Assembly: GCF_000577275.2 (NCBI RefSeq)
Contig: NZ_HG916855.1
Span: 1,674,001-1,738,000 of the forward strand
DNA from: Rhizobium favelukesii
GTDB taxonomy: Bacteria; Pseudomonadota; Alphaproteobacteria; Rhizobiales; Rhizobiaceae
DNA: 64,000 nucleotides
Direction: 5' to 3'
The notes under the pieces are model-generated. The model made no database searches, was not told the DNA's origin, and was given only the letters and a program-made list of their open reading frames with translations. Made by a program: the position numbers and the translations under genes. Positions 1 to 64,000 of this stretch are shown in pieces (positions within the stretch are counted from its first letter, which is position 1; the number at the start of each line of letters is the position of its first letter).

Positions 1-225
1 GGCGTCATTGATTGCTCACATCAAGGACCACCATGGAGATTGAAGATGCGTCAAGTAAATTACGCCGCAAATGTCAAGGTAATTATGCCGCGACTACGAT
101 GTTTGCGACGGCTTCCTTATGTGAAGTATCATTATAATGCAAGCGCTTTGGCTAATAGCTCGATATAATTCAATTGACACTAAAGTCGGCAGCGGCATAT
201 TTTACGTTACATGCAGGAGGCGCCT
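1..225. other. Window edge and leader of the recombinase cassette
   Basis: No gene is recognisable here. The stretch is more AT-rich than the genes that follow and ends in a Shine-Dalgarno GGAGG at 216-220, five bases before the first gene of the recombinase cassette. The missing C-terminal part of the dehydrogenase disrupted at the other end of the cassette was looked for on the minus strand and is not visible, so the left end of the cassette is probably outside the window. Confidence 0.5.
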
Positions 226-675
226 ATGACCAAAGAAAGCAAGCCCGATCGCCTGCGCCAGATGGGCGCTCTCAACCCCAGACCCGAGGGCGTCCACGCG
301 TCCTGGTTCCGGGAAGCAGGTTTCTTTGATCCGCTCGATCTCGTGCAAGTGAAGTACGAGATGCTTCGTCACGCCCGCCAAGACGGCACTAACAAAGCCG
401 ATGCGGCCGCGCTTTTCGGGCTGTCCCGGCAGACCTATTATCAAGCGGAGGCCGCGTTCGAGCGCGATGGCATTGCCGGCCTCTTGCCGCGCACCCGCGG
501 GCCGAAGTCAGCCCACAAGCTTACTGGCGAGGTCATGCGTCTCGTCGAGGAGCATCTCGATGCGAACGGCCAACTGCAGGCCCGTTCGCTGGCGGAACTG
601 GTGCATTCGAGACTGGGCATCAGCGTCCATCCTCGCAGTATCGAACGCGCGGTGGCGCGTAAAAAAAAACGATGA
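226..675 (+). CDS. Helix-turn-helix protein of serine recombinase cassette
   Basis: A 149-residue protein whose middle part (ADAAALFGLSRQTYYQAE and on to residue 95) is a helix-turn-helix of the kind found in transposase and recombinase accessory proteins, followed by a basic tail KKKR. I chose the ATG at 226 because GGAGG lies five bases upstream. It is the first of three plus-strand genes ending with a large serine recombinase, so it probably helps that recombinase bind DNA or controls its expression. The gene ends in a run of nine A just before its stop (661-669). Slippage there could put ribosomes into the frame of the next small gene, but this is only a possibility. Confidence 0.7.
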   Translation: MTKESKPDRLRQMGALNPRPEGVHASWFREAGFFDPLDLVQVKYEMLRHARQDGTNKADAAALFGLSRQTYYQAEAAFERDGIAGLLPRTRGPKSAHKLTGEVMRLVEEHLDANGQLQARSLAELVHSRLGISVHPRSIERAVARKKKR

Positions 676-697
676 CGGGCGGACGCACGCAATCACC

Positions 698-967
698 ATG
701 CCGGCGAACGGCAAGGAGATTTACGAAGCGCTCCGCGCCGATGTTGTTTGCGGCACGGCTTGCGCAAGGCGGATGGGCGCCATCGTCTTTCACGGACTAT
801 GGCGCGGCCTGGCCGTGCTGATCACGCCAGAGCAGTCCACGATAGCGCGACAGCAGTCGGCGCCTCGGTCCACGACAACTTCAGTGGTCGCGCACGATCG
901 CCAGCTCGTGCACATGCTCGCCAATATGGTGCTGGCAGCAGAGACAGGAGGAAGCCATGTCTACTGA
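698..967 (+). CDS. Small hypothetical protein between HTH gene and recombinase
   Basis: An 89-residue reading frame starting at ATG 698, 22 bases after the HTH gene and overlapping the recombinase start by 11 bases, which suggests translational coupling. I do not recognise a domain; the middle is moderately hydrophobic (GAIVFHGLWRGLAVLI) and the rest basic. The same frame is open upstream past the A9 tract, so a fused HTH product could arise by slippage. Its position in the three-gene cassette is the best argument that it is real. Confidence 0.5.
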   Translation: MPANGKEIYEALRADVVCGTACARRMGAIVFHGLWRGLAVLITPEQSTIARQQSAPRSTTTSVVAHDRQLVHMLANMVLAAETGGSHVY

Positions 968-3041
968 TAACGCCATGAAGATTAGTGCCGATCACCTGCG
1001 GCGCGATGCATTTCTCTACGTCCGCCAGTCCTCCCTTCGTCAGGTGTTCGAGAACACCGAGAGCACGAAGCGACAATATGCATTGCGGGACAGGGCGGTG
1101 GCGCTGGGTTGGCCGATTGAGCGCGTCCACGTCATCGACAACGACCTCGGCCTTTCCGGTGCACAGTCGCAGGACCGCGACGGATTTCAGCGCTTGGTGA
1201 GCGAGGTCGCGATGGGGCACGCAGGGATCGTGCTGGGACTGGAAGTATCTCGCCTGGCTCGCAACAATGCTGACTGGCATCGCCTTCTTGAGTTGGCCGC
1301 CATGTCGCGCACGCTCATCATGGATGAAGATGGCGTCTACGACGCGGCGTCCTTCAACGATCGTATGTTGCTCGGATTGAAGGGCACGATGAGTGAGGCC
1401 GAACTGCACATCCTGAAGTCTCGACTGCAAGGTGGCATTCTTAATAAGGCGCGTCGTGGGGAGCTCGAGTTACCGTTGCCGATCGGATTCGTTTACACGC
1501 CTGATACGCGCGTGGTGCTCGATCCGGATCGCCAGATCCAGGACACGGTGCGCATGCTGTTCGATACCTTCCGGGAGGCGGGCTCAGCTTGTGCGGTCGT
1601 GCGCCGCCTGCGTAGCGAGAAGATCCTGTTTCCTCGGCGCATTCGGCGCGGTCTCGGCAAGGGTGATGTCCTTTGGAGCGAGATAGACCACTCCCGTCTG
1701 CTTCAGATTTTGCACAATCCCCGATACGCTGGCGCTTTCGCGTACGGACGCACACGCACTGTCTACAATGCCAAGCTGAAGTCCGTACAGCAGAAGATGC
1801 CGAGGTCCGACTGGCAGGTGCTCATCCCTCAGGCCCACGAAGGCTATATCTCATGGGATGAGTTCGAGCGTAATCAATCAAGCCTGGAACAAAATGCAGT
1901 CGGTTTTTCTCCGGGCCTGCGGGGTCGTATGCCTCGCCAGGGCAGCGGCTTGTTGCAAGGTCGAGTTTTGTGCGGTCGATGCGGCGCCCGCATGCGGGTC
2001 CATTATGAACAGTTCGAGGACAAGCTTCGTCCCTATTACGTCTGCAACGAGGCCGTCGTTCGTCACGCTGGAAAGACCTGCCAATGGGCAAGAGGACCTG
2101 CGATCGATGAAGCGGTCAGCGCGTTGCTGCTTGAAGCAATGGCACCGACGGCGATAGAGGTCGCGCTGGCGGTGCAGCAGGAGATCTCACAACGTGTCGA
2201 GCAAGCTGCCTCGCTGCGCGACAAGCAGTTACAGCGCGCCCGGTATGAGGCTGAACTCGCACGCCGCCGCTATCTGAAGGTCGACTCCGACAACCGCTTG
2301 GTTGCCGACGCACTCGAAGCGGACTGGAATGGGAAGCTACGCGACCTCGATGCGCTTCAGCGCGAACATGAGCGTCAAAACGAAACAGACCAGTCATTGC
2401 TGGACGGCGCGGCGCAGGAACGGATTCGGGCGCTGGCCGCAGATTTTCCTAGCGTCTGGAGCAACGAGCGCACGAGCGTCGTCGAGCGTAAACGCATGCT
2501 TGGCCTCCTCATCGAAGACGTGACACTGCTGGTCGACGAGCAGATCAACATGCACATACGCTGGCGCGGAGGTCGCACACAAAGCCTGGCAGTAGCTCGC
2601 CCCCGGCCCATGGCAGTGATCCGCAAGACCCCGGAAGCGGTCGTAGCGTTGATCAACGAACTGCTGGAGACCGACAACGACCAGCAGATTGCCAGTCGTC
2701 TCAACGCACTTGGGCATCGCAATTGGCGCGGTGAGCCTTTTACGTTGAAGAAGGTCATGCTCGTTCGTCGAGCCTATGGGCTGAAGACCCGGTTCGAACG
2801 GTTGCGCGAGAGCGGCATGCTTACCGGCGAGGAAGTCGCCCGCCAGCTTGGCGTCAGCACCACAACCGTCCACCAACTCGGACGCGATGGCGTTCTCAAG
2901 CGCCACCGCTACGCTACCAACCATCGTTACCTGTATGAGCCTCCAGGCAACGTCAGACTCGCAAAAGGCGTCGGCGGTCGCTATGGTAGCCGCCAACCCC
3001 GGTTGATTGACGCTCAACCAACCCAACAAGGTGCATCGTGA
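957..3041 (+). CDS. Large serine recombinase
   Basis: A 694-residue site-specific recombinase of the large serine (resolvase/invertase) family, which cuts and rejoins DNA through a phosphoserine link. The N-terminal resolvase domain carries the catalytic serine in YVRQSS (Ser25) and the conserved stretch LEVSRLARNNADWHRLLEL. A recombinase domain follows, then a zinc ribbon around residues 338-375 (CGRCGARM and a later C-x-C pair), a coiled coil around 410-470, and near the C-terminus a MerR/excisionase-like helix-turn-helix (LTGEEVARQLGVSTTTVHQL). The length is normal for phage-type integrases. It lies directly against a broken SDR gene, so this cassette probably inserted into that gene. Confidence 0.95.
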   Translation: MSTDNAMKISADHLRRDAFLYVRQSSLRQVFENTESTKRQYALRDRAVALGWPIERVHVIDNDLGLSGAQSQDRDGFQRLVSEVAMGHAGIVLGLEVSRLARNNADWHRLLELAAMSRTLIMDEDGVYDAASFNDRMLLGLKGTMSEAELHILKSRLQGGILNKARRGELELPLPIGFVYTPDTRVVLDPDRQIQDTVRMLFDTFREAGSACAVVRRLRSEKILFPRRIRRGLGKGDVLWSEIDHSRLLQILHNPRYAGAFAYGRTRTVYNAKLKSVQQKMPRSDWQVLIPQAHEGYISWDEFERNQSSLEQNAVGFSPGLRGRMPRQGSGLLQGRVLCGRCGARMRVHYEQFEDKLRPYYVCNEAVVRHAGKTCQWARGPAIDEAVSALLLEAMAPTAIEVALAVQQEISQRVEQAASLRDKQLQRARYEAELARRRYLKVDSDNRLVADALEADWNGKLRDLDALQREHERQNETDQSLLDGAAQERIRALAADFPSVWSNERTSVVERKRMLGLLIEDVTLLVDEQINMHIRWRGGRTQSLAVARPRPMAVIRKTPEAVVALINELLETDNDQQIASRLNALGHRNWRGEPFTLKKVMLVRRAYGLKTRFERLRESGMLTGEEVARQLGVSTTTVHQLGRDGVLKRHRYATNHRYLYEPPGNVRLAKGVGGRYGSRQPRLIDAQPTQQGAS

Positions 3042-3046
3042 TGTCT

Positions 3047-3446
3047 GCTCCTTGAGGTGGGGATAGCAAGCCTGCATCGTTCGCAGATATGCAATCGGCC
3101 CCATGTCGAAGTTGCGTTGCAGCTGATCAACAGAAAGGTCGATGATCGAAGAGTGAACCACTGTGGGATCAAAGGCGACATTCACAAGGATGTCGATCCC
3201 GCCGAAAGCTTCCACGACTTGAGCAACGGCGTTCGTGATCTGATCGCCATCGCTGAGGTCGCATTCTATCCCGAGCGCACTACCACCCAGGGATTGAATA
3301 TGATCGACGACCGCGGTGACGTTCGCCGGAGTAACAGACCAGACAGCGACTTTCGCTCCTTCTCCGGCGAATAGCTCGGCCGTGGCTCGCCCAATTCCCC
3401 TGCCGGCACCAGCGATAATGGCAACCTTGCCAGATAGCTTCTTCAT
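3047..3446 (-). pseudogene. SDR oxidoreductase, N-terminal fragment cut by the recombinase cassette
   Basis: The first 133 codons of a short-chain dehydrogenase/reductase are intact: a glycine-rich nucleotide-binding turn (AGAGRGIG near residues 13-20), a cofactor region, and the NNAG-equivalent ILVNVAFDP. After the usual YPHLKEQ of this family the reading frame runs into the antisense of the recombinase and loses all SDR similarity, including the YxxxK active site. The junction is at about 3042-3052. It lies 24 bases downstream of the DoxX-like gene on the same strand, so the two probably formed an operon facing away from the HxlR regulator. Confidence 0.85.
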
Positions 3447-3470
3447 GTGGGTGTCCTTTTCGTCTGTGGT

Positions 3471-3860
3471 CTAGAGCGATTTATGGAATGCGTACGGCGA
3501 CGAAACTTGCCGGCCGATGTTTTGAGTGGAGAACGAGGTGGCGAGTAGCGCCAATCCGATCACGGCAGGAACCGCGCCACCAAACTTGCGAACGCCCGCA
3601 TGGGCAAGGCCGGATAGGAGGAGGTGAAAGAACATTCCCGCGTAGGCCAGATCACTAATCGCAACGTTGAAGCGAACGAGAATTGCCACTACGGCAGCAA
3701 CCTTCACTGTGACCAGAACGGGGACCAGATAGGCCGGATATCCGAAACCGACGATTCTTCGGCGTACCCATTCGGTTTTGACTAGGTAAGTGACAGCAGA
3801 GGACAGGTAAAGCAGAACGAGTAGGATCGTTGCGGTCCAATAGACGTAGAATCCAGGCAT
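3471..3860 (-). CDS. DoxX-like integral membrane protein
   Basis: A 129-residue protein made almost entirely of four hydrophobic segments (around residues 6-24, 46-64, 70-88 and 96-113), matching the size and layout of the DoxX family. DoxX-like proteins are often found with oxidoreductases and redox-sensing regulators. The gene diverges from an HxlR-type regulator at 4012, with about 150 bases between them that must hold both promoters, and precedes the disrupted SDR gene. Confidence 0.75.
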   Translation of the reverse strand: MPGFYVYWTATILLVLLYLSSAVTYLVKTEWVRRRIVGFGYPAYLVPVLVTVKVAAVVAILVRFNVAISDLAYAGMFFHLLLSGLAHAGVRKFGGAVPAVIGLALLATSFSTQNIGRQVSSPYAFHKSL

Positions 3861-4011
3861 GAGTTTTCCATTGCGGTCGGTCGGCCCGACAGCTTGCTCC
3901 GTTTGAGATTTGCGCTGCCCGGAGCAGTTTTCTCTGGTTGCTCCGGTGTTCGCATCGAAAGTGTGGTATTAGATCGAACAGCGCAAGTAGGATGAATTCG
4001 ACGTAGTAAGT

Positions 4012-4395
4012 ATGGAAAAGCAGACTATTGCGACGCACGACGTCGACATGCACGAGGAGATGCGCCGGGCGTTTGCGATGCTCTCGGGAAAATGGAAGCT
4101 CGAGATCATGTGGCTTCTCAATCAGCGGGTCTATCGGTTCAACGAACTACGCAAAGCGATCCCGGGGATAACGCAGCATATGCTGACCGCGCAGCTGCGC
4201 GATCTGGAAGCTGACGGTCTCGTGTCGCGCACGATCTATGCGGAGGTTCCGCCTCGCGTCGAATACGAGATGACTGAGAAGGCAAGGGGACTAGAGCCCA
4301 CCATGAATGCTCTGGCAGCATGGTGGGCGGAGTTTGGAAGCAGCATTCCCTCGAGGACAACTACGCGAGGTCGGAAGGCGTCGGGACAAAAGTGA
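4012..4395 (+). CDS. HxlR-family transcriptional regulator
   Basis: A 127-residue winged-helix regulator of the HxlR type. Family marks are LSGKWKLEIMWLL near residues 24-36, the recognition part FNELRKAIPGITQHMLTAQLRDLEADGLVSR, and a wing ending in PRVEYEMTEKARGLEPTMNALAAW. HxlR proteins commonly sense aldehydes, quinones or other electrophiles and control a divergently placed detoxification gene. That fits the neighbouring DoxX-like/SDR pair. Confidence 0.9.
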   Translation: MEKQTIATHDVDMHEEMRRAFAMLSGKWKLEIMWLLNQRVYRFNELRKAIPGITQHMLTAQLRDLEADGLVSRTIYAEVPPRVEYEMTEKARGLEPTMNALAAWWAEFGSSIPSRTTTRGRKASGQK

Positions 4396-4647
4396 ACGTC
4401 CGCAAGCGACTACCATTTCTTTGTTGACGTGAATTGGAGCGCAATGAATGGAATTTGGTACAGACGAACTAGGCAACTTATACGAGGAAGTTTCGCATAC
4501 CGACGGAGTGTCGCCTCAGCGACTTCGCGGAATCACTTCTCCCCTGGTTGAAAGAACAATTTCAGGCGACAACCTCGATAGATTTCGTCGCGGGGCCAAG
4601 CCGTGGAAGCGACTTAAAGAGGAGATCCTACCGGTTCAGGATCTGAT

Positions 4648-6161
4648 CTCGACTTTGTACATTATGCAGCGAAGCAAAGTGCTTGTGTCATCCGCTTGAG
4701 GCGGCTTGGTTGAGTTTCAGGAATGTCCGGGTCTGGCGGGTGCTGTCGATAAATATCCTGATCCCACAGGATCATGCGAACCGCACCGATGGCATCGGAG
4801 AAGGTGAACTCTGTTTTCTTGTACCAGGCGGCGGCATAGGGAAGGACGCCATGACCGAGCAGATCGCATGCCCAGAGTGTGACGAGGCTGTAGAGCGCCA
4901 GCAGCGACGGGGTCGTGCGCATGATGGCTTTGTCGTTCCACTGCCGTTGGGTTTCCACGCCAAGATGCGCTCGCGTTTCGGCGAAGGTGACCTCGATCTG
5001 CCAGCGCCGAACGAAATAGGCAATGATCTGAGCGGGCTCAAGGTTGACGTTGGTGCTCATGAACGCCTGGGGTTCACGACGGCCTGATGGATCGCGAACG
5101 AGAACCCAGCGAATTGGTCTTGGGGGCGTTCCACGCCGATACCAGAGGCCGGTTCCTGATGTGACATCAAGGGTTTTGTCGGTTTGCTTGCCGTACCAGG
5201 ACGATGCGACGATGCGCTGCCACTCGGTCTTTGCGTCTTTGAGGAGCGTTTTCAGTTTCGGCAATGGCCTGCCTTTTTGCGCCGGTCGCCCGAGCGTATG
5301 TTCGTGCCGTTGATCTGGTGGAGCAAAGAGACTGGCATCCAGACGCAACCGCGTGATGAGAGTGGCCGTGTCGGGAAGAGCCGCAGCCAGTGTATGAACG
5401 GCAAAGCTGCTATCGCCGACAAAGATGATTTCGCGGCCCGGCAGCCAGCGGCAAAGCTGCAAGACGCCTTGCCTTGCCCAATCAGTCAGCAGCTTGTGCT
5501 TTCGGCCCTTCTTCTGATCATGGCGCTCAGAGGGACACAGGATCGTCAGCACCGGCAGGGCTTTAATACATTTTGCCCATGGGACAGGTGAAAGAACCAT
5601 GAAGCTCAACCATCTCAAGCCGCTGGCCTTGACAAAGTGGCCATGGCTGGAGCGCACCGGGTCACGATAAATTCCACGCGCGGCGATGCGTTGGCCCCAA
5701 CGCCGTTCGATTGTATCATCCATGCCAATCACGACAGGGCCCTCGGGCACGAGCCGGGCAACAATGATGGACAGCAGACGGGCCGCCAACGTGCGAGGGT
5801 TCCAGCGGGCTCGGTTGAGGAGTTGATGATAGGCGGCAAAATTACTTACCTCCGCGCGTCCGGTGATGCGCAGGCAGGCCGTCACCGTTCGCTTGCCAGG
5901 CGAAAGGAGCGCACCCATCACCAGGACCAGCAGATGCTCCCAGCTTGGCGCGGTAAACCAGAAACGAAACGGCGACAGCCATTTGCGAAGGATGTGGGGG
6001 ACCGCGTCTCCCGGCTCACGGCTACAATCATGTTGTTCGCTCATCCATTCGTTCGAATCCGATCAAACGAATGGCGCAAGGCCGGGACCCTGCGGCGAAT
6101 TGATTCACCCAGGGCTGCTCAGATGCCCCCGAAATCACCACCGATTTTGTACAAAGTCGAG
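4648..6161 (-). mobile_element. IS701-like insertion sequence, complete
   Basis: A 1514-bp element with perfect 14-bp terminal inverted repeats CTCGACTTTGTACA (left end 4648-4661, right end complement 6148-6161). It is flanked by the 5-bp direct repeat CTGAT at 4643-4647 and 6162-6166, the expected footprint of insertion. The single transposase gene fills it and its stop codon lies inside the left end. Ends and gene are intact, so it may be active and recently inserted. Confidence 0.9.
4662..6044 (-). CDS. IS701/IS4-superfamily DDE transposase
   Basis: A 460-residue transposase. The catalytic acidic residues expected of a DDE enzyme can be placed at VVIGMDDTIERRWG (first Asp), IIFVGDSSFAVHTLAAAL (second Asp) and YFVRRWQIEVTFAETRAHLG (the Glu, in the Y-x-x-RW-x-IE signature of IS4-type enzymes). 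The order and spacing fit IS701-type elements. The gene occupies nearly the whole element, and the only other sequence is about 117 bp upstream leading to the right inverted repeat. Confidence 0.9.
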   Translation of the reverse strand: MSEQHDCSREPGDAVPHILRKWLSPFRFWFTAPSWEHLLVLVMGALLSPGKRTVTACLRITGRAEVSNFAAYHQLLNRARWNPRTLAARLLSIIVARLVPEGPVVIGMDDTIERRWGQRIAARGIYRDPVRSSHGHFVKASGLRWLSFMVLSPVPWAKCIKALPVLTILCPSERHDQKKGRKHKLLTDWARQGVLQLCRWLPGREIIFVGDSSFAVHTLAAALPDTATLITRLRLDASLFAPPDQRHEHTLGRPAQKGRPLPKLKTLLKDAKTEWQRIVASSWYGKQTDKTLDVTSGTGLWYRRGTPPRPIRWVLVRDPSGRREPQAFMSTNVNLEPAQIIAYFVRRWQIEVTFAETRAHLGVETQRQWNDKAIMRTTPSLLALYSLVTLWACDLLGHGVLPYAAAWYKKTEFTFSDAIGAVRMILWDQDIYRQHPPDPDIPETQPSRLKRMTQALCFAA

Positions 6162-6712
6162 CTGATATCCGCCCAATATTCTGGCGTGGTGTCTGTCAGG
6201 TTTCCGCTGAACAGCAGCTTTCCGGACGCATGGCTTCGTTTTGAAGACGGAAGTCAGCTGGGCGTCGAAGTGGCCGGAGCGTTGGTTCGCAGTGACGTTG
6301 AAGTCGGAAAAGAACTGGCGGCGGGATCGCCTGTGGCCGCGCTGATAGGTTTGCCGGATGAGGCTCCGCAACGTGATTTTACCATGGCACGTCAGAAGGG
6401 CAGGATGTGGCATTCAGCTAGCCATGTCGACAGCGTTTTGATCGATGGCGTTAAGAAGGCTCTGGCCGACAAGGACGACGAAAAGTACGCCGGGTTCGCA
6501 CTGCTAGTCGTTGCCCCGCTCAGGCGTCGTCCAAGGCGCAGCGACGTCGAATGGCGCGAGATTCTCCTGCAATCCGCGGAAATGCTACCATTTGCAGAGA
6601 TTTATCTCATGGAACGATCCGGAGCACCTCGAACAATTAGGGTAAAGTAACCTCAACGTTCTGGTCCACATGCCGCCGTTTTAGAAGGAGGACGAATACC
6701 GCGGGCTGAAAT

Positions 6713-7651
6713 CTAGGCCGATACGTCGTCCATTTCCTTGTCCCTACAAAGCTCCATCCCTACTTCCGTGACGCAAGCGACCAAATCCTTACGTGGTTGA
6801 TCCATCACATAGCCTTCGCGGAAGAAGACCGCGATATCCCGATTGAGGGTAGGGTCCCAGAAAGGCAACTCGAAAAGCCTCTGCTCGGCGACTTCCTCTC
6901 GGACGGCATGAGCGGGCAATAGGGCGAGGTGCTCGGTCTCGGCAACCAACGACTTGAGGAGGGATACTGATCCGCAGACGGTAATCTGGGGCAGGGGCGC
7001 ATCCATAGTCTGCATGATGTGATCTAGCACTGTGTGCGTCCGCCGCGATGTCGGGCTGATCCACGGATACTTCACCAGGTCGGTCCATGTAAGATTTTCC
7101 AGCTTCCGCAAAGGATGATTGATGCCCGCGATCACCCGCAGAGTGTCGCGGAAAAGCACCCGCTGACGGAGACCGTCCAGCATGTCGAAGACCTTGGTGA
7201 ATCCGATTACGAAATCGAAGTCCCGCCGCAGCAGGCCTGTTAGAAGATCGACCTGAGCGTTTTCGACAACCTCGAGGTGGCCACCTTCGTGGGTCTCTCG
7301 CCATTTGCTGAGTGCCATCGGCACGATTTTGCTTGCTAGGCTTGGTAGACTGCCGATGCGGATCGACTCGCTGCGACAATCGTCCGCGTTCAACAGGTCA
7401 CGTTCAGCGAGCTGAATCTCTTCCCTGATGAGACGCGCATGACAGTAAAGGATGTCGCCCTTCCTTGTCGCGACAATGCCTTTCGGGCCGCGCTCGAGGA
7501 GCTGCATCCCAAGCTCAGCTTCCAATCGATCCATTGAGGTCGACAGGGCAGGCTGCGACACGCTCAGCTGACGTGCTGCGCGGTTCAAGCTACCCTGCTC
7601 AATCACCGCGGCGAAGTAGAGCAGCTTCTTGGGATCAATTTCGAGCACCAT
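6713..7651 (-). CDS. LysR-family transcriptional regulator
   Basis: A 312-residue LysR-type regulator. The N-terminal helix-turn-helix is typical (LLYFAAVIEQGSLNRAARQLSVSQPALSTSMDRLEAELG, residues 10-48), followed by a periplasmic-binding-like effector domain with the RIGSLPSLASKIVPMAL strand near residue 97. The start at 7651 has GGAGGTGAG shortly upstream. It is the last gene of a minus-strand run of catabolic genes. LysR proteins bind T-N11-A dyads, and four such sites with a shared sequence are found in promoter regions of this window, making it the leading candidate for their regulator. Confidence 0.92.
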   Translation of the reverse strand: MVLEIDPKKLLYFAAVIEQGSLNRAARQLSVSQPALSTSMDRLEAELGMQLLERGPKGIVATRKGDILYCHARLIREEIQLAERDLLNADDCRSESIRIGSLPSLASKIVPMALSKWRETHEGGHLEVVENAQVDLLTGLLRRDFDFVIGFTKVFDMLDGLRQRVLFRDTLRVIAGINHPLRKLENLTWTDLVKYPWISPTSRRTHTVLDHIMQTMDAPLPQITVCGSVSLLKSLVAETEHLALLPAHAVREEVAEQRLFELPFWDPTLNRDIAVFFREGYVMDQPRKDLVACVTEVGMELCRDKEMDDVSA

Positions 7652-7707
7652 CGCCAGAACTCACCTCCATTCGTTCCAAGATGAGTCTAAAGCTTTGAGC
7701 TTAAAAA

Positions 7708-9162
7708 TCAAACTCGTACGCGGCATTCTGCGATTGTCTTGGCAACTGTGTAGCTGTTGTACATTTCAGTCCCGCCTTCGCGGCCGATGCCGCTTTCTCG
7801 GTAACCGCCAAACGGTGCATCGCCTCCTGGGCTGGTGAACACGTTGAGCGCCACCGAGCCGACTTGAAGCTCTCGAGACAGATGGTTGGCGCGCTCCATG
7901 TCATTGGTGAACACGAACGCAGCAAGGCCCATGTTGAGGCTGTTGCTGATCTGGAGCGCTTCGTCCATGGAATCCACTGCCGTGCACGGAGCGATCGGTC
8001 CGAAAGGTTCCTCGCTCATTACACGGGCGTCGAGAGGTACGTCCGCGAGGACAGTCGGTGCGTAGAACCAGCCCCGATTGCCGACACGTTTGCCGCCGGT
8101 TGTGACCTTCGCTCCATGAGAAACCGCGTCGTCGACAAGGTCGGCCATTGCGGCCAAGCGGCGACGGTTGGCGAGGGGACCCATCTGCACGCCTTCGGAG
8201 AACCCATCACCGACTTTGAGTTTGCTGGCCTTTTCAGTGAGGCTTCCGACGAAATCATCGTACCGCGAGCGGTGAATGAGGAACCGGGAAGGTGCCGAGC
8301 AGAATTGGCCCGCCATCCGAAACTTCCAGTTTACCGCCAACTGCGCGATCTCGTCCGCATTGGTATTTTCGTCAATCAGGACAGGCGCATGGCCGCCAAG
8401 CTCCATGAGGACCGGCTTCATGGTCTCTACTGCAAGCCTCGTGAGGTGCTTGCCGACGTTGATCGAGCCGGTAAGCGTTACGAGACGGGTGATCGGCGAT
8501 AGAACCAGGGTGCGAGACACTTCGTCCGGGTTGCCGAAGACAACGTTCAAAACGCCCTTGGGGAGACCAGCGTCGAGGAAGCATTGCGCGAATAGGCACG
8601 CGGTTGCGGGAGTTTCTTCAGCCGGCTTGAGGATGACCGAGCATCCAGCCGCGAGGGAGGCACTGATCTTGCGGGAAGGAGCGCTCATCGGAACGTTCCA
8701 CGGCGTGAATGCGGCAACGGGGCCAACGGGTTCGCGGACTACGAACTGCTGAATTGGTGGATCCGTCGGTACGATACGACCATACAGGCGACGAATTTCT
8801 TCCGAGTCCCAATCCAGGAAGGTCGCGGAGCGCTCGATTTCGGCTAGCACCTCAGCGTAGGTGCGTCCTGACTCCGCCGTGAAGATAGGCGCGATCTCTT
8901 TTGCACGTTGACGAACGAGCGCCGCGGCGCGCCGCATCACGGCCGCCCGTTCCGTCGGAGGCGTCTTACGCCACACCTCGAAACCGCGGGCAGACGAGGC
9001 CAGTGCGTTCTGAAGGTCTTGGGCGGTGGCTTTGGGCACCTGGCCGAGGATCGTCTCGTCGCTGGGGTTCTCCACCTCACAGAGGGCCTCGCGATCGTAG
9101 ATCCATTCCCCGTCAATCAGGAGGCCGATCTTGGGATAGGTGTATTGCTGCTTGTCAGTCAT
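7708..9162 (-). CDS. NAD(P)-dependent aldehyde dehydrogenase
   Basis: A 484-residue aldehyde dehydrogenase that oxidises an aldehyde to its acid. Visible marks are the cofactor-site stretch TPWNVPMSAPSRKISASLAAGC, the general base in MELGGHAP, the catalytic cysteine in GQFCSAPSRF, and EEPFGPIAP. It resembles succinate-semialdehyde and related sugar-acid aldehyde dehydrogenases; the substrate cannot be read from sequence. I prefer the start at 9162 because AAAGGA lies just upstream. It follows a D-2-hydroxyacid dehydrogenase with a 69-base gap, probably in one operon. Confidence 0.93.
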   Translation of the reverse strand: MTDKQQYTYPKIGLLIDGEWIYDREALCEVENPSDETILGQVPKATAQDLQNALASSARGFEVWRKTPPTERAAVMRRAAALVRQRAKEIAPIFTAESGRTYAEVLAEIERSATFLDWDSEEIRRLYGRIVPTDPPIQQFVVREPVGPVAAFTPWNVPMSAPSRKISASLAAGCSVILKPAEETPATACLFAQCFLDAGLPKGVLNVVFGNPDEVSRTLVLSPITRLVTLTGSINVGKHLTRLAVETMKPVLMELGGHAPVLIDENTNADEIAQLAVNWKFRMAGQFCSAPSRFLIHRSRYDDFVGSLTEKASKLKVGDGFSEGVQMGPLANRRRLAAMADLVDDAVSHGAKVTTGGKRVGNRGWFYAPTVLADVPLDARVMSEEPFGPIAPCTAVDSMDEALQISNSLNMGLAAFVFTNDMERANHLSRELQVGSVALNVFTSPGGDAPFGGYRESGIGREGGTEMYNSYTVAKTIAECRVRV

Positions 9163-9231
9163 GTCATCTGTCCTTTGGAGATCGATCAAAGTCGATCCCG
9201 CTCTAATGTTCTCGGCGGCGCGTGCCGGCCG

Positions 9232-10155
9232 TCAATGCGTTGTGGTCGCCAGGAATGCGAGAACCTCGTCCTCCGCAATCCGTGCGCCTCTGGAGCGTTG
9301 GCCCCAAGTCTGACCACCGATATGCGGGGTCAGAATTACGTTGGGCAAAGCCGCCAGCCGGGGCGGAATCACCGGTTCGCTATCGAGGACGTCCAATGCT
9401 GCGCCCGCGATCGTCTTGTTTTCCAGTGCTGTGATGAGAGCTTCAGTGTCGACGAGGTTGCCACGTCCTACGTTGATGAGACGGCCCTTTGGTCCAAGCG
9501 CAGCCAGTTCCTTCGAACCGATGATGTTCTTGAGGTCCGGCGTTCCGGGGACAGCCAGCACAAGGATGTCACTTGCCTCCGCGAGTGCTTCCCATCCATC
9601 ATACAGCGTCGCGCCGAGGCCCTCGTTGGAACTACGCTTGAGCCCTGCGATCTTCATCTTCGAGGCGGACGCGCGGGCGGCGATCGCTTGGCCGATCCGA
9701 CCGCTGAGACCGCCGATGCCGACAGTCATTCCTACCGGGCTGTCGCCTACCTCGAAGCGCCCGTTCTGCCAGTCTCCGTTGCGCGCGAACGCGTCAGCGC
9801 GAACCAGGTCGCGGCAGAGCATGATTGTGAGCGTCATAGCGAGGTCGGCGACATCATCAGTCAGGGCTTCGCCTACGCAGCGGACGCGAACTCCGCGCTT
9901 CTCGAGAGCTGCAATATCGATCTTGTCGCTTCCGGCACCCTGGGAAACGACGAAGCCCAAATTGGGGAGTGCCGCGGCAAGCTCGGCGCTGCAGCCGCGT
10001 GTCGCGCTGGTCATAAGAACGCGTACGGTCTCTCGCTCGCTCTCGGGGAGGGAGGCAACCTGTTCAGGTGCGGGCACAATCCGAACCCATTCAGCTTCCT
10101 CAAGTTTCGGATAGGCCATGCCGGCGAGTGGCGGGAAGGAAAGGATCGGTTTCAT
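9232..10155 (-). CDS. D-2-hydroxyacid dehydrogenase (NAD-dependent)
   Basis: A 307-residue member of the D-isomer-specific 2-hydroxyacid dehydrogenase family, which interconverts 2-hydroxyacids and 2-ketoacids. It has the Rossmann turn GIGGLSGRIG near residue 146, the catalytic Arg in INVGRGNLVD, the Glu in LDVLDSEPVIPP and the catalytic His in LTPHIGG. Length is usual for the glyoxylate/hydroxypyruvate reductase-like branch. Its promoter region carries the first of the four TATAR-N7-TTATAT sites, 80 bases upstream of the start. Confidence 0.92.
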   Translation of the reverse strand: MKPILSFPPLAGMAYPKLEEAEWVRIVPAPEQVASLPESERETVRVLMTSATRGCSAELAAALPNLGFVVSQGAGSDKIDIAALEKRGVRVRCVGEALTDDVADLAMTLTIMLCRDLVRADAFARNGDWQNGRFEVGDSPVGMTVGIGGLSGRIGQAIAARASASKMKIAGLKRSSNEGLGATLYDGWEALAEASDILVLAVPGTPDLKNIIGSKELAALGPKGRLINVGRGNLVDTEALITALENKTIAGAALDVLDSEPVIPPRLAALPNVILTPHIGGQTWGQRSRGARIAEDEVLAFLATTTH

Positions 10156-10234
10156 CGTTCCAGACTGTTGTGAGATTGAGTTGGCATCACGCTATCACGG
10201 AGGCGTCGGGCGACAATGGTGCAGCCGGTTCCGT

Positions 10235-10252
10235 TATAGCTTTAAGTTATAT
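10235..10252. promoter_or_regulatory. Candidate LysR-type operator, site 1
   Basis: TATAG, seven bases, TTATAT. The core is a T-N11-A dyad of the LysR type. It lies in the 120-base gap between the SMP-30 gene and the hydroxyacid dehydrogenase, both on the minus strand, so it would act on the hydroxyacid dehydrogenase/aldehyde dehydrogenase operon. The same motif recurs at 11952, 18371 and 34775. Confidence 0.55.
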
Positions 10253-10275
10253 CCTGGCGCTCAGGGCCGCTGCCC

Positions 10276-11100
10276 TTAGAGGTCCACGTAAAATACCGCG
10301 CTCTTGGGTAGGCCAGCTGCCATGTCGGCTTCTGTTCCGAGAAATGCCGTCATAAACAAGCGACGGCCATTCTCCCCGCCCAGCGTGCAGGAGATTCCCG
10401 ACCCTTGGAATTTGATGCTGTCTGTGATCTGCCCACCATCCAGCACGCGGACGAACTCGCCCGTGTTATATATCCCGGCCCAGATCGCACCGGTCTCGTC
10501 CGCGCAGATTCCGTCAGGCTGCCTGCCCGAAAGATCAGCAAAGAGGCGTTTGTTGCTGAGATTGCCGGCGGAATCGATGTCGAATGCGCTGATCCGTGTC
10601 TTCCACGTCTCAGCAACGACCAGGGTGCGGCCACCGTTGATGACTACGGAGCCGTTCGGGAAATCTACATCGCGGGCCGCAACGGCCACCGAGCCGTCCT
10701 GATCGACGCGGTGAATATTTGTGGCCTGAGGAGGCTGTCCCGCAACGAAGTCGCACCCGAAATCGCCGACATAAATCGTGTCCAATGAATCGACCGCGAA
10801 GTCGTTGAGCCACCACTGGGTGTGGGAGGAAAGATCGGCGTAATCGGAGACCGAATTGCCGTCGTATCGGAGGAGCTTCCGATCCTTGGCCGACACGATC
10901 ACGAGCGACCCGTCGGAAAGGAAGCCCAGTCCCGACGGTCTGTTCGGAATTTCGAGACACTTCGACCGCTCACCACTCGCCGTCAGCGAATAGACCTTGT
11001 GATCGAAGACGTCCGAGACCCAGAGCTGACCATCACGCCATTTTGGAGCTTCGAGGAACAGAAAACCGTCCGCAAACAGTTTCGGCTTGATCTCGTTCAT
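10276..11100 (-). CDS. SMP-30/gluconolactonase family lactonase
   Basis: A 274-residue six-bladed beta-propeller enzyme of the SMP-30/gluconolactonase/LRE family, which opens sugar lactones using a divalent metal. Metal and active-site positions typical of the family are seen as EAPKWRDGQLWVSD (Glu near the N-terminus), WWLNDFAVDSLDTIYVGDFG (Asn/Asp), and RQPDGICADETGAIWAGIY (DG-x-C-x-D). The second ATG at 11100 is chosen because GGAGG sits seven bases upstream. It follows an SDR gene by 24 bases, so a dehydrogenase-lactonase pair is likely cotranscribed. Confidence 0.9.
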   Translation of the reverse strand: MNEIKPKLFADGFLFLEAPKWRDGQLWVSDVFDHKVYSLTASGERSKCLEIPNRPSGLGFLSDGSLVIVSAKDRKLLRYDGNSVSDYADLSSHTQWWLNDFAVDSLDTIYVGDFGCDFVAGQPPQATNIHRVDQDGSVAVAARDVDFPNGSVVINGGRTLVVAETWKTRISAFDIDSAGNLSNKRLFADLSGRQPDGICADETGAIWAGIYNTGEFVRVLDGGQITDSIKFQGSGISCTLGGENGRRLFMTAFLGTEADMAAGLPKSAVFYVDL

Positions 11101-11124
11101 CAGCGTTCCTCCCATTGCCGGTCG

Positions 11125-11868
11125 TTACCACCCACCGTCGCAGTGGATGTCCTGTCCGCTTATAAGGTCCGCCTGCGGACTAGATAGGAAGACGGCGAGG
11201 TTGGCGATATCGACCGGCTCGATCCTGCGCTTTATGCTTTGACGCTCAAGAATCCACTGATGGTAGGCTTCCCGCTTTTCACCAAAGTGCCGCCATTCGG
11301 CATCCGAGAGCACCGCGCCCGGAGAGATGCCGTTGACCGTGATGTTGTACTTGCCGAGTTCGCGGGCCATCGACTTGACCAAGCCGTACATCGCGCCCTT
11401 CGAAGCTACGTAAGGTACGAAGCCTTCCCAGTTGCCGTTGAGGGTGAGGGAGGTGAGATTGATGATCTTGCCGTATTTCTTCTGCTTCATCAGAGTGCTG
11501 CAGGCTCTCGACAGGACGAATGCCGAAGTCGAGTTTACTCGAACCTCTTCCTCATACTCCTCGATGGAGAACTCCTCGTGCGGCTTGTTGACCACAAATG
11601 CCGCGTTGTTCACGAGGATGTCGATACCGCCGACTTCGTCAGCAAGGCGGGTCACCGCCTTCTCGAGATCGGCCAACTGGTTGAGGTCAGCGCCGAGATA
11701 GCGAACGTCTTTCGCCAGGTCCTTGAGGACCTCGTCGACGTTCGGCGCATCCGGACGGTCCGATGCGATTACCTTAGCGCCCTCTTCTGCAAAGCGTGAG
11801 ACAAGCGATTTGCCGATCGTGCCCAAAGCGCCTGTGATGAGTACGGTTTTGCCAGCCAATGTGGGCAT
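11125..11868 (-). CDS. SDR-family oxidoreductase
   Basis: A 247-residue classical short-chain dehydrogenase. It shows the cofactor turn TGALGTIG near residue 11, NNAA, the catalytic tetrad with Ser in LTSLTLNGNW and Tyr/Lys in YVASKGAM, and the C-terminal CDGGW. The longer open frame upstream is ignored because GGAGGAGAAC directly precedes the ATG at 11868. It is the first gene of a minus-strand run (SDR, SMP-30) and is divergent from a MmgE/PrpD gene, with a candidate LysR-type site in the shared promoter region. A role oxidising a sugar or polyol to a lactone is inferred. Confidence 0.92.
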   Translation of the reverse strand: MPTLAGKTVLITGALGTIGKSLVSRFAEEGAKVIASDRPDAPNVDEVLKDLAKDVRYLGADLNQLADLEKAVTRLADEVGGIDILVNNAAFVVNKPHEEFSIEEYEEEVRVNSTSAFVLSRACSTLMKQKKYGKIINLTSLTLNGNWEGFVPYVASKGAMYGLVKSMARELGKYNITVNGISPGAVLSDAEWRHFGEKREAYHQWILERQSIKRRIEPVDIANLAVFLSSPQADLISGQDIHCDGGW

Positions 11869-11951
11869 GTTCTCTCCTCCATGTAGGTGCCTTGAACTTT
11901 CCATTTCGGAGTTCACTTGAAAACCACCAATCTCGCGAGGCTCGGTTGTGG

Positions 11952-11969
11952 TATAAGTAAGAGTTATAT
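11952..11969. promoter_or_regulatory. Candidate LysR-type operator, site 2
   Basis: TATAA, seven bases, TTATAT, in the roughly 200-base divergent promoter region between the SDR (starts 11868, minus) and the PrpD-family gene (starts 12068, plus). One site placed between two divergent genes could control both. Confidence 0.6.
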
Positions 11970-12067
11970 CCCGTCTCTTGCTGTGCCCGGTCGTGTGCAG
12001 GTTGGGGATGAGATCGGCGCTAGTTCGTGCGACATCATTGCATTCGTAAAGAATAAGGTTTTCGACA

Positions 12068-13453
12068 ATGACTGATGATAAGCGCGATCTCGTCCATCTT
12101 TTCGGCACCCACGCGGCCGAGGTGACTTACGACCGCCTGAGTGACGACGCGCGTTGGGCTGCCAAGAAGAGCATCCTCGACACCCTCGGCGTCATTCTCG
12201 CTGCTAGCGGCATGGAGCCGGCCGTTCAAGCGGTCGCGGAGATCGTCGCCGAAACAGGCGGTCGCCCTGATTGCACAGTCCTCGGCTTCGGAGGCAGGGC
12301 CCCGGCCCTGATGGCCGCGATGGCGAACGGCGCGCTCGCGCATTGCCTCGATTACGATGACCAAACGCCATGGGGACAACATACAGCCAGCTCGATTGTG
12401 CCGGCCGTAATTGCGCTCGCCGAGCGCCGGGGCGGGGTCAGTGGAAAAGACCTGATCGCGGCGGTCGCGGCTGGACAGGACATATTCGCTCGGCTCAGGT
12501 GCAACGTCGATTGGCAAAAGGACTGGAACCTGTCCACGGTCCTGGCCGTCTTCGCTGCTACTGCATCCGCAAGTCGCGTTCTGGGTCTTTCGCCGGCACG
12601 CACCTCTGCTGCCATGGGGATTGCGACGATGCAGTCATCGGGCATCATGGAAATGGTCGCGGGCAGGGGAAGCGACCTACGCGGGATGTATGCGGGGTTC
12701 TCGGCCAAGGGAGCCGTGCTCGCAACACTAATGGCTGAAAAGGGTGTGACAGGCATCGATAAGGCATTCGAAGGCCAGTATGGCTTCATGAACACTTACT
12801 TTGGTGGGCGCTACGATCGCGACAAGATCGTAGCGGGGCTTGGCAGTGATTTCCTCGGAAGCGGGACACTCTACAAACGTTGGCCATGTGTTGGTACCGC
12901 CCACAGCCATATGAAAGCTGCTATCGATATCGTCACCCGGAATAACATCCAGCCGGACGAAATCGCCGAGATACGGCTCTACGTGGGCGATTACCACGAC
13001 CTTATGTGCCAGCCCCTGGAGGAGCGACGGGCACCTGCGACGCTTGCGGATGCCAAGTTTAGCCTGCCGTACCTAGTGTCGGTCGCCGTGGTTCGCAGGG
13101 GAATGAGCGTCACCGACTTCACCGAAGCAGCACTCAAAGACAAGCAGGTGCTCGCGGTTGGTAAGAAGATGACTTTGGTCCGAGACGCCGCGCTCGACTG
13201 GAAGCTCGAGTTGCCCCCTGGCCGTGTGGAAATCACCACGCGCGACGGCGGATGTTGGATAGAGGAGGGCCATCGTGTTCCGGGTAACGCCGACAACCCG
13301 ATGAACTGGGAGGATGTCTGCGTGAAGTTCTTCGAGTGCGCGTCCGTTGCTGCCAACCCCGTCTCTGAAACTGTTTCGGCGCGAGCCGCAGCCCTCGCCG
13401 AGAATCTGGAAACCCTCGAAGACGCAACGGAACTGGTCAAGTGTCTCGCCTGA
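12068..13453 (+). CDS. MmgE/PrpD family protein
   Basis: A 461-residue member of the MmgE/PrpD family (2-methylcitrate dehydratase, cis-aconitate decarboxylase, iminodisuccinate epimerase and relatives). Family marks are ILDTLGVILAASG, GAMANGALAHCLDYDD near residue 93, the Gly-rich MGIATMQSSGIMEM and YKRWPCVGTAHSHMKAAIDI. Which reaction it performs is unclear; in this setting a dehydratase or epimerase acting on a hydroxy acid fits. It is clearly paralogous to the gene at 37656 (both have LAASGMEPAV). It is convergent with the SDR at 13467, 13 bases away. Confidence 0.92.
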   Translation: MTDDKRDLVHLFGTHAAEVTYDRLSDDARWAAKKSILDTLGVILAASGMEPAVQAVAEIVAETGGRPDCTVLGFGGRAPALMAAMANGALAHCLDYDDQTPWGQHTASSIVPAVIALAERRGGVSGKDLIAAVAAGQDIFARLRCNVDWQKDWNLSTVLAVFAATASASRVLGLSPARTSAAMGIATMQSSGIMEMVAGRGSDLRGMYAGFSAKGAVLATLMAEKGVTGIDKAFEGQYGFMNTYFGGRYDRDKIVAGLGSDFLGSGTLYKRWPCVGTAHSHMKAAIDIVTRNNIQPDEIAEIRLYVGDYHDLMCQPLEERRAPATLADAKFSLPYLVSVAVVRRGMSVTDFTEAALKDKQVLAVGKKMTLVRDAALDWKLELPPGRVEITTRDGGCWIEEGHRVPGNADNPMNWEDVCVKFFECASVAANPVSETVSARAAALAENLETLEDATELVKCLA

Positions 13454-13466
13454 CCAGCAAACCCGG

Positions 13467-14243
13467 TTAAATTCCTGCGGTCTGGCCGCCGTCGACGATC
13501 ATGGCATGGCCGGTAACGAAGCCGGCCGCGTCCGAGCAAAGCCACAACACAGTGCCAGCAATCTCCTCGGGACGACCCATGCGGCCGATTGGCTCCTGGG
13601 CAATCATGAAGGCGCGGCCTTCATCGGTGTCATTGGTGTAGCGCGAGATCATCGGAGTATCGATGATGCCGGGGCAAATGGCGTTAACCCGGATACCCTT
13701 CTCGGCATACTCGAGCGCGGCAACCTTGCTCGCTGCGACGACGCCGAACTTCGATGCGCAGTAGCTAGACTGATTACGGATCGCCAAGACGCCCGCGCCG
13801 GATGCGGTGTTCACGATGGCTCCGCTGCCCTGTTTGAGCATGATTTCGATCTGATATTTCATGCAGAGGAAAACGCTCTTGAGGTTGACCGAAATGATGC
13901 GGTCCCAAAGCTCCTCAGAAATGTCTCCGATTGGCTGCGCCGGCTGCTCGATGCCAGCGTTATTGTGAGCTGCGTCCAAACGCCCGAACGCCTCAATAGT
14001 CTTATCCAGCGCGCCCTTTACCTGCTCGCCCTTGGTGACGTCACAGGTGATCGCGAGGACTTTTCCGCCCGCGTCGCGAATGATCGCTGCGGTCTCATTG
14101 AGAGCCACTTCGTTTATGTCGACTGCGGCGACCGACGCGCCTGCTTTGGCGAAAGCCAGAGCGGTTGCCCGCCCAACGCCGCTTCCGGCTCCGGTAACGA
14201 AGGCAACCTTGCCGTTGAAGTCTACTCGTGGAATATCGGTCAC
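13467..14243 (-). CDS. SDR-family oxidoreductase downstream of ABC transporter
   Basis: A 258-residue classical SDR with TGAGSGVGRA, HNNAG, Ser in NTASGAGVLA, Tyr/Lys in SSYCASKFG and the ending VDGGQTAGI. The start is a GTG at 14243 preceded by GGGAGTG. It is the last gene of a minus-strand operon with a sugar-type ABC transporter, suggesting it oxidises the imported substrate. Its sequence is close in style to the SDR at 35928 (same PIGRMG-PEEIA stretch and GGQTA ending). Confidence 0.92.
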   Translation of the reverse strand: MTDIPRVDFNGKVAFVTGAGSGVGRATALAFAKAGASVAAVDINEVALNETAAIIRDAGGKVLAITCDVTKGEQVKGALDKTIEAFGRLDAAHNNAGIEQPAQPIGDISEELWDRIISVNLKSVFLCMKYQIEIMLKQGSGAIVNTASGAGVLAIRNQSSYCASKFGVVAASKVAALEYAEKGIRVNAICPGIIDTPMISRYTNDTDEGRAFMIAQEPIGRMGRPEEIAGTVLWLCSDAAGFVTGHAMIVDGGQTAGI

Positions 14244-14320
14244 GAAATGTCACTCCCAGTGTTTTCGGGCTATTGAAGGAGACCGCCCGTCGGCACACGA
14301 GCGGTCTAGAGTTTGTTGGG

Positions 14321-15539
14321 TCAGCCGCCAGTCTTGGATTTCGACTTGTTGCCGCCAACGGTGTAAATGGCCGCGGCAACGACAACGACGATGCCTTCGA
14401 TCAAGCCCTGCCAGTTCGCACCGAGGTTCAGGATGTTGAAGCCGTTTGTCAGCGAAAACAGGAGGAGCGCGCCTGCAAGGGTTTTGATCACGCTGCCCGC
14501 GCCGCCGAACAGAGACGTCCCACCAAGAATGGCCGCCGCGATGACGGTAAGCTCCGCTCCTTGGAGACCAGCGGGATTGATCGACCGCAGTCGGCTGGCG
14601 AAAAGGATTCCGGCAAATCCTGCTGCGCCGCTGCAGAACACAAAGGCCATGAGCTTGTAGAGAAGCACGTTGATGCCGGAAAGCCGGGCGGCTTCGGAGT
14701 TGCCGCCGACAGCGTAAACGCGGCGTCCCACCATTGTGAAGGTCAAGGTGAACCAGACAATTGTGGTGAAGATGGCGAGGTAGATAACCGGATTGCGCAG
14801 CGTCAGCTCACCACCCGATGCCCACGCGAGCAGGAGGAGCCCGATGCCGCCGATGGTCATGCCGATAGAGGAAGGTCGCATCGGGGCCTTGTTGCTCAGC
14901 GTCCTTGCGAGGCCGATCGCACCCAGAGCCAACAGCAACGCTCCGCCGGCGACAATCAGCCAGAAGCCGTCGTGACGACCACCCTCGAAAACCTTCATGG
15001 TTGCGATTACGTCTGGGTCCGACGCAGATAGCGAGCGACCGTCGGTATAGATAAGAACGAGGCCGCGAACGGCGGTCATCGTGCCCAGAGTGACGATAAA
15101 GGCGTTGATGCCCAGAAACTGGACGATCGAGCCGTTGATCAGGCCGATTGCCATTGCCACTGCCATCGCAAGCGCCGCGGCGGGAATGAAACCAATCGCA
15201 TCCGCGTTGCCGATCAGGATCACAGCAGCGAGCGCCGCGACGGAGGCGACCGAGAGGTCGAAGTTTCCGCTGATCAGTACGACGGTCATTGCGACCGCCA
15301 TGATCGCCATCAACGATGACTGATAGACTACGTTCGAGAGATTCAAAACGCTCAGGTAATTTGACTGGCCGAGGTAACTCGTGAGAAGCTGTTATCACAG
15401 CAATCAGTAGCAGCAGAGCGTAATAGACACCTCGTTCGCGCAAGCCGAAGAGGCCACGCCAGTTGGTCGCAGGCGAGGCGGCGTGGTTTTGTGGAGCCTC
15501 CGGGATTTTCTCGACCGAATTTTGTGTAATGGTATTCAT
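14321..15539 (-). pseudogene. Sugar ABC transporter permease (RbsC-like), one frameshift
   Basis: An inner-membrane permease of the ribose/xylose-type ABC importers (BPD_transp_2 family). The N-terminal 50 residues (from MNTITQNSVEK to YYALLLLIAVITAS) are in one frame. The remainder, beginning LLTSYLGQSNYLSVLNLSNVVYQ and running through about ten membrane segments, is in another. The switch is at about 15385-15395 and the total span is one base more than a multiple of three, so one extra base explains it. Correcting it gives about 405 residues. Everything else, including the EAA-like GGNSEAARLSGI loop, looks normal. It sits between the ATPase and the SDR of the operon. Confidence 0.85.
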
Positions 15540-15569
15540 GGTGTTTTCTCGCTTTCTCTACGATGCCGG

Positions 15570-17093
15570 TTAGTGGACGGCCGCTTCGACGGAAGCAGCC
15601 TGCCCGCCGGCAAGCAGAAGCAATTCGTGCTCGGATGTCTCATGGGCGCTGCGAACGGCGACGCATTGACCGTCTCGCAGGACGATGATGCGATCCGAGA
15701 CCGCCAGCAGCTCTTCGAATTCGGAAGAGACGATGATGACTGACTGTCCTTCACTAGCCAGCTTGCGTACAAGGCGCAGAATGTCAGTCTTTGCCCCGAT
15801 GTCGATGCCGGCCGTAGGCTCGTCGAGAAGGAATAGCTTCACGCCACTGTAGAGCCACTTGGCGATCGTAACCTTCTGTGCATTGCCGCCGCTAAGGTCC
15901 TTCACAAGAATGTCGGGCGAACTTGCTTTGATCGACAGCGTGCGGATGGCCTCCCAACCGCGCTCGCGCTCGCGTTCTTCGATGGGCATGGCGTTTAACA
16001 CGGATACGCCGCCCAGGGCTGGCAATGTGGTGTTTCGCCAGATCTCGAACTCCGGGACCAGGCCTTGGGCCATTCTGTCTTCCGGGACCATACCCATCCC
16101 AGCCTTCACAGCTGCTCCGGTATTTCGCGCAACAGCCAATCCGTCCAGCAGCACCGTCCCGGTGGCATCGCGGTCTGAGCCATAGATGGCGTGCAGGAAT
16201 TCGCTTCGGCCCGAACCGAGAAGACCTGCGACGCCGAGGACCTCTCCACGACCGACTTCTAGGGAAATCGGGCCAAATCGACCTTTCGAGGCTAGGTTCT
16301 GCAACTGCAGACGCGCCGTCCCCGCTGTCGGTGTCCGTTCCTGCGCTTGCCGCTCGAGCGCGACGATCTGTTTGCCGACGATCGCTTCGGCGATGCGATC
16401 TTCGTCCAGGTCCGCCGTATTGGCACGCAGCACGGCTGTCCCGTCGCGCAGAACAGTAACCTGGTCAGTGAGCGCCATCACTTCGTCCAGGAAGTGGCTG
16501 ACGAACAAGATCGCTTTGTTCTCTCCCTTCGAGAGCCGCCGAACGGTGGTGTAAACCAGTTCACGCTCTTCCGCCGCCAAGGAAGCAGTGGGTTCGTCCA
16601 TGACGATCAGATCGGCCCCGGTGCCGACAGCTGTCATGATGGACACCATTTGGCGCTCCCCAATGGAGAGGTTGCCAACCAGCGCATCGGGATCAAGACG
16701 ATAGCCGATGCGCTGGCAGAGTTCCTCGTACTCTCGGCGGATGCCCGCCGAGAGACGCCATAGTCCGCGGTTGCCCAGGAATATGTTCTCGATAACCGAA
16801 AGGGTCGGGACCAGTGGAATGTGTTGGTGGACGGTGGCAACCCCCATATCGTTGGCTGCCTTGGGACTATCCCATTTCACTGGATTGCCGCGCCATATGA
16901 TGTCGCCCAGCGTGGCCCAATACGCGCCGGACAGGATTTTGATCAGCGTGGATTTGCCAGCGCCGTTCGCGCCAAGCAGGCCGTGGACTTTGCCCTGCTC
17001 GATGTCGAGATCGACACCGCGCAGGGCGAGTGTGCCATTGGGAAATCCCTTAACAACACCACGTAATTGCATGATCGGGTTATCGTGTTGCAA
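15570..17093 (-). CDS. Sugar ABC transporter ATP-binding protein (two-domain)
   Basis: A 507-residue ATPase with two fused nucleotide-binding domains, as in RbsA/XylG/MglA. The first half has Walker A GANGAGKST, signature LSIGERQM and Walker B LIVMDEPTAS. The second half has the usual degenerate P-loop GLLGSGRSE, signature LSGGNAQK and LFLLDEPTAGIDIG. The chosen start is a TTG at 17093 because GGGAGG lies six bases upstream; an ATG at 17072 is possible. It powers the permease encoded next. Confidence 0.92.
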   Translation of the reverse strand: MQHDNPIMQLRGVVKGFPNGTLALRGVDLDIEQGKVHGLLGANGAGKSTLIKILSGAYWATLGDIIWRGNPVKWDSPKAANDMGVATVHQHIPLVPTLSVIENIFLGNRGLWRLSAGIRREYEELCQRIGYRLDPDALVGNLSIGERQMVSIMTAVGTGADLIVMDEPTASLAAEERELVYTTVRRLSKGENKAILFVSHFLDEVMALTDQVTVLRDGTAVLRANTADLDEDRIAEAIVGKQIVALERQAQERTPTAGTARLQLQNLASKGRFGPISLEVGRGEVLGVAGLLGSGRSEFLHAIYGSDRDATGTVLLDGLAVARNTGAAVKAGMGMVPEDRMAQGLVPEFEIWRNTTLPALGGVSVLNAMPIEERERERGWEAIRTLSIKASSPDILVKDLSGGNAQKVTIAKWLYSGVKLFLLDEPTAGIDIGAKTDILRLVRKLASEGQSVIIVSSEFEELLAVSDRIIVLRDGQCVAVRSAHETSEHELLLLAGGQAASVEAAVH

Positions 17094-17124
17094 AGGACAC
17101 CTCCCATTCACCAATCTAAAGATC

Positions 17125-18132
17125 TCACCACTGCTCAGGGCAGGAGTCGATAGTTTCCTTCGTGATCGGAGGCATGTCGTAAGACACGAACCGACCTTTG
17201 GGAGTTTCCGGCTTTGTCGTAGCCTCGTATAGGGCATCAAACATCAGCTTGCCGAGGAGTTTAGGTCTCGTGCAGACCGAGCCATACATTTCCCCGGCAA
17301 GGATCGCGTCGTGGCCGAGTTTAGATCCGCCGCCGGTCGCGATGAGCTTAGGCTTGGAGTTGGATGCGTCGATTGCGCGTGCACATCCAATCGCCATGTC
17401 GTCGGCATGGCTGTAGATCAGGTCGATGTCGGGATGAGCCGTCAGGAAATTCTGGCAAACGGCTTCGCCTTCATCAGGTGTCCAGTTCGTCGGCTGCTCG
17501 GCAACGATGGTGTATTTCGCCCCAGCCTTGTCCAGTGCGGCTTTGAAACCGTCTGTATCGAGCTTGACGATCGTGTAGGCCGGATCACCCATGACGATGC
17601 CAATTTTAGCGGTCTTGTCCTTTGGCAATAGACCAGCTGCCATCTCGCCAGCAACAACTCCGGACTGATAGTTGTCCGTTGCAACGAGGGCCGATAGGCC
17701 TGGGTAGGGGTCTTTCAGTTGACGCTTCGCTGAATCGCCCACCTGTAAGGCGATAGCTACGATTGGCACCTTTGCGTCGCTGACCTTGTCAACAAACCCT
17801 TCCGCGACGACGGAGTCGAGCGGGAGGAAACCAATTGCATCGACCTTCTGAGATAGTAGATCGTCGAGGGAGTTCCCCTGCTTTTCCACGCTGCCGCGCG
17901 GGTCAATGACGACTGTTTTAACGCCCTTTTCTTTGGCGGCCTCCTCGAAGCCCTTGGCCGTCATGACGTTGTAGGGATATTCGAGGCTTGCCGGGACGTA
18001 ACCGAATGTTAGATCCTTCGCCATGGCGGAGCCGGCGAAGAGAAGAGCCGTCAGTGCGATAGCCGACGACCGAAAAATCGATCCCGATACGGACTTGGAG
18101 TGCGTGCGATATCTGTTCTGTGTAGCGTGCAT
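17125..18132 (-). CDS. Periplasmic sugar-binding protein of ABC transporter
   Basis: A 335-residue periplasmic binding protein of the LacI/ribose-binding fold. A basic start then a signal peptide (SSAIALTALLFAGSAMA, cut before KDLTFG) precedes the mature protein; PNV-type ligand loops and the YSHADDMAIGCARAI segment are typical. The ATG at 18132 is chosen because GGGAGG lies five bases upstream. It is the first gene of the transporter operon and diverges from the zinc alcohol dehydrogenase at 18636. The ligand is unknown. Confidence 0.92.
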   Translation of the reverse strand: MHATQNRYRTHSKSVSGSIFRSSAIALTALLFAGSAMAKDLTFGYVPASLEYPYNVMTAKGFEEAAKEKGVKTVVIDPRGSVEKQGNSLDDLLSQKVDAIGFLPLDSVVAEGFVDKVSDAKVPIVAIALQVGDSAKRQLKDPYPGLSALVATDNYQSGVVAGEMAAGLLPKDKTAKIGIVMGDPAYTIVKLDTDGFKAALDKAGAKYTIVAEQPTNWTPDEGEAVCQNFLTAHPDIDLIYSHADDMAIGCARAIDASNSKPKLIATGGGSKLGHDAILAGEMYGSVCTRPKLLGKLMFDALYEATTKPETPKGRFVSYDMPPITKETIDSCPEQW

Positions 18133-18635
18133 GGAATCCTCCCAAATGCAGTGTTGCCGTTCGGTCGCCGAGTGCGTTGAGACTGAGCTTCCGGTACCTG
18201 TTATTCCGGTATTCTGTGCCTGGTCGCTTGAAACCAAAGTCGCTAGGGACCAAATGATCCATAGCGTTGAAGAGTGGCGTTTTCCTCCGGTGTGCCACCT
18301 TGCACAGCTGTCCCGTTATCAATTCGGTAACATGCTAGAACCACTCAAAACAGTGGCGCGGCGGAAGGGGTATAATGCGGAATTATATGGGTTCTGAGTG
18401 GCCCAGCCGCAGGCGTAACGATCCCAAAGGGATGGGTTTCTGAAGTGCCAAAACGGTCTCAGTCGCGATATAACAAAATACTATAACCAGCTGCGTGCCG
18501 AGCCGGTTTGTGACCCGTCGCCTATTGTGCTGGACATCCAGATTTGTAACCAGCGTGGATAGTTCAGAGATGCAGGAGAGGGCTTTAGCTTCAGCGTGCC
18601 CGATCAGCTCAAAACGGCATGTGGAGGATCCCCGT
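18133..18635. promoter_or_regulatory. Divergent promoter region with candidate LysR-type operator, site 3
   Basis: A 503-base intergenic stretch between the sugar-binding protein (minus) and the zinc alcohol dehydrogenase (plus). At 18371-18388 it has TATAA, seven bases, TTATAT, the third copy of the shared motif. No convincing gene is seen; the alcohol dehydrogenase frame stays open upstream of its chosen start but has no family similarity there. Confidence 0.55.
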
Positions 18636-19661
18636 ATGAAAGGTCTGGTATTTCTTGGAGAAGGTAAAATGGAATTCCGGGATTTCCCGGATCCAACGCC
18701 TGGCCCAGATGAAGTCGTAGTTCGGATCAAGTCGTCGGGAATGTGCGGGAGCGATTTGAACCACCTCAACGAGCCCAAGCGACGTGAGGATCAGATCGTC
18801 ATCGAGGGCCACGAGCCCTGTGGGATCATTGAAGAAGTTGGCTCAGCCGTCCGCCCGTGGGAAGCCCGCGCTGGCGATCGCGTGATGGTCTATCACTACG
18901 ATGGCTGCCGGACCTGCTCGAATTGCCGAACGGGGTGGATGCAGAACTGCGATCATACGCGAATTGCATTCGGCGGGAACAGCCACGGTGCGCATGCACC
19001 TTTCATGAAGGTGCCGGCTCATACGATCATCAAATTGCCCGAGCAACTCTCGTTCAACGCGGGTGCCGCTGTCGGGTGTGGCAGCGGAACGGCCTACGCG
19101 GCCCTGAAAAGGGTAAACCTAGTAGCGGACGAGACGATTGCCATCTTCGGTCAGGGACCAGTTGGACTCAGCTGCACAGTCTTCGCAAAGGCCTTCGGGG
19201 CCCGCGTTATTGCGCTGGACGTCGGCGAGGAGCGTCTTGAAATGGCAAAGAAGTTCGGTGCCGACTTCGTCATCAACCCGATGAAGGACGATCCCGTCCA
19301 GGCAATTCGCGACCTGACCAGGGGCGGTCTTGGTGCCGACAAGGCGATCGAATGCAGTTCCAACGCCGTTGCTCGCGATCAAGCGCTGCAGGCCATAAAG
19401 CAGTGGGGCACCACCTGTTTGGTTGGGGTCCATGGGTCGATGCAGTTCGAATGCAACGAACTCATTACTAAGCAGAAGAACCTCGTCGGCTCCCTCACTT
19501 TCAATAAGAATCTTCAGGACGAATGCGCAGGGTTTGTTGCGGAAAGAGGGATCGACCTGGATTCCCTCTTCACTCATCAGTTCCAACTGGACGACGCCGT
19601 TGAAGCATACGCTCTCTTCGAGCAACGAAAGATCGGCAAGGGCGTCTTCGTGTTTGACTAG
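18636..19661 (+). CDS. Zinc-dependent alcohol dehydrogenase (MDR family)
   Basis: A 341-residue medium-chain dehydrogenase. Catalytic zinc ligands are in GMCGSDLNHL and GHEPCG, the four structural-zinc cysteines in DGCRTCSNCRTGWMQNC, and the nucleotide turn in IFGQGPVGLS near residue 175. It resembles sorbitol/threonine-type dehydrogenases. The ATG at 18636 is chosen because GTGGAGG lies just upstream. Divergent from the ABC transporter operon and followed by the transhydrogenase genes, it fits a polyol or sugar-alcohol oxidation step. Confidence 0.92.
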   Translation: MKGLVFLGEGKMEFRDFPDPTPGPDEVVVRIKSSGMCGSDLNHLNEPKRREDQIVIEGHEPCGIIEEVGSAVRPWEARAGDRVMVYHYDGCRTCSNCRTGWMQNCDHTRIAFGGNSHGAHAPFMKVPAHTIIKLPEQLSFNAGAAVGCGSGTAYAALKRVNLVADETIAIFGQGPVGLSCTVFAKAFGARVIALDVGEERLEMAKKFGADFVINPMKDDPVQAIRDLTRGGLGADKAIECSSNAVARDQALQAIKQWGTTCLVGVHGSMQFECNELITKQKNLVGSLTFNKNLQDECAGFVAERGIDLDSLFTHQFQLDDAVEAYALFEQRKIGKGVFVFD

Positions 19662-20465
19662 CTTTGCATTCGTAACCGCAGGGCAGCGCTTGTTCGTATA
19701 AGCGCCCAAAGCGCGCCCGCGGTATCCATCGACAACATGCAGCACTGCAACCGACGCCCGTGAGGACGTCGTTCCATCGTCGCGTCTTACCGCGCTCGCT
19801 TTAGGGCAGAACCCAAATGAAAATCGGATCACCAAAGGAGACCCTCGACCGAGAGGCTCGAGTGGCACTCACGCCAGACAGTGCGAAGGAACTTCTGAAA
19901 CTCGGTCACGAGTGTTTCGTGGAGAGTGGCGCGGGGACTTCGTCGGGATACCCCGACGACGCCTACCGAGCGGCTGGAGTGGAGGTAGTCGCGGACGCCA
20001 AAACGTTATTCTCTGTCGCTGACGTTGTCGTAAAGGTTCGACCTCCGCAGCCCCAAGAGGTGGATCTGCTGGCCGCAGGAAAAACGCTGATTTCCTTCTT
20101 TTACCCGGCGCAGAACGGGCCGCTTCTCGAACAGGCAGTCGCGAAGGGCGTGAACACCATCGCAATGGATATGGTCCCGCGCATATCCCGCGCTCAGAAG
20201 ATGGACGCGCTATCCTCGATGGCCAACATCGCGGGCTATCGCGCAGTCATCGAAGCCGGCAACAACTTCGGCCGCTTCTTCACTGGTCAGGTCACGGCGG
20301 CAGGCAAGGTGCCACCAGCCAAGGTGCTGGTCATTGGTGCTGGCGTGGCCGGGCTCGCAGCAATCGGTACTGCGACGTCGCTGGGCGCGATCACTCTGGC
20401 CTTCGACGTTCGACCCGAGGTGGCCGAACAGATTGAATCGATGGGAGCCGAATTTGTCTACCTAG

Positions 20466-22125
20466 TTTCCGTCCATAAACGGCTGGTTTTCTTGTGCTTG
20501 CAGCGCGTTTGGGTTCCGCTTGGTGGCCGCTTTGAAGCCATGCGGTGTGGCTCATGGGTGCTAATTGCGGCGGCCAGGATTTCTGGTGGAAATGCGCGCA
20601 TTGGGAACTGCCGGCGTTCCGCCGGTCCGGTTTTGGCTGGCGACATGGGATGTCAGTTCGATCTGAGGCGGGCGAAGAGGGCGAGATTGTAAGCGACCAC
20701 CGAGGACCAGACATAAGTCTTGAAGTGGTCGAGCCCACGCCAGGTGCAGCGCCCCAAGCCGTAGGCGCGTTTGAGGCAGGAGATGCCGGCCTCGATGCCG
20801 GCGCGGAAGTTGCGTAGCTTGCGATAGACCCAACGGCTTTTGACCATGTCTTCGATCTTGAGGCCGCACTTCTTGTGGAAGGCCATGTCTCGCACGCCCC
20901 AGGCCTTGGCTCCGCTCAGATTTTCGCGGCTGGCATAGCCGCCGTCGGCGGCGGCCTGCCGTGGCGGCTCGCCCCAGATGCCAATGTGACGCTCCAGCAT
21001 CGGCAGCAAGCGCTCGCTGTCGGCCGGGTTGCCGGCTTCGACGACGAGGTCGAGGATCAGCCCGCTTGTGCCGGTGGTCAAATTGATCTTATGGCCATAC
21101 TCGACGTCGCGGCTGCCTTTGACGATGATGTCGGCATGCGGCTCGAACAAACTGACCAGCTTGTCGCCAGCCGGCACCGCCTCGCCGGCCAGGACCCGCC
21201 GCTCGGTCTGGGCGATGATCCGTTCGATCAGCGGCTTATAGTGGCGGACTTGGGCCTGCCAGCGTTCGACCGCCGGGCCCGCCGCCAAGGGCAGCTGCGC
21301 CGCCGCCTGTTCGAGATAGCTCAAGGTGGTGCGCGTGATCCTGAGCAGCGCGCGATAGTGCTGAACTCGTTTCGGACGACCGCGGGTAAATTGGATCGCC
21401 CGGGATCGCTTCTTCGCCGCGCGGCAGTGATCGTGCCATAAGATGGCGCTGCCCAAGGAAGCCGCCTGCTGCAACAGCCGCACCATCACCCGCACGCAGT
21501 CCCACAAAAGACTGCTGTCGCTCGGTTCGTGCATCAGCGCCGAAGTGACGGTGCTGTCGATGCGCACGACCTTGCCGCGTTCCACCTTGTCCTGCCGGGC
21601 GCTTGTCAACAGCACGCGATTGATCGCTTCAAAGGTCCCGGCCCGGATCGCGCTGATCGTCTTGTGCAAGACCGACTTCTTCGGGCTGCACCCCCATGGC
21701 AGCCGGGCAAAAGCCCGGAACGAGGCGGAATCTTCCAGATGAAAGGCCAGCTCCTCATAACTCAACTGACGGTGTTGTTTGAGCAGGGCGCAACGCAGCA
21801 CGGCCTCCGCCGGCAGGCCCTCGCGGCCGGTCTCCTTGACGCCGTGGCGGCGCAGGTCCTGCGCTACCAGCCCGAGCAGATCACGATGCTCATCCAGCCA
21901 TTGCGACATGGCTTTCAGCTCGCGGCCGATCTCGTGTTCGGCGAAAAGATCGAATATATTGGATTGGACGGTGCGTTCTTGGCGCATTGTCGGCTCCGGC
22001 GGTTGCGGGTTTGTCTTTAGAATCAATGGCTTGATCTAAAGTGTACCTGAAACCGCCGGGCTTTGCCCGCGGCAATATCGCGATTCCTCCAATAATTTCA
22101 GCGGTTTACCGTTTGTGGACGGACA
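20466..22125 (-). mobile_element. ISNCY-type insertion sequence, complete, with 8-bp target duplication
   Basis: About 1660 bp inserted in pntA. The flanking direct repeat is CTACCTAG (20458-20465 and 22126-22133). The exact border is ambiguous by one or two bases. The ends are imperfect inverted repeats: T-T-TCCGTCCA-T-AAACGG on the left and T-G-TCCGTCCA-C-AAACGG on the right complement. It contains a single transposase gene on the minus strand. Clean ends, an intact gene and an in-frame join after removal all point to a fairly recent insertion. Confidence 0.88.
20653..22026 (-). CDS. ISNCY-family transposase
   Basis: A 457-residue DDE-type transposase. The N-terminal DUF772-like region (LPAEAVLRCALLKQHRQLSYEELAFHLEDSASFRAF) and RIDSTVTSALMHEPSDSSLLWDCVRV (first catalytic Asp) are characteristic. 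AAADGGYASRENL supplies the second Asp, and FRAGIEAGISCLKRAYGLGRCTWRG the catalytic Glu. The order fits the ISNCY group of IS elements. It fills the element inserted in pntA. Confidence 0.9.
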   Translation of the reverse strand: MILKTNPQPPEPTMRQERTVQSNIFDLFAEHEIGRELKAMSQWLDEHRDLLGLVAQDLRRHGVKETGREGLPAEAVLRCALLKQHRQLSYEELAFHLEDSASFRAFARLPWGCSPKKSVLHKTISAIRAGTFEAINRVLLTSARQDKVERGKVVRIDSTVTSALMHEPSDSSLLWDCVRVMVRLLQQAASLGSAILWHDHCRAAKKRSRAIQFTRGRPKRVQHYRALLRITRTTLSYLEQAAAQLPLAAGPAVERWQAQVRHYKPLIERIIAQTERRVLAGEAVPAGDKLVSLFEPHADIIVKGSRDVEYGHKINLTTGTSGLILDLVVEAGNPADSERLLPMLERHIGIWGEPPRQAAADGGYASRENLSGAKAWGVRDMAFHKKCGLKIEDMVKSRWVYRKLRNFRAGIEAGISCLKRAYGLGRCTWRGLDHFKTYVWSSVVAYNLALFARLRSN

Positions 22126-23070
22126 CTACCTAGACTTCGCGGAGCAGCAGGATGGGTCGGCGAACGGCGGATACGCCGCGCCTTCGTCGCCGGAGTTCCG
22201 CGAGATGCAGCTAGCAAAGTTCCGCGAGCTAGCGCCTGAGGTGGATATCGTCATCACGACGGCGCTTATCCCAGGTCGGGACGCTCCCAAACTCTGGCTG
22301 GCAGACATGGTTGGAGCCATGAAGCCTGGCTCGGTAATCGTCGACTTGGCCGCCGAGCGTGGCGGCAACTGCGACCTTACGCGTCCGGACGAGAAGGTCG
22401 TCTCGGAGAATAGTGTTGTCGTGATTGGCTACACTGATTTCCCAAGTCGTATGGCCACCCAGGCTTCCTCGCTTTATGCCATGAACATCAGACACATGTT
22501 GGCCGATCTCACACCTGGCAAAGATGGTCGGATCGTCCACAACATGGACGACGATGTGATCCGCGGAGCAACAGTTTCGTTCGAGGGAGGGCTTACTTTC
22601 CCTCCACCGCCACCTAAGGTCCAGGCTATCGCCGCGCAGAAGCCACGCGAGAAGGCGAAAGAGCCTACTCCCGAGGAGAAACGCGCTGCTGAGATTGCTG
22701 CCTTTCGTGCACAGACCAAGGGCCAAGGGCTTTTGCTCGCGGTGGGAACGGCCTTTCTACTGGTCCTTGGCGCATTTGCTCCATCGAGCTTTATGTCACA
22801 TTTGGTCGTTTTCGCACTGGCCTGCTTTGTGGGCTTCCAGGTCATCTGGAACGTCTCCCACTCCTTGCATACCCCGTTGATGGCCGTAACCAATGCTGTC
22901 TCGGGGATCGTTATCCTCGGTGCTCTGCTTCAGATCGGTTCCAGCGAGGGGTTGGTGACGATACTCGCGGCGGTCTCCGTACTTATCGCCACCATCAATA
23001 TCGTCGGGGGCTTCCTGGTGACACGGCGCATGCTCGCCATGTTCCAGCGGTCTTAATCTGAGGGGAAATC

Positions 23071-24504
23071 ATGACAATCGGTGTTGTCTCCGCAGCGTAT
23101 ATCGCCGCGGCTGTTCTATTCATTCTGTCGTTGGGCGGCCTTTCGGGACAGGAAAGTGCGAAACGGGCTGTCTGGTATGGCATTGTTGGAATGGCACTTG
23201 CTGCCGTGACCACCATCCTCGGACCTGGTGTCGGAAATTGGCTCGTCATCGGTGGGATGATCGCTGGCGGTGCTGTTCTCGGCTACTTCTTGGCGAGCAG
23301 AGTGCAGATGACCGAGATGCCGCAACTCGTTGCCGCGCTCCACTCATTCGTCGGATTGGCGGCGGTTTTCATCGGCTTCAACGCGCATCTGGAGGCCGCC
23401 CGGATTTCGGTCATGGATGAGAGCCTGCGTACGATGCTCGATGGGTTCGCGGGTATTCTGGCCCACAAAACTGCGGTCGAGCTTTCGATCATGAAGGTCG
23501 AGGTGTTTCTTGGCGTGTTCATCGGAGCCGTCACCTTTACCGGATCGGTAGTTGCGTTTGGAAAGCTGGCTGGCAAAGTCGATGGCAAGGCCAAAAAGTT
23601 GCCCAGCGGCCATTTCCTCAATGCTGGCGCTGCAATTCTTTCGCTTATCCTTCTCCTGGTCTACGTGAACCAAGGCGGCATTTGGCCCCTCGGCGTGATG
23701 ACCCTTCTCGCCTTCTTCATCGGCTACCATCTCATCATGGGGATCGGCGGCGCGGACATGCCCGTTGTCGTATCCATGCTCAATAGCTACTCGGGCTGGG
23801 CTGCAGCGGCGATCGGGTTCACGCTCGGCAACGATCTGCTCATCGTGACCGGTGCGTTGGTAGGCTCGTCCGGCGCGATCCTGTCCTACATAATGTGCAA
23901 GGCGATGAACCGCTCCTTCGTTTCCGTCATTCTCGGAGGCTTCGGAGCCGTGAAGGGGCCGGCAATGGAAATCATCGGCGAACAGATTGCCATCGACGCG
24001 GAAGGCGTCGCGTCAGCCCTGAACGATGCAGAAACCGTGGTCATCGTCCCGGGTTACGGAATGGCCGTAGCTCAGGCTCAGCAGGCTGTCTCGGAATTGA
24101 CTCGAAAGCTACGAGCTGCCGGCAAGACCGTCCGTTTCGCGATCCATCCTGTCGCAGGACGTCTGCCCGGCCATATGAACGTCCTGCTGGCCGAGGCCAA
24201 GGTACCGTATGACATCGTTCTCGAGATGGACGAGATCAACGAGGACTTCGCGACAACAGACGTGGTCATCGTCATCGGCTCGAACGACATCGTGAATCCG
24301 GCAGCACTTGAAGACCCGAACTCTCCGATCGCCGGCATGCCGGTGCTGGAAGTCTGGAAAGCCAAGCATGTCTTCGTTTCGAAACGGGGGCAGGGAACAG
24401 GCTACTCCGGCATCGAAAACCCGCTGTTCTTCAAGGACAACACGAGGATGTTTTATGGGGATGCCAAGAAGTCGATCGATGGCCTCATTCCCTTGATGGC
24501 GTAG
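23071..24504 (+). CDS. pntB: NAD(P) transhydrogenase beta subunit
   Basis: A 477-residue inner-membrane subunit. The N-terminal two thirds hold about eight to nine membrane segments, including the proton-channel region ([26 protein letters not shown]). The C-terminal domain binds NADP(H) at [14 protein letters not shown] and carries [15 protein letters not shown]. It begins 14 bases after pntA on the same strand, GAGGGGAAATC serving as ribosome binding site. With pntA broken, the complex cannot be built from this locus. Confidence 0.95.
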
Positions 24505-24583
24505 AGTGATGTTCCATCTCGGACATGAGTCGCTCAAGTCTTTCAGCGACTCCAATTGATTGTTTGAAAGTAGCAGGTGACCC

Positions 24584-25288
24584 GTGAAGCCGTACATTGC
24601 ATGCTTGATGCTCACCTCGCCAGACGGAAGCCTCCATCCGAGCAGGTGGACCAAGTCACCGGATGGTGACCGATCGGATTTCTCCAAGGTTTGCGATAAG
24701 GTTCGCGAGGGGCTGGAATGCCAAGCTTGGATGGTTGGTCGCGTCACGATGGCGGAGATGGCAAAAGGGGTGCCTCACGCACCTGAGAGCCCATACGAAG
24801 TCGAAAGACCTTGGCATTTTGCAAACCGCGAGGCCAAGAGCTTTGGCATCGCTATCGATCGATCGGGTGCGGTCCATTACAAGGGGCCCGACCTTTTCGG
24901 CGATCACGTTGTTGCCCTTCTCGGAGCGGATGTCCCGGACATTTATCTCGCCGAGCTTGCTGCAGACGGGGTGTCATACGTGGTCGCCGAAAGTGCGGAC
25001 TTCGATGTCGGACAGCTGTTGGGTGTACTGAACCGGGAGCTGGGTATCCAGCGGATCGTCCTCGAGGGCGGCGCGGCCACCAACGGCGCGCTTTTGGCCA
25101 GTGGTTTGGTTGATGAACTCAACTTCATCATTGCGCCGGCCCTGGAAGCCCGCTCGGGGACGGACAGTGTCGTGGAGTTTGGCACCGAAGGTCTGGCGGG
25201 CAAGGTAGAATTGGCGCTTCTCGAATGCCAGCAACTGGCTCACGGCGCAGTAAACCTTCGATACGCGGCAATCAAGCCGTCTGTTTGA
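24584..25288 (+). CDS. RibD C-terminal/dihydrofolate reductase-like protein
   Basis: A 234-residue protein of the RibD_C/DHFR-like fold. Marks are LMLTSPDGSLHPSRW at the start (the S-x-DG substrate/cofactor region), AWMVGRVTMAEM, and IVLEGGAATNGALLASGLVDELNFIIAPALEARSG near residue 160 (NADPH-binding LEGG and DEL). Such proteins reduce pyrimidine or related ketone substrates with NADPH; the substrate here is not known. The start is GTG at 24584. It follows pntB by 79 bases and may share its transcript. Confidence 0.85.
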   Translation: MKPYIACLMLTSPDGSLHPSRWTKSPDGDRSDFSKVCDKVREGLECQAWMVGRVTMAEMAKGVPHAPESPYEVERPWHFANREAKSFGIAIDRSGAVHYKGPDLFGDHVVALLGADVPDIYLAELAADGVSYVVAESADFDVGQLLGVLNRELGIQRIVLEGGAATNGALLASGLVDELNFIIAPALEARSGTDSVVEFGTEGLAGKVELALLECQQLAHGAVNLRYAAIKPSV

Positions 25289-25498
25289 CAGCGGATAGGC
25301 AGGCGAGTTGCCTCTCTCGCCGCTGAGGTGGCAGAAGAACTAGGGTTGGCTGCCGTCTGGTGGCATCCTGAGTATGCGGTGTTGGCGTGGAAGCAGTACG
25401 TCGGGTTCGAGCGAAAAGCCCGGAATTATGTAGCAAATGCCACAAGATTCCATTGTCTGGAATGACTACCTTTAGGTTGCACCTAAAGGGGTTGAGAC

Positions 25499-25873
25499 AT
25501 GACTGCGATCGTTGCTGAACTGAAGAGAAAATTGGCGGAGCTGGACACCAGGATCGATCAGCTTAGGGCAGACCTGGCGGTCGCTGATGATCAACGGAAA
25601 GCCGTGGTCACGGTAATCGGGGTGTATGATCCAGACGGTGCCAAAGAGGTCGCACAACGGGAGGTGAGAAGTGACCGCTCGACACAAGCGAGGCGGGTGA
25701 CAGACCTTCTGAAGGGACGCGATCTGCGCCGCGGCATCTTGGAAACCCTACGAGATTATTCTCTGCCGTCACCGTATGCGAAGATCACAGACAAAATTGC
25801 TTCTTACGCGAAAATGGTAGACATTTCGGTTGACACACGCATTGTTATGCGAAATTCTATTATGCGAAACTGA
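25499..25873 (+). CDS. Coiled-coil hypothetical protein, possibly C-terminally truncated
   Basis: A 124-residue protein. Residues 3-40 (IVAELKRKLAELDTRIDQLR and beyond) form a clear coiled coil, followed by VIGVYDPDGA and a short helical segment LLKGRDLRRGILETLRDYSLPSP. Proteins with this beginning and a C-terminal winged helix are common beside mobile genes in alphaproteobacteria. Here the C-terminal part is replaced by residues encoded by the direct repeats that start at 25774, so the gene may be truncated. An AAGGGG lies ten bases before the ATG. It is 69 bases upstream of the Fic gene. Confidence 0.5.
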   Translation: MTAIVAELKRKLAELDTRIDQLRADLAVADDQRKAVVTVIGVYDPDGAKEVAQREVRSDRSTQARRVTDLLKGRDLRRGILETLRDYSLPSPYAKITDKIASYAKMVDISVDTRIVMRNSIMRN

Positions 25874-25909
25874 CAGACAAAAGCGGATCTTATGCGAAAC
25901 TGAGAGACA
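25774..25909. repeat. Five imperfect direct repeats upstream of the Fic gene
   Basis: Copies of TTATGCGAAACTGACAGACA or close variants begin near 25774, 25804, 25845 (half copy), 25860 and 25890, all in one orientation. The spacing between copies 1-2 and 4-5 is exactly 30 bases, about three helical turns. The last copy ends 33 bases before the Fic start. The arrangement looks like an array of protein-binding sites. An operator bound by the Fic protein's own N-terminal domain, or the remains of an IS21-like end, are the two readings I consider. Confidence 0.6.
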
Positions 25910-25942
25910 TTTTGGCTGATGTGATCGCCTTAGGAGAAGAAA

Positions 25943-27502
25943 ATGGCTATTTATTTCACGCCGACAGGTGATGCAGCAGAAGACAAGCGCATTTGGAGGC
26001 TTCACGCCTCAGGCCGCGTGGAAAAGTTGGCTAACGGAATTTATTACCAGCAGGAAGGAGAGACAAGAGAAGCGGAAATCAGGCGCAACTGGCAACGGCT
26101 GGTGGTGAAACTGGTGCCGCATGCAGTGATCACTGACAGGACCGGAATGGAAGTGAAGCCGGTAAGACATTCCGATGACGGTCCCTACAACGTATATGTC
26201 GTCGCTCCTCGGAGCCGATGGACTTTTGAGTTGCCTGGCCTCTCCATCCATGTCCGGAAAGGCCACGGCCCCGCAAATGGCGACATTCCGTACCTAGGGA
26301 CGCACCTTGCCGGACAAGAACGGCGACTGCTCGACAACTTGGCATTCTCACGCGCCCGCAAAGGTGAAGGGAGCCGCACCTTGGGAGAAGCGGCGGTGGA
26401 AGCGAAGCTTGACGAATTGTGCCGCGCGAACGGCGCTGAATATCTGAACGGCATCCGGGATCGTGCGCGGCATCTAGCGCCCTTGCTCGACCGGGACACC
26501 GAATTTCAACGTTTAAACGGGATTATCGGCACACTGCTCAATACCCACAAGGACAAGATGTTGACCCCTCAAGGCCGCGCTCGGGCCGCCGGGACACCAA
26601 TCGATGTCGCTTGTGTGGAGAGATTCCAGAAGCTCATCACCTACATGGCCGCTCGTGCGCCACAGGCCATACTGAACGCTGACACGAACCCGGACCGACT
26701 GATGGCGAGTTCCTTTGTCGAGGCCTATTTCTCGAACTACATCGAGGGAACTGAGTTCGCCGTCGACCAAGCTACGGAAATCGTGTTCGAGGGGAAGATT
26801 CCGGACGATCGGCCGGAGGATGGTCATGACGTCCTGGGGACCTACCTGCAACTCGTCGAGCGCGTTGAACGACCTCCGTCGCGCACGAGCTTTGAAGAAT
26901 TCAAGGACGAGATCAGAACACGGCACGGCCGCCTCATGGAAAGCCGTCCCGGCATCAAGCCAGGACAGTTCAAGACGCAGACCAACCGCGCGGGCGACAC
27001 ATCCTTCGTCACTCCCGATCTCCTCGAAGGAACTTTGAGGGAGGGCCACGCCATGATGGCGAGCATCCAGGACCCTTTCCATAGATCGCTCTTCCTTCAT
27101 TATATGATGGCGGAAGTCCATCCCTTCAATGACGGCAACGGGCGCATCAGCCGCATATTGATGACCCGAGAGCTTCTGTCGGCCAACCTGTCCCGTATCG
27201 TCGTACCTACCGTTTTCCGCGATGACTATGTGGATTCGCTGCGCGCTCTTTCGCGACGAGACGAGCCGTCGATCTTCGTCCGAAACCTGGAGTTCTGCCA
27301 GCGCGTGTCAGCGGCGTGCTCAGCGTCGACGGCCGCAGCGGCCATCGACCTTTGGGCCAAGACCTACGCCTTCTGCGAAGATTCCCGTGAAGCCCGGCTG
27401 ACGATGCCAAATGCCGCTCTCAACATCACCAACAGAAATGGCGTCTATGCGCCCGACGACTATTGGCAAGCACTCGCCAACAAGAACGGCTTGGGTCTCT
27501 GA
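25943..27502 (+). CDS. Fic-family protein with AbiEi-like N-terminal domain
   Basis: A 519-residue Fic protein, a family that usually transfers AMP to target proteins. The complete active motif HPFNDGNGRISR lies at about residues 393-404. A class II-type inhibitory motif S-x-x-x-E-G (SNYIEG, about residue 264) comes before it, so activity is probably self-restrained. The first 130 residues (RIWRLHASGRVEKLANGIYY and onwards) resemble the winged helix of AbiEi-type antitoxin/regulators, suggesting DNA binding. Five direct repeats upstream are a candidate target. It is the main gene of the 2.2-kb inverted-repeat element. Confidence 0.88.
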   Translation: MAIYFTPTGDAAEDKRIWRLHASGRVEKLANGIYYQQEGETREAEIRRNWQRLVVKLVPHAVITDRTGMEVKPVRHSDDGPYNVYVVAPRSRWTFELPGLSIHVRKGHGPANGDIPYLGTHLAGQERRLLDNLAFSRARKGEGSRTLGEAAVEAKLDELCRANGAEYLNGIRDRARHLAPLLDRDTEFQRLNGIIGTLLNTHKDKMLTPQGRARAAGTPIDVACVERFQKLITYMAARAPQAILNADTNPDRLMASSFVEAYFSNYIEGTEFAVDQATEIVFEGKIPDDRPEDGHDVLGTYLQLVERVERPPSRTSFEEFKDEIRTRHGRLMESRPGIKPGQFKTQTNRAGDTSFVTPDLLEGTLREGHAMMASIQDPFHRSLFLHYMMAEVHPFNDGNGRISRILMTRELLSANLSRIVVPTVFRDDYVDSLRALSRRDEPSIFVRNLEFCQRVSAACSASTAAAAIDLWAKTYAFCEDSREARLTMPNAALNITNRNGVYAPDDYWQALANKNGLGL

Positions 27503-27620
27503 CTTGGCCTGATCTAAAAAATGGAGCCTTCCCGGACAGCTGCGAGTGGGATGCACCCCGTGAATTTTAGCTTTCATTCGTCCGAGAAACTGTCCCCGTG
27601 GCATTTGCTACATAATTCTG

Positions 27621-27926
27621 GAAAAGCCGAGGCATCGCCGCGGGAACCCAAAATAGCCTTCATCGACTTGTGCCCCTTGATACCAGCCCGCTTCTCGGCA
27701 TGCTTGCCGGACGAGGTGGAACCGGTTGCGTGTTCCTCGCTTCGGCGAGCATGGTCGTCGTCGCGTGCCCGATTGCGCTTTGGCTGAACCAAAAGCCGGT
27801 CTTGGAACATTCATGAAGCATTCTCATAACAGCATCCGGGAATGACCGGCTAATCCGTTCCCCAAAAGATGACTATTTATCTCACCGAGCCCGCTTGATC
27901 GCGGCCGCACAGAAGGAAATCCCAGA
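27621..27926. other. Gap between Fic element and cupin gene
   Basis: It begins with the right copy of the 8-bp duplication (27621-27628). Reading frames on both strands stay open across the former insertion site when the element is removed, but none has a recognisable product and I do not call a gene. A ribosome binding site AAGGAA for the cupin lies at about 27914. Confidence 0.4.
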
Positions 27927-28325
27927 ATGGAAATAACGCGAGCAGGATCGCAGCCGTCTGCTAAAGGTCCCGAAGATTGGTTCACGGGAACCGTCCGTAT
28001 CGACCCGCTCTTTGCAGCGAACGATGCTCGCCGGGGATCGTCAAGCGCGGTTACCTTTGAACCGGGTGCACGCACCGCATGGCACACACATCCGCTAGGC
28101 CAAACCCTGATCGTCACGTCCGGCTTTGGGCTCGCCCAGCGCGAAGGCGGCCCAATTGAAGAGATCCGTCCTGGTGACGTGGTATGGTTTCCTCCGAACG
28201 AGCGCCATTGGCACGGAGCGTCGGCCACGACTGCAATGACGCATATAGCGATTCAGGAGGCGCTAGACGGCAAAGTCGTCGACTGGGAGGAAAAGGTATC
28301 TGACGAGGAATACTCCGGAAAGTGA
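27927..28325 (+). CDS. Small single-domain cupin protein
   Basis: A 132-residue cupin with both family motifs: motif 1 [25 protein letters not shown] (metal-binding His pair near residues 52-54 and Gln) and motif 2 [16 protein letters not shown] (His near 92). It closely resembles the manganese-dependent (R)-mandelonitrile lyase-like and related carboxymuconolactone-associated cupins. No signal peptide, so it is cytoplasmic. A decayed secreted relative follows immediately. Confidence 0.9.
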
Positions 28326-28452
28326 GGGCCAGCCAACCTCGGCGATGCGCCGCACGAAAATTGTCCGTCCGTGGTGCCGACGGGTATCCAGCGAACGGTC
28401 CTTCGCCCTAAAGGCCCGCCGTCTTCCATCCGAACAAACAGGAGAGCATGCC

Positions 28453-28815
28453 ATGTGCGACCTCGACGTTAACACCACTGACCGAGCAGCGGGTAGGCTG
28501 TTGAGAAGGGTTGCGACAGCCCTTCTTCCCGCAACGTTGTTCATTGCAGTAACAGCATTGCCAGCAGCTCTACTCGCGGCCACATGCGCGCGTGCAGAGC
28601 AAATAGAAATCGGATCGCCGGGCCACTTCATGGGAGAGATGCAGGTTTCGCCCCTCGCGCCGCCGCCCATCACACCGAGACGAGCGCCGGACAAGTGACT
28701 TTCTCTGCGGGAGCACGCAGCGCTTAGCACGCGCATCCCGCTGGCCAGGCGCTCATCTCGACCGAAGGCACCGGATGGGTCAAGGAAGAAGCGGCCGCGA
28801 GCCGCGGCAATTGAA
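28453..28815 (+). pseudogene. Secreted cupin, decayed
   Basis: From ATG 28453 an N-terminal segment with a long hydrophobic signal peptide (LLPATLFIAVTALPAALLAATCARA) leads into EQIEIGSPGHFMGEMQVSPLAPP. Then the frame shifts near 28660-28670, and in the new frame HTETSAGQVTFSAGARSA-stop-HAHPAGQALISTEGTGWV is plainly cupin motif 1 with the usual Trp codon TGG turned into TAG. Motif 2 is lost and the frame ends at 28815. So this is a broken exported paralogue of the cupin just upstream. Confidence 0.75.
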
Positions 28816-29167
28816 TGTTATCTGACGCTTCCAGCTGACTTTCGCATCAGGTGGAGCAACGTTGACTACTAAGCGGGAGAATATCGGGGGGCAATCAGGA
28901 CAATTCTGAGAAAAGCCGTCAACGTGATGCTTTCCTAAAAACTACCGACGTCGACAACTATCCATTTGATAGGATCAAGAAAGTCTTAGACGTTATCGTT
29001 GAGGCTTGTATCCGCGTCTCTTAGATGACGTTTGATGGCCATTTCATGCGCGCATTGGATCGATTCTTCAGCTGCAGGAAGCGGGCCACCCAGCGAAGCG
29101 AATCCGCTGGGTGGCTGCGAGCACATTGTCTAGTCAGGCAGCTGATGGGACCAGGGATGTCAGTTTA
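28816..29167. other. Gene-free stretch with a strong hairpin
   Basis: No coding signal. At 29085-29115 there is an 11-bp perfect stem (GCCACCCAGCG and its complement) with a nine-base loop, 50 bases beyond the stop of the minus-strand tctA gene. It could be the 3' stabilising or terminating hairpin of the transporter operon, although no T-run follows. Confidence 0.5.
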
Positions 29168-30661
29168 TCACTCCTCAAGGGCCTCGTCCTTCTTTCGGCG
29201 GATCGTCGGCAGGAGCATCGCTCCGAGTGCGAGAGCCGCGATAGTCAGGAGAACGGCGCTTACGGGTCTTTCGACGAACACCAGGGCGTTGCCACGTGAC
29301 ACCACCATTGCTCTCCTCAGGTATTCTTCGAGCATGGGACCCAACACGAAACCGATCAGCAGCGGTGCGGGTTCAAGCGCAAGCTTGAAGAACAGGTACC
29401 CGAGGAAGCCGAAGAGGACCGTCTCGAAGACGTTGAACGCCGAGTAGTTCACCGAATAGACGCCGATGGCGCAGAATACCAAGATCGCCGGGTACAGGTA
29501 CTTGTACGGGAGCCGCAGGAGTGACACCCACATCCCGATCAACGGCAGATTGATCACGAGTAGCATCAAGTTCCCGATCCACATGCTGGCAATCAGACCC
29601 CAGAATAGCGCGGGCTGGGCCTGGATCACGCCGGGGCCGGGCTGGATGCCATGGATCATCAGGCCGCCGATCATGAGAGCCATGACGGCATTTGCCGGGA
29701 TACCCAAGGTGAGCATGGGAATGAACGAGGTCTGTGAGGCAGCGTTGTTCGCACTTTCGGGGCCGGCAACACCCTCTATTGCCCCGGTGCCGAATTCGTG
29801 GCCGTATTTCGAGACCTTCCGCTCGAGCATGTATGAAGCGAAGGTCGATAGGGCCAATCCGCCACCCGGGAGGATACCGAGGATAGACCCGACGATGGTG
29901 CCGCGTATCACCGATGGTGTTGCCCGTTTGAACTCTTCCTTGGTCAGCATCAGGCTCCCGACCTTGGCGACGGTCCCGCTGCGGTTTTCCGGGTTTTCCA
30001 GGTTGCGAATGATCTCGGCGACACCGAAGATCCCCATTGCCACTGCCACGAAGTCGATGCCCTCGAACAGTTCGAAAAATCCGAACGAGAAACGGACCTG
30101 GCCGCTCTGCACGTCCGTGCCGACGAGGCCAAGCGCTACCCCGAGCACCAGCATCGCGATCGACTTGAAGATGCTGCCTTGGGCGAGCACCGTTGCGATG
30201 ATCAGGCCCAGGAGGATCAGGGAGAAATACTCGGCGGGCCCGAAGGAGAGCGCGAGGTTGGTCAGGACTGGACCGGAAGCGGCAACCACTAGCGTGGCAA
30301 CAGTTCCGGCAAAGAACGATCCAAACGCGGCGGTGGCCAATGCCGCGCCGGCGCGACCGCGTTTCGCCATCTTGTGTCCCTCGAGTGTCGTCACGACAGC
30401 CGTGACTTCGCCAGGGAGGTTCAAAAGGATGGCTGATGTGGACCCGCCGTACTGCGCGCCGTAATAGATGCCGGAGAGCATAATCAGCGCGGTTATCGGG
30501 TCCAACGCAAAGGTCAGCGGGAGGAGGAGGGCAATGGTCGCCAGCGGACCGATACCGGGAAGGACACCGATCGCCGTCCCGATCATACAGCCGATGAAGG
30601 CGAAGCCGAGATTGTGGAAGGTCATCGCGACCGAAAGGCCGAGGGCGAGGTTCTCGATCAT
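29168..30661 (-). CDS. tctA: Tripartite tricarboxylate transporter, large membrane subunit (TctA)
   Basis: A 497-residue membrane protein with around twelve hydrophobic segments. TctA family marks are GVLPGIGPLATIALLLPLTF near residue 32, YYGAQYGGSTSAILLNLPGE, and the second repeat ILGILPGGGLALSTFASY with GVAGPESANNAASQTSFIPMLTLGIP. It is the channel subunit that imports carboxylates with TctB and the periplasmic TctC. The start at 30661 (MIENLALG) matches the family; tctB ends 12 bases upstream. Confidence 0.94.
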   Translation of the reverse strand: MIENLALGLSVAMTFHNLGFAFIGCMIGTAIGVLPGIGPLATIALLLPLTFALDPITALIMLSGIYYGAQYGGSTSAILLNLPGEVTAVVTTLEGHKMAKRGRAGAALATAAFGSFFAGTVATLVVAASGPVLTNLALSFGPAEYFSLILLGLIIATVLAQGSIFKSIAMLVLGVALGLVGTDVQSGQVRFSFGFFELFEGIDFVAVAMGIFGVAEIIRNLENPENRSGTVAKVGSLMLTKEEFKRATPSVIRGTIVGSILGILPGGGLALSTFASYMLERKVSKYGHEFGTGAIEGVAGPESANNAASQTSFIPMLTLGIPANAVMALMIGGLMIHGIQPGPGVIQAQPALFWGLIASMWIGNLMLLVINLPLIGMWVSLLRLPYKYLYPAILVFCAIGVYSVNYSAFNVFETVLFGFLGYLFFKLALEPAPLLIGFVLGPMLEEYLRRAMVVSRGNALVFVERPVSAVLLTIAALALGAMLLPTIRRKKDEALEE

Positions 30662-30672
30662 TGCTGCCTCGC

Positions 30673-31161
30673 TTAGAACTGAGTGAACGCGGGCGGCAGA
30701 AACGACACGTTCAAGCCAAGTCCGAGAGTGAAGACTGCCCAACAGATCGCGACGAGGGCCACGGTCAGGCCGGCGATCCCCTTGATTGTCTGGTCCCTGT
30801 CAGCGAGGCCGCTGATCACCACGACGACCGCGACCGAGACGGCCATCCCGACGTGCTCGATTAGGACGCCGAATGCCGCCATCGCGCCGAGGATGAGGAA
30901 CATCTCCCTCCACGCCCAACTCTCCAGGGGATCGTGTTCGCCTTTGATCCCGAGGATGGCGACCGCCGCGCCGAGCAGACCGAGCAGACCGAACACGAGC
31001 ATCGGCATGTAGCCGGGACCCATTTGGGCGGCCGATCCGATTTCGTAGTCCTGACTATAGTAGAGTCCGCCTAGCGCGACGGCGACAAGGAAGACGCCAG
31101 CCGTCACATCTTTCGCTCCCAACGGACGGCGTGGAGCCGGAGCAAGTTGATCGTTTTGCAT
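30673..31161 (-). CDS. tctB: Tripartite tricarboxylate transporter, small membrane subunit (TctB)
   Basis: A 162-residue protein with four membrane segments and the layout of TctB: short polar start, VTAGVFLVAVALGGLYYSQDYEIGSAAQMGPGYMP, a loop around residues 68-80, then two closely spaced helices. It partners TctA, whose gene follows 12 bases later. The ATG at 31161 is preferred over one 16 codons earlier because a short GGGGAAC-like site precedes it and the N-terminus then matches the family. Confidence 0.88.
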   Translation of the reverse strand: MQNDQLAPAPRRPLGAKDVTAGVFLVAVALGGLYYSQDYEIGSAAQMGPGYMPMLVFGLLGLLGAAVAILGIKGEHDPLESWAWREMFLILGAMAAFGVLIEHVGMAVSVAVVVVISGLADRDQTIKGIAGLTVALVAICWAVFTLGLGLNVSFLPPAFTQF

Positions 31162-31186
31162 TTGAGTGTTCCCCGTTTTTTTGTTT

Positions 31187-31947
31187 TCAGTGGAAGGAGC
31201 GGCCGCCATCGACCGCTAGCGCTGCGCCCGTGACGTAGGAGGATTCCGACGACGTGAGGAATAGCAGGGCTCGTGCGATCTCTTCCGGGTCGGCCAACCG
31301 CTTGAGAGCGTAGTTGCCCACGTTGGTGCGGTAGCCATCGGCCATTGGGGTATCCACCATCCCAGGCGCGATGCTGTTGACCCTGATCTTCGGCGCGAGT
31401 TCCGCAGCGAGAGCGCGGGTCAATATCACGACGCCGCCCTTTGATGCTGCATATGCCGTGTGGCCCGGCGCGTTCGGCAGGAGTCCCTGAGCTGATGCGA
31501 TGTTCACGATCGTCGACTGCTCGTGCAACTGCATGAACGGAATGCAGCAACGGGCGACGATGTATGTGCCGGTCAGATTGACTTCGATGATCCGACGCCA
31601 TTCGTCGCAGGCACTTCCGTGGCAAGCCCCTTGGACATGACGCCGGCCGCATTGATCAGACCGTCGATGCCGTCCATCTCGGACGCGGCCCTTTGGACGG
31701 CCCGAGAAACTTCGGGTTCATTCGTGATATCGACGCTGGAGAATCCGGCTCCAATCTCCTCGGCGACCTTTCGGACGGCCTCGGCATTCCAATCGAAGAG
31801 AGTGACTTTCGCGCCTTCCGCCGCAAAGAGGGCGGCGGTGGTTCGGCCGATGCCCGAGCCGGCCCCGGTGACAATGATCTTTCGGCCGGCCAGTCTTGCG
31901 GTATGGCCTTTGGTCTGTGCCGGGCTTGCAAGGGGGGATGCGCTCAT
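31187..31947 (-). pseudogene. SDR-family oxidoreductase with one frameshift
   Basis: The first part (31947 to about 31610) has IIVTGAGSGIGRTTAAL and INAAGVMSKGLATEVP. The rest continues in another frame with DEWRRIIEVNLTGTYIVARCC, then NIASAQG, the active-site YAASKGG and VDGGRSFH. One base is missing near 31610 (total length is 3n+2). Corrected, it is a full-length classical SDR of about 253 residues. It lies within the TTT operon between the aldehyde dehydrogenase and tctB, so the transported acid or its precursor is the likely substrate. Confidence 0.85.
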
Positions 31948-32008
31948 CTTGATTTGCTTTCTTGTACTGAATTCACTTCGGCTCGGTCTGCTCCGCGCAT
32001 GCGGACGC

Positions 32009-33490
32009 TCATCTCATGATGAAGGGATTGGTTGGTCCTTCGGTCGCCGTGGACACGAAGACGCTCTTGGTCTCGAGATATTCGTTGATCGCCTCGATAC
32101 CGCTCTCCCGTCCGAGGCCGGATTTCTTGGTTCCGCCGAAGGGCATCATGAAGCTGTAGGCACGGTAGGTGTTCACCCAGACAGTGCCTACCTTGAGCGC
32201 CTTGGTCATGCGCATCGCGCGGCCGATATTTTGTGTCCAGACGCCAGCGACGAGGCCATAGGTGATGTCGTTGCCGATCCTTGTGGCATCGTCTTCGGTA
32301 TCGAACTCGATGATCGACAGGACCGGTCCGAAGACCTCTTCCTGTGCGATCCTCATGTCGTTGGTGACGTCGGAGAAGATGGTCGGTTCCACGAACTGGC
32401 CAGCGCTCAGACCCGCGCCGGTGGCTCTGTTGCCACCAAGGATGCATCGCGCGCCGTCCTTCCTGGCGATTTGGATGTAGTCCAGGACCTTCTGGAACTG
32501 GGGAGGGGTCGAGATCGGGCCGACGTTGGTCTTCGGGTTCATCGGATCGCCCATCCTGATATACCGGGCGAGATCGACGAGTTTGGTTGTGAACACATCC
32601 TTGATCGACTTCTGAACCAGGAGGCGGGACCCGGCGGTGCACATCTGTCCTGCCGCGCCGAAGATACCGGAAACGACGCCCGATGCGGCGAGGTCGAGAT
32701 CGGCGTCTTCAAATACGATGTTCGGCGACTTGCCGCCCAGCTCGAGCGCAACCCGCTTCATGTGTTTGGCAGCGGTCTCGTAGATTTTGGCTCCGGTCAA
32801 ATCGGAGCCCGTGAAGGTGATCATCGCGACATCGGGATGTTCGACAAGTGCGGCACCTGCGTCATGTCCATAGCCGGTGACAACATTGAACGCTCCATGG
32901 GGCATTCCGGCTTCCTTGATGAGCGCCGCCAGTTCCAGGGTGCTGGCCGACGCGAATTCGGACGGCTTCACGACGACGGTGCAGCCGGCCGCCAAGGCAG
33001 GCGCGCTTTTAACCGTGGCGAACCAGATCGGTGAATTCCAGGCGGTAAGGGCGGCCACCACGCCGATGGGTTCGCGCATCGTGAAAGCCATGGTGTTGGG
33101 CTTCTCGACAGGTATCCATGCGCCTTCGATCTTGTCGGCGAGACCAGCGTAGTAATACCAGCATTCGGCCACGCCGTTGAGCTGGCCACGTACTTCGGCG
33201 AGCAGTTTGCCGTTGTCGCGTGCTTCGATCTCCGCAATCCGATCGGCATCACGCGTGATGAGGTCGCCGATTTTGCGCATGATCCTGCCACGTGCAGTCG
33301 CTGTTAGCTTCGACCAAGGGCCGTTGTCCAGCGCGTGACGGGCGGCTTTCACCGCGCGGTCTACGTCGCCTCGCGTCGCCCGAGCCAATTCAGCCCACGG
33401 CTTTCCGTGATAGGGATCGAGACTCTCGATACGCTCCCCGTGTTCTCCGTCGGTGAATTGCCCGCCTATGAAAAGTTGGTAGTTGCGCAT
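32009..33490 (-). CDS. Aldehyde dehydrogenase of the TTT operon
   Basis: A 493-residue NAD(P) aldehyde dehydrogenase with LTAWNSPIWF, the base in LELGGKSPNIVFEDADLD, catalytic cysteine in GQMCTAGSRLL, and EEVFGPVLS. It resembles betaine-aldehyde-type and broad-range enzymes. AGGAG lies six bases before ATG 33490. It is encoded between tctC and the SDR, so an alcohol-to-aldehyde-to-acid series with uptake is suggested. It is not closely similar to the aldehyde dehydrogenase at 7708. Confidence 0.92.
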   Translation of the reverse strand: MRNYQLFIGGQFTDGEHGERIESLDPYHGKPWAELARATRGDVDRAVKAARHALDNGPWSKLTATARGRIMRKIGDLITRDADRIAEIEARDNGKLLAEVRGQLNGVAECWYYYAGLADKIEGAWIPVEKPNTMAFTMREPIGVVAALTAWNSPIWFATVKSAPALAAGCTVVVKPSEFASASTLELAALIKEAGMPHGAFNVVTGYGHDAGAALVEHPDVAMITFTGSDLTGAKIYETAAKHMKRVALELGGKSPNIVFEDADLDLAASGVVSGIFGAAGQMCTAGSRLLVQKSIKDVFTTKLVDLARYIRMGDPMNPKTNVGPISTPPQFQKVLDYIQIARKDGARCILGGNRATGAGLSAGQFVEPTIFSDVTNDMRIAQEEVFGPVLSIIEFDTEDDATRIGNDITYGLVAGVWTQNIGRAMRMTKALKVGTVWVNTYRAYSFMMPFGGTKKSGLGRESGIEAINEYLETKSVFVSTATEGPTNPFIMR

Positions 33491-33533
33491 GTTACTCCTG
33501 TGAATTCATATTTCAGCGCAGGTGGCCGCGTTT

Positions 33534-33572
33534 CGCCGATGGGTACCCGCAGCGAAAACGGGCCCATCGGCG
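33534..33572 (-). terminator. Hairpin between tctC and the aldehyde dehydrogenase
   Basis: CGCCGATGGG at 33534-33543 pairs with CCCATCGGCG at 33563-33572, a 10-bp stem. It lies just after the minus-strand tctC stop and before the aldehyde dehydrogenase. Such intercistronic hairpins often keep binding-protein mRNA abundant relative to downstream genes. No U-tract follows, so partial attenuation or mRNA stabilisation is more likely than a full stop. Confidence 0.45.
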
Positions 33573-33630
33573 ACTGCACAGCGGTCCGCGACCGTCTGCC
33601 ATTTGTATGCTGGTGGCTGCTGCCGCCGGC

Positions 33631-34611
33631 TCAGTTGTTCAGTCGAATGTTGTTCTCGGTTATGACCTTGCGGAACTTGTCCTGCTCGCCCTTGAGAAAC
33701 GCCGTAAGTTCATCGCCGGTCTTGATGTCGGTTTGAAACGACAACGGCGTGAAGCGCTCCTGGAACTTGGGGTCCTTGACCCCTTTGATGATCGCGGCGG
33801 AGAACTTCGTCACCACCTCGTCAGGCACACCCTTGGGTGCCGCATAGCTGTACCAGACGCGTGAATTTATCTGCGGGTAGCCGATCTCCGCCGTGGTCGG
33901 AACATCGGGCAGGTTGGTTGTGCGGGCAGGCGACGTGACAGCAAGAACACGGACGTTCGGGTCGTCCTTGAGCAAAGCTGCTTCGCGCGCCGACGCGAAG
34001 ATCATCTGGGTGAAGCCGCCGGCGAGAGCCTGGATGCCTTCCGGGTTATTCTTGTAGGAAACATGGACGCCCTTGCCCTGAGCTTCCTTGAGGAACATTG
34101 TCGCGGTCAGGTGGCCCATCGTTCCGACGCCGCCACTTGCGAATGTGACGCCATCCGGTGACTTAGCCACCGCCATCAGGTCATCAAGGCTCGTAATTCC
34201 CGCCTTGGCGGAGACGATCAGCGCCAATGGGTAGCCGCCGATTTCGACAATCGGAACAAAGTCATCCAAGCCATACTGAAGGTTGTCTCTCAGCACAGTT
34301 TGCACCAAACCGGCCGTGATTAGGCAGAGAATGTTGTAGCCGTCGGGCTTGGCTCCGGCGACGGCGTTTCCGGCAACTGTCGTCGATCCGCCTGCACGAT
34401 TTTCGATGACGACGGGTTGTCCAAGTTCCTCGCTAGCTGTCTGCGCTAGGAACCGACTGAGCGTGTCGTCATCGCCGCCAGGCGCGTTACCGACGTTGAT
34501 GGTAATCGGTCGCGCCGGCCACTCGGCGGCGCGAGCATCCGACGCCCGCGACAGCAGTCCGGCCGAAATCGCCGCTGTCGTTCCAATCAAAACGTTTCTT
34601 CTCGAAATCAT
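33631..34611 (-). CDS. tctC: Tripartite tricarboxylate transporter substrate-binding protein (TctC/Bug)
   Basis: A 326-residue periplasmic binding protein of the Bug/TctC family. The N-terminus MISRRNVLIGTTAAISAGLL is a twin-arginine-style or Sec signal. The mature part starts AAEWPARPITINVGNAPGGDDDTLSR and shows VIENRAGGSTTVAGN and the TTAEIGYPQINSRVWY stretch. GGGGGAG precedes the ATG at 34611. It is the first gene of the minus-strand operon and diverges from the IclR regulator. A second TctC-type gene lies at 39156. Confidence 0.93.
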   Translation of the reverse strand: MISRRNVLIGTTAAISAGLLSRASDARAAEWPARPITINVGNAPGGDDDTLSRFLAQTASEELGQPVVIENRAGGSTTVAGNAVAGAKPDGYNILCLITAGLVQTVLRDNLQYGLDDFVPIVEIGGYPLALIVSAKAGITSLDDLMAVAKSPDGVTFASGGVGTMGHLTATMFLKEAQGKGVHVSYKNNPEGIQALAGGFTQMIFASAREAALLKDDPNVRVLAVTSPARTTNLPDVPTTAEIGYPQINSRVWYSYAAPKGVPDEVVTKFSAAIIKGVKDPKFQERFTPLSFQTDIKTGDELTAFLKGEQDKFRKVITENNIRLNN

Positions 34612-34976
34612 GTGAATCTCCCCCTGAGATGTCCATTTGAACCGCTTCCAGCCGCCGCTGACCTCCCGTCAGACAACAGCACCTACCGCCAAAAAATGGC
34701 CCGCGGCGACGCGTATTAATCGAACCCGACAATCTCAGTCTGTAAAGGCGAAAGCCGCGGGAAGGGCTCGGACTTATAATCCAGCGTTATATGTGAGTGC
34801 ACTCACGAGATGGCCCGAAGTGCCAGCCTGCATGGCTTCCAGGCTCTTTGGCGAGCCTCATTTTTTGGCTGGCGCAGATGGGGTTTTGGCGCTTATCGTT
34901 GCTGGATGAAATGGCGTCGCGACCAATCGTGGTTGAATCGGCCAGTCACGTGAAGATGGAGTGACAGTTGACGGAC
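34612..34976. promoter_or_regulatory. Divergent promoter region with LysR-type site 4 and a 14-bp palindrome
   Basis: Between tctC and iclR. At 34775-34792 it holds TATAA, seven bases, TTATAT (fourth copy of the shared motif). Directly adjoining, at 34793-34806, is the perfect palindrome GTGAGTGCACTCAC, a plausible operator for the adjacent IclR-type regulator. Two abutting operators suggest that two regulators act on the transporter operon. No gene is seen. Confidence 0.6.
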
Positions 34977-35752
34977 ATGTCCGCCGAAGATGAAAATACC
35001 GAGCGCCGGCGCTCACCAAGGGCCTCGATATCTTGGAGTTACTGGCGTCTGCCAATGATGGGCTCTCGCAGGTCGAGATCGGGAAGATGCTGGGGCGGAC
35101 AACGTCGGAGATATTCCGTATGCTGGTCGTGCTAATGCAGCGCGGCTATGTGGAACTGAGCGGGGACGACCGCTACCAGTTGACGACCAAGCTGTTTGAA
35201 GTCGCACACCGCCATCCTCCTATTCGCCGGTTGACAGCCATCGCGGGTGAGGCAATGCAAAGGTTGGCAAACCGGATCAATCAGTCAATCCACCTGTGTA
35301 TTCTGCAGGGCGGACGCCTCCTGGTCATCGCGCAGGTCGATTGCCCGGACAACAACCTCAATTCCGTCCGGCTAGGTGCGCAGATACCGATTTTCGATTC
35401 GGCATCGGGACGTGTGCTGGCGGCGTTCATGGATGATGCCGCCCTTGAGCATCTTCTGACACTCGCGGGACCCGAGCCGAAAGACCGTCGTGAGAAGTTC
35501 CTCGCAGACCTTCCCGGCGTTCGCGCCGCAGGGTATTGCGAGGGCCCTTCGCTCACACTAGCTGGCGTCACAAATCTTTCCGCCCCGGTTTTCGACTACA
35601 CCGGAAAGGCGGTCGCGGCAGTTACCACGCCCTTCATCCATAGGCTTAATAGCCCGCTCAGCGTACCGGTCCCTGAAGCCCGTGACATACTGGTGGAGAC
35701 ATGCAGGGACTTGTCGAAGAGGATGGGTGCAGGGGCGGCTGCGGACCAATAG
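34977..35752 (+). pseudogene. IclR-family transcriptional regulator, one-base deletion in an A-run
   Basis: The family N-terminus reads MSAEDE from ATG 34977, then KYRAPALTKGLDILELLASANDG in another frame. One A is missing from the A-run at 34993-34996 (four A instead of five restores the frame). The rest is a complete IclR protein of about 258 residues: winged helix QVEIGKMLGRTTSEIFRMLVVLMQRGYVEL, then the ligand domain (FDSASGRVLAAFM, GVTNLSAPVFDYTGKAVAAVTTPF). Without the upstream start, translation could begin only at a TTG (35033) lacking the linker. It faces away from tctC. Confidence 0.85.
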
Positions 35753-35854
35753 AAGCCCCGCTATCCAGTTCGAATTTGAGGGCTCGGTTCATCGCCGAGC
35801 CCTTTCGTATTTGAGACCCGGTTGCGCAAATAAAATATTGACGGCATCTTCAAC

Positions 35855-35875
35855 ATATGAAAGCCTATTTCATAT
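35855..35875. promoter_or_regulatory. Inverted repeat upstream of second SDR operon
   Basis: ATATGAAA and its exact complement TTTCATAT separated by five bases, 53 bases before the SDR start at 35928 and in an AT-rich stretch that includes a TTGACG -35-like element. It looks like a repressor or activator site (IclR or GntR style) for the SDR/SMP-30/PrpD operon. It is unrelated in sequence to the LysR-type sites. Confidence 0.5.
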
Positions 35876-35927
35876 ACGAAATTACACAACGGCCCCATTG
35901 GCCGACCGATTGCATTGGAGGAGCAGC

Positions 35928-36683
35928 ATGAGACGTTTCGAGGGCAAGGTTGTTTTGGTGACGGGAGCCGGCAGTGGCATCGGTGCGGCCACGGCACGGC
36001 GTCTGCATGCCGAGGGCGCTACTGTCATTGCCGTGGATGTCACGGGGGAAGGCGTCTCGAAGATTGTCGCAGAAATCGGCGATAGGACCCGGGTGGAGGG
36101 GATTGCCCTCGACGTTTGCGATCACAAAGCTTCGATCGAGACGGTTGCTGACGTTCGCAAGCGACACGGCGCTTTGCACGGCCTCGTGAACTGCGCCGGC
36201 ATCAAGGGCGTCGGAAGTATCGTGGACGTCGAACCTGAGAACTTCGGCCGTGTTCTGGCAGTCAATCTCGAGGGCACGGTCAATTTGTGCCAGGCGTTCG
36301 TGCTGGCCGTGAAGGATGATGCTGGCGACCGGGCTATCGTGAATATCTCGTCCGGCGCGGGCGTGATGGGGGTGGCAAACAGGCTTCCCTATGTGGCGTC
36401 GAAGTTCGCGGTATCCGGCATCACACGTTCGATGTCGCCCGAACTCGGACCTTTGGGAATCCGCGTAAATGCCGTTGCGCCAGGAATGACTAAAACGCCC
36501 TTCACCGAGTACATGCTGCAAGATCCGGCCGCCGTGGAACGCGTGAACGCGAAGCATCCGATCGGGCGAATGGGTGAACCGGAGGAAATCGCAGCCGTCA
36601 TCGTTTTCCTGCTGACGAAGGATGCGAGCTTCATGACCGGCGCGATCGTCCCGGTCGACGGAGGCCAGACCGCCTGCCTTTGA
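35928..36683 (+). CDS. SDR-family oxidoreductase (second module)
   Basis: A 251-residue classical SDR with LVTGAGSGIGAATARR, VNCAG, Ser in NISSGAGVMG, Tyr/Lys in YVASKFAV, and PVDGGQTACL at the end. GGAGGAG lies directly before ATG 35928, so the longer upstream open frame is not used. It is followed within 33 bases by an SMP-30 lactonase, repeating the dehydrogenase-lactonase pairing of the 10-12 kb block. Confidence 0.93.
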   Translation: MRRFEGKVVLVTGAGSGIGAATARRLHAEGATVIAVDVTGEGVSKIVAEIGDRTRVEGIALDVCDHKASIETVADVRKRHGALHGLVNCAGIKGVGSIVDVEPENFGRVLAVNLEGTVNLCQAFVLAVKDDAGDRAIVNISSGAGVMGVANRLPYVASKFAVSGITRSMSPELGPLGIRVNAVAPGMTKTPFTEYMLQDPAAVERVNAKHPIGRMGEPEEIAAVIVFLLTKDASFMTGAIVPVDGGQTACL

Positions 36684-36716
36684 TCGGTTGGCGATGGACC
36701 GACGAGGGAGGATGCG

Positions 36717-37619
36717 TTGGCCGATATTCGACTTTTAGTGGACTGCAAAAACAATCTCGGCGAGGGCCCTGTCTGGGACGTTCGCGAACAGCGCCTTTAC
36801 TGGGTGGACAGCACTGCGGGAGAGATATGGTCGTGCAGTGAAGACGGAAACGATGTTCGCACCTTTTATGTCCCGACCTACGTCGGCTCCATGGCCCTCC
36901 GTGAAAGCGGTGGCGCTGTTCTGGCACTCGCCAGTGGATTTGCCCTGTATGAGTTCGATACCCAGAAGATCGAGATCGTTGGAAATCCGCTGGCTGACCA
37001 ACCCGACTATCGTTTCAATGATGGAAAGGTCGATCGAAGCGGCAGGTTTTTCGCAGGCTGCATGGGGTACGACTTTGATCCGCTTGATGTGACTATCCCT
37101 AAAAAGCCCTCCGGCAACGGATCGCTCTACCGCTTGGATCCGGACCTTCGCATTACTCAGGTGGACTCGGGGTTCATCTGCTTCAATGCGCCGTGCTGGA
37201 GCCCGGACAATCAGACGTTCTATTGCGGTGACTCCGAGCACAGGGCCATCTGGGCGTACAATTACGATCTCGAAACGGGCGACGTCCGCGACAAGCGTCT
37301 CTTCATTTCTGATGCGGGCTACGTCAGCACGGTCGACGGTGCGACCGTCGACTCCGACGGCTTCATCTGGAACGCGAAGGTTCTTGGCGGCCGGATCGTC
37401 CGCTACCGGCCGGACGGTGTCATCGACCGCGTAATCGTGGTTCCGGTCCGAAACGTGACGAGCATCATGTTTGGTGGTCCCGATCTGGACATTCTTTACT
37501 TCACGAGCATGGGACGCCCGATGCGTGGCGTCCCGCAAAAGGAGCCCGGTGCCGGCGGGCTGTTCGCCATTCATGGTCTCGGGGTCACAGGACTTCCCGA
37601 GACCCGGTTCGCCGGTTGA
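36717..37619 (+). CDS. SMP-30/gluconolactonase family lactonase (second module)
   Basis: A 300-residue SMP-30-type lactonase with the typical start LGEGPVWDVREQRLYWVD (metal-binding Glu), RFNDGKVDRSGRFFAGCMG (Asn/Asp), NAPCWSPDNQTFYCGDSEHRAIWAY and VDGATVDSDGFIWNAKVLGG (Asp). It is closer to the classic senescence-marker/gluconolactonase branch than the copy at 10276. The start is TTG at 36717 with GGGAGG upstream. Opening a sugar lactone formed by the preceding SDR is the inferred role. Confidence 0.92.
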   Translation: MADIRLLVDCKNNLGEGPVWDVREQRLYWVDSTAGEIWSCSEDGNDVRTFYVPTYVGSMALRESGGAVLALASGFALYEFDTQKIEIVGNPLADQPDYRFNDGKVDRSGRFFAGCMGYDFDPLDVTIPKKPSGNGSLYRLDPDLRITQVDSGFICFNAPCWSPDNQTFYCGDSEHRAIWAYNYDLETGDVRDKRLFISDAGYVSTVDGATVDSDGFIWNAKVLGGRIVRYRPDGVIDRVIVVPVRNVTSIMFGGPDLDILYFTSMGRPMRGVPQKEPGAGGLFAIHGLGVTGLPETRFAG

Positions 37620-37655
37620 CCGGCAGTTTGAAATCAAAACGAGGATGACGCTGAA

Positions 37656-39071
37656 ATGACCATCACTGCCGACCTTTCGCAGCAACTTGCCGAATTCGCC
37701 GCAAACACCAGGTTCGCCGATATGCCGCCTGCTGCGGTCGAAGCCGCGAAGAAAAGTGTCCTGGATACGATCGGCGTCATGCTTGCTGCGAGTGGCATGG
37801 AGCCTGCTGTCAGACCGATCATCGAACTGGTTCAGGAAAGCGGCGGCAAGGGCGAGGCAACCATTTTTGGATACGGTGACCGCGTTCCGGCTGGCGCTGC
37901 GGCCTTTGCCAACGGCGCGCTCGCGCACGGTCTCGACTTTGACAGTCAGACGCCATGGGGAGCGCACGCCGACAGTTCGATCGTTCCGACAGTGCTCGCA
38001 CTGGCGGAACTGCGCGAGAGTGTGACCGGGGAGGAGCTGATCACCGCGGTCGCCATCGGGCAGGAGATTTTCATTCGCCTTCGCTGCAATGTCGGTTGGC
38101 ACATGGACTGGAACCTCTCGACGGTCGTTGGCTGCTTCTCCGCGACGGCGGCAGGCGGCTCGCTCTTCAAGCTCGACGCGACGCAGCTGGCCAACGCCCT
38201 CGGCATCGCCAGCCTCCAGTCCAGCGGTACGATGGAACAGATTTTCGGGCTCGGTAGCGACCTGAGGGGCATGTACGCCGGGTTCAGCTCGCAGGCGAGC
38301 GTCAACGCCGTCAGGCTTGCTGCCCGCGGGATGACCGGTATCCGCAACCTCTTCGAAGGCGAGGCGGGGGTCTTCAAAGTCTATTTCAAGGGTGAGTACG
38401 ACCGCGACAAGATGGTCGCCAACCTCGGCAAGGAATTCCTCAGCGGTGGAATGACCTACAAGTACTGGCCTGCCGTCGGAAACGCCCACACCTACATTCA
38501 CGCGGCGATCGAGTTGATGAAGGAAAACGACGTGGCGCTGGATCAGGTAACCGAGGTGAAGGTCTTCGTCGGTGACTTCCAGCAGAGGATGTGCTCGCCT
38601 TTGGCGGAGCGGCAGGTTCCAAACACGCTTGTCGATGCGAAGTTCAGCCTGCCGTTCCTTGTCGCCCTCGCATTGGCAAAAGGGCAGATGGAAGTGGGGG
38701 ACTTTACGAGCGAAGCGCTGAAGGATCGGACCGTCCTCGCCTTGGCCCGCAAGGTCGTGCCGGTCCCCGACAGCAGCTACAACTGGACGTCCAAACTGCC
38801 CGACGGAAAAATCGAAGTCTTGCTCGCAGATGGCACCAGCGTCTCGCGTCTTGGATCGAGGGTGCCGGGGTCGGTAAAGCTGCCGATGACCTGGGAGGAA
38901 CTCTTCCACAAGTTTGGTTCCTGCGCACGTGCCGCAGTCTCACCGCTCTCGGCCGACAGGATTTCCGAACTTTGCAACTCGCTGAAGACACTCGAAACCG
39001 TCCGTGACGTCCGGGAGATAGTCGCGACAGCCGTTTCCAACTTCGACGTCGCACACAAAAAGTCCGCATAG
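37656..39071 (+). CDS. MmgE/PrpD family protein (second module)
   Basis: A 471-residue MmgE/PrpD protein, paralogue of the one at 12068: both have LGVxLAASGMEPAV, AxANGALAHxLDxDxQTPWG, LRCNVxWxxDWNLSTV and DLRGMYAGFS. Reaction unknown; the family contains dehydratases, decarboxylases and epimerases of small carboxylic acids. It follows the SMP-30 gene by 36 bases and precedes a TctC gene by 84 bases. Confidence 0.93.
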   Translation: MTITADLSQQLAEFAANTRFADMPPAAVEAAKKSVLDTIGVMLAASGMEPAVRPIIELVQESGGKGEATIFGYGDRVPAGAAAFANGALAHGLDFDSQTPWGAHADSSIVPTVLALAELRESVTGEELITAVAIGQEIFIRLRCNVGWHMDWNLSTVVGCFSATAAGGSLFKLDATQLANALGIASLQSSGTMEQIFGLGSDLRGMYAGFSSQASVNAVRLAARGMTGIRNLFEGEAGVFKVYFKGEYDRDKMVANLGKEFLSGGMTYKYWPAVGNAHTYIHAAIELMKENDVALDQVTEVKVFVGDFQQRMCSPLAERQVPNTLVDAKFSLPFLVALALAKGQMEVGDFTSEALKDRTVLALARKVVPVPDSSYNWTSKLPDGKIEVLLADGTSVSRLGSRVPGSVKLPMTWEELFHKFGSCARAAVSPLSADRISELCNSLKTLETVRDVREIVATAVSNFDVAHKKSA

Positions 39072-39115
39072 CCCGCGACGCGGGTTTCTCCCGGGGACGG
39101 CGGACCCGTCGCGGG
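39072..39115 (+). terminator. GC-rich hairpin between PrpD and TctC genes
   Basis: CCCGCGACG at 39072-39080 pairs with CGTCGCGGG-type sequence ending at 39115, with an extra base bulge. It lies right after the PrpD stop. No U-run is present, so it may be an intercistronic stability element that raises the relative level of the binding protein message. Confidence 0.4.
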
Positions 39116-39155
39116 ATATCGAAACAGCCATGTATCTCAATGGGAGGAGAACAGC

Positions 39156-40148
39156 ATGCCAAGCTTTGAAATCACGAGACGGAGGTTCCTCATGACCGGA
39201 GCGGCAACCGCCGCAACCCTTGCAGCGTCTGGTCCAGCCTGGGCGGCCTACCCGGATAAGCCAGTAAAGTGGATCGTGGGTTTTCCTCCCGGTGGAGCTA
39301 CTGACACTGTCGCCCGCCTCGTCGGCCATTCAATGTCGGAGGCGCTTGGAAAACCGATCGTCGTCGATAATCGTCCGGGCGCGGGTAGCTCGGTCGGGGC
39401 GACGGCTTTGGCCGGCTCTCCCGCGGACGGTTACACCGTGGGAAGCGCTGACAACGGGACGCTGATCATCAACCCGGTGGTCTATCCAAATATCCAGTAC
39501 GACCCTGACCGCGACTTCCGCGCGGTGGGCATGTATGCGGGGATCAATCTCCTGCTTTGTGTTCCGAGCAGCTCGCCGATTAAAACTGGTGCCGAATATC
39601 TGGAAAAGGCCAAGGGCGCTTCCGAGCCTCTGCTTTATGCCAGCCCGGGGATAGGGACGCCCCTCCACCTCGCAATGGAGCGTTTGGCCCGCGATGCGAA
39701 AGTTAACCTCAAGCATGTCGCCTACAAAGGTATGGCACCTGCGCTAAACGACGTCTTGGCGGGTATCGTCGATAGCATTGTGATCGATTACACGACGGCA
39801 AATTCCCAGATCAAGGACGGCAAAATCCGCGCGATCGCGGTCTTCTCGGAAAAGCGCCTGACGGTGCTTCCGGACGTTCCAACGATGGCGGAGCAGGGCG
39901 TGTCCGGCTTCTCGGCTGGGGCTTGGCATTCGCTGATCGTGCCCAAGGCCACGCCGGATGACGTGGTCGCTACTCTGTCTCAGGCACTCGGCAAGGCTTT
40001 GCAGGACCCGTTGGTGAAGACCCGCTATGCCGAGCTTGGTCTCGACATGCCTCCGAGCGACCCCGAAACCATGGCTCAGCGATGGGCAAGCGAGAAAGCC
40101 ACCTGGCAGCCTCTGATCCGTTCGCTGAACATCAAGCTCGATGGCTGA
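39156..40148 (+). CDS. Second TctC-type periplasmic binding protein
   Basis: A 330-residue Bug/TctC binding protein. A twin-arginine-like start (TRRRFLMTGAATAATLAASGPAWA) precedes AYPDKPVKWIVGFPPGGATDTVAR, with IVVDNRPGAGSSVGATALA and LPDVPTMAEQGVSGFSAGAWHSL. No TctA or TctB accompanies it, which is common: extra binding proteins share one transporter. It could use the TctAB encoded at 29-31 kb. GGGAGGAG precedes the ATG at 39156. Confidence 0.93.
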   Translation: MPSFEITRRRFLMTGAATAATLAASGPAWAAYPDKPVKWIVGFPPGGATDTVARLVGHSMSEALGKPIVVDNRPGAGSSVGATALAGSPADGYTVGSADNGTLIINPVVYPNIQYDPDRDFRAVGMYAGINLLLCVPSSSPIKTGAEYLEKAKGASEPLLYASPGIGTPLHLAMERLARDAKVNLKHVAYKGMAPALNDVLAGIVDSIVIDYTTANSQIKDGKIRAIAVFSEKRLTVLPDVPTMAEQGVSGFSAGAWHSLIVPKATPDDVVATLSQALGKALQDPLVKTRYAELGLDMPPSDPETMAQRWASEKATWQPLIRSLNIKLDG

Positions 40149-40253
40149 ATTCAAATGGTATGTCCGCTCACGCCACACGGACTCAGAACGGGCGTTAATC
40201 GATCTCGTGCGTTGCCGGTCAGCCATCTCAGGAACAACACCATGAACGCCGGA

Positions 40254-40379
40254 TCGCGCCGGCAGGCAGATGCTAAAGCTTCCGAAATTGCGAGCGTGGC
40301 GCTCTGCCTCGCAGGTTATGAGGCGAGCTTCGTCCATGGGTCGGTCTATACCGCTGATGGGGGGTGGCTCATCCGATGA
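40254..40379 (+). pseudogene. C-terminal SDR remnant
   Basis: About 40 codons matching the end of a short-chain dehydrogenase: SEIASVALCLAGYEASFVHGSVYTADGGWLI, where functional enzymes have EEIASVALWLASDEASFVTGSVYTADGGW. No upstream SDR sequence is visible between it and the TctC gene. It is what remains of a gene lost by deletion, probably another SDR of the module. Confidence 0.7.
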
Positions 40380-40568
40380 GCATGCCGGGCACGTGGTCAG
40401 CGAATGAATCTATGCCGTCGCCGGTCGCTTGTTCTCGCGTCCGATTGATGAGCGTGTTCGATAACCGTTAGCAAGATATCGCACCTAATCATCTTTTTCA
40501 GCCGCGCTACGTTGGAAGGCGGCGTTTCTCGGAATGCGCCAGGCCATCAGCAACGAATGGAGCTGGAG

Positions 40569-41207
40569 ATGAGAGATCACTCACATTTGGAACTTTCCCG
40601 TCGAGACTTGCTTGTCTCCTCGGCGGCGGCACTCGCCGTTACTGGAGTTGCTGCAAAAGGGGCAGCGGCACAATCCTCGGGGAAAGAAATGAACTTCAAC
40701 ACAACCGTCTCCTTCAAGGTGAACGGCGAGATGCGCGATCTCGAGGTCGACAATCGTACGACCTTGCTCGATGCCTTACGCGAGCACCTTCATCTGACAG
40801 GCACGAAGAAGGGTTGCGATCACGGCCAGTGCGGCGCATGCACTGTGATGGTGGACGGACGTCGGATCAATTCCTGCCTGACATTGGCTGTCATGCACGA
40901 GGGTGACGAGGTCACAACCATCGAAGGCCTCGGACAGCCCGGCGACCTTCACCCGATGCAAGCCGCATTCGTTAAACACGACGGCTTCCAGTGTGGTTAC
41001 TGCACCCCCGGACAGATCTGTTCCTCTGTGGCGGTGTTGGAAGAAATCAAATCGAATATTCCCAGCCACGCGACCCCAGACATCTCGGCAAAGGTTGAAC
41101 TCACCGCTGCGGAAGTCAGGGAGCGCATGAGCGGAAACATCTGTCGATGCGGCGCGTACTCCAACATTCTCGACGCAATCTCTGAAGTTGGGGGGATCAA
41201 AGCATGA
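40569..41207 (+). CDS. Periplasmic aldehyde oxidase, iron-sulfur subunit (PaoA-like)
   Basis: A 212-residue protein carrying two [2Fe-2S] clusters. A twin-arginine signal ([17 protein letters not shown]) is followed by a plant-ferredoxin-type cluster ([14 protein letters not shown] and C in INSCLTL) and the helical-domain cluster ([10 protein letters not shown] and ICRCGAYSN). This is the small subunit of PaoABC/YagTSR-type molybdenum aldehyde oxidases, which oxidise aromatic and other aldehydes in the periplasm. GGAG directly precedes the chosen ATG at 40569. Its stop overlaps the next start by four bases. Confidence 0.92.
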
Positions 41208-42154
41208 GACCCTTCACCTATGAACGTGCCACAACGGTCGAGGCGGCAGCGACAGCAGCAGCAGCCAATCCGGAAGCGAAATTCATCGCTGGCGGGACCA
41301 ATCTTCTGGACTTGATGAAGCTCGAAATCGAGCAGCCGACGCATCTCATTGACGTAAACGGCATTGGCCTCGATAAAATTGAACCGACGTCCGAAGGGGG
41401 CCTGCGCATCGGCGCTTTGGTCCGCAACACCGATCTGGCAAGTGACCCAACCGTCCGCCGGGATTACGGTTTGGTTACGCGCGCTCTTGTCGCTGGGGCA
41501 TCCGGCCAGCTGCGCAACAAAGCCACTACGGCAGGCAACCTCCTGCAACGCACACGCTGTCCGTATTTCTACGACACCAATCAACCCTGCAACAAAAGGC
41601 AGCCGGGAAGCGGGTGCTCGGCGCTGGGCGGGTTCTCCCGCCAGCATGCGGTCGTCGGAAGTAGCGATTCCTGTATTGCCACTCATCCCAGCGATATGGC
41701 TGTCGCGATGAGGGCGCTCGACGCGACCGTCGAAACTGTCAAGGGCGACGGCAGCACTCGCGCAGTGCCGATCGCAGACTTCCACCGGCTGCCAGGCGAT
41801 ACACCCCACGTCGAGACGGTGCTTGAGCCGGGTGAGTTCATAACTGCAGTTACGCTGCCCAAGCCGATTGGCGGCAAGCATATCTATCGCAAAGTGCGCG
41901 ATCGCGCCTCTTACGCGTTTGCGCTCGTATCCGTCGCCGCAGTGATCCAACCGGATGGAACCGGCCGCGTTGCTGTCGGCGGCATCGCTCACAAGCCATG
42001 GCGGACAGCGTCAGGGGACCAGCAGCTGAAGAGCGGGGCAAAAGCCGCGAGCGCAGCACTGCTCGCCGACGCACGCCCGACGGAGCAAAATCGCTTCAAG
42101 GTGACCCTCGTGGAACGAACGATCGGCGCGGTGATCGCAGAGGCAAGGGGATAA
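41204..42154 (+). CDS. Periplasmic aldehyde oxidase, FAD-binding subunit (PaoB-like)
   Basis: A 316-residue FAD subunit of the xanthine dehydrogenase family. FAD-binding loops are [11 protein letters not shown] near residue 30 and [13 protein letters not shown] near 107. The insertion [21 protein letters not shown] supplies the extra cysteines that bind a [4Fe-4S] cluster in PaoB-type subunits. It overlaps the PaoA-like gene by ATGA and is followed six bases later by the molybdenum subunit. Confidence 0.92.
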
Positions 42155-42159
42155 CGACC

Positions 42160-44357
42160 ATGAAATTCGACACACCAGCAATCAACAATCCCATCGATCA
42201 AATGAAGGTCGTCGGACAGCCCATCCCCCGCATTGACGGGCAACTGAAGACGACCGGCGAGCGATGTATGCCTATGAGTGGCATGATCCGAAGGTCCCCT
42301 ATGCCTACGGTTATCCAGTCGGTTCCTCGATCGCTAAGGGCCGTGTCCGGTCAATGAACACCGATGCCGCAAAGCGGTCCCCCGGCGTTCTGGCGGTTGT
42401 CACGACTCTGGACGTGGGCAAGCGCGAAAAGGGCAAGTTCAACACGGCCAATCTCTTCGGAGGCGATGAAGTCCAGCACTACCACCAGGCCGTAGCGGTA
42501 GTTGTCGCCGAAACCTTCGAGCAGGCGCGCGCTGCGGCTTCACTCGTGAAAGTCGACTACGAAACCGCGGCGGGCAGTTTCGACCTGGCGAAGGCCAAGG
42601 ACAGCGCCGTCAAGCCCGACGAGAAGCAGCAGCCCGACACAGCCGTCGGCGACTTCGAGGGAGCCTTCAAGAACGCCACCGTGACCTTAGACCAGTCCTA
42701 CACCACGCCCGACCAGTCCCACTCGATGATGGAGCCGCACGCTTCGATCGCCGCCTGGGATGGCGATAAGGTGACTGTGTGGACCTCCAGCCAGATGATC
42801 GATTGGTGGCGATCCGATCTCGCGACTACACTTGGTATCGACAAGGACAATATCCATCTGATGTCGCCGTTCATCGGCGGCGGGTTCGGAGGCAAGCTAT
42901 TTCTGCGAGCCGATGCCGTGCTCGCCGTGTTCGGAGCGAAGGCCGCAGGCAGACCGGTAAAGGTTGCGCTTCCGCGTCCTTTTGTGGCGAATAATACGAC
43001 GCATCGGCCGGCGACGATTCAGCGTATTCGCATCGGTACGACTCGCGATGGAAAGATCACCGCGATCGCCCATGAGAGCTGGTCGGGCGACCAACCAGGC
43101 GGTCAGCTGGAAACGGCTGTCAACCAAACGAGGCTACTTTACGCCGGCGAGAACCGCATGACGGCGATGAGGTTGGCGACACTCGATTTGCCGGAAGGCA
43201 ATGCTATGAGAGCGCCGGGCGAAGCACCGGGTCTCATGGCTCTCGAGATCGCAATCGACGAGATCGCCGAAAAGGTGGGCGTCGACCCTGTCGAGTTTCG
43301 TATTCTCAACGATACTCAGGTCGATCCCGAGAAGCCGGAGCGTCCGTTCACCCAAAGGAATTTGGTGGGTTGCCTCAAGCTCGGCGCGGAACGGTTCGGC
43401 TGGAACCAACGCGGCAAGCCGGGCTCTCGACGGGAAGGGAATTGGCTCATTGGCTTCGGTGTTGCAGCCGCGTTCCGGAACAACTTGCTCCTCCCGTCGG
43501 CGGCACGGGTTCGACTCGGGGCGGACGGGATCGCAACAGTCGAAACCGACATGACGGATATCGGGACCGGTAGCTATACCATCATCGCGCAGACGGCGGC
43601 GGAGATGTTGGGCCTCCCGGTGGATCGGGTGGCCGTTCAACTTGGCGACTCCCGCTTTCCGATTTCGGCGGGTTCGGGTGGGCAGTTCGGTGCGAACTGT
43701 TCCACCTCAGGCGTGTATGCCGCGTGCGTGAAGCTCCGTGAGGCGGTCGCGCAGAAGCTCGGTTTCAACACCGATGACGTTGTATTCGAGAACGGACAGG
43801 TACGATCGGGAAACCGTTCGGTCGCACTCGCCGACGCAGCCGGTCCCGATGGGCTGGTAGGCGAGGACAATATGGAATGGGGCGATCTGGCCGAAACCCA
43901 TCAACAGTCGACCTTCGGTGCCCATTTCGTGGAGGTCGGCGTCGACGTCGCGACGGGTGAAACACGCATTCGGCGCATGCTTGCAGTCTGCGCCGCCGGC
44001 CGAATCCTCAACCCCATCACCGCGCGCAGCCAGGTCAACGGGGCCATGACGATGGGCGTGGGCGGTGCCCTATCTGAGGAGCTGGCGGTCGATACGAAGC
44101 AAGGCCTCTTCGTAAACCACGATCTCGCTGGCTATGAAGTCCCCGTCCACGCCGACATTCCACATCAGGAGGTGGTTTTCATGGACGAAGCAGATCCAAT
44201 GTCGTCGCCGATGAAGGCTAAAGGCGTAGGCGAGCTTGGGCTTTGTGGTGTTTCGGCGGCCGTCGGCAACGCGATTTACAACGCCACCGGGGTGAGGGTG
44301 CGTCACTATCCGATGACCCTCGACAAGATCATACGCGGGCTGCCGGATGTCGCGTGA
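42160..44357 (+). pseudogene. Periplasmic aldehyde oxidase, molybdenum subunit (PaoC-like), one frameshift
   Basis: The large catalytic subunit, which binds the molybdopterin-cytosine dinucleotide. The N-terminus MKFDTPAINNPIDQMKVVGQPIPRIDGQLKTTGE lies in one frame (42160-42261) and the rest (MYAYEWHDPKVPYAYG to the end) in another. One base missing near 42262 (GAGCG where GAGGCG restores TGEAMYAYEW) explains it. Visible cofactor motifs are FIGGGFGGK, RAPGEAPGLMALE and the catalytic Glu in KAKGVGELGLCG. Corrected length is about 732 residues, normal for the family. Confidence 0.87.
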
Positions 44358-45305
44358 CGACATTGCCTCCATTCCGGATATCTATCCGCACGAGGTCGGC
44401 GAAGCTGGCACAAGACCGACGCCGGTTCGATCGCTGCTAACTGATGATATGGAAGAAATATTTCGCTTTGCGACACGGGAGCTTGCACAGGGCAGGGTGG
44501 CGCTTGCCACCCTGGTCGAAATCCGGGGAGGAGCCGCCCACGCACTCGGCTCCCATGTCGCCATTGCGACCGATGGACGTTTCTGTGGCTATGTGTCTGG
44601 CGGCTGCATAGAGGCAGCGGTTGCTTCCGAGGCTCTCGACGCGCTCAGCCAAGACAAAGACCGGGAGGTTAGGTACGGAGAAGGCTCGCCCTTTTTCGAT
44701 ATTGTCCTGCCATGTGGTGGCGGAATCACGGTGTCGATACAGGTGCTGCGCGACGCTCAGGTGCTAAGCCAGGTCCTTACGGAGCTTCAGCAGCGCCGGT
44801 GTGCGGGCCTGCGGTATACGAGGTCAACAGAACAGCTTGAGATGGTCGAACCGCCGGCAAGGGCAGGCTATGTCGATGGCTGCTTTTCAACAATTTATCG
44901 GCCCCGCACGCGTGTTGTGATCTCGGGTCAAAGCGTTGAGGCCGAGCTCGTTGCTGCTCTCGCCAATTCATCCGGGTATGAGGTCGTCACGTACACGAAG
45001 AGAGAAAGATACCTGCCCGATATCGATCATTGTACCGCCGTGGTTCTTCTCCATCACGACCTCGAGGCGGAGCAGGCGCTTCTCCACGCAGCACTGCGCT
45101 CGAACGCGTTTTACATCGGTGCGTTGGGAAGCACTCGCACTCACCGCAAAAGGGTCGATAGGCTCGACAGCTCCGGGTTCACGAAGGCGCAAATCCATGG
45201 ATAAAAGCGCCGATCGGTGTGTTCGGACCCGCTCGCGACGCCAGTTCACTTGCCCTTTCCATCCTGGCTGACGTTGCAGCTCGCCGCTTGTCCATCTACG
45301 CGTGA
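44347..45305 (+). pseudogene. xdhC: XdhC-family molybdenum enzyme maturation protein, frameshift near the end
   Basis: XdhC proteins insert sulfurated molybdenum cofactor into xanthine dehydrogenase-type enzymes such as the aldehyde oxidase upstream. Marks are ATLVEIRGGAAHALGSHVAIATDGRFCGYVSGGCIEAAV, LPCGGGITV, and YIGALGSTRTHRKRVDRL. The frame stops early at 45204. One missing base near 45196 restores the conserved ending IKAPIGVFGPARDASSLALSILADVAARRL up to 45305 (about 319 residues). It overlaps the end of the PaoC-like gene. Confidence 0.83.
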
Positions 45306-45655
45306 CGCACTATTGCACCGATCGAGAATGCGCCAGGTTCGGTTGCGGTCGTGGTCCGCAATCGACGTCGAGATCGGCGTGAGCGCGAAGATAGACATCG
45401 ATACCACTGAGCAACTTGTCGCTTTCGGCGGGCAACTGGAAGCCGACTGATCTTTGGCATCTCTTCTTGGCGCTACGCGTATTCTCTCTCGATTGATGAA
45501 ATAACCTCATAACGTCAAACGGTTGCGGGCTCTAATCCTGGCCTGTCGTCTTTGCTATCTGTTGTCTGGCCGCCTCCGTATGCTCCGGAGCGAGCGGTTT
45601 GCTCACTTCTTGACTCGTTCGGTGGGGAGGACCGGCAACGAAAGGATTTATTTGA
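45306..45655. other. Gap with possible nucleotidyltransferase remnant
   Basis: Codons 45307-45450 on the plus strand read DALLHRSRMRQVRLRSW and end in IDIDTTEQLVAF, which recalls the C-terminal DIDTPEDL of MobA/MocA-type molybdenum cofactor nucleotidyltransferases often encoded with XdhC. Only this piece is present, so it would be a remnant; the match is weak. The rest, up to the P460 gene, holds its promoter and nothing else I can identify. Confidence 0.3.
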
Positions 45656-46129
45656 ATGCCACGTAAGACCTTTGCGAGCTTGGCCTGGTTTGTCGTTGCC
45701 GGCTTAGTCGTTTTCGTGGTCGGCTATTTTTCCGGCCCAGTTATCAATGAAACCACGCCAGCTATCGCAGCAGAAAACGCCGTTACCTTTCCTCCCTTGG
45801 ACAAACTTGTCCACTACACCACGGTGCGGAGGGGCGTGACACGAGAACATATGCTGACAAACCCCGAGGCGCTCGCGGCGATCAAAGCTGGCCAGCCTGT
45901 GGCAGTCGGCACGCATGTGGTTCTAGTCGATTTCCAGAGTGATGTGCTGCACCGCTACCTCGTCGCGCAGAAAATGGGCGAGGGCTCGGCCGATTGGGCG
46001 TATCAATGGTTCTGGCCGGACAAGTCCATCAAGGCCGACGAGAACGTAGCGCAGTGCTACTCGTGCCATCGTTCGCGCGAGGATCGCCAGTTCATGTTCA
46101 CGTTCACCGACGCGCTGTCGTTGAAGTGA
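45656..46129 (+). CDS. Cytochrome P460-like haem protein
   Basis: A 157-residue exported protein. A membrane anchor or signal (LAWFVVAGLVVFVVGYFSG) precedes a domain with VHYTTVRRGVTREHMLTNPEALAAIKAGQPVAVGT and a single c-type haem site CYSCH near residue 138. The order matches the cytochrome P460 family, small periplasmic haem proteins that oxidise hydroxylamine or act on other small substrates. It overlaps or abuts the membrane protein gene that follows, so the two may work together in electron transfer. Confidence 0.8.
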   Translation: MPRKTFASLAWFVVAGLVVFVVGYFSGPVINETTPAIAAENAVTFPPLDKLVHYTTVRRGVTREHMLTNPEALAAIKAGQPVAVGTHVVLVDFQSDVLHRYLVAQKMGEGSADWAYQWFWPDKSIKADENVAQCYSCHRSREDRQFMFTFTDALSLK

Positions 46130-46155
46130 ATAGGCACAGGGGCGTGTCATTCCCC

Positions 46156-46905
46156 ATGTTCAAAAGCTTTCTTTTGCAGCGCGTGATGCTGCCGTCGTTG
46201 ATGCTCGCGCTGTTGCTTCTCTCGCTTGCCTACTGGTGGCTGGGCAACGTGCCCCATGAAGCCTTCGGAACCGGGCTCTTTACGTTCCTCTGCTGGCACA
46301 TCTACATGAACCGGACTTGGTTCAATAACCTGACGCGTGGGAAGTACGATGCGAGGCGAGCTGTCCGCGTGCTCCTCCATTTTGGTCTCATTGTAAACAT
46401 GGGTGTGCTGCTCGTCACCAGCGTGGTTATTTCCAAGTCGGTCTTTGCCTGGCTGCCCATCCCAGATTCTGTCTACCTCAGAGAAATACACTGGTTCGCT
46501 GCCTACTGGGTCATCATCGTCACCGGCATCCACGTGGGCCTGCATTGGGAGCGTTTGCGAACGAGCTTACTGAACTTTTTGGGTGTCAGACAGACGAACC
46601 CGGTATTGCGAGCCGTCCTCCTGGCGATGGGCGCTGCCTTTGCCTTGCAGGGCACGGCGAGCTTTCGGACCCTTGGCGTCTCGACGAAGCTGACGTTCAA
46701 TTACAGCTTGGATTTCTGGGACTTTACCGCCTCCGTCACGCCGTTCTTCGGTCATTGGCTGGCAGTGTTTACGCTGCCCGCCATTATCACCCACGTGCTG
46801 ATGGCGATCTGGAGAATGACGAGGCGAAGACATAGGGGCGTTGAGGAAACTCAAGATCGATGGCGCAACGCGTCGAGCAACGCAGCGAATGCGGGCGAGG
46901 ACTGA
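46156..46905 (+). CDS. DUF4405-like membrane protein, cytochrome b561 style
   Basis: A 249-residue protein with about five membrane segments. Histidines in pairs (FLCWHIYMNRTWFNNL, LLHFGLIVNMGVLLVTS, EIHWFAAYWVIIVTGIHVGLHWERL) are spaced as in haem-b-binding DUF4405/cytochrome b561-like proteins, so a quinol-to-periplasm electron path is plausible. A GTG start near 46126 overlapping the P460 stop is an alternative to ATG 46156. The last codons overlap the convergent LysR gene by 55 bases. Confidence 0.75.
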   Translation: MFKSFLLQRVMLPSLMLALLLLSLAYWWLGNVPHEAFGTGLFTFLCWHIYMNRTWFNNLTRGKYDARRAVRVLLHFGLIVNMGVLLVTSVVISKSVFAWLPIPDSVYLREIHWFAAYWVIIVTGIHVGLHWERLRTSLLNFLGVRQTNPVLRAVLLAMGAAFALQGTASFRTLGVSTKLTFNYSLDFWDFTASVTPFFGHWLAVFTLPAIITHVLMAIWRMTRRRHRGVEETQDRWRNASSNAANAGED

Positions 46906-47744
46906 CGTCGGCTGGGATAATAGAGATAGTAGCCGTCCCATGGAGGGGAGAATTCCTGGAGAACGTGCTGCAATCGTCCTTCCTCGATATACGGCTTGGC
47001 GATCTCGAGCGGGATGTAAGACATACCGAACCCGTCGAGCGTGGCCTCGAGCGCGTTAAATGTATTGTTGAACACGAGTTGTCCGTCCACTCGTATCCTG
47101 ATTTCCTGTCCATTCTCCTCGAATTCCCAAACGTAAAGTCCTCCCGAACTCGGAAGCCTGAAGTTGATACAGGTATGGGCGACGAGGTCCTTAGGGTGAG
47201 CGGGCACGCTGTGTTCGGCAAAATACGAGGGGGACCCGACAACGGCCAGGCTGAAGTCGGGGCCGATCCGGGCGGAAATCATGTCCTTGGCAAGGTGCTC
47301 GCCCATACGCACACCGGCGTCGTAGCGCTCGGTAACGATATCCGTCAGGCCGTTGTCGAGGATGAGTTCGACTTTGATGTCGGGGTATTGCGGGAGAAAT
47401 TTTCGGAGCTTCGGCCAGAGAACATGGCTGATCGCGTAGTCTGCGGCAGATATGCGGATTGTTCCCGCAGGCTTATCCTTGAGTGCGCTCAAGGCTTCGA
47501 TATGAGCGTTTATCTCGTCGATATGGGGTCCGATCCCGTCGAGCAACCGCTCCCCCGCAGTGGTCAGGGATACCGCACGAGTTGTTCGCGTCAGGAGGCG
47601 CACCCCGAGCCTGGCTTCCAGCTGCCGAATTGTGTGGCTCAATGCGGACTGTGAGACACCCATCTTGGCGGCTGCGCGCGTGAAGCTGCATTCGCGCGCG
47701 ACCTCGGTAAAGGCAGTTAGATCGTTGATAGACTCGCGAGCCAC
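46851..47744 (-). CDS. LysR-family transcriptional regulator (second)
   Basis: A 297-residue LysR protein of the CrgA/AaeR-like type. It has AFTEVARECSFTRAAAKMGVSQSALSHTIRQLEARLGVRLLTRTTRAVSLT in the DNA-binding domain and an effector domain that includes ERYDAGVRMGEHLAKDMISARI. It is convergent with the DUF4405 gene. The short stretch upstream of its start carries the palindrome TTCAATTAATTGAA, a likely autoregulatory site. Confidence 0.92.
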   Translation of the reverse strand: MARESINDLTAFTEVARECSFTRAAAKMGVSQSALSHTIRQLEARLGVRLLTRTTRAVSLTTAGERLLDGIGPHIDEINAHIEALSALKDKPAGTIRISAADYAISHVLWPKLRKFLPQYPDIKVELILDNGLTDIVTERYDAGVRMGEHLAKDMISARIGPDFSLAVVGSPSYFAEHSVPAHPKDLVAHTCINFRLPSSGGLYVWEFEENGQEIRIRVDGQLVFNNTFNALEATLDGFGMSYIPLEIAKPYIEEGRLQHVLQEFSPPWDGYYLYYPSRRQSSPAFAALLDALRHRS

Positions 47745-48351
47745 TAATGAATCCTTCTCATGTTTGAGACGCGATTATTAGCGGACTTCAATTAATTGAA
47801 CTATTCAAATGATCTCACGCATGTGTGATCCCTCATTGTTCAGTACGTAGATGCCAGTTCGTCTTGTAGCCACGTCGGACCACTGCTCAGTCACTGTCCC
47901 GCTGTTTATTCCCCGGAATTCCACCGTCGGGCGATAGGGGAGGCTCGGAATACGACAACTGGCGAGGTCTGATCTCTGTCGCGGCGCGAACTGCCATCAG
48001 TCCCAGCGGCTTATACCTCTCAATGAGATTGATTTCGGGGTCAGTCTTCCGCTGCGAAAGCTGCATTTTTCCTCGCTTTGCTGGCAGGGCTTGGGTTGCC
48101 ATGCCAGAAATTGGGCGCTCCTAAAGAGTCACTACCGTAGACGCTGTTCGACGATGGGAAAGCGATCGAATAGTCTGTGGCTATCCCGCCGATCAGTCAG
48201 CGACTTTTCATATACTTGATCGCCGACCTGCCAGGAATCCTCTTGGAAACTCCGGTATAACCTGCGGTTATTACTCTTGGAGTCTTCGCTCAACGGTTTC
48301 TGAGGAAGGGTAGAGGTTAACATTGGCGAGTTGAAGTTACCTGGCATTGCG
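47745..48351. other. LysR promoter region and gene-poor stretch
   Basis: At 47787-47800 lies the perfect 14-bp palindrome TTCAATTAATTGAA, and at 47796-47808 the overlapping TTGAA-CTA-TTCAA. Both are upstream of the second LysR gene and fit regulator binding. Further on, short minus-strand frames (47887-48102 and 48132-48395) have no recognisable family and are not called. Confidence 0.45.
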
Positions 48352-48919
48352 TCACGAACCCGCTCCTGCTGCGGAAGGGCGCGCATCGAGCGCACTTTGC
48401 AGGGCGTCGTAGACTTTGTTCAACTGGCGACCATTGAATGCTGGTATCGCTGAACGCACAGCGCTGTAGCTGTCCCGCCGCACTTTCAGACGCCCTCTTT
48501 TATTTTGCGCGTATTCCATCTCAGTGCCTCGGTCAGCGCCGTTAGCGTAATCAAATCGCAGGAGCCACGAATCCTCGTGCGGAACGAGCGCGACTTTTGA
48601 TACTGACACTTCGGGTACGCGAAGGTCCGCTCGGCTTATGAACCGTGTCCAGTCGCGGTCTTCGATGAGGTCATCCAAGCCTTTTTCGATATCTATGGAA
48701 GCCTTGGGGTCCCAAAGCGCAAGATTGTCGAAGGCCTCCATATATCTCTGAACGCCGTTTTGAATAGTCTCGAGCGACTTTCTCGTCGTCGCCAAGTTCC
48801 TGAGCGCGATAGCGCAGGCAGCCCTCCGCGGTGTCGAATTCTTCGGATGCATCGAATATCTCGATCTCATCGTCGAAGCGAACCGAGGCGCGTACGCCCC
48901 ATTCAGCGTAACTAACCAT
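48352..48919 (-). pseudogene. Hypothetical protein, possible frameshift
   Basis: From ATG 48919 (MVSYAEWGVRASVRFDDEIEIFDASEEFDTAEGCLRYRAQ) the frame stops soon. An overlapping frame continues with RKSLETIQNGVQRYMEAFDNLALWDPKASIDIEKGLDDLIEDRDWTRF and ends at 48352. The total is 3n+1, so one extra base near 48795 could have split a single protein of about 188 residues. I do not recognise the family. Its start overlaps the stop of the preceding gene (ATGGTTAG), so the two were translated together. Confidence 0.45.
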
Positions 48920-49208
48920 CGCTTGGTCGCTCGTCCTCCTCAGGAAATATAACCTCAAGCCCTCCGTACGACCTTCCGGTGGCAGGCAAGCGGCGCGCGC
49001 CGAAAACTGCGCGAGAGTGAGCCACGCCACGAGCTATGGACGGCAAAGCTTTGGTGATTGCCATCGGAAGCGTGGGACCAGCGGCATCCCGTTCTCCGTC
49101 ATCGTACTTGCCGAAGAAGAGGAGGGGGAAGGCGCATTCCATTGCTGCTTCGGCTGCGGTGGGGACGGGCGGGTGGACGATCGGGTTGCGGTATCGGTCA
49201 CAGAGCAT
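48912..49208 (-). CDS. Hypothetical protein, first gene of a two-gene operon
   Basis: A 98-residue protein (PIVHPPVPTAAEAAMECAFP near the start and GARRLPATGRSYGGLEVIFP near the end). No family is recognised. The stop codon overlaps the start of the next gene by eight bases, a common sign of paired products. It lies beside an AbiEi-type gene on the other strand, so a defence or toxin-antitoxin role can be imagined but is unsupported. Confidence 0.45.
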   Translation of the reverse strand: MLCDRYRNPIVHPPVPTAAEAAMECAFPLLFFGKYDDGERDAAGPTLPMAITKALPSIARGVAHSRAVFGARRLPATGRSYGGLEVIFPEEDERPSDG

Positions 49209-49684
49209 TCCTTGCTTGCACTTGGCTACAAGAAAAGGGTCATCCGGAAAAGGAGACCGGCCGCAAGTGGCTTTCCGCCCCGAGGTACGTTGTCGCCAAT
49301 ACCCGCGCGTTCCTCGACGGCTTAAACCCTGGTCACTTAGAGCGCCGTGCGTTCGAATGGGCGCACAAAGGACGCTCTAACTCTTTGAGCCTACGCATCG
49401 TGCTTTCCGAAAATCGATTCCGATTTTCGGGTCGATGCTGTAGCGAAACCAAGGATCGGACAGTTGTCCTTACGTCTGGAAAGAGTTCACAAAGAAGACC
49501 GCGCTCAATGGACGTACTCGCAGCAACCTCACTTCACCCGCTGGGTGGGAGCGCCTGACCTAAGTCGGTCCCGGTTCGCGATCCTCCGGCGTCGGGATAG
49601 CCAAACGACCTCGCAGCCATACGTTCGTAGATTCGGAGGAACGTTCCCGGAAGAACATTCGTTTGGACGGAGGCAATCAGGCTT
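49209..49684. repeat. Gene-free stretch with a rhizobial-type palindromic repeat
   Basis: At 49407-49430 is CCGAAAATCG, four bases, CGATTTTCGG, a perfect 10-bp inverted repeat set in CGTGCTTT and GGTCGATGC. This form matches the palindromic intergenic elements (RIME-like) scattered through rhizobial chromosomes. It supports a rhizobial host. Nothing coding is convincing in the remainder. Confidence 0.55.
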
Positions 49685-50338
49685 ATGACCCACGCAGATT
49701 CAGTTGTTGACATGCTCAAGCAAGCCGATGGCGCGCTTCATCTTTCGTGCTTTGTGAACGCCAATATTCCACACGAAACGCTCAGCCGGCTAGTCGTCGC
49801 CGGCATTGCCGTGCGGACTGCCTTCGGCTACTACGCGCTCAAGGGCAAGATTGATAGCCGCGACCTCCCATGGGTTGGCTTCGCCCTGGCGCTGCCAGAC
49901 GGAGCCCTCGGCCTTCTCACCGCCGCCAGATTCCATGGAATGACTAACGAGCAACCCGAATCGATACAGGCTTTCGTTCCACGTCGCTATGGCGGGTCCG
50001 TTAACATAGGAGGCGATTGCACGGAGCATGTCGATGCCATCAGTTCTCGGAATCCCAGGTTTTTAACGGTCGGAATCGACAGTGTGAGGCTAGCTGGAAC
50101 CGATGTCCGCGTCACCGACCAGGAGCGAACACTCGTCGACCTATTCATTTTCAGTCCACTTAACCGAGTGAGAGCAGCCGCTGCTCGAGCCACAGATCAG
50201 ACGTTCTTCGACGCCCTCCAAAGGTGCGCCGCAAACCCGGGTTTCTCAATCGATCGCTTGCACGACATCGCCGACGCCTTGGGGTGTTCGGACCGACTTG
50301 TTGCTACGACGAAACTGTTCGGATTTAGGCGGAAATAG
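49685..50338 (+). CDS. AbiEi-type antitoxin/transcriptional regulator, orphan
   Basis: A 217-residue protein with the AbiEi layout: an N-terminal winged helix (LSRLVVAGIAVRTAFGYYAL) and a C-terminal half containing the conserved TDQERTLVDLF. AbiEi normally represses and neutralises the nucleotidyltransferase toxin AbiEii encoded just downstream. Here no AbiEii follows; the next sequence is repeat-rich and borders the recombinase island. It may be an orphan regulator or the surviving half of a lost pair. Upstream GGAGG-like sequence is present near 49672. Confidence 0.75.
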   Translation: MTHADSVVDMLKQADGALHLSCFVNANIPHETLSRLVVAGIAVRTAFGYYALKGKIDSRDLPWVGFALALPDGALGLLTAARFHGMTNEQPESIQAFVPRRYGGSVNIGGDCTEHVDAISSRNPRFLTVGIDSVRLAGTDVRVTDQERTLVDLFIFSPLNRVRAAAARATDQTFFDALQRCAANPGFSIDRLHDIADALGCSDRLVATTKLFGFRRK

Positions 50339-50745
50339 CTTTAGAGACCGATTGGCGCGCTTTCCAGCTGCGACGCACTCTGGTTGATTACTTCTCTCAC
50401 AAAATCCGCGACCAACGAGCGCGTGAAATGGCCTCGAAGACAGCCGCATGCGTCGTAGGAATTTTCGCGTTGCTTTTGCGGAAGCCAAACCTTGCTGTGG
50501 GAAATACAACGTTGCTTTTCACACTACACGTTCAAAACCGCCTAGATGTTCCAAAGAGTGCGGTTTCGGCGTTGAAGCTGGGTGAGTGAGTAAAGCTAAG
50601 GCTTTCTCCCACAGGGCTTCTGCGCCGCTCGATCCAACAAAGGGTGTTGCACACCGGTTCAGAGCGCGTTTGTTGCTTTTCACGAGGCATCGATCTGCAA
50701 CACGTACAGCCTATGTTGCAGATCAAAAGCATGGCCTCTGTTGCT
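50339..50745. repeat. Left flank of recombinase island with GTTGCTTTT repeats
   Basis: GTTGCTTTT occurs at 50469-50477, 50511-50519 and 50672-50680, and GTTGCTTTA at 50740. The opposite orientation, AAAAGCAAC, occurs at 60414-60422 and 60482-60490 on the far side of the island. An arrangement pointing inward from both ends is typical of recombinase or transposase arm sites. No gene is seen. The attachment-like repeat at 50533 lies within this stretch. Confidence 0.55.
50533..50553 (+). repeat. attL-like direct repeat with variable core
   Basis: CAAAACCGC, CTAGA, TGTTCCA. The copy at 60496-60516 has the same 9-base and 7-base arms in the same orientation but the core TCGGG. Conserved arms around a differing 5-base crossover segment are what Tn916/Tn554-type tyrosine recombinases leave at the two ends of an element. 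Confidence 0.5.
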
Positions 50746-51492
50746 TTATTGTAGAGGATTCAGCGAGCGGTTCATTGCCACGACATCATCGTGGGTGGGG
50801 TTCGCTCCGAGCGTTGCAAATTTGCCCATGAGCTGGTCACGCTTCTTAGACGCCTCACCCTTCACCGCCGCATCGAGCGCCTTGCGCATGGTGGGCGCGT
50901 CGTAGTCGCAGCAGTATCCTGGCGTCGACGGCTGCTGCCGCCAGGACTCCGAAAGCGGTCCGCTATCAACCGGATCGAACCCGACTTCGCTCACAATCCT
51001 CATAACAAGCTGCTTCGCTGCGTCGTTATCTCCGGCGACCGCTACTGCCAGGCGACCGGGCGTCCCTTCAGGCTGACCCAGTTCGGCCAGCGAATGCGCA
51101 AGGATATTGTTGAACGCCTTGATGACGGAACGGCCGAGTTGCTTTGAGACCCACACGCTTTCGACCTCACCTGCATCAAGGTCGGTAATCTGCGGATCGC
51201 GCAGGCCAGGATAGTAGTTGCTGGTGTCGACGACCGGGACACTGGCAGGCAGGTCGCTAAAGTGGTCTTTCGATAGCTTTTCGATGGCGGGAAGCGGAAT
51301 GGATATGATGACCAAATCTGCCCCGGCGATAGCTCCGTTCGTGTCGGCGGCAGTCGCTCCGATCTCCTCCGCGAAGGGCTGCACAGCGTCCGCGCCCTTG
51401 GAGTTCGCGACCCTGACCTCATGGCCCGCAGATGCGAGCTTGCGGGCAAGGGTGCCCCCGATGTTGCCAATGCCGATGATGCCGATTTTCAT
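50746..51492 (-). CDS. NAD(P)-binding oxidoreductase, F420-reductase-like
   Basis: A 248-residue protein of the NADPH-dependent F420 reductase family (NAD_binding_2 fold). It starts MKIGIIGIGNIGGTLARKLASAGHEVRVANSKG, a canonical dinucleotide-binding turn with NADPH-type residues, and continues LVIISIPLPAIEKL and IKAFNNILA. In organisms without F420 such proteins act on other NADP-linked substrates; the reaction is unknown. It diverges from an HxlR regulator at 51587 and is probably cargo of the recombinase island. Confidence 0.88.
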   Translation of the reverse strand: MKIGIIGIGNIGGTLARKLASAGHEVRVANSKGADAVQPFAEEIGATAADTNGAIAGADLVIISIPLPAIEKLSKDHFSDLPASVPVVDTSNYYPGLRDPQITDLDAGEVESVWVSKQLGRSVIKAFNNILAHSLAELGQPEGTPGRLAVAVAGDNDAAKQLVMRIVSEVGFDPVDSGPLSESWRQQPSTPGYCCDYDAPTMRKALDAAVKGEASKKRDQLMGKFATLGANPTHDDVVAMNRSLNPLQ

Positions 51493-51586
51493 GCCGATGC
51501 TCCTGTTGCTCTGCCCACCAAGATATTAGATACTGCGGCATCGACAAGAACTGACGGATAAGTGGGTTACCCACCAAAAGGTAAGT

Positions 51587-51961
51587 ATGACATTGGATCG
51601 GGACTGGAAGTGCGGAGACCCGCAACAGCATCTCAAGTGGGCAGAAGCGACCACCGACGCCCTCCGGGTACTGGAAGGCAAATGGAAGATCGTGATCATC
51701 TGCCAGTTGTTCGGAGCCAAAGAGCCACTTCGCTTTTCCGAACTCGAACGGCGGTGCGAAGGCGTGAACCAGAAGATGCTGATCCAGCAACTGAAGGAAC
51801 TGGAGAAGGACGGCATAGTCACCCGCACCGTCTATCCTCAGGTGCCGCCCAAGGTGGAATACGCGCTGACCGAGATTGGCAAAGCGCTCGGGCCGTCGAT
51901 GGCCGAACTGATCGACTGGGCCTTCATGCGTAAGGAGCGGCTGGCATCCAAGGAAGCGTAA
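51587..51961 (+). CDS. HxlR-family transcriptional regulator (second)
   Basis: A 124-residue HxlR protein: TTDALRVLEGKWKIVIICQLF, RFSELERRCEGVNQKMLIQQLKELEKDGIVTR, PPKVEYALTEIGKALGPSM. It faces away from the oxidoreductase at 50746 with 94 bases between, the usual arrangement for an HxlR sensor and the enzyme it controls. The window holds a similar HxlR/redox pair at 3.5-4.4 kb. Confidence 0.92.
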   Translation: MTLDRDWKCGDPQQHLKWAEATTDALRVLEGKWKIVIICQLFGAKEPLRFSELERRCEGVNQKMLIQQLKELEKDGIVTRTVYPQVPPKVEYALTEIGKALGPSMAELIDWAFMRKERLASKEA

Positions 51962-51977
51962 TGACACGCACCTTCGC

Positions 51978-54398
51978 TTATTCCACGACAAACCTTAGGG
52001 CAGTGTGCCTGGCGAGGCTCGAAGGAGACGCCGCGATTATCTCATTGATGAGATCAATGTCTCCGACGAGAACGACGGCCTCAATACCGCGAGTTATGGC
52101 CGTGTAGAGCATGGTCCGGTCCAGCAGCTTCGACCGGACGACGGGGATGATGACCCGCTTGAATGCCGACCCTTGTGCCTTATGGACGCTGATCGCCCAG
52201 CCGTGGGTGAGCTTCTCAAGATCGGCCGTGGTGATCGCGTCTTCAGCGCCATCGTCGAACCGCACCCAGGCACCTTTGGGATGGGGTTTGGTGACGACTC
52301 CGAGGGAGCCGTTCATGAACCCCGCGCAGATCGGATCGCCCGTCATTTTGTCGACAACGGGCTTCCCTTCGGCGTCGAGCAGAGGGGCCTTCGAGTAATC
52401 GTTCTTCAGCCACATGATCTTCGAGCCGACGCTCAGACCCCAATCCTCGACGTTGGGCTGCCTGTCCATGTATTCGACCTCGATGGCACGGTTCAGCTCC
52501 TTCGATCCGGCCGGGCCGTTCTTCACCTGTGTGAGTATCTGGACGTCCATCTCGTGCAGGGCGGCCGTCTTGCCATAGGCTGGAACCCGTCCGCACATGG
52601 CGCGGAAGGCGGCTATGGTCTTTCCGGCCACATCATCTTTCGACGCCGGGAAGAGATAGACGCCAGGTGTCAGCGCAACATTCGGATCGAAGCGCCTGAG
52701 GCCGACCGCCTTCCCGGTGCGCACGGCGGATGCGACGGCCGGAATGCCGGTGGCGTCGTCCTGCCTGTGAACAATGTCCAAAGTGACCGAAGGAATGCCC
52801 GGTGCCTTGACCATGGTGTGGAAGGGCAGGCCGGGTCCGATAGGCGGGAGCTGGCCGGGATCACCGATGAAGATCAGGTTGACCTCGATAGGCAACTGCG
52901 CGAGCACCCGGTAGATCGACGGGGTATCGAGCATCGAGGATTCGTCGAAGATGACAGTGCCAGCTTGGACGCGGCGGCCAGCATCCTCGATGTCGTGCAC
53001 CAGCCGCGAGAGGGTGCTTGCGGGGCGACCTGTGGCTTCGCTGATCCGCCTGACGGCACGCCCAGCCAGTGCCACCTGCAGGTGTTCGACGCCATGGCGC
53101 TGCGAAGCTGGAAGATGATCGCGCATGGCCTCCAGCGCGGCAAGGATCGCCCGGACGACGGTCGTCTTGCCCGTGCCCGCGCCACCGCTGATCACGCAGA
53201 CGCCGCAGGTGGTGGCCATGAAGACCGCCTCTCGCTGCGCATCGGTAAGGGCGTAGCCGATATCCGCCTCGACCTTGGCCATGGCATCGACAACCAGCTT
53301 GCCGTCGAATCCCGGAACTTCGCGGCCCATGCGCACGCCGATCTGCCGAGCGACCTCATCCTCCATGAATCGACAGGCTCTTGATTGCAGAAGGTCGCAA
53401 GCTGGAGAAACCACGCGACCGCTGGCCAAGGCCAGATCGATGGCACTTACCGGATCGCCAGTCCAAGGTGCAAGCAGCCGCTTCACCAGATGTTTCAGAA
53501 CCGGGGAAGGGGAGGCCATGTTCCCTGCCCGGAAGCGGATGGCCAACGCCTCCTCGACGGCGGCCGTCAGTCGCCTCGGATCATCCAGGGCAACACCGAG
53601 CCGAAGTGCTCTCGCATCCACATCCTTCCACGGCTCCAGCAACGTCATCGTGAAGGGATCGGCCTTGATGCGGTCGATGGCTCCAAGACCCCAGACACGG
53701 GCGGCGGCACCAGCCACGCGAGGAGAGACACCGTATCGATCCAGCCAGCGGAAGATTTCGGCCTCTTCGGCGAGCATGCCGAACCCGTCGACGATAGCGA
53801 TGGCCCGATCCGCTCCGACGACGTCCGCGAGCGCCTTCAGATCGCGATCCCGGATGATGTCGTAGGTGGTCTCGCCGAAGCGCTCCCAGACCCTTTCTGC
53901 CGTCGCCCAGCCGATCCCGATGAAGCGCTTGTCGGTAGCAAGGTGGCGGATAATCGCCCGCCCTTTGGTGACGAGGGGCAGTGCCACCTCGGCATGGAGC
54001 TGCGGACCATGTTCTGGATGGAGTTGGATCGAGCCTGTGACACGCCACGTCTCGCCAACGGCCGGATCACGCGGCGATCTCTTGGAAAGAACGAGGGCAC
54101 GGCGGAGCTGCTCGGTCTCGTCGCGACCGATGATGACATGGTCGCCGAACCGGCTGGCATGGACTGACGTGATGGAGAGCTCCCAGGACTGCTCAGAACG
54201 CTCACCAAGGACCAGGAACGTCTGCCCCTCTGCGCCACCCCGTCGTTGATTGGCCCCTGCCATGGGCTCTGGCTCTCCGTTCACTGCGGCCACCCACGAC
54301 GGGACGTCGCGGGTCCCTGCGCCTCGTTCACTGCGATCCAGCTCCCACGGCCTGTCGGGACCACGACGGCGCGGCTCCGAGGACCAGACTTCAAACAC
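51978..54398 (-). CDS. RecD2-like DNA helicase at the end of the recombinase operon
   Basis: An 806-residue superfamily 1 helicase. The N-terminal third has helix-hairpin-like repeats (FIGIGWATAERVWERFG, FGMLAEEAEIFRWLDRYGVSPRVAGAAARVWG) as in RecD2. The motor core has Walker A GGAGTGKTTVV near residue 409, Walker B VIFDESSM near 484, FIGDPGQLPPIGPG, and the late motif SVHKAQGSAF near 745. The start is GTG at 54398, four bases after the preceding coiled-coil gene's stop; a later ATG at 54263 is possible. Being the last gene of the recombinase operon, it may help strand processing or excision. Confidence 0.85.
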   Translation of the reverse strand: MFEVWSSEPRRRGPDRPWELDRSERGAGTRDVPSWVAAVNGEPEPMAGANQRRGGAEGQTFLVLGERSEQSWELSITSVHASRFGDHVIIGRDETEQLRRALVLSKRSPRDPAVGETWRVTGSIQLHPEHGPQLHAEVALPLVTKGRAIIRHLATDKRFIGIGWATAERVWERFGETTYDIIRDRDLKALADVVGADRAIAIVDGFGMLAEEAEIFRWLDRYGVSPRVAGAAARVWGLGAIDRIKADPFTMTLLEPWKDVDARALRLGVALDDPRRLTAAVEEALAIRFRAGNMASPSPVLKHLVKRLLAPWTGDPVSAIDLALASGRVVSPACDLLQSRACRFMEDEVARQIGVRMGREVPGFDGKLVVDAMAKVEADIGYALTDAQREAVFMATTCGVCVISGGAGTGKTTVVRAILAALEAMRDHLPASQRHGVEHLQVALAGRAVRRISEATGRPASTLSRLVHDIEDAGRRVQAGTVIFDESSMLDTPSIYRVLAQLPIEVNLIFIGDPGQLPPIGPGLPFHTMVKAPGIPSVTLDIVHRQDDATGIPAVASAVRTGKAVGLRRFDPNVALTPGVYLFPASKDDVAGKTIAAFRAMCGRVPAYGKTAALHEMDVQILTQVKNGPAGSKELNRAIEVEYMDRQPNVEDWGLSVGSKIMWLKNDYSKAPLLDAEGKPVVDKMTGDPICAGFMNGSLGVVTKPHPKGAWVRFDDGAEDAITTADLEKLTHGWAISVHKAQGSAFKRVIIPVVRSKLLDRTMLYTAITRGIEAVVLVGDIDLINEIIAASPSSLARHTALRFVVE

Positions 54399-54402
54399 CC
54401 AA

Positions 54403-54813
54403 TCATGGAAGTCTACCAGTCTCGGCGATCACCGCGCTCAGTCGCTTCATGCGATCCAGGTCGCGGCGCAGCGAGGCGTTCTCCGCCTTCAGCCGAAGGT
54501 TCTCCTCTTCAAGAGCCATCTGGTTGCCGTCCACTTTGGCCTTCTGCTCGCGGTCCGCTTCCGCCTGTTCGAGGCGTGTCAGGTTGGCCTTGCGATCACG
54601 GTCGTCGGCGTCGCTGAGGATTTCGGCGCAACGGGGATTGGTGCGGAACACCTGACGGTCGAAGCCGCAGGCCTTCGCGATGGCGCTCTTGTTCAGTTCG
54701 ACGCCGCCATAGCGTGGCAGCGGCTGGTCGCCGAGGTTCTCCAGATACGACTCCAGGGCATCGACATGCTCCTGGGCGACCTCGACGCCGCTCTTGCCCG
54801 TTCCTCGCGCCAT
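54403..54813 (-). CDS. Coiled-coil DNA-binding accessory protein
   Basis: A 136-residue protein with a helix-turn-helix-like segment LNKSAIAKACGFDRQVFRTNPRCAEIL (residues 40-66) and a long C-terminal coiled coil LEEENLRLKAENASLRRDLDRMKRL. It resembles the small third proteins that accompany tyrosine recombinases in Tn554-like elements. Its start overlaps the previous gene's stop, and the helicase follows four bases after its own stop. Confidence 0.7.
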   Translation of the reverse strand: MARGTGKSGVEVAQEHVDALESYLENLGDQPLPRYGGVELNKSAIAKACGFDRQVFRTNPRCAEILSDADDRDRKANLTRLEQAEADREQKAKVDGNQMALEEENLRLKAENASLRRDLDRMKRLSAVIAETGRLP

Positions 54814-55265
54814 CAGGACTTCCTCGGAGGAAGAGCGACGACTTCACCGGAGGGAATGGCATCCATGCTGTCGAGCTTGTCGAGGACCTCGTGGTATCGC
54901 TCGAAGAACTGTCTCCAGATGGGCAGGCCACCCATCTGCGCTACGCCAAGGATCATCTTGCGGTGTGAAGCCGTCAGCAACTCCTTGTCGGCTTGCAACT
55001 GCGCGATCTCCGCGTTCTTCGCCGCCACGAGCTTTTCCAGTTCGGCACGAGACTTTTTGCTGGATCGGTTGACGGCTGTCCGGATGGTTTCCTGCTTGGC
55101 GATCGCCGACTTCACACTCTCGTTGCGGGTTTCGTTCCGCGTGATATCGGTGGCGTGCTTGAAGACGCCGTCACTCCTCCTGCACACGGCACGGACGGTA
55201 ATGTCCTCGTCCTCGGCGATCATCGCCTCAAGGAGTTCTTCGAGAATCTGGGCCTTATCAATCAT
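54813..55265 (-). CDS. Coiled-coil accessory protein of recombinase operon
   Basis: A 150-residue protein. The middle (KSRAELEKLVAAKNAEIAQLQADKELLTASHRKMIL) is a coiled coil, and the first part has helical segments with VRAVCRRSDGVFKHATDITR. It resembles DUF6262-type proteins encoded with recombinase pairs. It overlaps the recombinase C gene by eight bases, so the two are almost certainly translated together. Confidence 0.65.
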   Translation of the reverse strand: MIDKAQILEELLEAMIAEDEDITVRAVCRRSDGVFKHATDITRNETRNESVKSAIAKQETIRTAVNRSSKKSRAELEKLVAAKNAEIAQLQADKELLTASHRKMILGVAQMGGLPIWRQFFERYHEVLDKLDSMDAIPSGEVVALPPRKS

Positions 55266-57618
55266 CGAGGTCCCTCAGCCGCTTCATCGTGTCTATGATG
55301 GTGGTGCCAGCTTTCTGCTCGGCCGTGACCGACAGGTCTTCTCCGTCGGGGAACACCTGCATTCCCGGCTCTGTGCCGAGCGCCGTCACGATGTTTTCGT
55401 ACCGGACACGGGCGTGGGTGAGCTGGTTAGCCCAGCCGATGTTGCGGCGGTCCTCGGGCAGTGCCTCCAGCGTGATGATCACCTTCGCGAACCTGTCACG
55501 CATGCGTTCGAGGTTTTCCTGTTCGCTGATCACGTTCGTCCGCGCTAGGTGAAGGCACCCATTGAAGCATTCTAGGTGCTTGGGGCAGGGGTCGCTGGTA
55601 AAGCTATTCATACACAGGCCATAAGGCGTGACATGCAGTCCGTCTGCCTCGGCATTCAGGTAGTCGAAAGCCGCCTCGTCTCCGTACTCGCGCTGGACCT
55701 TACGGAACTCATCGACCACCGGACCCCGCGCCCTGTTGGCTGAGATAAGCTTGAAGACCTGCAGTGCCTTGTTGCCTAGCCGCTCCTCCGCTTCCGGAGG
55801 GAGATCGATGTTGGCAAGGTCCTCGGCCAGACTGCGATGATCGTACACGTGGCTCTGCTGAACGCTGCGCCGATTAAATTTCTTGGTGATGATCGTGTCG
55901 GCGACGCCGAGACGGAACAGCTCCGTGTTCTGAAGATGACGCAAAGCGTGCGTCTTCATCGTAAAGGCGCGATCCTCTTCGGTCAGTCCGTAGCGGGCGA
56001 AGATGCAGGTTTGACCGCCATAACCGCCAAGGATGTTTTTCAGGTCTCCAACATCCAAACGGCCAACGGCTGAGTAAAGCGTCGTATCCAAGACGCCGTC
56101 ATTACGCCCTTCGATCAAATTCCTTACCGGCACCACGAACATCATCTCATGGGGATAAAGAAGAGTTCCATCGGTCGTCCTCGTCGGGCTGGTATCGGAG
56201 AGCTTGGTGGCGCGGCTCTCACGGATATGGCGCTCCACGTCTCCCACACGGATATAGGCCGTCCGCCAGTCGATTTTTCCACCGAACGGGACACCCGCTT
56301 CATTCCGAACAGCAATTTGCTCTTGCGCAGGATTAGTCCAGAAAGCAGAGAGGCCACGCTGTGCCCTGCCTTTCTGCATGTCCTGTATTTTAGCCAGGAA
56401 CGATGGATTATAACTTTCCCGATAGGTTCGAACCAGTTCCTCCGGAAGATCGACATCCGTAAAAATGGCATTGCCTGTCATCCGAACATACATCTCTGAC
56501 GCAGGGACCAGCGCGTCATCGGTGTATTCTGGAAAGATGCGGCCCGTCGCCGTCTGCTGTCTCAACCGCTCTCGCAAAGGCGCAGTGATCCGCTCGATAT
56601 GATCTAGCGTCTCCACGAGAATCTGCTCGAACATTGGCGGTATGTGCTGAGTGTTCTCGTACAGCGCGACACCGTCCGTACGCTCGTCATCTTCCTGCTT
56701 CTCGGCAAAATGCCGGATCATCAACGAGCGAGAGAAGCCGCCATGTTCCCCGGCAGGGCGGCCATCGGCGTCGAAGTATTCACGCCATCTTTTCCAATCC
56801 AAAGGGAGCAGAGCAGTTTCACCAATCCGGAAGCCCATGATGATCTGCACACGGAATGCCGCGAACCGAATGGCGTCGGAGAAGGTACGCGGCGTCTCGG
56901 TGAAGACGATCCGAACCAGTTCCCAGAAGGCACGCTCATCTGGAAGCTTTGTGGCCGATTTTCTTTCGGCTAGGGATCGACGAAGGCCGTTCTTGCCGCC
57001 ATGAGCATTCTGCCTTTTGCGTACGGTTTCCGCCTGCTGCTGAGCGGACAGGGACTCGTTGGTCGGGTAGGGAGCGCAAAACCGGGCTAGGGATGGGATG
57101 TCTGCGAGCTTCTGACCGTCAAGGATGTTCCGCAAGGTACCGGCGAAGTCCAACGCCAATTTGCCGGAGGCCGCCGACTGAAGGACGGCATTGTAGGCTT
57201 GTTGTACTTGCTCAGGTTTTACGGCCCAAGGCGGCGTATCTTCGGCGGCGGGGGCCAGTCGCCGGATACCTTGTGCGACCTGGAACGCGCTCTGCGGCTT
57301 CGTCTTGCGGACAAGAAGCTGATGTATCAAAACTGCCTGGTACAGTTCACGCCAGTGCAGTGTCATCGGCCCGGCGGTAATCGGACTTTGATTCATCCTC
57401 CTTCTGATCTCGTTGAGCTTTTCATGCGCATTAGGATCGACCCCAACCTGCCCCAGATAAAGTGGGGGTGGCGGGAACATGCCGACTAGCCCGATCAGGT
57501 CCCAACGTGTTTCCTTGCTTACCTTTCCCTGGTCGTCGTAGTCGAGGTCCCAGATCAACCCGCGCTCGGCAGCCAACCTTTTGGCCGTCGCAATATATTC
57601 TGCATAAAACGGGTTCAT
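55258..57618 (-). CDS. Tyrosine recombinase C with zinc-binding tail
   Basis: A 786-residue tyrosine recombinase, longer than ordinary integrases. Catalytic residues can be placed as Arg in GFRIGETALL (about 262), His-x-x-Arg in THALRHLQNTELF (about 558-561) and Tyr in SHVYDHRS (about 591). Near residues 669-690 a Cys cluster CMNSFTSDPCPKHLECFNGC probably binds zinc, and a coiled coil follows (QENLERMRDRFAKVIITLEAL). Its start overlaps the stop of recombinase B by four bases. Confidence 0.85.
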   Translation of the reverse strand: MNPFYAEYIATAKRLAAERGLIWDLDYDDQGKVSKETRWDLIGLVGMFPPPPLYLGQVGVDPNAHEKLNEIRRRMNQSPITAGPMTLHWRELYQAVLIHQLLVRKTKPQSAFQVAQGIRRLAPAAEDTPPWAVKPEQVQQAYNAVLQSAASGKLALDFAGTLRNILDGQKLADIPSLARFCAPYPTNESLSAQQQAETVRKRQNAHGGKNGLRRSLAERKSATKLPDERAFWELVRIVFTETPRTFSDAIRFAAFRVQIIMGFRIGETALLPLDWKRWREYFDADGRPAGEHGGFSRSLMIRHFAEKQEDDERTDGVALYENTQHIPPMFEQILVETLDHIERITAPLRERLRQQTATGRIFPEYTDDALVPASEMYVRMTGNAIFTDVDLPEELVRTYRESYNPSFLAKIQDMQKGRAQRGLSAFWTNPAQEQIAVRNEAGVPFGGKIDWRTAYIRVGDVERHIRESRATKLSDTSPTRTTDGTLLYPHEMMFVVPVRNLIEGRNDGVLDTTLYSAVGRLDVGDLKNILGGYGGQTCIFARYGLTEEDRAFTMKTHALRHLQNTELFRLGVADTIITKKFNRRSVQQSHVYDHRSLAEDLANIDLPPEAEERLGNKALQVFKLISANRARGPVVDEFRKVQREYGDEAAFDYLNAEADGLHVTPYGLCMNSFTSDPCPKHLECFNGCLHLARTNVISEQENLERMRDRFAKVIITLEALPEDRRNIGWANQLTHARVRYENIVTALGTEPGMQVFPDGEDLSVTAEQKAGTTIIDTMKRLRDLDD

Positions 57619-59154
57619 GGGTGACGCTCTTGGATTCGGTCGGATTTCAACTCTTCAACGACCCGGCGGACCGCATCCATCGTGGCTTTGAGCTGCGCGT
57701 AGGCCGGAGACTGCTCGTTATTGCGTGAGGCAGATGCAAATTCGACAACGACCGGACGAAGGCTTTCGAGTACCTCCTCGTGTATTTCTGACTCGCCAAG
57801 CGGCATGAACCTGGAACAGGTGTAACAAGCCAAGACCGGGTTCTTCGTGCAAAGGCTCTGACCGAGTCCGCAGCCCCCGATCCCGGCAATGGGAACGCCG
57901 TGCGGTACGCCGCCAATCTGCTGGTCCGGTGGCAAGCCGAGAAGCATCGCCTTGTCGATAGTCTTGGTCTTCGCGATTTTGGCGATGTTGGAATAAATTG
58001 GCGAGATGGCGAGCGCCTCGTTGATGCGCTGTGCCTGCGCAGGAGACTTGTCGTAGTAGACGCTGGCGATGCGGTCGCTCGTCTGCCCCATGAACTCCGT
58101 GAGACCGACATGTGAGATACCACCATCGGCAAGACGTTGGGCTGCAGTGTGCCGCAGGTCGGTCGGTGACCAAGCGTCACCAGTCAGCTCCTCGGTCAGT
58201 TCCATGATGGCGCGGCTGACCCCCTGTGGCGTGAGGCCGAAGAGCAGGCGAGGGGGCGCACCCTCCTCCAGTTGGAGCGAACCCTCTTCCCGCCGTCTGA
58301 CCAATTCATTGAAGAGCGGTCCCCACTCGCGCTTGATCTTTCGCGTGATGCGGATGCGTTTGTTGTTGTCCTTCTGCTTGATGATCGACACGGCGACGTG
58401 CACCGCGCCCGTCGAGAAGAGCCGGACGTCAGCAAGCTCTATGCGTGCGATCTGCCCTGGACGGAACGCGTACTGGAAAGACATGACGAGCATGCAAGCG
58501 TCACGAACCTCTTCATTGTCGAGCGAAGCTGGGTCAACCGCCAGTTTTTCGCAGAGGCTGTCGATGTGATTGACGATCATGGCCTGCTGATCAAGAGGCA
58601 GGAAACAATCGCCAGCGCGAACGACGCGGTACTTGTCGACCCTCGGGCTTTTTTAATCCTCGTATGATCGAGGTTGACAGCGGAGACCAGTGGCCGATGT
58701 TCAGCCGACAGAGCGAGTGCAACGCTGCTCGCAATGCCCAGCTCTCATCTGCTTTCACATCTGATAGAACCTGAGTTGACCAGTAAGCTCGGCTGTCAAA
58801 GGGCGAGGATACAAATAGATACGCGACGGGTTCCAGTCCGCATCGTGCGATGTACCTAAGGACATTGGCAACCTTCATGATCACAGTGGTCGGATCAAGC
58901 CTCTGGAACCAGTCGACTACAACGTGCTTCATAACGATGTCCAAAACACCGAACGCATCAAAGTCGATAAACCGTTCGAGACCGTCTACGAGGATCGATA
59001 TCTTACCGCTCGACGATATGTCACGGATTGACCTCATCTCATTGTAGAAGTCATCGAAGTACCGAATGACAGGAGGCAGTGGTGGAAGCTTGGCAGACAT
59101 CCTCGTGATTTCGACTGACGGCGCTGAATACGGCTCGATAGCATTGTTATTCAA
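57615..59154 (-). pseudogene. Tyrosine recombinase B, one-base frameshift in an A-run
   Basis: The first 180 codons (59154 to about 58650) and the rest (to 57615) are in different frames. An A6 run at 58649-58654 (T on the plus strand) with one base removed joins them as GLKSPRVDKYRVVRAGDCFLPLDQQAMIVNHIDSL, giving about 512 residues. Catalytic residues are in FRPGQIARIEL, SPTDLRHTAAQRL and ASVYYDKS. A Cys group CGLGQSLCTKNPVLACYTC resembles those in Tn554-type TnpB proteins. It overlaps recombinases A and C by four bases each. If the shift is real, the element is probably stuck. Confidence 0.82.
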
Positions 59155-60365
59155 TGGTTTCGCTCCGGACTAATGCGCCTCAAGGCGTCCACGAACGTGT
59201 CAAACGTCTCGTCCCACACTTCGGCAAGAGTGGTTTCAAAGTAGGCCTTCGCATAGAGGCGGGGCATGTTGGACTCCTCCGACCAGCCGAAGTATTCCCG
59301 CAAATTCCCTTGAGCCGTGTCCAGATCGAGCCCTTTGTCCCGATATCGTGTCATTCGGACGACGGCAGACGTATGTCGAAGATCGTGACAGGAAACGCTG
59401 CCAAGGCCCTGTTTACTCAGAGATTTCCTCGCTTCCGGAGAGAGCGCTTTGGATGCCACCTCAAAAATCTCGTTCATGGATCGAAGCGACAGAGGCTTGG
59501 ATTTCTGGGAGATCAGAAGATGCGGATAGTTTGCTTTGCCTCGGAAGTTTTGAGCAAAGATCGGGATCAACTCGACAAACTCCTTGGATAGCGGGAGTTG
59601 CCGCCGTGACGGCGCGGTTTTCAAGCTCGGTTGCTCGTAGCGTGGGTCACCGTCGTGCGTCTCCTCGACGTCGAGCCAGTAATCCATTGCGCCGGTGTCG
59701 TAGTTGAAGTCTTCCTTGAAGGAATTGATACACAGAAGTGCTGCTTCACCGCGACGCAGTCCCAGACGTAGGAGAAGCATGAAGATGACGAGGTTGCGCC
59801 AACGAAGCGCCTCGGTTTTGAAGGGATTGCGTGCGGAATCTGGTCGAAAGATTTCATAGAGGTCCTGAACCACCGTCGAAGGCAGCGCACGGACCACCGG
59901 CCCCTCGGTAGCCTCGGGGTTGGGAGCAAGCTGGCGATACAGGACTTCGAGCCTGAGAAGCTTGGCCTCCATTTCGGCGGCGCGAGCGCCCAAAGAATTG
60001 CCCGTGTATCGGAGCATGTCGATCACAAAGCTCACCGCAGACGTCCACGTCGAGGCTTTGTCGAACCCGGTTATGATCGCTTCGTTGCGGAGTTGAGCGA
60101 GGAAGCCCAGCAGGACATTCTCAAGGCCGTCCGCGTCAGCCTCGGCGATCAAGCGGTCAAGGCAGTCGCGGCCGCGCTGACGATTGCACGCTTCATAAAG
60201 CCGATCCAAGGCTGTCAGGTGTTTGCGCCTGGTTGACGACTCCATCGTCGGTTTCAGCACATCGATCCAGATGGTCGCCCAAAACCGAGGTATGCCGTGC
60301 TGATCGACGCTGGCCATGCCGCGCAGCGTGGGTGGTAGCGATGACGAATTGAGGTTGACCGGCAT
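59151..60365 (-). CDS. Tyrosine recombinase A
   Basis: A 404-residue tyrosine recombinase. Catalytic Arg in RLGLRRGEAALL (about 205), HDLRHTSAVVRM (about 328-340), and Tyr in MPRLYAKAYF (about 370). The first gene of the operon. A short GC-rich hairpin lies at its ribosome binding site. Its stop overlaps the start of recombinase B by four bases. Confidence 0.88.
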   Translation of the reverse strand: MPVNLNSSSLPPTLRGMASVDQHGIPRFWATIWIDVLKPTMESSTRRKHLTALDRLYEACNRQRGRDCLDRLIAEADADGLENVLLGFLAQLRNEAIITGFDKASTWTSAVSFVIDMLRYTGNSLGARAAEMEAKLLRLEVLYRQLAPNPEATEGPVVRALPSTVVQDLYEIFRPDSARNPFKTEALRWRNLVIFMLLLRLGLRRGEAALLCINSFKEDFNYDTGAMDYWLDVEETHDGDPRYEQPSLKTAPSRRQLPLSKEFVELIPIFAQNFRGKANYPHLLISQKSKPLSLRSMNEIFEVASKALSPEARKSLSKQGLGSVSCHDLRHTSAVVRMTRYRDKGLDLDTAQGNLREYFGWSEESNMPRLYAKAYFETTLAEVWDETFDTFVDALRRISPERNH

Positions 60366-60370
60366 GTTGA

Positions 60371-60390
60371 CCCGCGCTCCCGAACGCGGG
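60371..60390 (-). promoter_or_regulatory. Hairpin over the ribosome binding site of recombinase A
   Basis: CCCGCG at 60371-60376 pairs with CGCGGG at 60385-60390, leaving an eight-base loop CTCCCGAA on the plus strand. In the minus-strand mRNA this loop reads UUCGGGAG, the closest thing to a Shine-Dalgarno before the ATG at 60365. A structure here could hold recombinase translation down. Confidence 0.4.
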
Positions 60391-60495
60391 CAAATGTCAC
60401 AATGCTGCTTCGAAAAAGCAACAGGTGAAACCGCCGTTTATCGAGGACATCCACAGGAACGCAACAAGCGGTTTGATTGCCAAAAGCAACAGACA

Positions 60496-60516
60496 CAAAA
60501 CCGCTCGGGTGTTCCA
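60496..60516 (+). repeat. attR-like direct repeat with variable core
   Basis: CAAAACCGC, TCGGG, TGTTCCA. Same arms and orientation as the copy at 50533-50553, different core. It lies 130 bases upstream of recombinase A, beside two AAAAGCAAC repeats. Confidence 0.5.
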
Positions 60517-60567
60517 TAATGTTGATTATGCCACATTGCAGTGTAAGGGGGTACATTCTATTTAGTA

Positions 60568-60770
60568 ATGCGACAGTTGGGCCAGTTAGAGATGCGACAG
60601 TCTTGCCTCTCGACGCGCTGGTCAAAGCCAACGTTGGGAGCAAGGATGACGATCTTCAGCCTGGTCGAGACCATGAGCGGTCGGAGTCGTCATGTCCTTT
60701 ATGATCACCATGTCGCAGAAAGAATTGCATCGCCTCGAAGTCATTCAGAAGATCCGTGATGAACGCAGAA
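60568..60770 (+). pseudogene. ISNCY transposase remnant with end repeats
   Basis: Two direct copies of ATGCGACAGT (60568-60577 and 60592-60601) are followed at 60692-60770 by MITMSQKELHRLEVIQKIRDERR. This is the N-terminal start of an ISNCY-type transposase (M-SQKEL-R-EVI), after which similarity ends. It is a decayed or truncated IS of a type other than the one in pntA. The sequence up to the aldo/keto reductase at 60869 holds nothing else I recognise. Confidence 0.55.
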
Positions 60771-60868
60771 GAGCATCCCCGGCTGCTGAGCCGAGGATTC
60801 ACGCCGCGAAACGGAAGCTTCGCCCCAGGCCGAGCATGTCGGATGGAAAATTCGGCCGATCAACGGCC

Positions 60869-61921
60869 TCATTTCACCGCAGCGGCCGGCCAGTCCATCA
60901 CATCCTCCTTGCCGCCCGCCAGACGACCGCGGCTGCCGGTAACGATGTCGTAGGGGAAGCCGAGCGGGATGGCGCTGGCGGTATCGAGGCGGGCGATCTG
61001 CTCTTCGGTCAGGCGAACATTGAGTGCTGAAAGATTGTCGTCGAGCTGCTCCTTGGTGCGCGGACCGATGATCGGCAGCGTTGTGCCTTTGGCTAGTACC
61101 CAGGCGATGGCGATCTGACCGGCAGGAAGTCCGGTTTCCTCGGCAATCGCCAGAACCGCGTCAACGGTTGCCGTCTTGCGATCGTCGCTTTCGCCATGGA
61201 TGACCGCGCCGAGCCCTTGTGCCCTGCCCGTCTCGCCCTTGCGATATTTTCCGGTGAGCAGACCACCGCCAAGCGGCGACCAGCTAACGGTGCCCAGACC
61301 GAAGGCATTGGCCATGGGGATCAGCTCACGCTCGACGGTGCGTTCCACGAGGCTGTATTCGATCTGCAGCGCCGAGATCGGCGACCAGCCGCGCAGGTCT
61401 GCAACGGTGGCGGCGGTGGCGACGCGCCAGGCTGGGAAATCCGACAGGCCGGAATAGAGGATCTTGCCGGAACGGGCGAGGTCATCAAGGCCGCGGACGA
61501 TTTCGTCGATCGGGGTGACGGCATCCGGCATATGCACCCAGAGAAGATCGATGCGATCGGTGTTCAGGAGCTTCAGGCTGGCTTCCACGGACTGGATCAT
61601 GGCCTTGCGGCTGTTGCCAGTGCGCTGCAAGCCGCTGGTCGGCGCATCGCCCAGCGAGAACTTTGTAGCGAGCACGATGTCGTCGCGCTCGCTAGTGATG
61701 AATTCGCCGGTCAGCGTTTCCGACTGGCCGAACTGATACTGGTCGGCCGTATCGATGAAACTGCCGCCGGCGGTGCGGTAACCGTCGAATATCTGCTTCG
61801 CAGTCTCTCGATCCGCGCCGTAGCCCCAGCCGGTGCCGAAATTGCCGGTACCCAGCGCCAACGACGAAACGCGAAGGCCGGTGCGGCCGAAAACTCTATA
61901 ACGCATGCTCATGTGCTTCAT
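60869..61921 (-). CDS. Aldo/keto reductase
   Basis: A 350-residue aldo/keto reductase (NADPH-dependent carbonyl reduction). It has FIDTADQYQFGQSE (catalytic Asp and Tyr), DIVLATKF (Lys), LLWVHMPDAVTP (His), SDFPAWRVA, WSPLGGGLLTGKYR, and the cofactor part LPIIGPRTKEQLDDNL. One of three closely spaced ATGs is the start; 61921 or 61912 are both possible. It diverges from a TetR regulator with two identical-style operators between. Confidence 0.93.
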   Translation of the reverse strand: MKHMSMRYRVFGRTGLRVSSLALGTGNFGTGWGYGADRETAKQIFDGYRTAGGSFIDTADQYQFGQSETLTGEFITSERDDIVLATKFSLGDAPTSGLQRTGNSRKAMIQSVEASLKLLNTDRIDLLWVHMPDAVTPIDEIVRGLDDLARSGKILYSGLSDFPAWRVATAATVADLRGWSPISALQIEYSLVERTVERELIPMANAFGLGTVSWSPLGGGLLTGKYRKGETGRAQGLGAVIHGESDDRKTATVDAVLAIAEETGLPAGQIAIAWVLAKGTTLPIIGPRTKEQLDDNLSALNVRLTEEQIARLDTASAIPLGFPYDIVTGSRGRLAGGKEDVMDWPAAAVK

Positions 61922-61959
61922 CCTTCTAAAAAGCGTTTCCGCTGGGCCTGTTAATTTAA

Positions 61960-62000
61960 ATGACGTTCGTCATGTATTGCATTTAAATGACGCTCGTCAT
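61960..62000. promoter_or_regulatory. Tandem palindromic operators between aldo/keto reductase and TetR genes
   Basis: Two copies of a 14-base palindrome, ATGACG-TT-CGTCAT at 61960-61973 and ATGACG-CT-CGTCAT at 61987-62000, with starts 27 bases apart and each preceded by TTTAA. Placed between a TetR-family gene and its divergent enzyme gene, they are the probable TetR binding sites. Confidence 0.75.
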
Positions 62001-62037
62001 ATATTTTGTCAAGGGCATTTTTAAAAAGGATCTGCCG

Positions 62038-62607
62038 ATGCGTCCGACCAAGGAACAGGCAAAGGAAAACCGACAGCGCATTCTCGATACAGCGGCAAAG
62101 CTGTTTCGCGAGAATGGCATCCACGCTGTCGGTGTCGATGCTGTCATGAAAGGGGCTGGCCTCACCCATGGCGGCTTCTACGGCCACTTCAAATCCAAGA
62201 GCGATCTTGCAGAGCAAGCGCTGGCCCATGCGATGCAGAACATGCTGGGTGCCAATGCCCTCAATGGTTCTTTGGACGATTTCGCAAAATCCTATCTTTC
62301 ACCAGAGCATCGCGCCGTCGTTGGAGCGGGATGCACCGTGGCCGCTCTTGGGCCGGAGCTTGCAAGACTGCCGGAAGCGGAGCGAGGCCCGGTGACAGAT
62401 CATATCCGCGGGTTGATTGCCCATATGGAGAACTGGCAGACGGAGAGTGGTTCCAAGCCTGACCGCAGCCAAGCGATCGCGGATGTCGCAAGCTTCGTCG
62501 GCGCTCTCGTCATGTCCCGGGCGGTGAACGATCCCGCCTTGTCCGACGAGATTCTGGAGAGCGTGCGCGACCGGGTGACCGGAAAGGACCAACCGATTTC
62601 GGCTTAA
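62038..62607 (+). CDS. TetR/AcrR-family transcriptional regulator
   Basis: A 189-residue TetR-type repressor. The DNA-binding region is NRQRILDTAAKLFRENGIHAVGVDAVMKGAGLTHGGFYGHFKSKSDLAEQAL (residues 10-60). The ligand domain contains GAGCTVAALGPELARL, typical of the subgroup that controls aldo/keto reductase or glutathione-related genes. Start 62038 has AAGGA upstream. It probably represses the divergent aldo/keto reductase and itself through the tandem operators. Confidence 0.93.
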   Translation: MRPTKEQAKENRQRILDTAAKLFRENGIHAVGVDAVMKGAGLTHGGFYGHFKSKSDLAEQALAHAMQNMLGANALNGSLDDFAKSYLSPEHRAVVGAGCTVAALGPELARLPEAERGPVTDHIRGLIAHMENWQTESGSKPDRSQAIADVASFVGALVMSRAVNDPALSDEILESVRDRVTGKDQPISA

Positions 62608-62761
62608 CACGAAGAAGACCGCGTAGCTCCCTCATGTGATCGAACGTCGAGATGGCGGATCTCCGGGACGAGCATAACGCGAATGCCCTTTCCCGGAGTC
62701 CTGGACTCTCACGGACGTCCGGCCATTCGCCGCCCCGGTGTCGTGATTTCATGGAGTTCGC

Positions 62762-63156
62762 TTATCGAACCCGAGGGCCGAGATCAAGTCGCATGGCGGA
62801 TCCATCCCTCCCCCCTCTGTGTTGGTCAAGCGTCTCCAAGACCTCTTTGCCCGGCAACTCAAGCCGCGCGACAAGTTCATCGGCGAGCATCATGCAGGGT
62901 CTCCGATGCCGCTCAAGGATTCCTTTCGCCCGATCGAGCTGCTCTTGGAGAATGCGGTCGACCCGTGCCATTAACTCAGGATCCAAATGGCCGATCTCTT
63001 CGAGACGGCGCCGACTGAGATCGCCATAGGAGGCAAGCTTCTCGCCCATGCCGTAGGATCGCTCCAAGGCGATGGCCGTCTTCGTGGCCTCGAAGAGGTC
63101 GGATCCATCGTTGCCTGCGACGCCGTCATCGTGACCACCAAGGAAGACCTCCTCCC
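62762..63156 (-). pseudogene. FtsH-like (peptidase M41) C-terminal fragment
   Basis: About 130 codons matching the last part of an AAA/M41 metalloprotease: EEVFLGGHDDGVAGNDGSDLFEATKTAIALERSYGMGEKL, then a long helical tail ELMARVDRILQEQLDRAKGILERHRRPCMMLADELV. The ATPase domain and the HExxH zinc site are absent. The fragment runs at its upstream end directly into a cut parE gene at about 63147-63156, a recombination junction. Confidence 0.7.
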
Positions 63157-63297
63157 GCTCGGCGCGCCAGCAATACGGCTGCAACGGCTTCTCAACCCCA
63201 TAATGAACCGGATCGCCGCCGGCGGATTCTCCGCGTAGATGTAGTCGCCAATTTCCTCAATATCCTGCGCCGCCGCGGGAGCGAACACGATATCCAT
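63147..63297 (-). pseudogene. parE: parE-type toxin, N-terminal fragment
   Basis: The first 50 residues of a RelE/ParE-family toxin (MDIVFAPAAAQDIEEIGDYIYAENPPAAIRFIMGLRSRCSRIAGAP). After that the frame runs into the M41 protease fragment and loses the family's C-terminal strand with its conserved Arg. The toxin is therefore dead while its antitoxin gene, overlapping at 63297, remains. Confidence 0.8.
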
Positions 63298-63542
63298 TAC
63301 CTGCGGTATTTCGCTTCGAGGCGATTAAGCACTGATGCTGCCGGGAGTCCATCGCCACTCACGACACCCTTGCGAATTTCTTCACGCAACGCCGACAACT
63401 TTGCAGCCCGCTGCTCTTCGCGTTCCTCAAGCATGCGCAGGCTATCGCGCACGACCTCGCTCGCGCTGGCATAGCGACCGCTTTTGACAAGCTCTTGCAC
63501 GAGAGCTTCATAGTGAGATCCAATGCTGTAACTCGCTGGCAT
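63297..63542 (-). CDS. parD: ParD-type antitoxin
   Basis: An 81-residue antitoxin of the ParD/CC2985 type: PASYSIGSHYEALVQELVKSGRYASASEVVRDSLRMLEEREEQRAAKL, a ribbon-helix-helix followed by a toxin-binding helix. The ATG at 63542 gives the family start; a longer frame exists. It normally represses its own operon and blocks ParE. Its partner is truncated by the junction downstream. Confidence 0.88.
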   Translation of the reverse strand: MPASYSIGSHYEALVQELVKSGRYASASEVVRDSLRMLEEREEQRAAKLSALREEIRKGVVSGDGLPAASVLNRLEAKYRR

Positions 63543-64000
63543 GACCTTACCTTTCAACTTATCAAAATTTATCAATTTATGATAGATTGGGCAAGTCTAA
63601 ACTCACTGCCAAGATCTCCGCCATCTCTTTCGAGTTTGTAGATGTCCGATGGCAATGGCGTCACAACAAGACCAGATCGGAATTAACCAGACGGACATTG
63701 CCGCGTCCGACCAGGCAGGCGCCGGAAGCTTTTTCGCGATGAGCCGCCTAGCGTGACTGGCACCGGCACGGGCCGCCGCGGGCGAAAACCAGACCCGGTG
63801 ACCAGGGCGTCTGAAGACCGGGTATGCTACCTCCCACTCGCCCCGGTCTGTCCTCGCAACCTGGAACAGCCGGACAGATCGGGGGCTGATTGTCGTGCCG
63901 TGTGGCGGCGCAAAGTGACATTTTAACTTTGCGTCGAAACGGACAGTTCAACCCTGCCGCCACATGCAGTGATCAAAGGTGGGTTCAAGGATGAAGTGCG
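63543..64000. other. Right edge, no gene called
   Basis: The promoter of the parD gene is AT-rich (63550-63600). Further on, GCGCAAAGT at 63909-63917 and ACTTTGCGTC at 63927-63936 form an inverted repeat around GACATTTTA, followed by GAAACGGACAGTT. This resembles the multi-repeat end of an IS21-like element but is too short to call. No coding frame is convincing. Confidence 0.35.

What the first reader, a model, noticed from the sequence alone, without database searches (positions are those of the whole stretch)
25413..27628. Transposase-less 2.2-kb element with inverted repeats and 8-bp duplication carrying a Fic module
The sequence shows imperfect terminal inverted repeats (22 of 23 bases) and a perfect GAAAAGCC duplication bordering exactly 2200 bp. 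The interior encodes only a coiled-coil protein and a Fic enzyme with an AbiEi-like N-terminus. A cargo-only unit that moves a protein-modifying Fic enzyme, presumably by a transposase acting in trans, would be a new kind of mobile toxin or defence cassette.
Basis: partly seen in the sequence, partly recalled or inferred. Interest (0 to 1): 0.82.

Follow-up and report, generated by a model that had tools for sequence, protein, structure and literature searches.

The report
Transposase-less cassette carrying a Fic enzyme
A 2.2-kb stretch of rhizobial DNA is a hitch-hiking mobile cassette: it has the ends of a known transposon family but no transposase, carries a Fic protein-modifying enzyme, and has sister cassettes with other cargo, often toxin- or defence-type genes.

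Summary
Window 25421-27620 is exactly 2200 bp with 23-nt ends (22/23 identical) and a perfect 8-bp duplication. A 97.3% identical copy sits at another site in Rhizobium sp. T1470/T1473 with its own 8-bp duplication. The same ends bound 43 elements collected here: 10 carry an IS1595-family transposase, 2 carry remnants of it, 31 (this one included) show none. Two sister cassettes have empty sites. So it is a mobile insertion cassette (MIC) of an IS1595-type transposon, presumably moved in trans; no close transposase was found in its genome. MICs are a known category. What looks new is the cargo: 14 of 43 elements carry toxin- or defence-type genes, among them four different Fic proteins against 0.03 expected. 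The coiled-coil ORF is a decaying remnant of the transposon's accessory gene. The Fic has intact catalytic and self-inhibition motifs, is under purifying selection between the two copies, and has a weakly supported AbiEi-like N-terminus. Upstream lies a repeat array of about 30-bp period; many distant homologues have arrays of their own, which suggests that this Fic represses its own gene. Toxicity, defence and trans-mobilisation are untested.

The parts
25413..25420 (.). left copy of the 8-bp target duplication GAAAAGCC
   Evidence: read directly
25421..25443 (+). left terminal inverted repeat, 23 nt, first base conserved in 99% of 86 ends
25499..25873 (+). 124-aa coiled-coil ORF: truncated remnant of the 152-163-aa accessory gene of the transposase-bearing sister elements; conserved C-terminal half lost
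   Evidence: tblastn and alignment
25771..25916 (+). array of direct repeats (units at 25771, 25801, 25842, 25857, 25887, the third partial), core TTATGCGAAA-N4-AGACA; predicted operator of fic
25943..27502 (+). fic, 519 aa: Fic-domain enzyme
   Evidence: Pfam Fic 5.4e-13; model pLDDT 93.7; fold matches
25985..26257 (+). residues 15-105 of Fic: weak AbiEi-like N-terminal region, predicted DNA binding
   Evidence: PADLOC AbiEi 9e-4; homologues
26732..26749 (+). residues 264-269, SNYIEG, predicted self-inhibition motif before the Fic core (motif definition recalled)
   Evidence: S264, N265, I267, E268, G269 invariant in 52 homologues
27119..27145 (+). residues 393-401, catalytic motif HPFNDGNGR
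   Evidence: H393, F395, D397-R401 invariant in 52 homologues
27598..27620 (-). right terminal inverted repeat, 22 of 23 identical to the left one
27621..27628 (.). right copy of the 8-bp target duplication GAAAAGCC
   Evidence: read directly

Best explanation
The 2200-bp segment is a mobile insertion cassette: a non-autonomous element with the ends of a rhizobial IS1595-family transposon. It most likely arose when the transposase part of a full element (end, coiled-coil gene, transposase, passenger, end) was replaced by a fic gene with its upstream repeat array, leaving a truncated coiled-coil gene behind. Shown: the same ends and 8-bp duplications as elements that carry an IS1595 transposase; a second insertion site for this same cassette; empty sites for two sister cassettes. 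Inferred: it is moved in trans by such a transposase, which it must meet in another host or receive from elsewhere, since no close one was found in its own genome. The cargo is most likely a self-contained, self-restrained Fic enzyme that transfers AMP or another nucleotide part to a host protein. Its SNYIEG motif would hold the HPFNDGNGR site in check until a trigger releases it, and its AbiEi-like N-terminus would bind the repeats and repress its own gene, so that the module can land anywhere without harm. A role in phage defence or in keeping the cassette is a guess.
For: Same element at two sites with different duplications. 36 unique elements with these ends and perfect 8-bp duplications, against 0 in three shifted controls. 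IS1595 transposase in sister elements. Truncated accessory gene in this cassette, and a sister (L095) caught with transposase remnant plus cargo. Empty sites. The same cargo at different sites: AbiEii-like gene in four genomes, DUF4143 in two. Motifs invariant in 52 homologues; fic has dN about 0.005 and dS about 0.027 between the two copies while the left part of the cassette has more changes (odds ratio 5.7, p 2e-8). Repeat arrays before fic: best spacing 30-32 bp in 13 of 20 fic loci against 5 of 72 control regions; with a match score of at least 15 of 20, 9 of 20 against 2 of 72.
Against: No close transposase in the own genome, so mobility today is unproven; a distant, apparently frameshifted IS1595-like gene is there. 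No empty version of this very site. The T1470 copy has damaged ends: 3 mismatches left, a 2-base gap right. The AbiEi-like signal is weak. Four of 20 fic loci show no repeated unit by the copy count. Enzyme activity, toxicity and DNA binding are untested.
Confidence: 0.85

Rival explanations
1. The cassette is a fossil: an element that lost its transposase after it had inserted, and that has moved only as part of larger DNA since. What persists is a useful fic gene between decaying ends.
For: No close transposase in the own genome or in the T136, T1470 and T1473 plasmid records. Coiled-coil gene decayed and T1470 ends damaged. Truncated relics in G471 and G477.
Against: The window's own ends are intact. 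The two copies are transposase-less with the same internal structure at two sites, each with its own perfect duplication, so the transposase was lost before at least one of the two insertions. Transposase-less AbiEii-like cassettes sit at four sites with four different duplications.
Confidence: 0.1
2. The cassette is autonomous through an unrecognised recombinase, the coiled-coil protein or the Fic protein.
For: These are the only two ORFs of note in it.
Against: The coiled-coil gene accompanies a real IS1595 transposase in 8 of 8 transposase-bearing elements and is truncated here; 29 of the 31 transposase-less elements lack it. Sister cassettes move with unrelated single genes such as a cupin, a PIN-domain gene or a methyltransferase.
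Confidence: 0.02
3. The coiled-coil ORF is the antitoxin of the Fic, so the two form a toxin-antitoxin pair.
For: It lies upstream of fic on the same strand.
Against: Its relatives go with the transposase, not with fic. It is broken into pieces in T1470 while fic stays open there. The window Fic has its own SNYIEG motif; another cassette, L059, has a separate VbhA antitoxin for its Fic.
Confidence: 0.05
4. The ends and the duplication are chance or an assembly artefact.
For: None found.
Against: 0 in 100 shuffles; 0 in shifted controls; independent records hold the element at two sites.
Confidence: 0.01

Closest known systems
IS1595 family, including IS with passenger genes ('transporter IS')
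   Same: Sister elements with the same ends carry an IS1595-family transposase with its zinc ribbon. 8-bp duplication (that this is typical of the family is recalled). IS with passenger genes are described, with the 2009 IS1595 paper cited for them (PMC3129680, passages).
   Different: This element has no transposase. The sister elements carry a coiled-coil accessory gene that I have not seen described for the family (the 2009 paper was not read).
Mobile insertion cassettes (MIC), e.g. MIC231
   Same: IS ends, no transposase, a passenger gene, presumed trans-mobilisation (PMC3129680 and PMC4133298, passages).
   Different: The named example belongs to another IS family (recalled). Here the ends are IS1595-type, and 14 of 43 elements carry toxin- or defence-type cargo.
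Tn3-derived miniature elements and mosaic non-autonomous transposons (TIMEs)
   Same: Transposase-less elements that carry foreign modules between transposon ends and insert in AT-rich DNA (PMC4133298, passages).
   Different: Tn3 ends of 38 bp and 5-6-bp duplications there; 23-nt IS1595-type ends and 8-bp duplications here.
Toxin-antitoxin genes in Tn3-family transposons
   Same: Toxin modules as transposon passengers; PIN_3 and HEPN types are among the section headings (PMC7157771, abstract, outline and section 14).
   Different: There mostly embedded next to the resolvase inside the transposition module; here the module mostly replaces the transposase. Fic is not among those section headings (other sections not read).
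Class II Fic enzymes (SoFic, FICD)
   Different: About 220 extra N-terminal residues with an AbiEi-like signal, and a repeat array upstream of the gene.
AbiEi antitoxins of type IV AbiE systems
   Same: Weak N-terminal similarity. AbiEi and Rv2827c repress their own operons through promoter repeats (PMC7319586, passages).
   Different: Here fused to Fic, no AbiEii partner in the element, direct repeats of about 30-31-bp period where AbiEi uses 23-bp inverted repeats.

Membership tests
IS1595-family transposon ends (as non-autonomous derivative) | terminal inverted repeats shared with elements that carry an IS1595 transposase | tested here: met
   10 of 43 elements with these ends carry it
IS1595-family transposon ends (as non-autonomous derivative) | 8-bp target duplication (family trait recalled) | tested here: met
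   GAAAAGCC; 39 of 43 perfect, 4 at 7 of 8 (most elements were selected by this trait)
Autonomous IS1595-family IS | own DDE_Tnp_IS1595 transposase | tested here: not met
   no match of three sister transposases in the element; Pfam finds only Fic
Mobile insertion cassette | IS ends, no transposase, passenger gene | tested here: met
Mobile insertion cassette | has moved as a unit | tested here: met
   two insertion sites with own duplications
Mobile insertion cassette | mobilised in trans by the cognate transposase | not testable with these tools
   needs a transposition assay
Class II Fic enzyme | catalytic motif HxFx(D/E)GNGR | tested here: met
   HPFNDGNGR, invariant residues
Class II Fic enzyme | (S/T)xxxE(G/N) inhibitory motif N-terminal to the core (definition recalled) | tested here: met
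   SNYIEG at 264-269; that it inhibits is not tested
Type IV AbiE toxin-antitoxin system | AbiEi-type DNA-binding N-terminus | tested here: inconclusive
   weak matches; fold comparison covers mainly residues 225-462
Type IV AbiE toxin-antitoxin system | AbiEii nucleotidyltransferase partner | tested here: not met
   only the remnant ORF (no Pfam family) and fic are in the element
Type II toxin-antitoxin (VbhTA / FicTA) | separate VbhA-type antitoxin gene | tested here: not met
   no such ORF in the window element; present in sister cassette L059

The most novel reading that the evidence does not exclude
In the Rhizobiales, IS1595-type ends define an open cassette system in which single self-contained toxin- or defence-type modules (four Fic types, HipA/HTH, HEPN/MNT-type, PIN, AbiEii-like, DUF4143) repeatedly replace the transposase and spread by borrowing transposases in trans, a transposon-based counterpart of gene-cassette pools. 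Such cargo may help cassettes persist in hosts where they cannot move. In the window's cassette the Fic enzyme itself carries the DNA-binding domain that represses its own gene through a lineage-specific repeat array of about 30-31-bp period.
Probability: 0.4. Interest if true: 0.78.

Novelty: new variant of a known kind. Interest (0 to 1): 0.62.

Why it matters
Short cassettes with no genes for their own movement carry toxin- and defence-type modules one by one among symbionts of legumes and their relatives. The family offers defined ends, a defined target preference, empty sites and candidate transposases, so that movement of such cargo in trans becomes directly testable. The Fic cargo adds a second testable idea: a Fic enzyme that may be its own repressor, with a different operator in each lineage.

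Tried and rejected
Transposase in the own genome: the L054 transposase gave one hit of 23 bits. PF12762 gave two adjacent pieces, 33.6 and 32.8 bits, both over the cut-off, on contig C59: a distant and apparently frameshifted IS1595-like gene. The stretches around these (L197, L198) hold no family end at the threshold used. Whether that gene could act on these ends is unknown.

Empty version of the window's own site: flank searches in plasmids and in 148 genus genomes (listing capped) showed only T136, with the same insertion, and partial matches to the DHFR-family gene or the cupin. Not found.

Link of fic relatives to the ends elsewhere: L203, L204 and the own-genome fragment in L196 show no end, so this Fic family also lives outside such cassettes. 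Relics with an end are in G471 (L199, L200) and G477 (L201); the last two share the flank and so the site.

Unpaired ends: 37 of 65 sources showed no pair with a duplication of at least 7 of 8; of the other 28, the pairs in L062, L077 and L085 rest on poor second ends and were not counted as elements. Some stretches stop at a chunk or contig edge, some loci are duplicates of others, some ends may be decayed. L003 itself was missed by that scan because of its damaged right end.

Repeat array as a piece of another IS: rejected, because many homologues of fic carry arrays at the same place and the motif, at up to 2 mismatches, occurs in the own genome only there (the reversed control pattern had 1 match). 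A solo array without fic exists in L202.

No AbiEi structure was listed in the fold comparison; that output covers mainly residues 225-462, so nothing follows.

The MazF-like look of the 135-aa cargo in L138 found no support in Pfam or PADLOC; it is not in the toxin count. The 195-aa NTP_transf_6 protein in L151 was not counted either.
Full report
THE ELEMENT. The 2200 bp at 25421-27620 lie between two copies of GAAAAGCC, with 23-nt ends that match inverted at 22 of 23 positions. At up to 3 mismatches the end occurs nowhere else in the window or in the 7.57-Mb genome. Two ORFs of note lie inside, 25499-25873 (124 aa) and 25943-27502 (519 aa, Pfam Fic).

IT HAS MOVED. Blastn in the plasmid collection found it in Rhizobium sp. 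T136 at 100% with the same flanks, and at 97.3% in T1470 and T1473 over exactly the 2200 bp. In T1470 and T1473 the flanks differ and another 8-bp duplication, CATTCTTG, borders it. The same cassette thus sits at two sites, each with its own duplication. The T1470 copy has damaged ends (3 mismatches left, a 2-base gap right). No empty version of the window's own site was found.

A FAMILY WITH THE SAME ENDS. Of 394 genomes drawn from the family, 30 have the end at up to 2 mismatches: 42 matches against 8 of the reversed control pattern, several as inverted pairs. A scan of genome contigs for CGGAATTANGTAGCAANTGCCAC gave 46 stretches, with titles naming Rhizobium, Sinorhizobium/Ensifer, Mesorhizobium, Phyllobacterium, Neorhizobium, Agrobacterium, Allorhizobium, Ciceribacter, Metarhizobium and unnamed Rhizobiales or Rhizobiaceae. 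In 30 genomes reached through these loci the end at up to 3 mismatches has 137 matches against 5 of the control (genomes chosen for having it). With a weight matrix over the loci then on hand, 40 pairs had a perfect 8-bp duplication, 36 of them unique elements, against 0, 0 and 0 when the duplication was sought 5, 11 or 17 bp further out. With L003, four elements at 7 of 8 and two found through the transposase (L208, L209) the working set is 43 elements, 85 kb. Not every end has a partner: 37 of 65 sources had no pair.

ENDS AND TARGET. The consensus of 86 ends is CGGAATTAGGTAGCAAATGCCAC; the first C is 99% conserved. The 39 perfect duplications have mostly G or C at the outer positions (AT 15% and 5%) and an AT-rich middle (up to 92%), roughly [CG][AG]A[AT][AT][AT]T[CG]. 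GAAAAGCC fits except at two places.

THE TRANSPOSASE. L054 carries a 342-aa protein with DDE_Tnp_IS1595 (7.5e-45) and the IS1595 zinc ribbon; NCBIfam names it IS1595 family transposase. Of 41 elements tested by tblastn 8 carry this transposase (L057 and L122 only in pieces), 2 carry remnants (L095, 116 aa; L176, 44 aa) and 31 show none. L208 (Ensifer adhaerens) and L209 (Phyllobacterium zundukense) were found by their transposase and have the ends with perfect duplications.

THE COILED-COIL ORF. Relatives (152-163 aa where intact) lie near one end in 8 of 8 transposase-bearing elements. The window's version matches over about 90-100 residues and then loses the conserved C-terminal half. In T1470 it is in pieces. 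Of the 31 transposase-less elements only this cassette, in its two copies, keeps any of it. It is best read as a remnant of the parent transposon. L095 shows the route: transposase C-terminus, coiled-coil pieces and a DUF4143 gene in one element.

EMPTY SITES AND REPEATED CARGO. Two cassettes in Rhizobium leguminosarum bv. viciae USDA 2370 (L080) are absent from R. leguminosarum TpK pRL1 (L205). For the hydrolase cassette the flanks are contiguous there across one GTGTTCAG; R. indicum L206 is also empty, and L207 gave no match at my cut-off. For the PIN cassette L205, L206 and L207 have contiguous flanks with a near match to one GGTATGTG. The same cargo recurs at sites with different duplications: the AbiEii-like gene in L093, L102, L157 and L167 (88.6-98.4% identical in DNA), DUF4143 in L095 and L119 (91.4%), a membrane protein at two places of one contig in L079 and L116 (90.2%), and the window's fic in L003.

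CARGO. 14 of 43 elements carry toxin- or defence-type genes: this fic in the window and L003; other Fic proteins in L057, L023 (same element as in L059, with a VbhA antitoxin) and L096; PIN_3 plus a small partner without family in L080; nucleotidyltransferase plus a partner that only PADLOC matches in L084 (that the partner is HEPN-type is my reading); HipA plus HTH in L110; AbiEii-like in L093, L102, L157, L167; AAA/DUF4143 in L095 and L119. L057 also has a transposase and L095 a remnant. The AbiEii call is weak (24.7 bits, cut-off 22.5) and was tested on L093 only; DUF4143 was tested on L058, the copy of L119. DUF4143 and the L084 pair match PADLOC candidate defence models PDC-S01 and PDC-M05. 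Other cassettes carry ordinary genes such as a cupin, a methyltransferase, a transporter or a cyclase. Only for Fic was a background measured: 55 hits in 19 genus genomes of 131 Mb predict 0.03 in the 77 kb of 40 elements (L003, L208, L209 left out), against 4 seen (P 4e-8); leaving out the window, which was chosen for its Fic, 3 seen (P 5.5e-6). That background is genome-wide and not matched accessory DNA, and the grouping 'toxin- or defence-type' was made after seeing the cargo.

THE REPEAT ARRAY. Upstream of fic lie units such as TTATGCGAAACTGAGAGACA about 30 bp apart. A 72%-identical homologue outside a cassette (L203) keeps related units. Among 20 fic loci (near-duplicates L003, L215, L230 and the relics left out) from Alpha-, Beta- and Gammaproteobacteria and Bacteroidota, the best-matching repeat pair has a spacing of 30-32 bp in 13, against 5 of 72 upstream regions of other ORFs in these loci (p 2e-7). 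Two of the 13 (L224, L227) score at noise level; with a score of at least 15 of 20 it is 9 of 20 against 2 of 72. Three or more copies occur in 11 of 20 against 3 of 72 (p 8e-7), and four of 20 show no repeated unit. The letters differ by lineage, e.g. AAAAACACGACA in Variovorax. AbiEi proteins repress their own operons through promoter repeats (PMC7319586, passages). With the weak AbiEi-like signal this suggests that the Fic is its own repressor. That is inference.

HOST. No close transposase was found in the own genome, in the T136, T1470 and T1473 plasmid records that hold the cassette (one 25.6-bit match each) or in G471 and G477 (none). Other replicons of the T strains were not searched for it. 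The cassette is probably stranded in its host unless a matching transposon arrives.

WHAT IS KNOWN. Mobile insertion cassettes and IS with passenger genes are named in PMC3129680, which cites the 2009 IS1595 paper for the latter (passages); that paper I did not read. Trans-activation of such cassettes is discussed in PMC4133298 (passages), toxin-antitoxin genes in Tn3 transposons in PMC7157771 (abstract, outline and section 14). Searches of the held library for IS1595 with toxin-antitoxin and passenger, mobile insertion cassette with toxin-antitoxin, IS1595 with Rhizobium, cassette and MITE terms, IS1595 with Fic and passenger and IS1595 with defence terms listed no paper whose title or abstract start describes this family. 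For most of these I saw only the listing, and most subscription journals are missing from the library.

VERDICT. The class, a MIC of an IS1595-type transposon, is known. The cargo bias and the self-contained Fic module make it a new variant worth testing.

Noticed in passing
window 25771-25916; L203, L204, L212-L214, L216-L229: AbiEi-like Fic genes often have a lineage-specific array of direct repeats of about 30-31-bp period just upstream of the start, outside this cassette family too.
   Followed up: partly
L202 5570-5771: A stretch 82% identical to the repeat array of the window but with no fic downstream: a solo array.
   Followed up: partly
L199 4353-5199; L200 4723-5030; L201 4747-5054: Truncated relics of the same fic and right end in genomes G471 (98% and 89%) and G477 (89.7%); the last two relics share their flank.
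   Followed up: partly
L196 4337-4454 (G000:C61:744000-753000): A decayed fragment about 69-73% identical to the fic N-terminal part elsewhere in the own genome, without family ends.
   Followed up: partly
G000:C59:772099-772433 (L197): A distant IS1595-like transposase gene in two adjacent pieces in the own genome, without family ends around it.
   Followed up: partly
L124 1894-7901: The largest element with these ends (6 kb, perfect duplication) carries several non-toxin ORFs; they were not annotated by a family search.
   Followed up: no
L096 2086-3657: Another cassette has a different 523-aa Fic protein (PADLOC SoFic 9e-21) whose long N-terminal part has no strong family match.
   Followed up: no
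L060 3018 and 17948; L061 13408-14151: Three ends within about 30 kb of one genome (G347); only the third has a partner, a 744-bp cupin cassette.
   Followed up: no
L104 373-825: A transposase-bearing element in Agrobacterium vitis carries a DUF2442 passenger.
   Followed up: no
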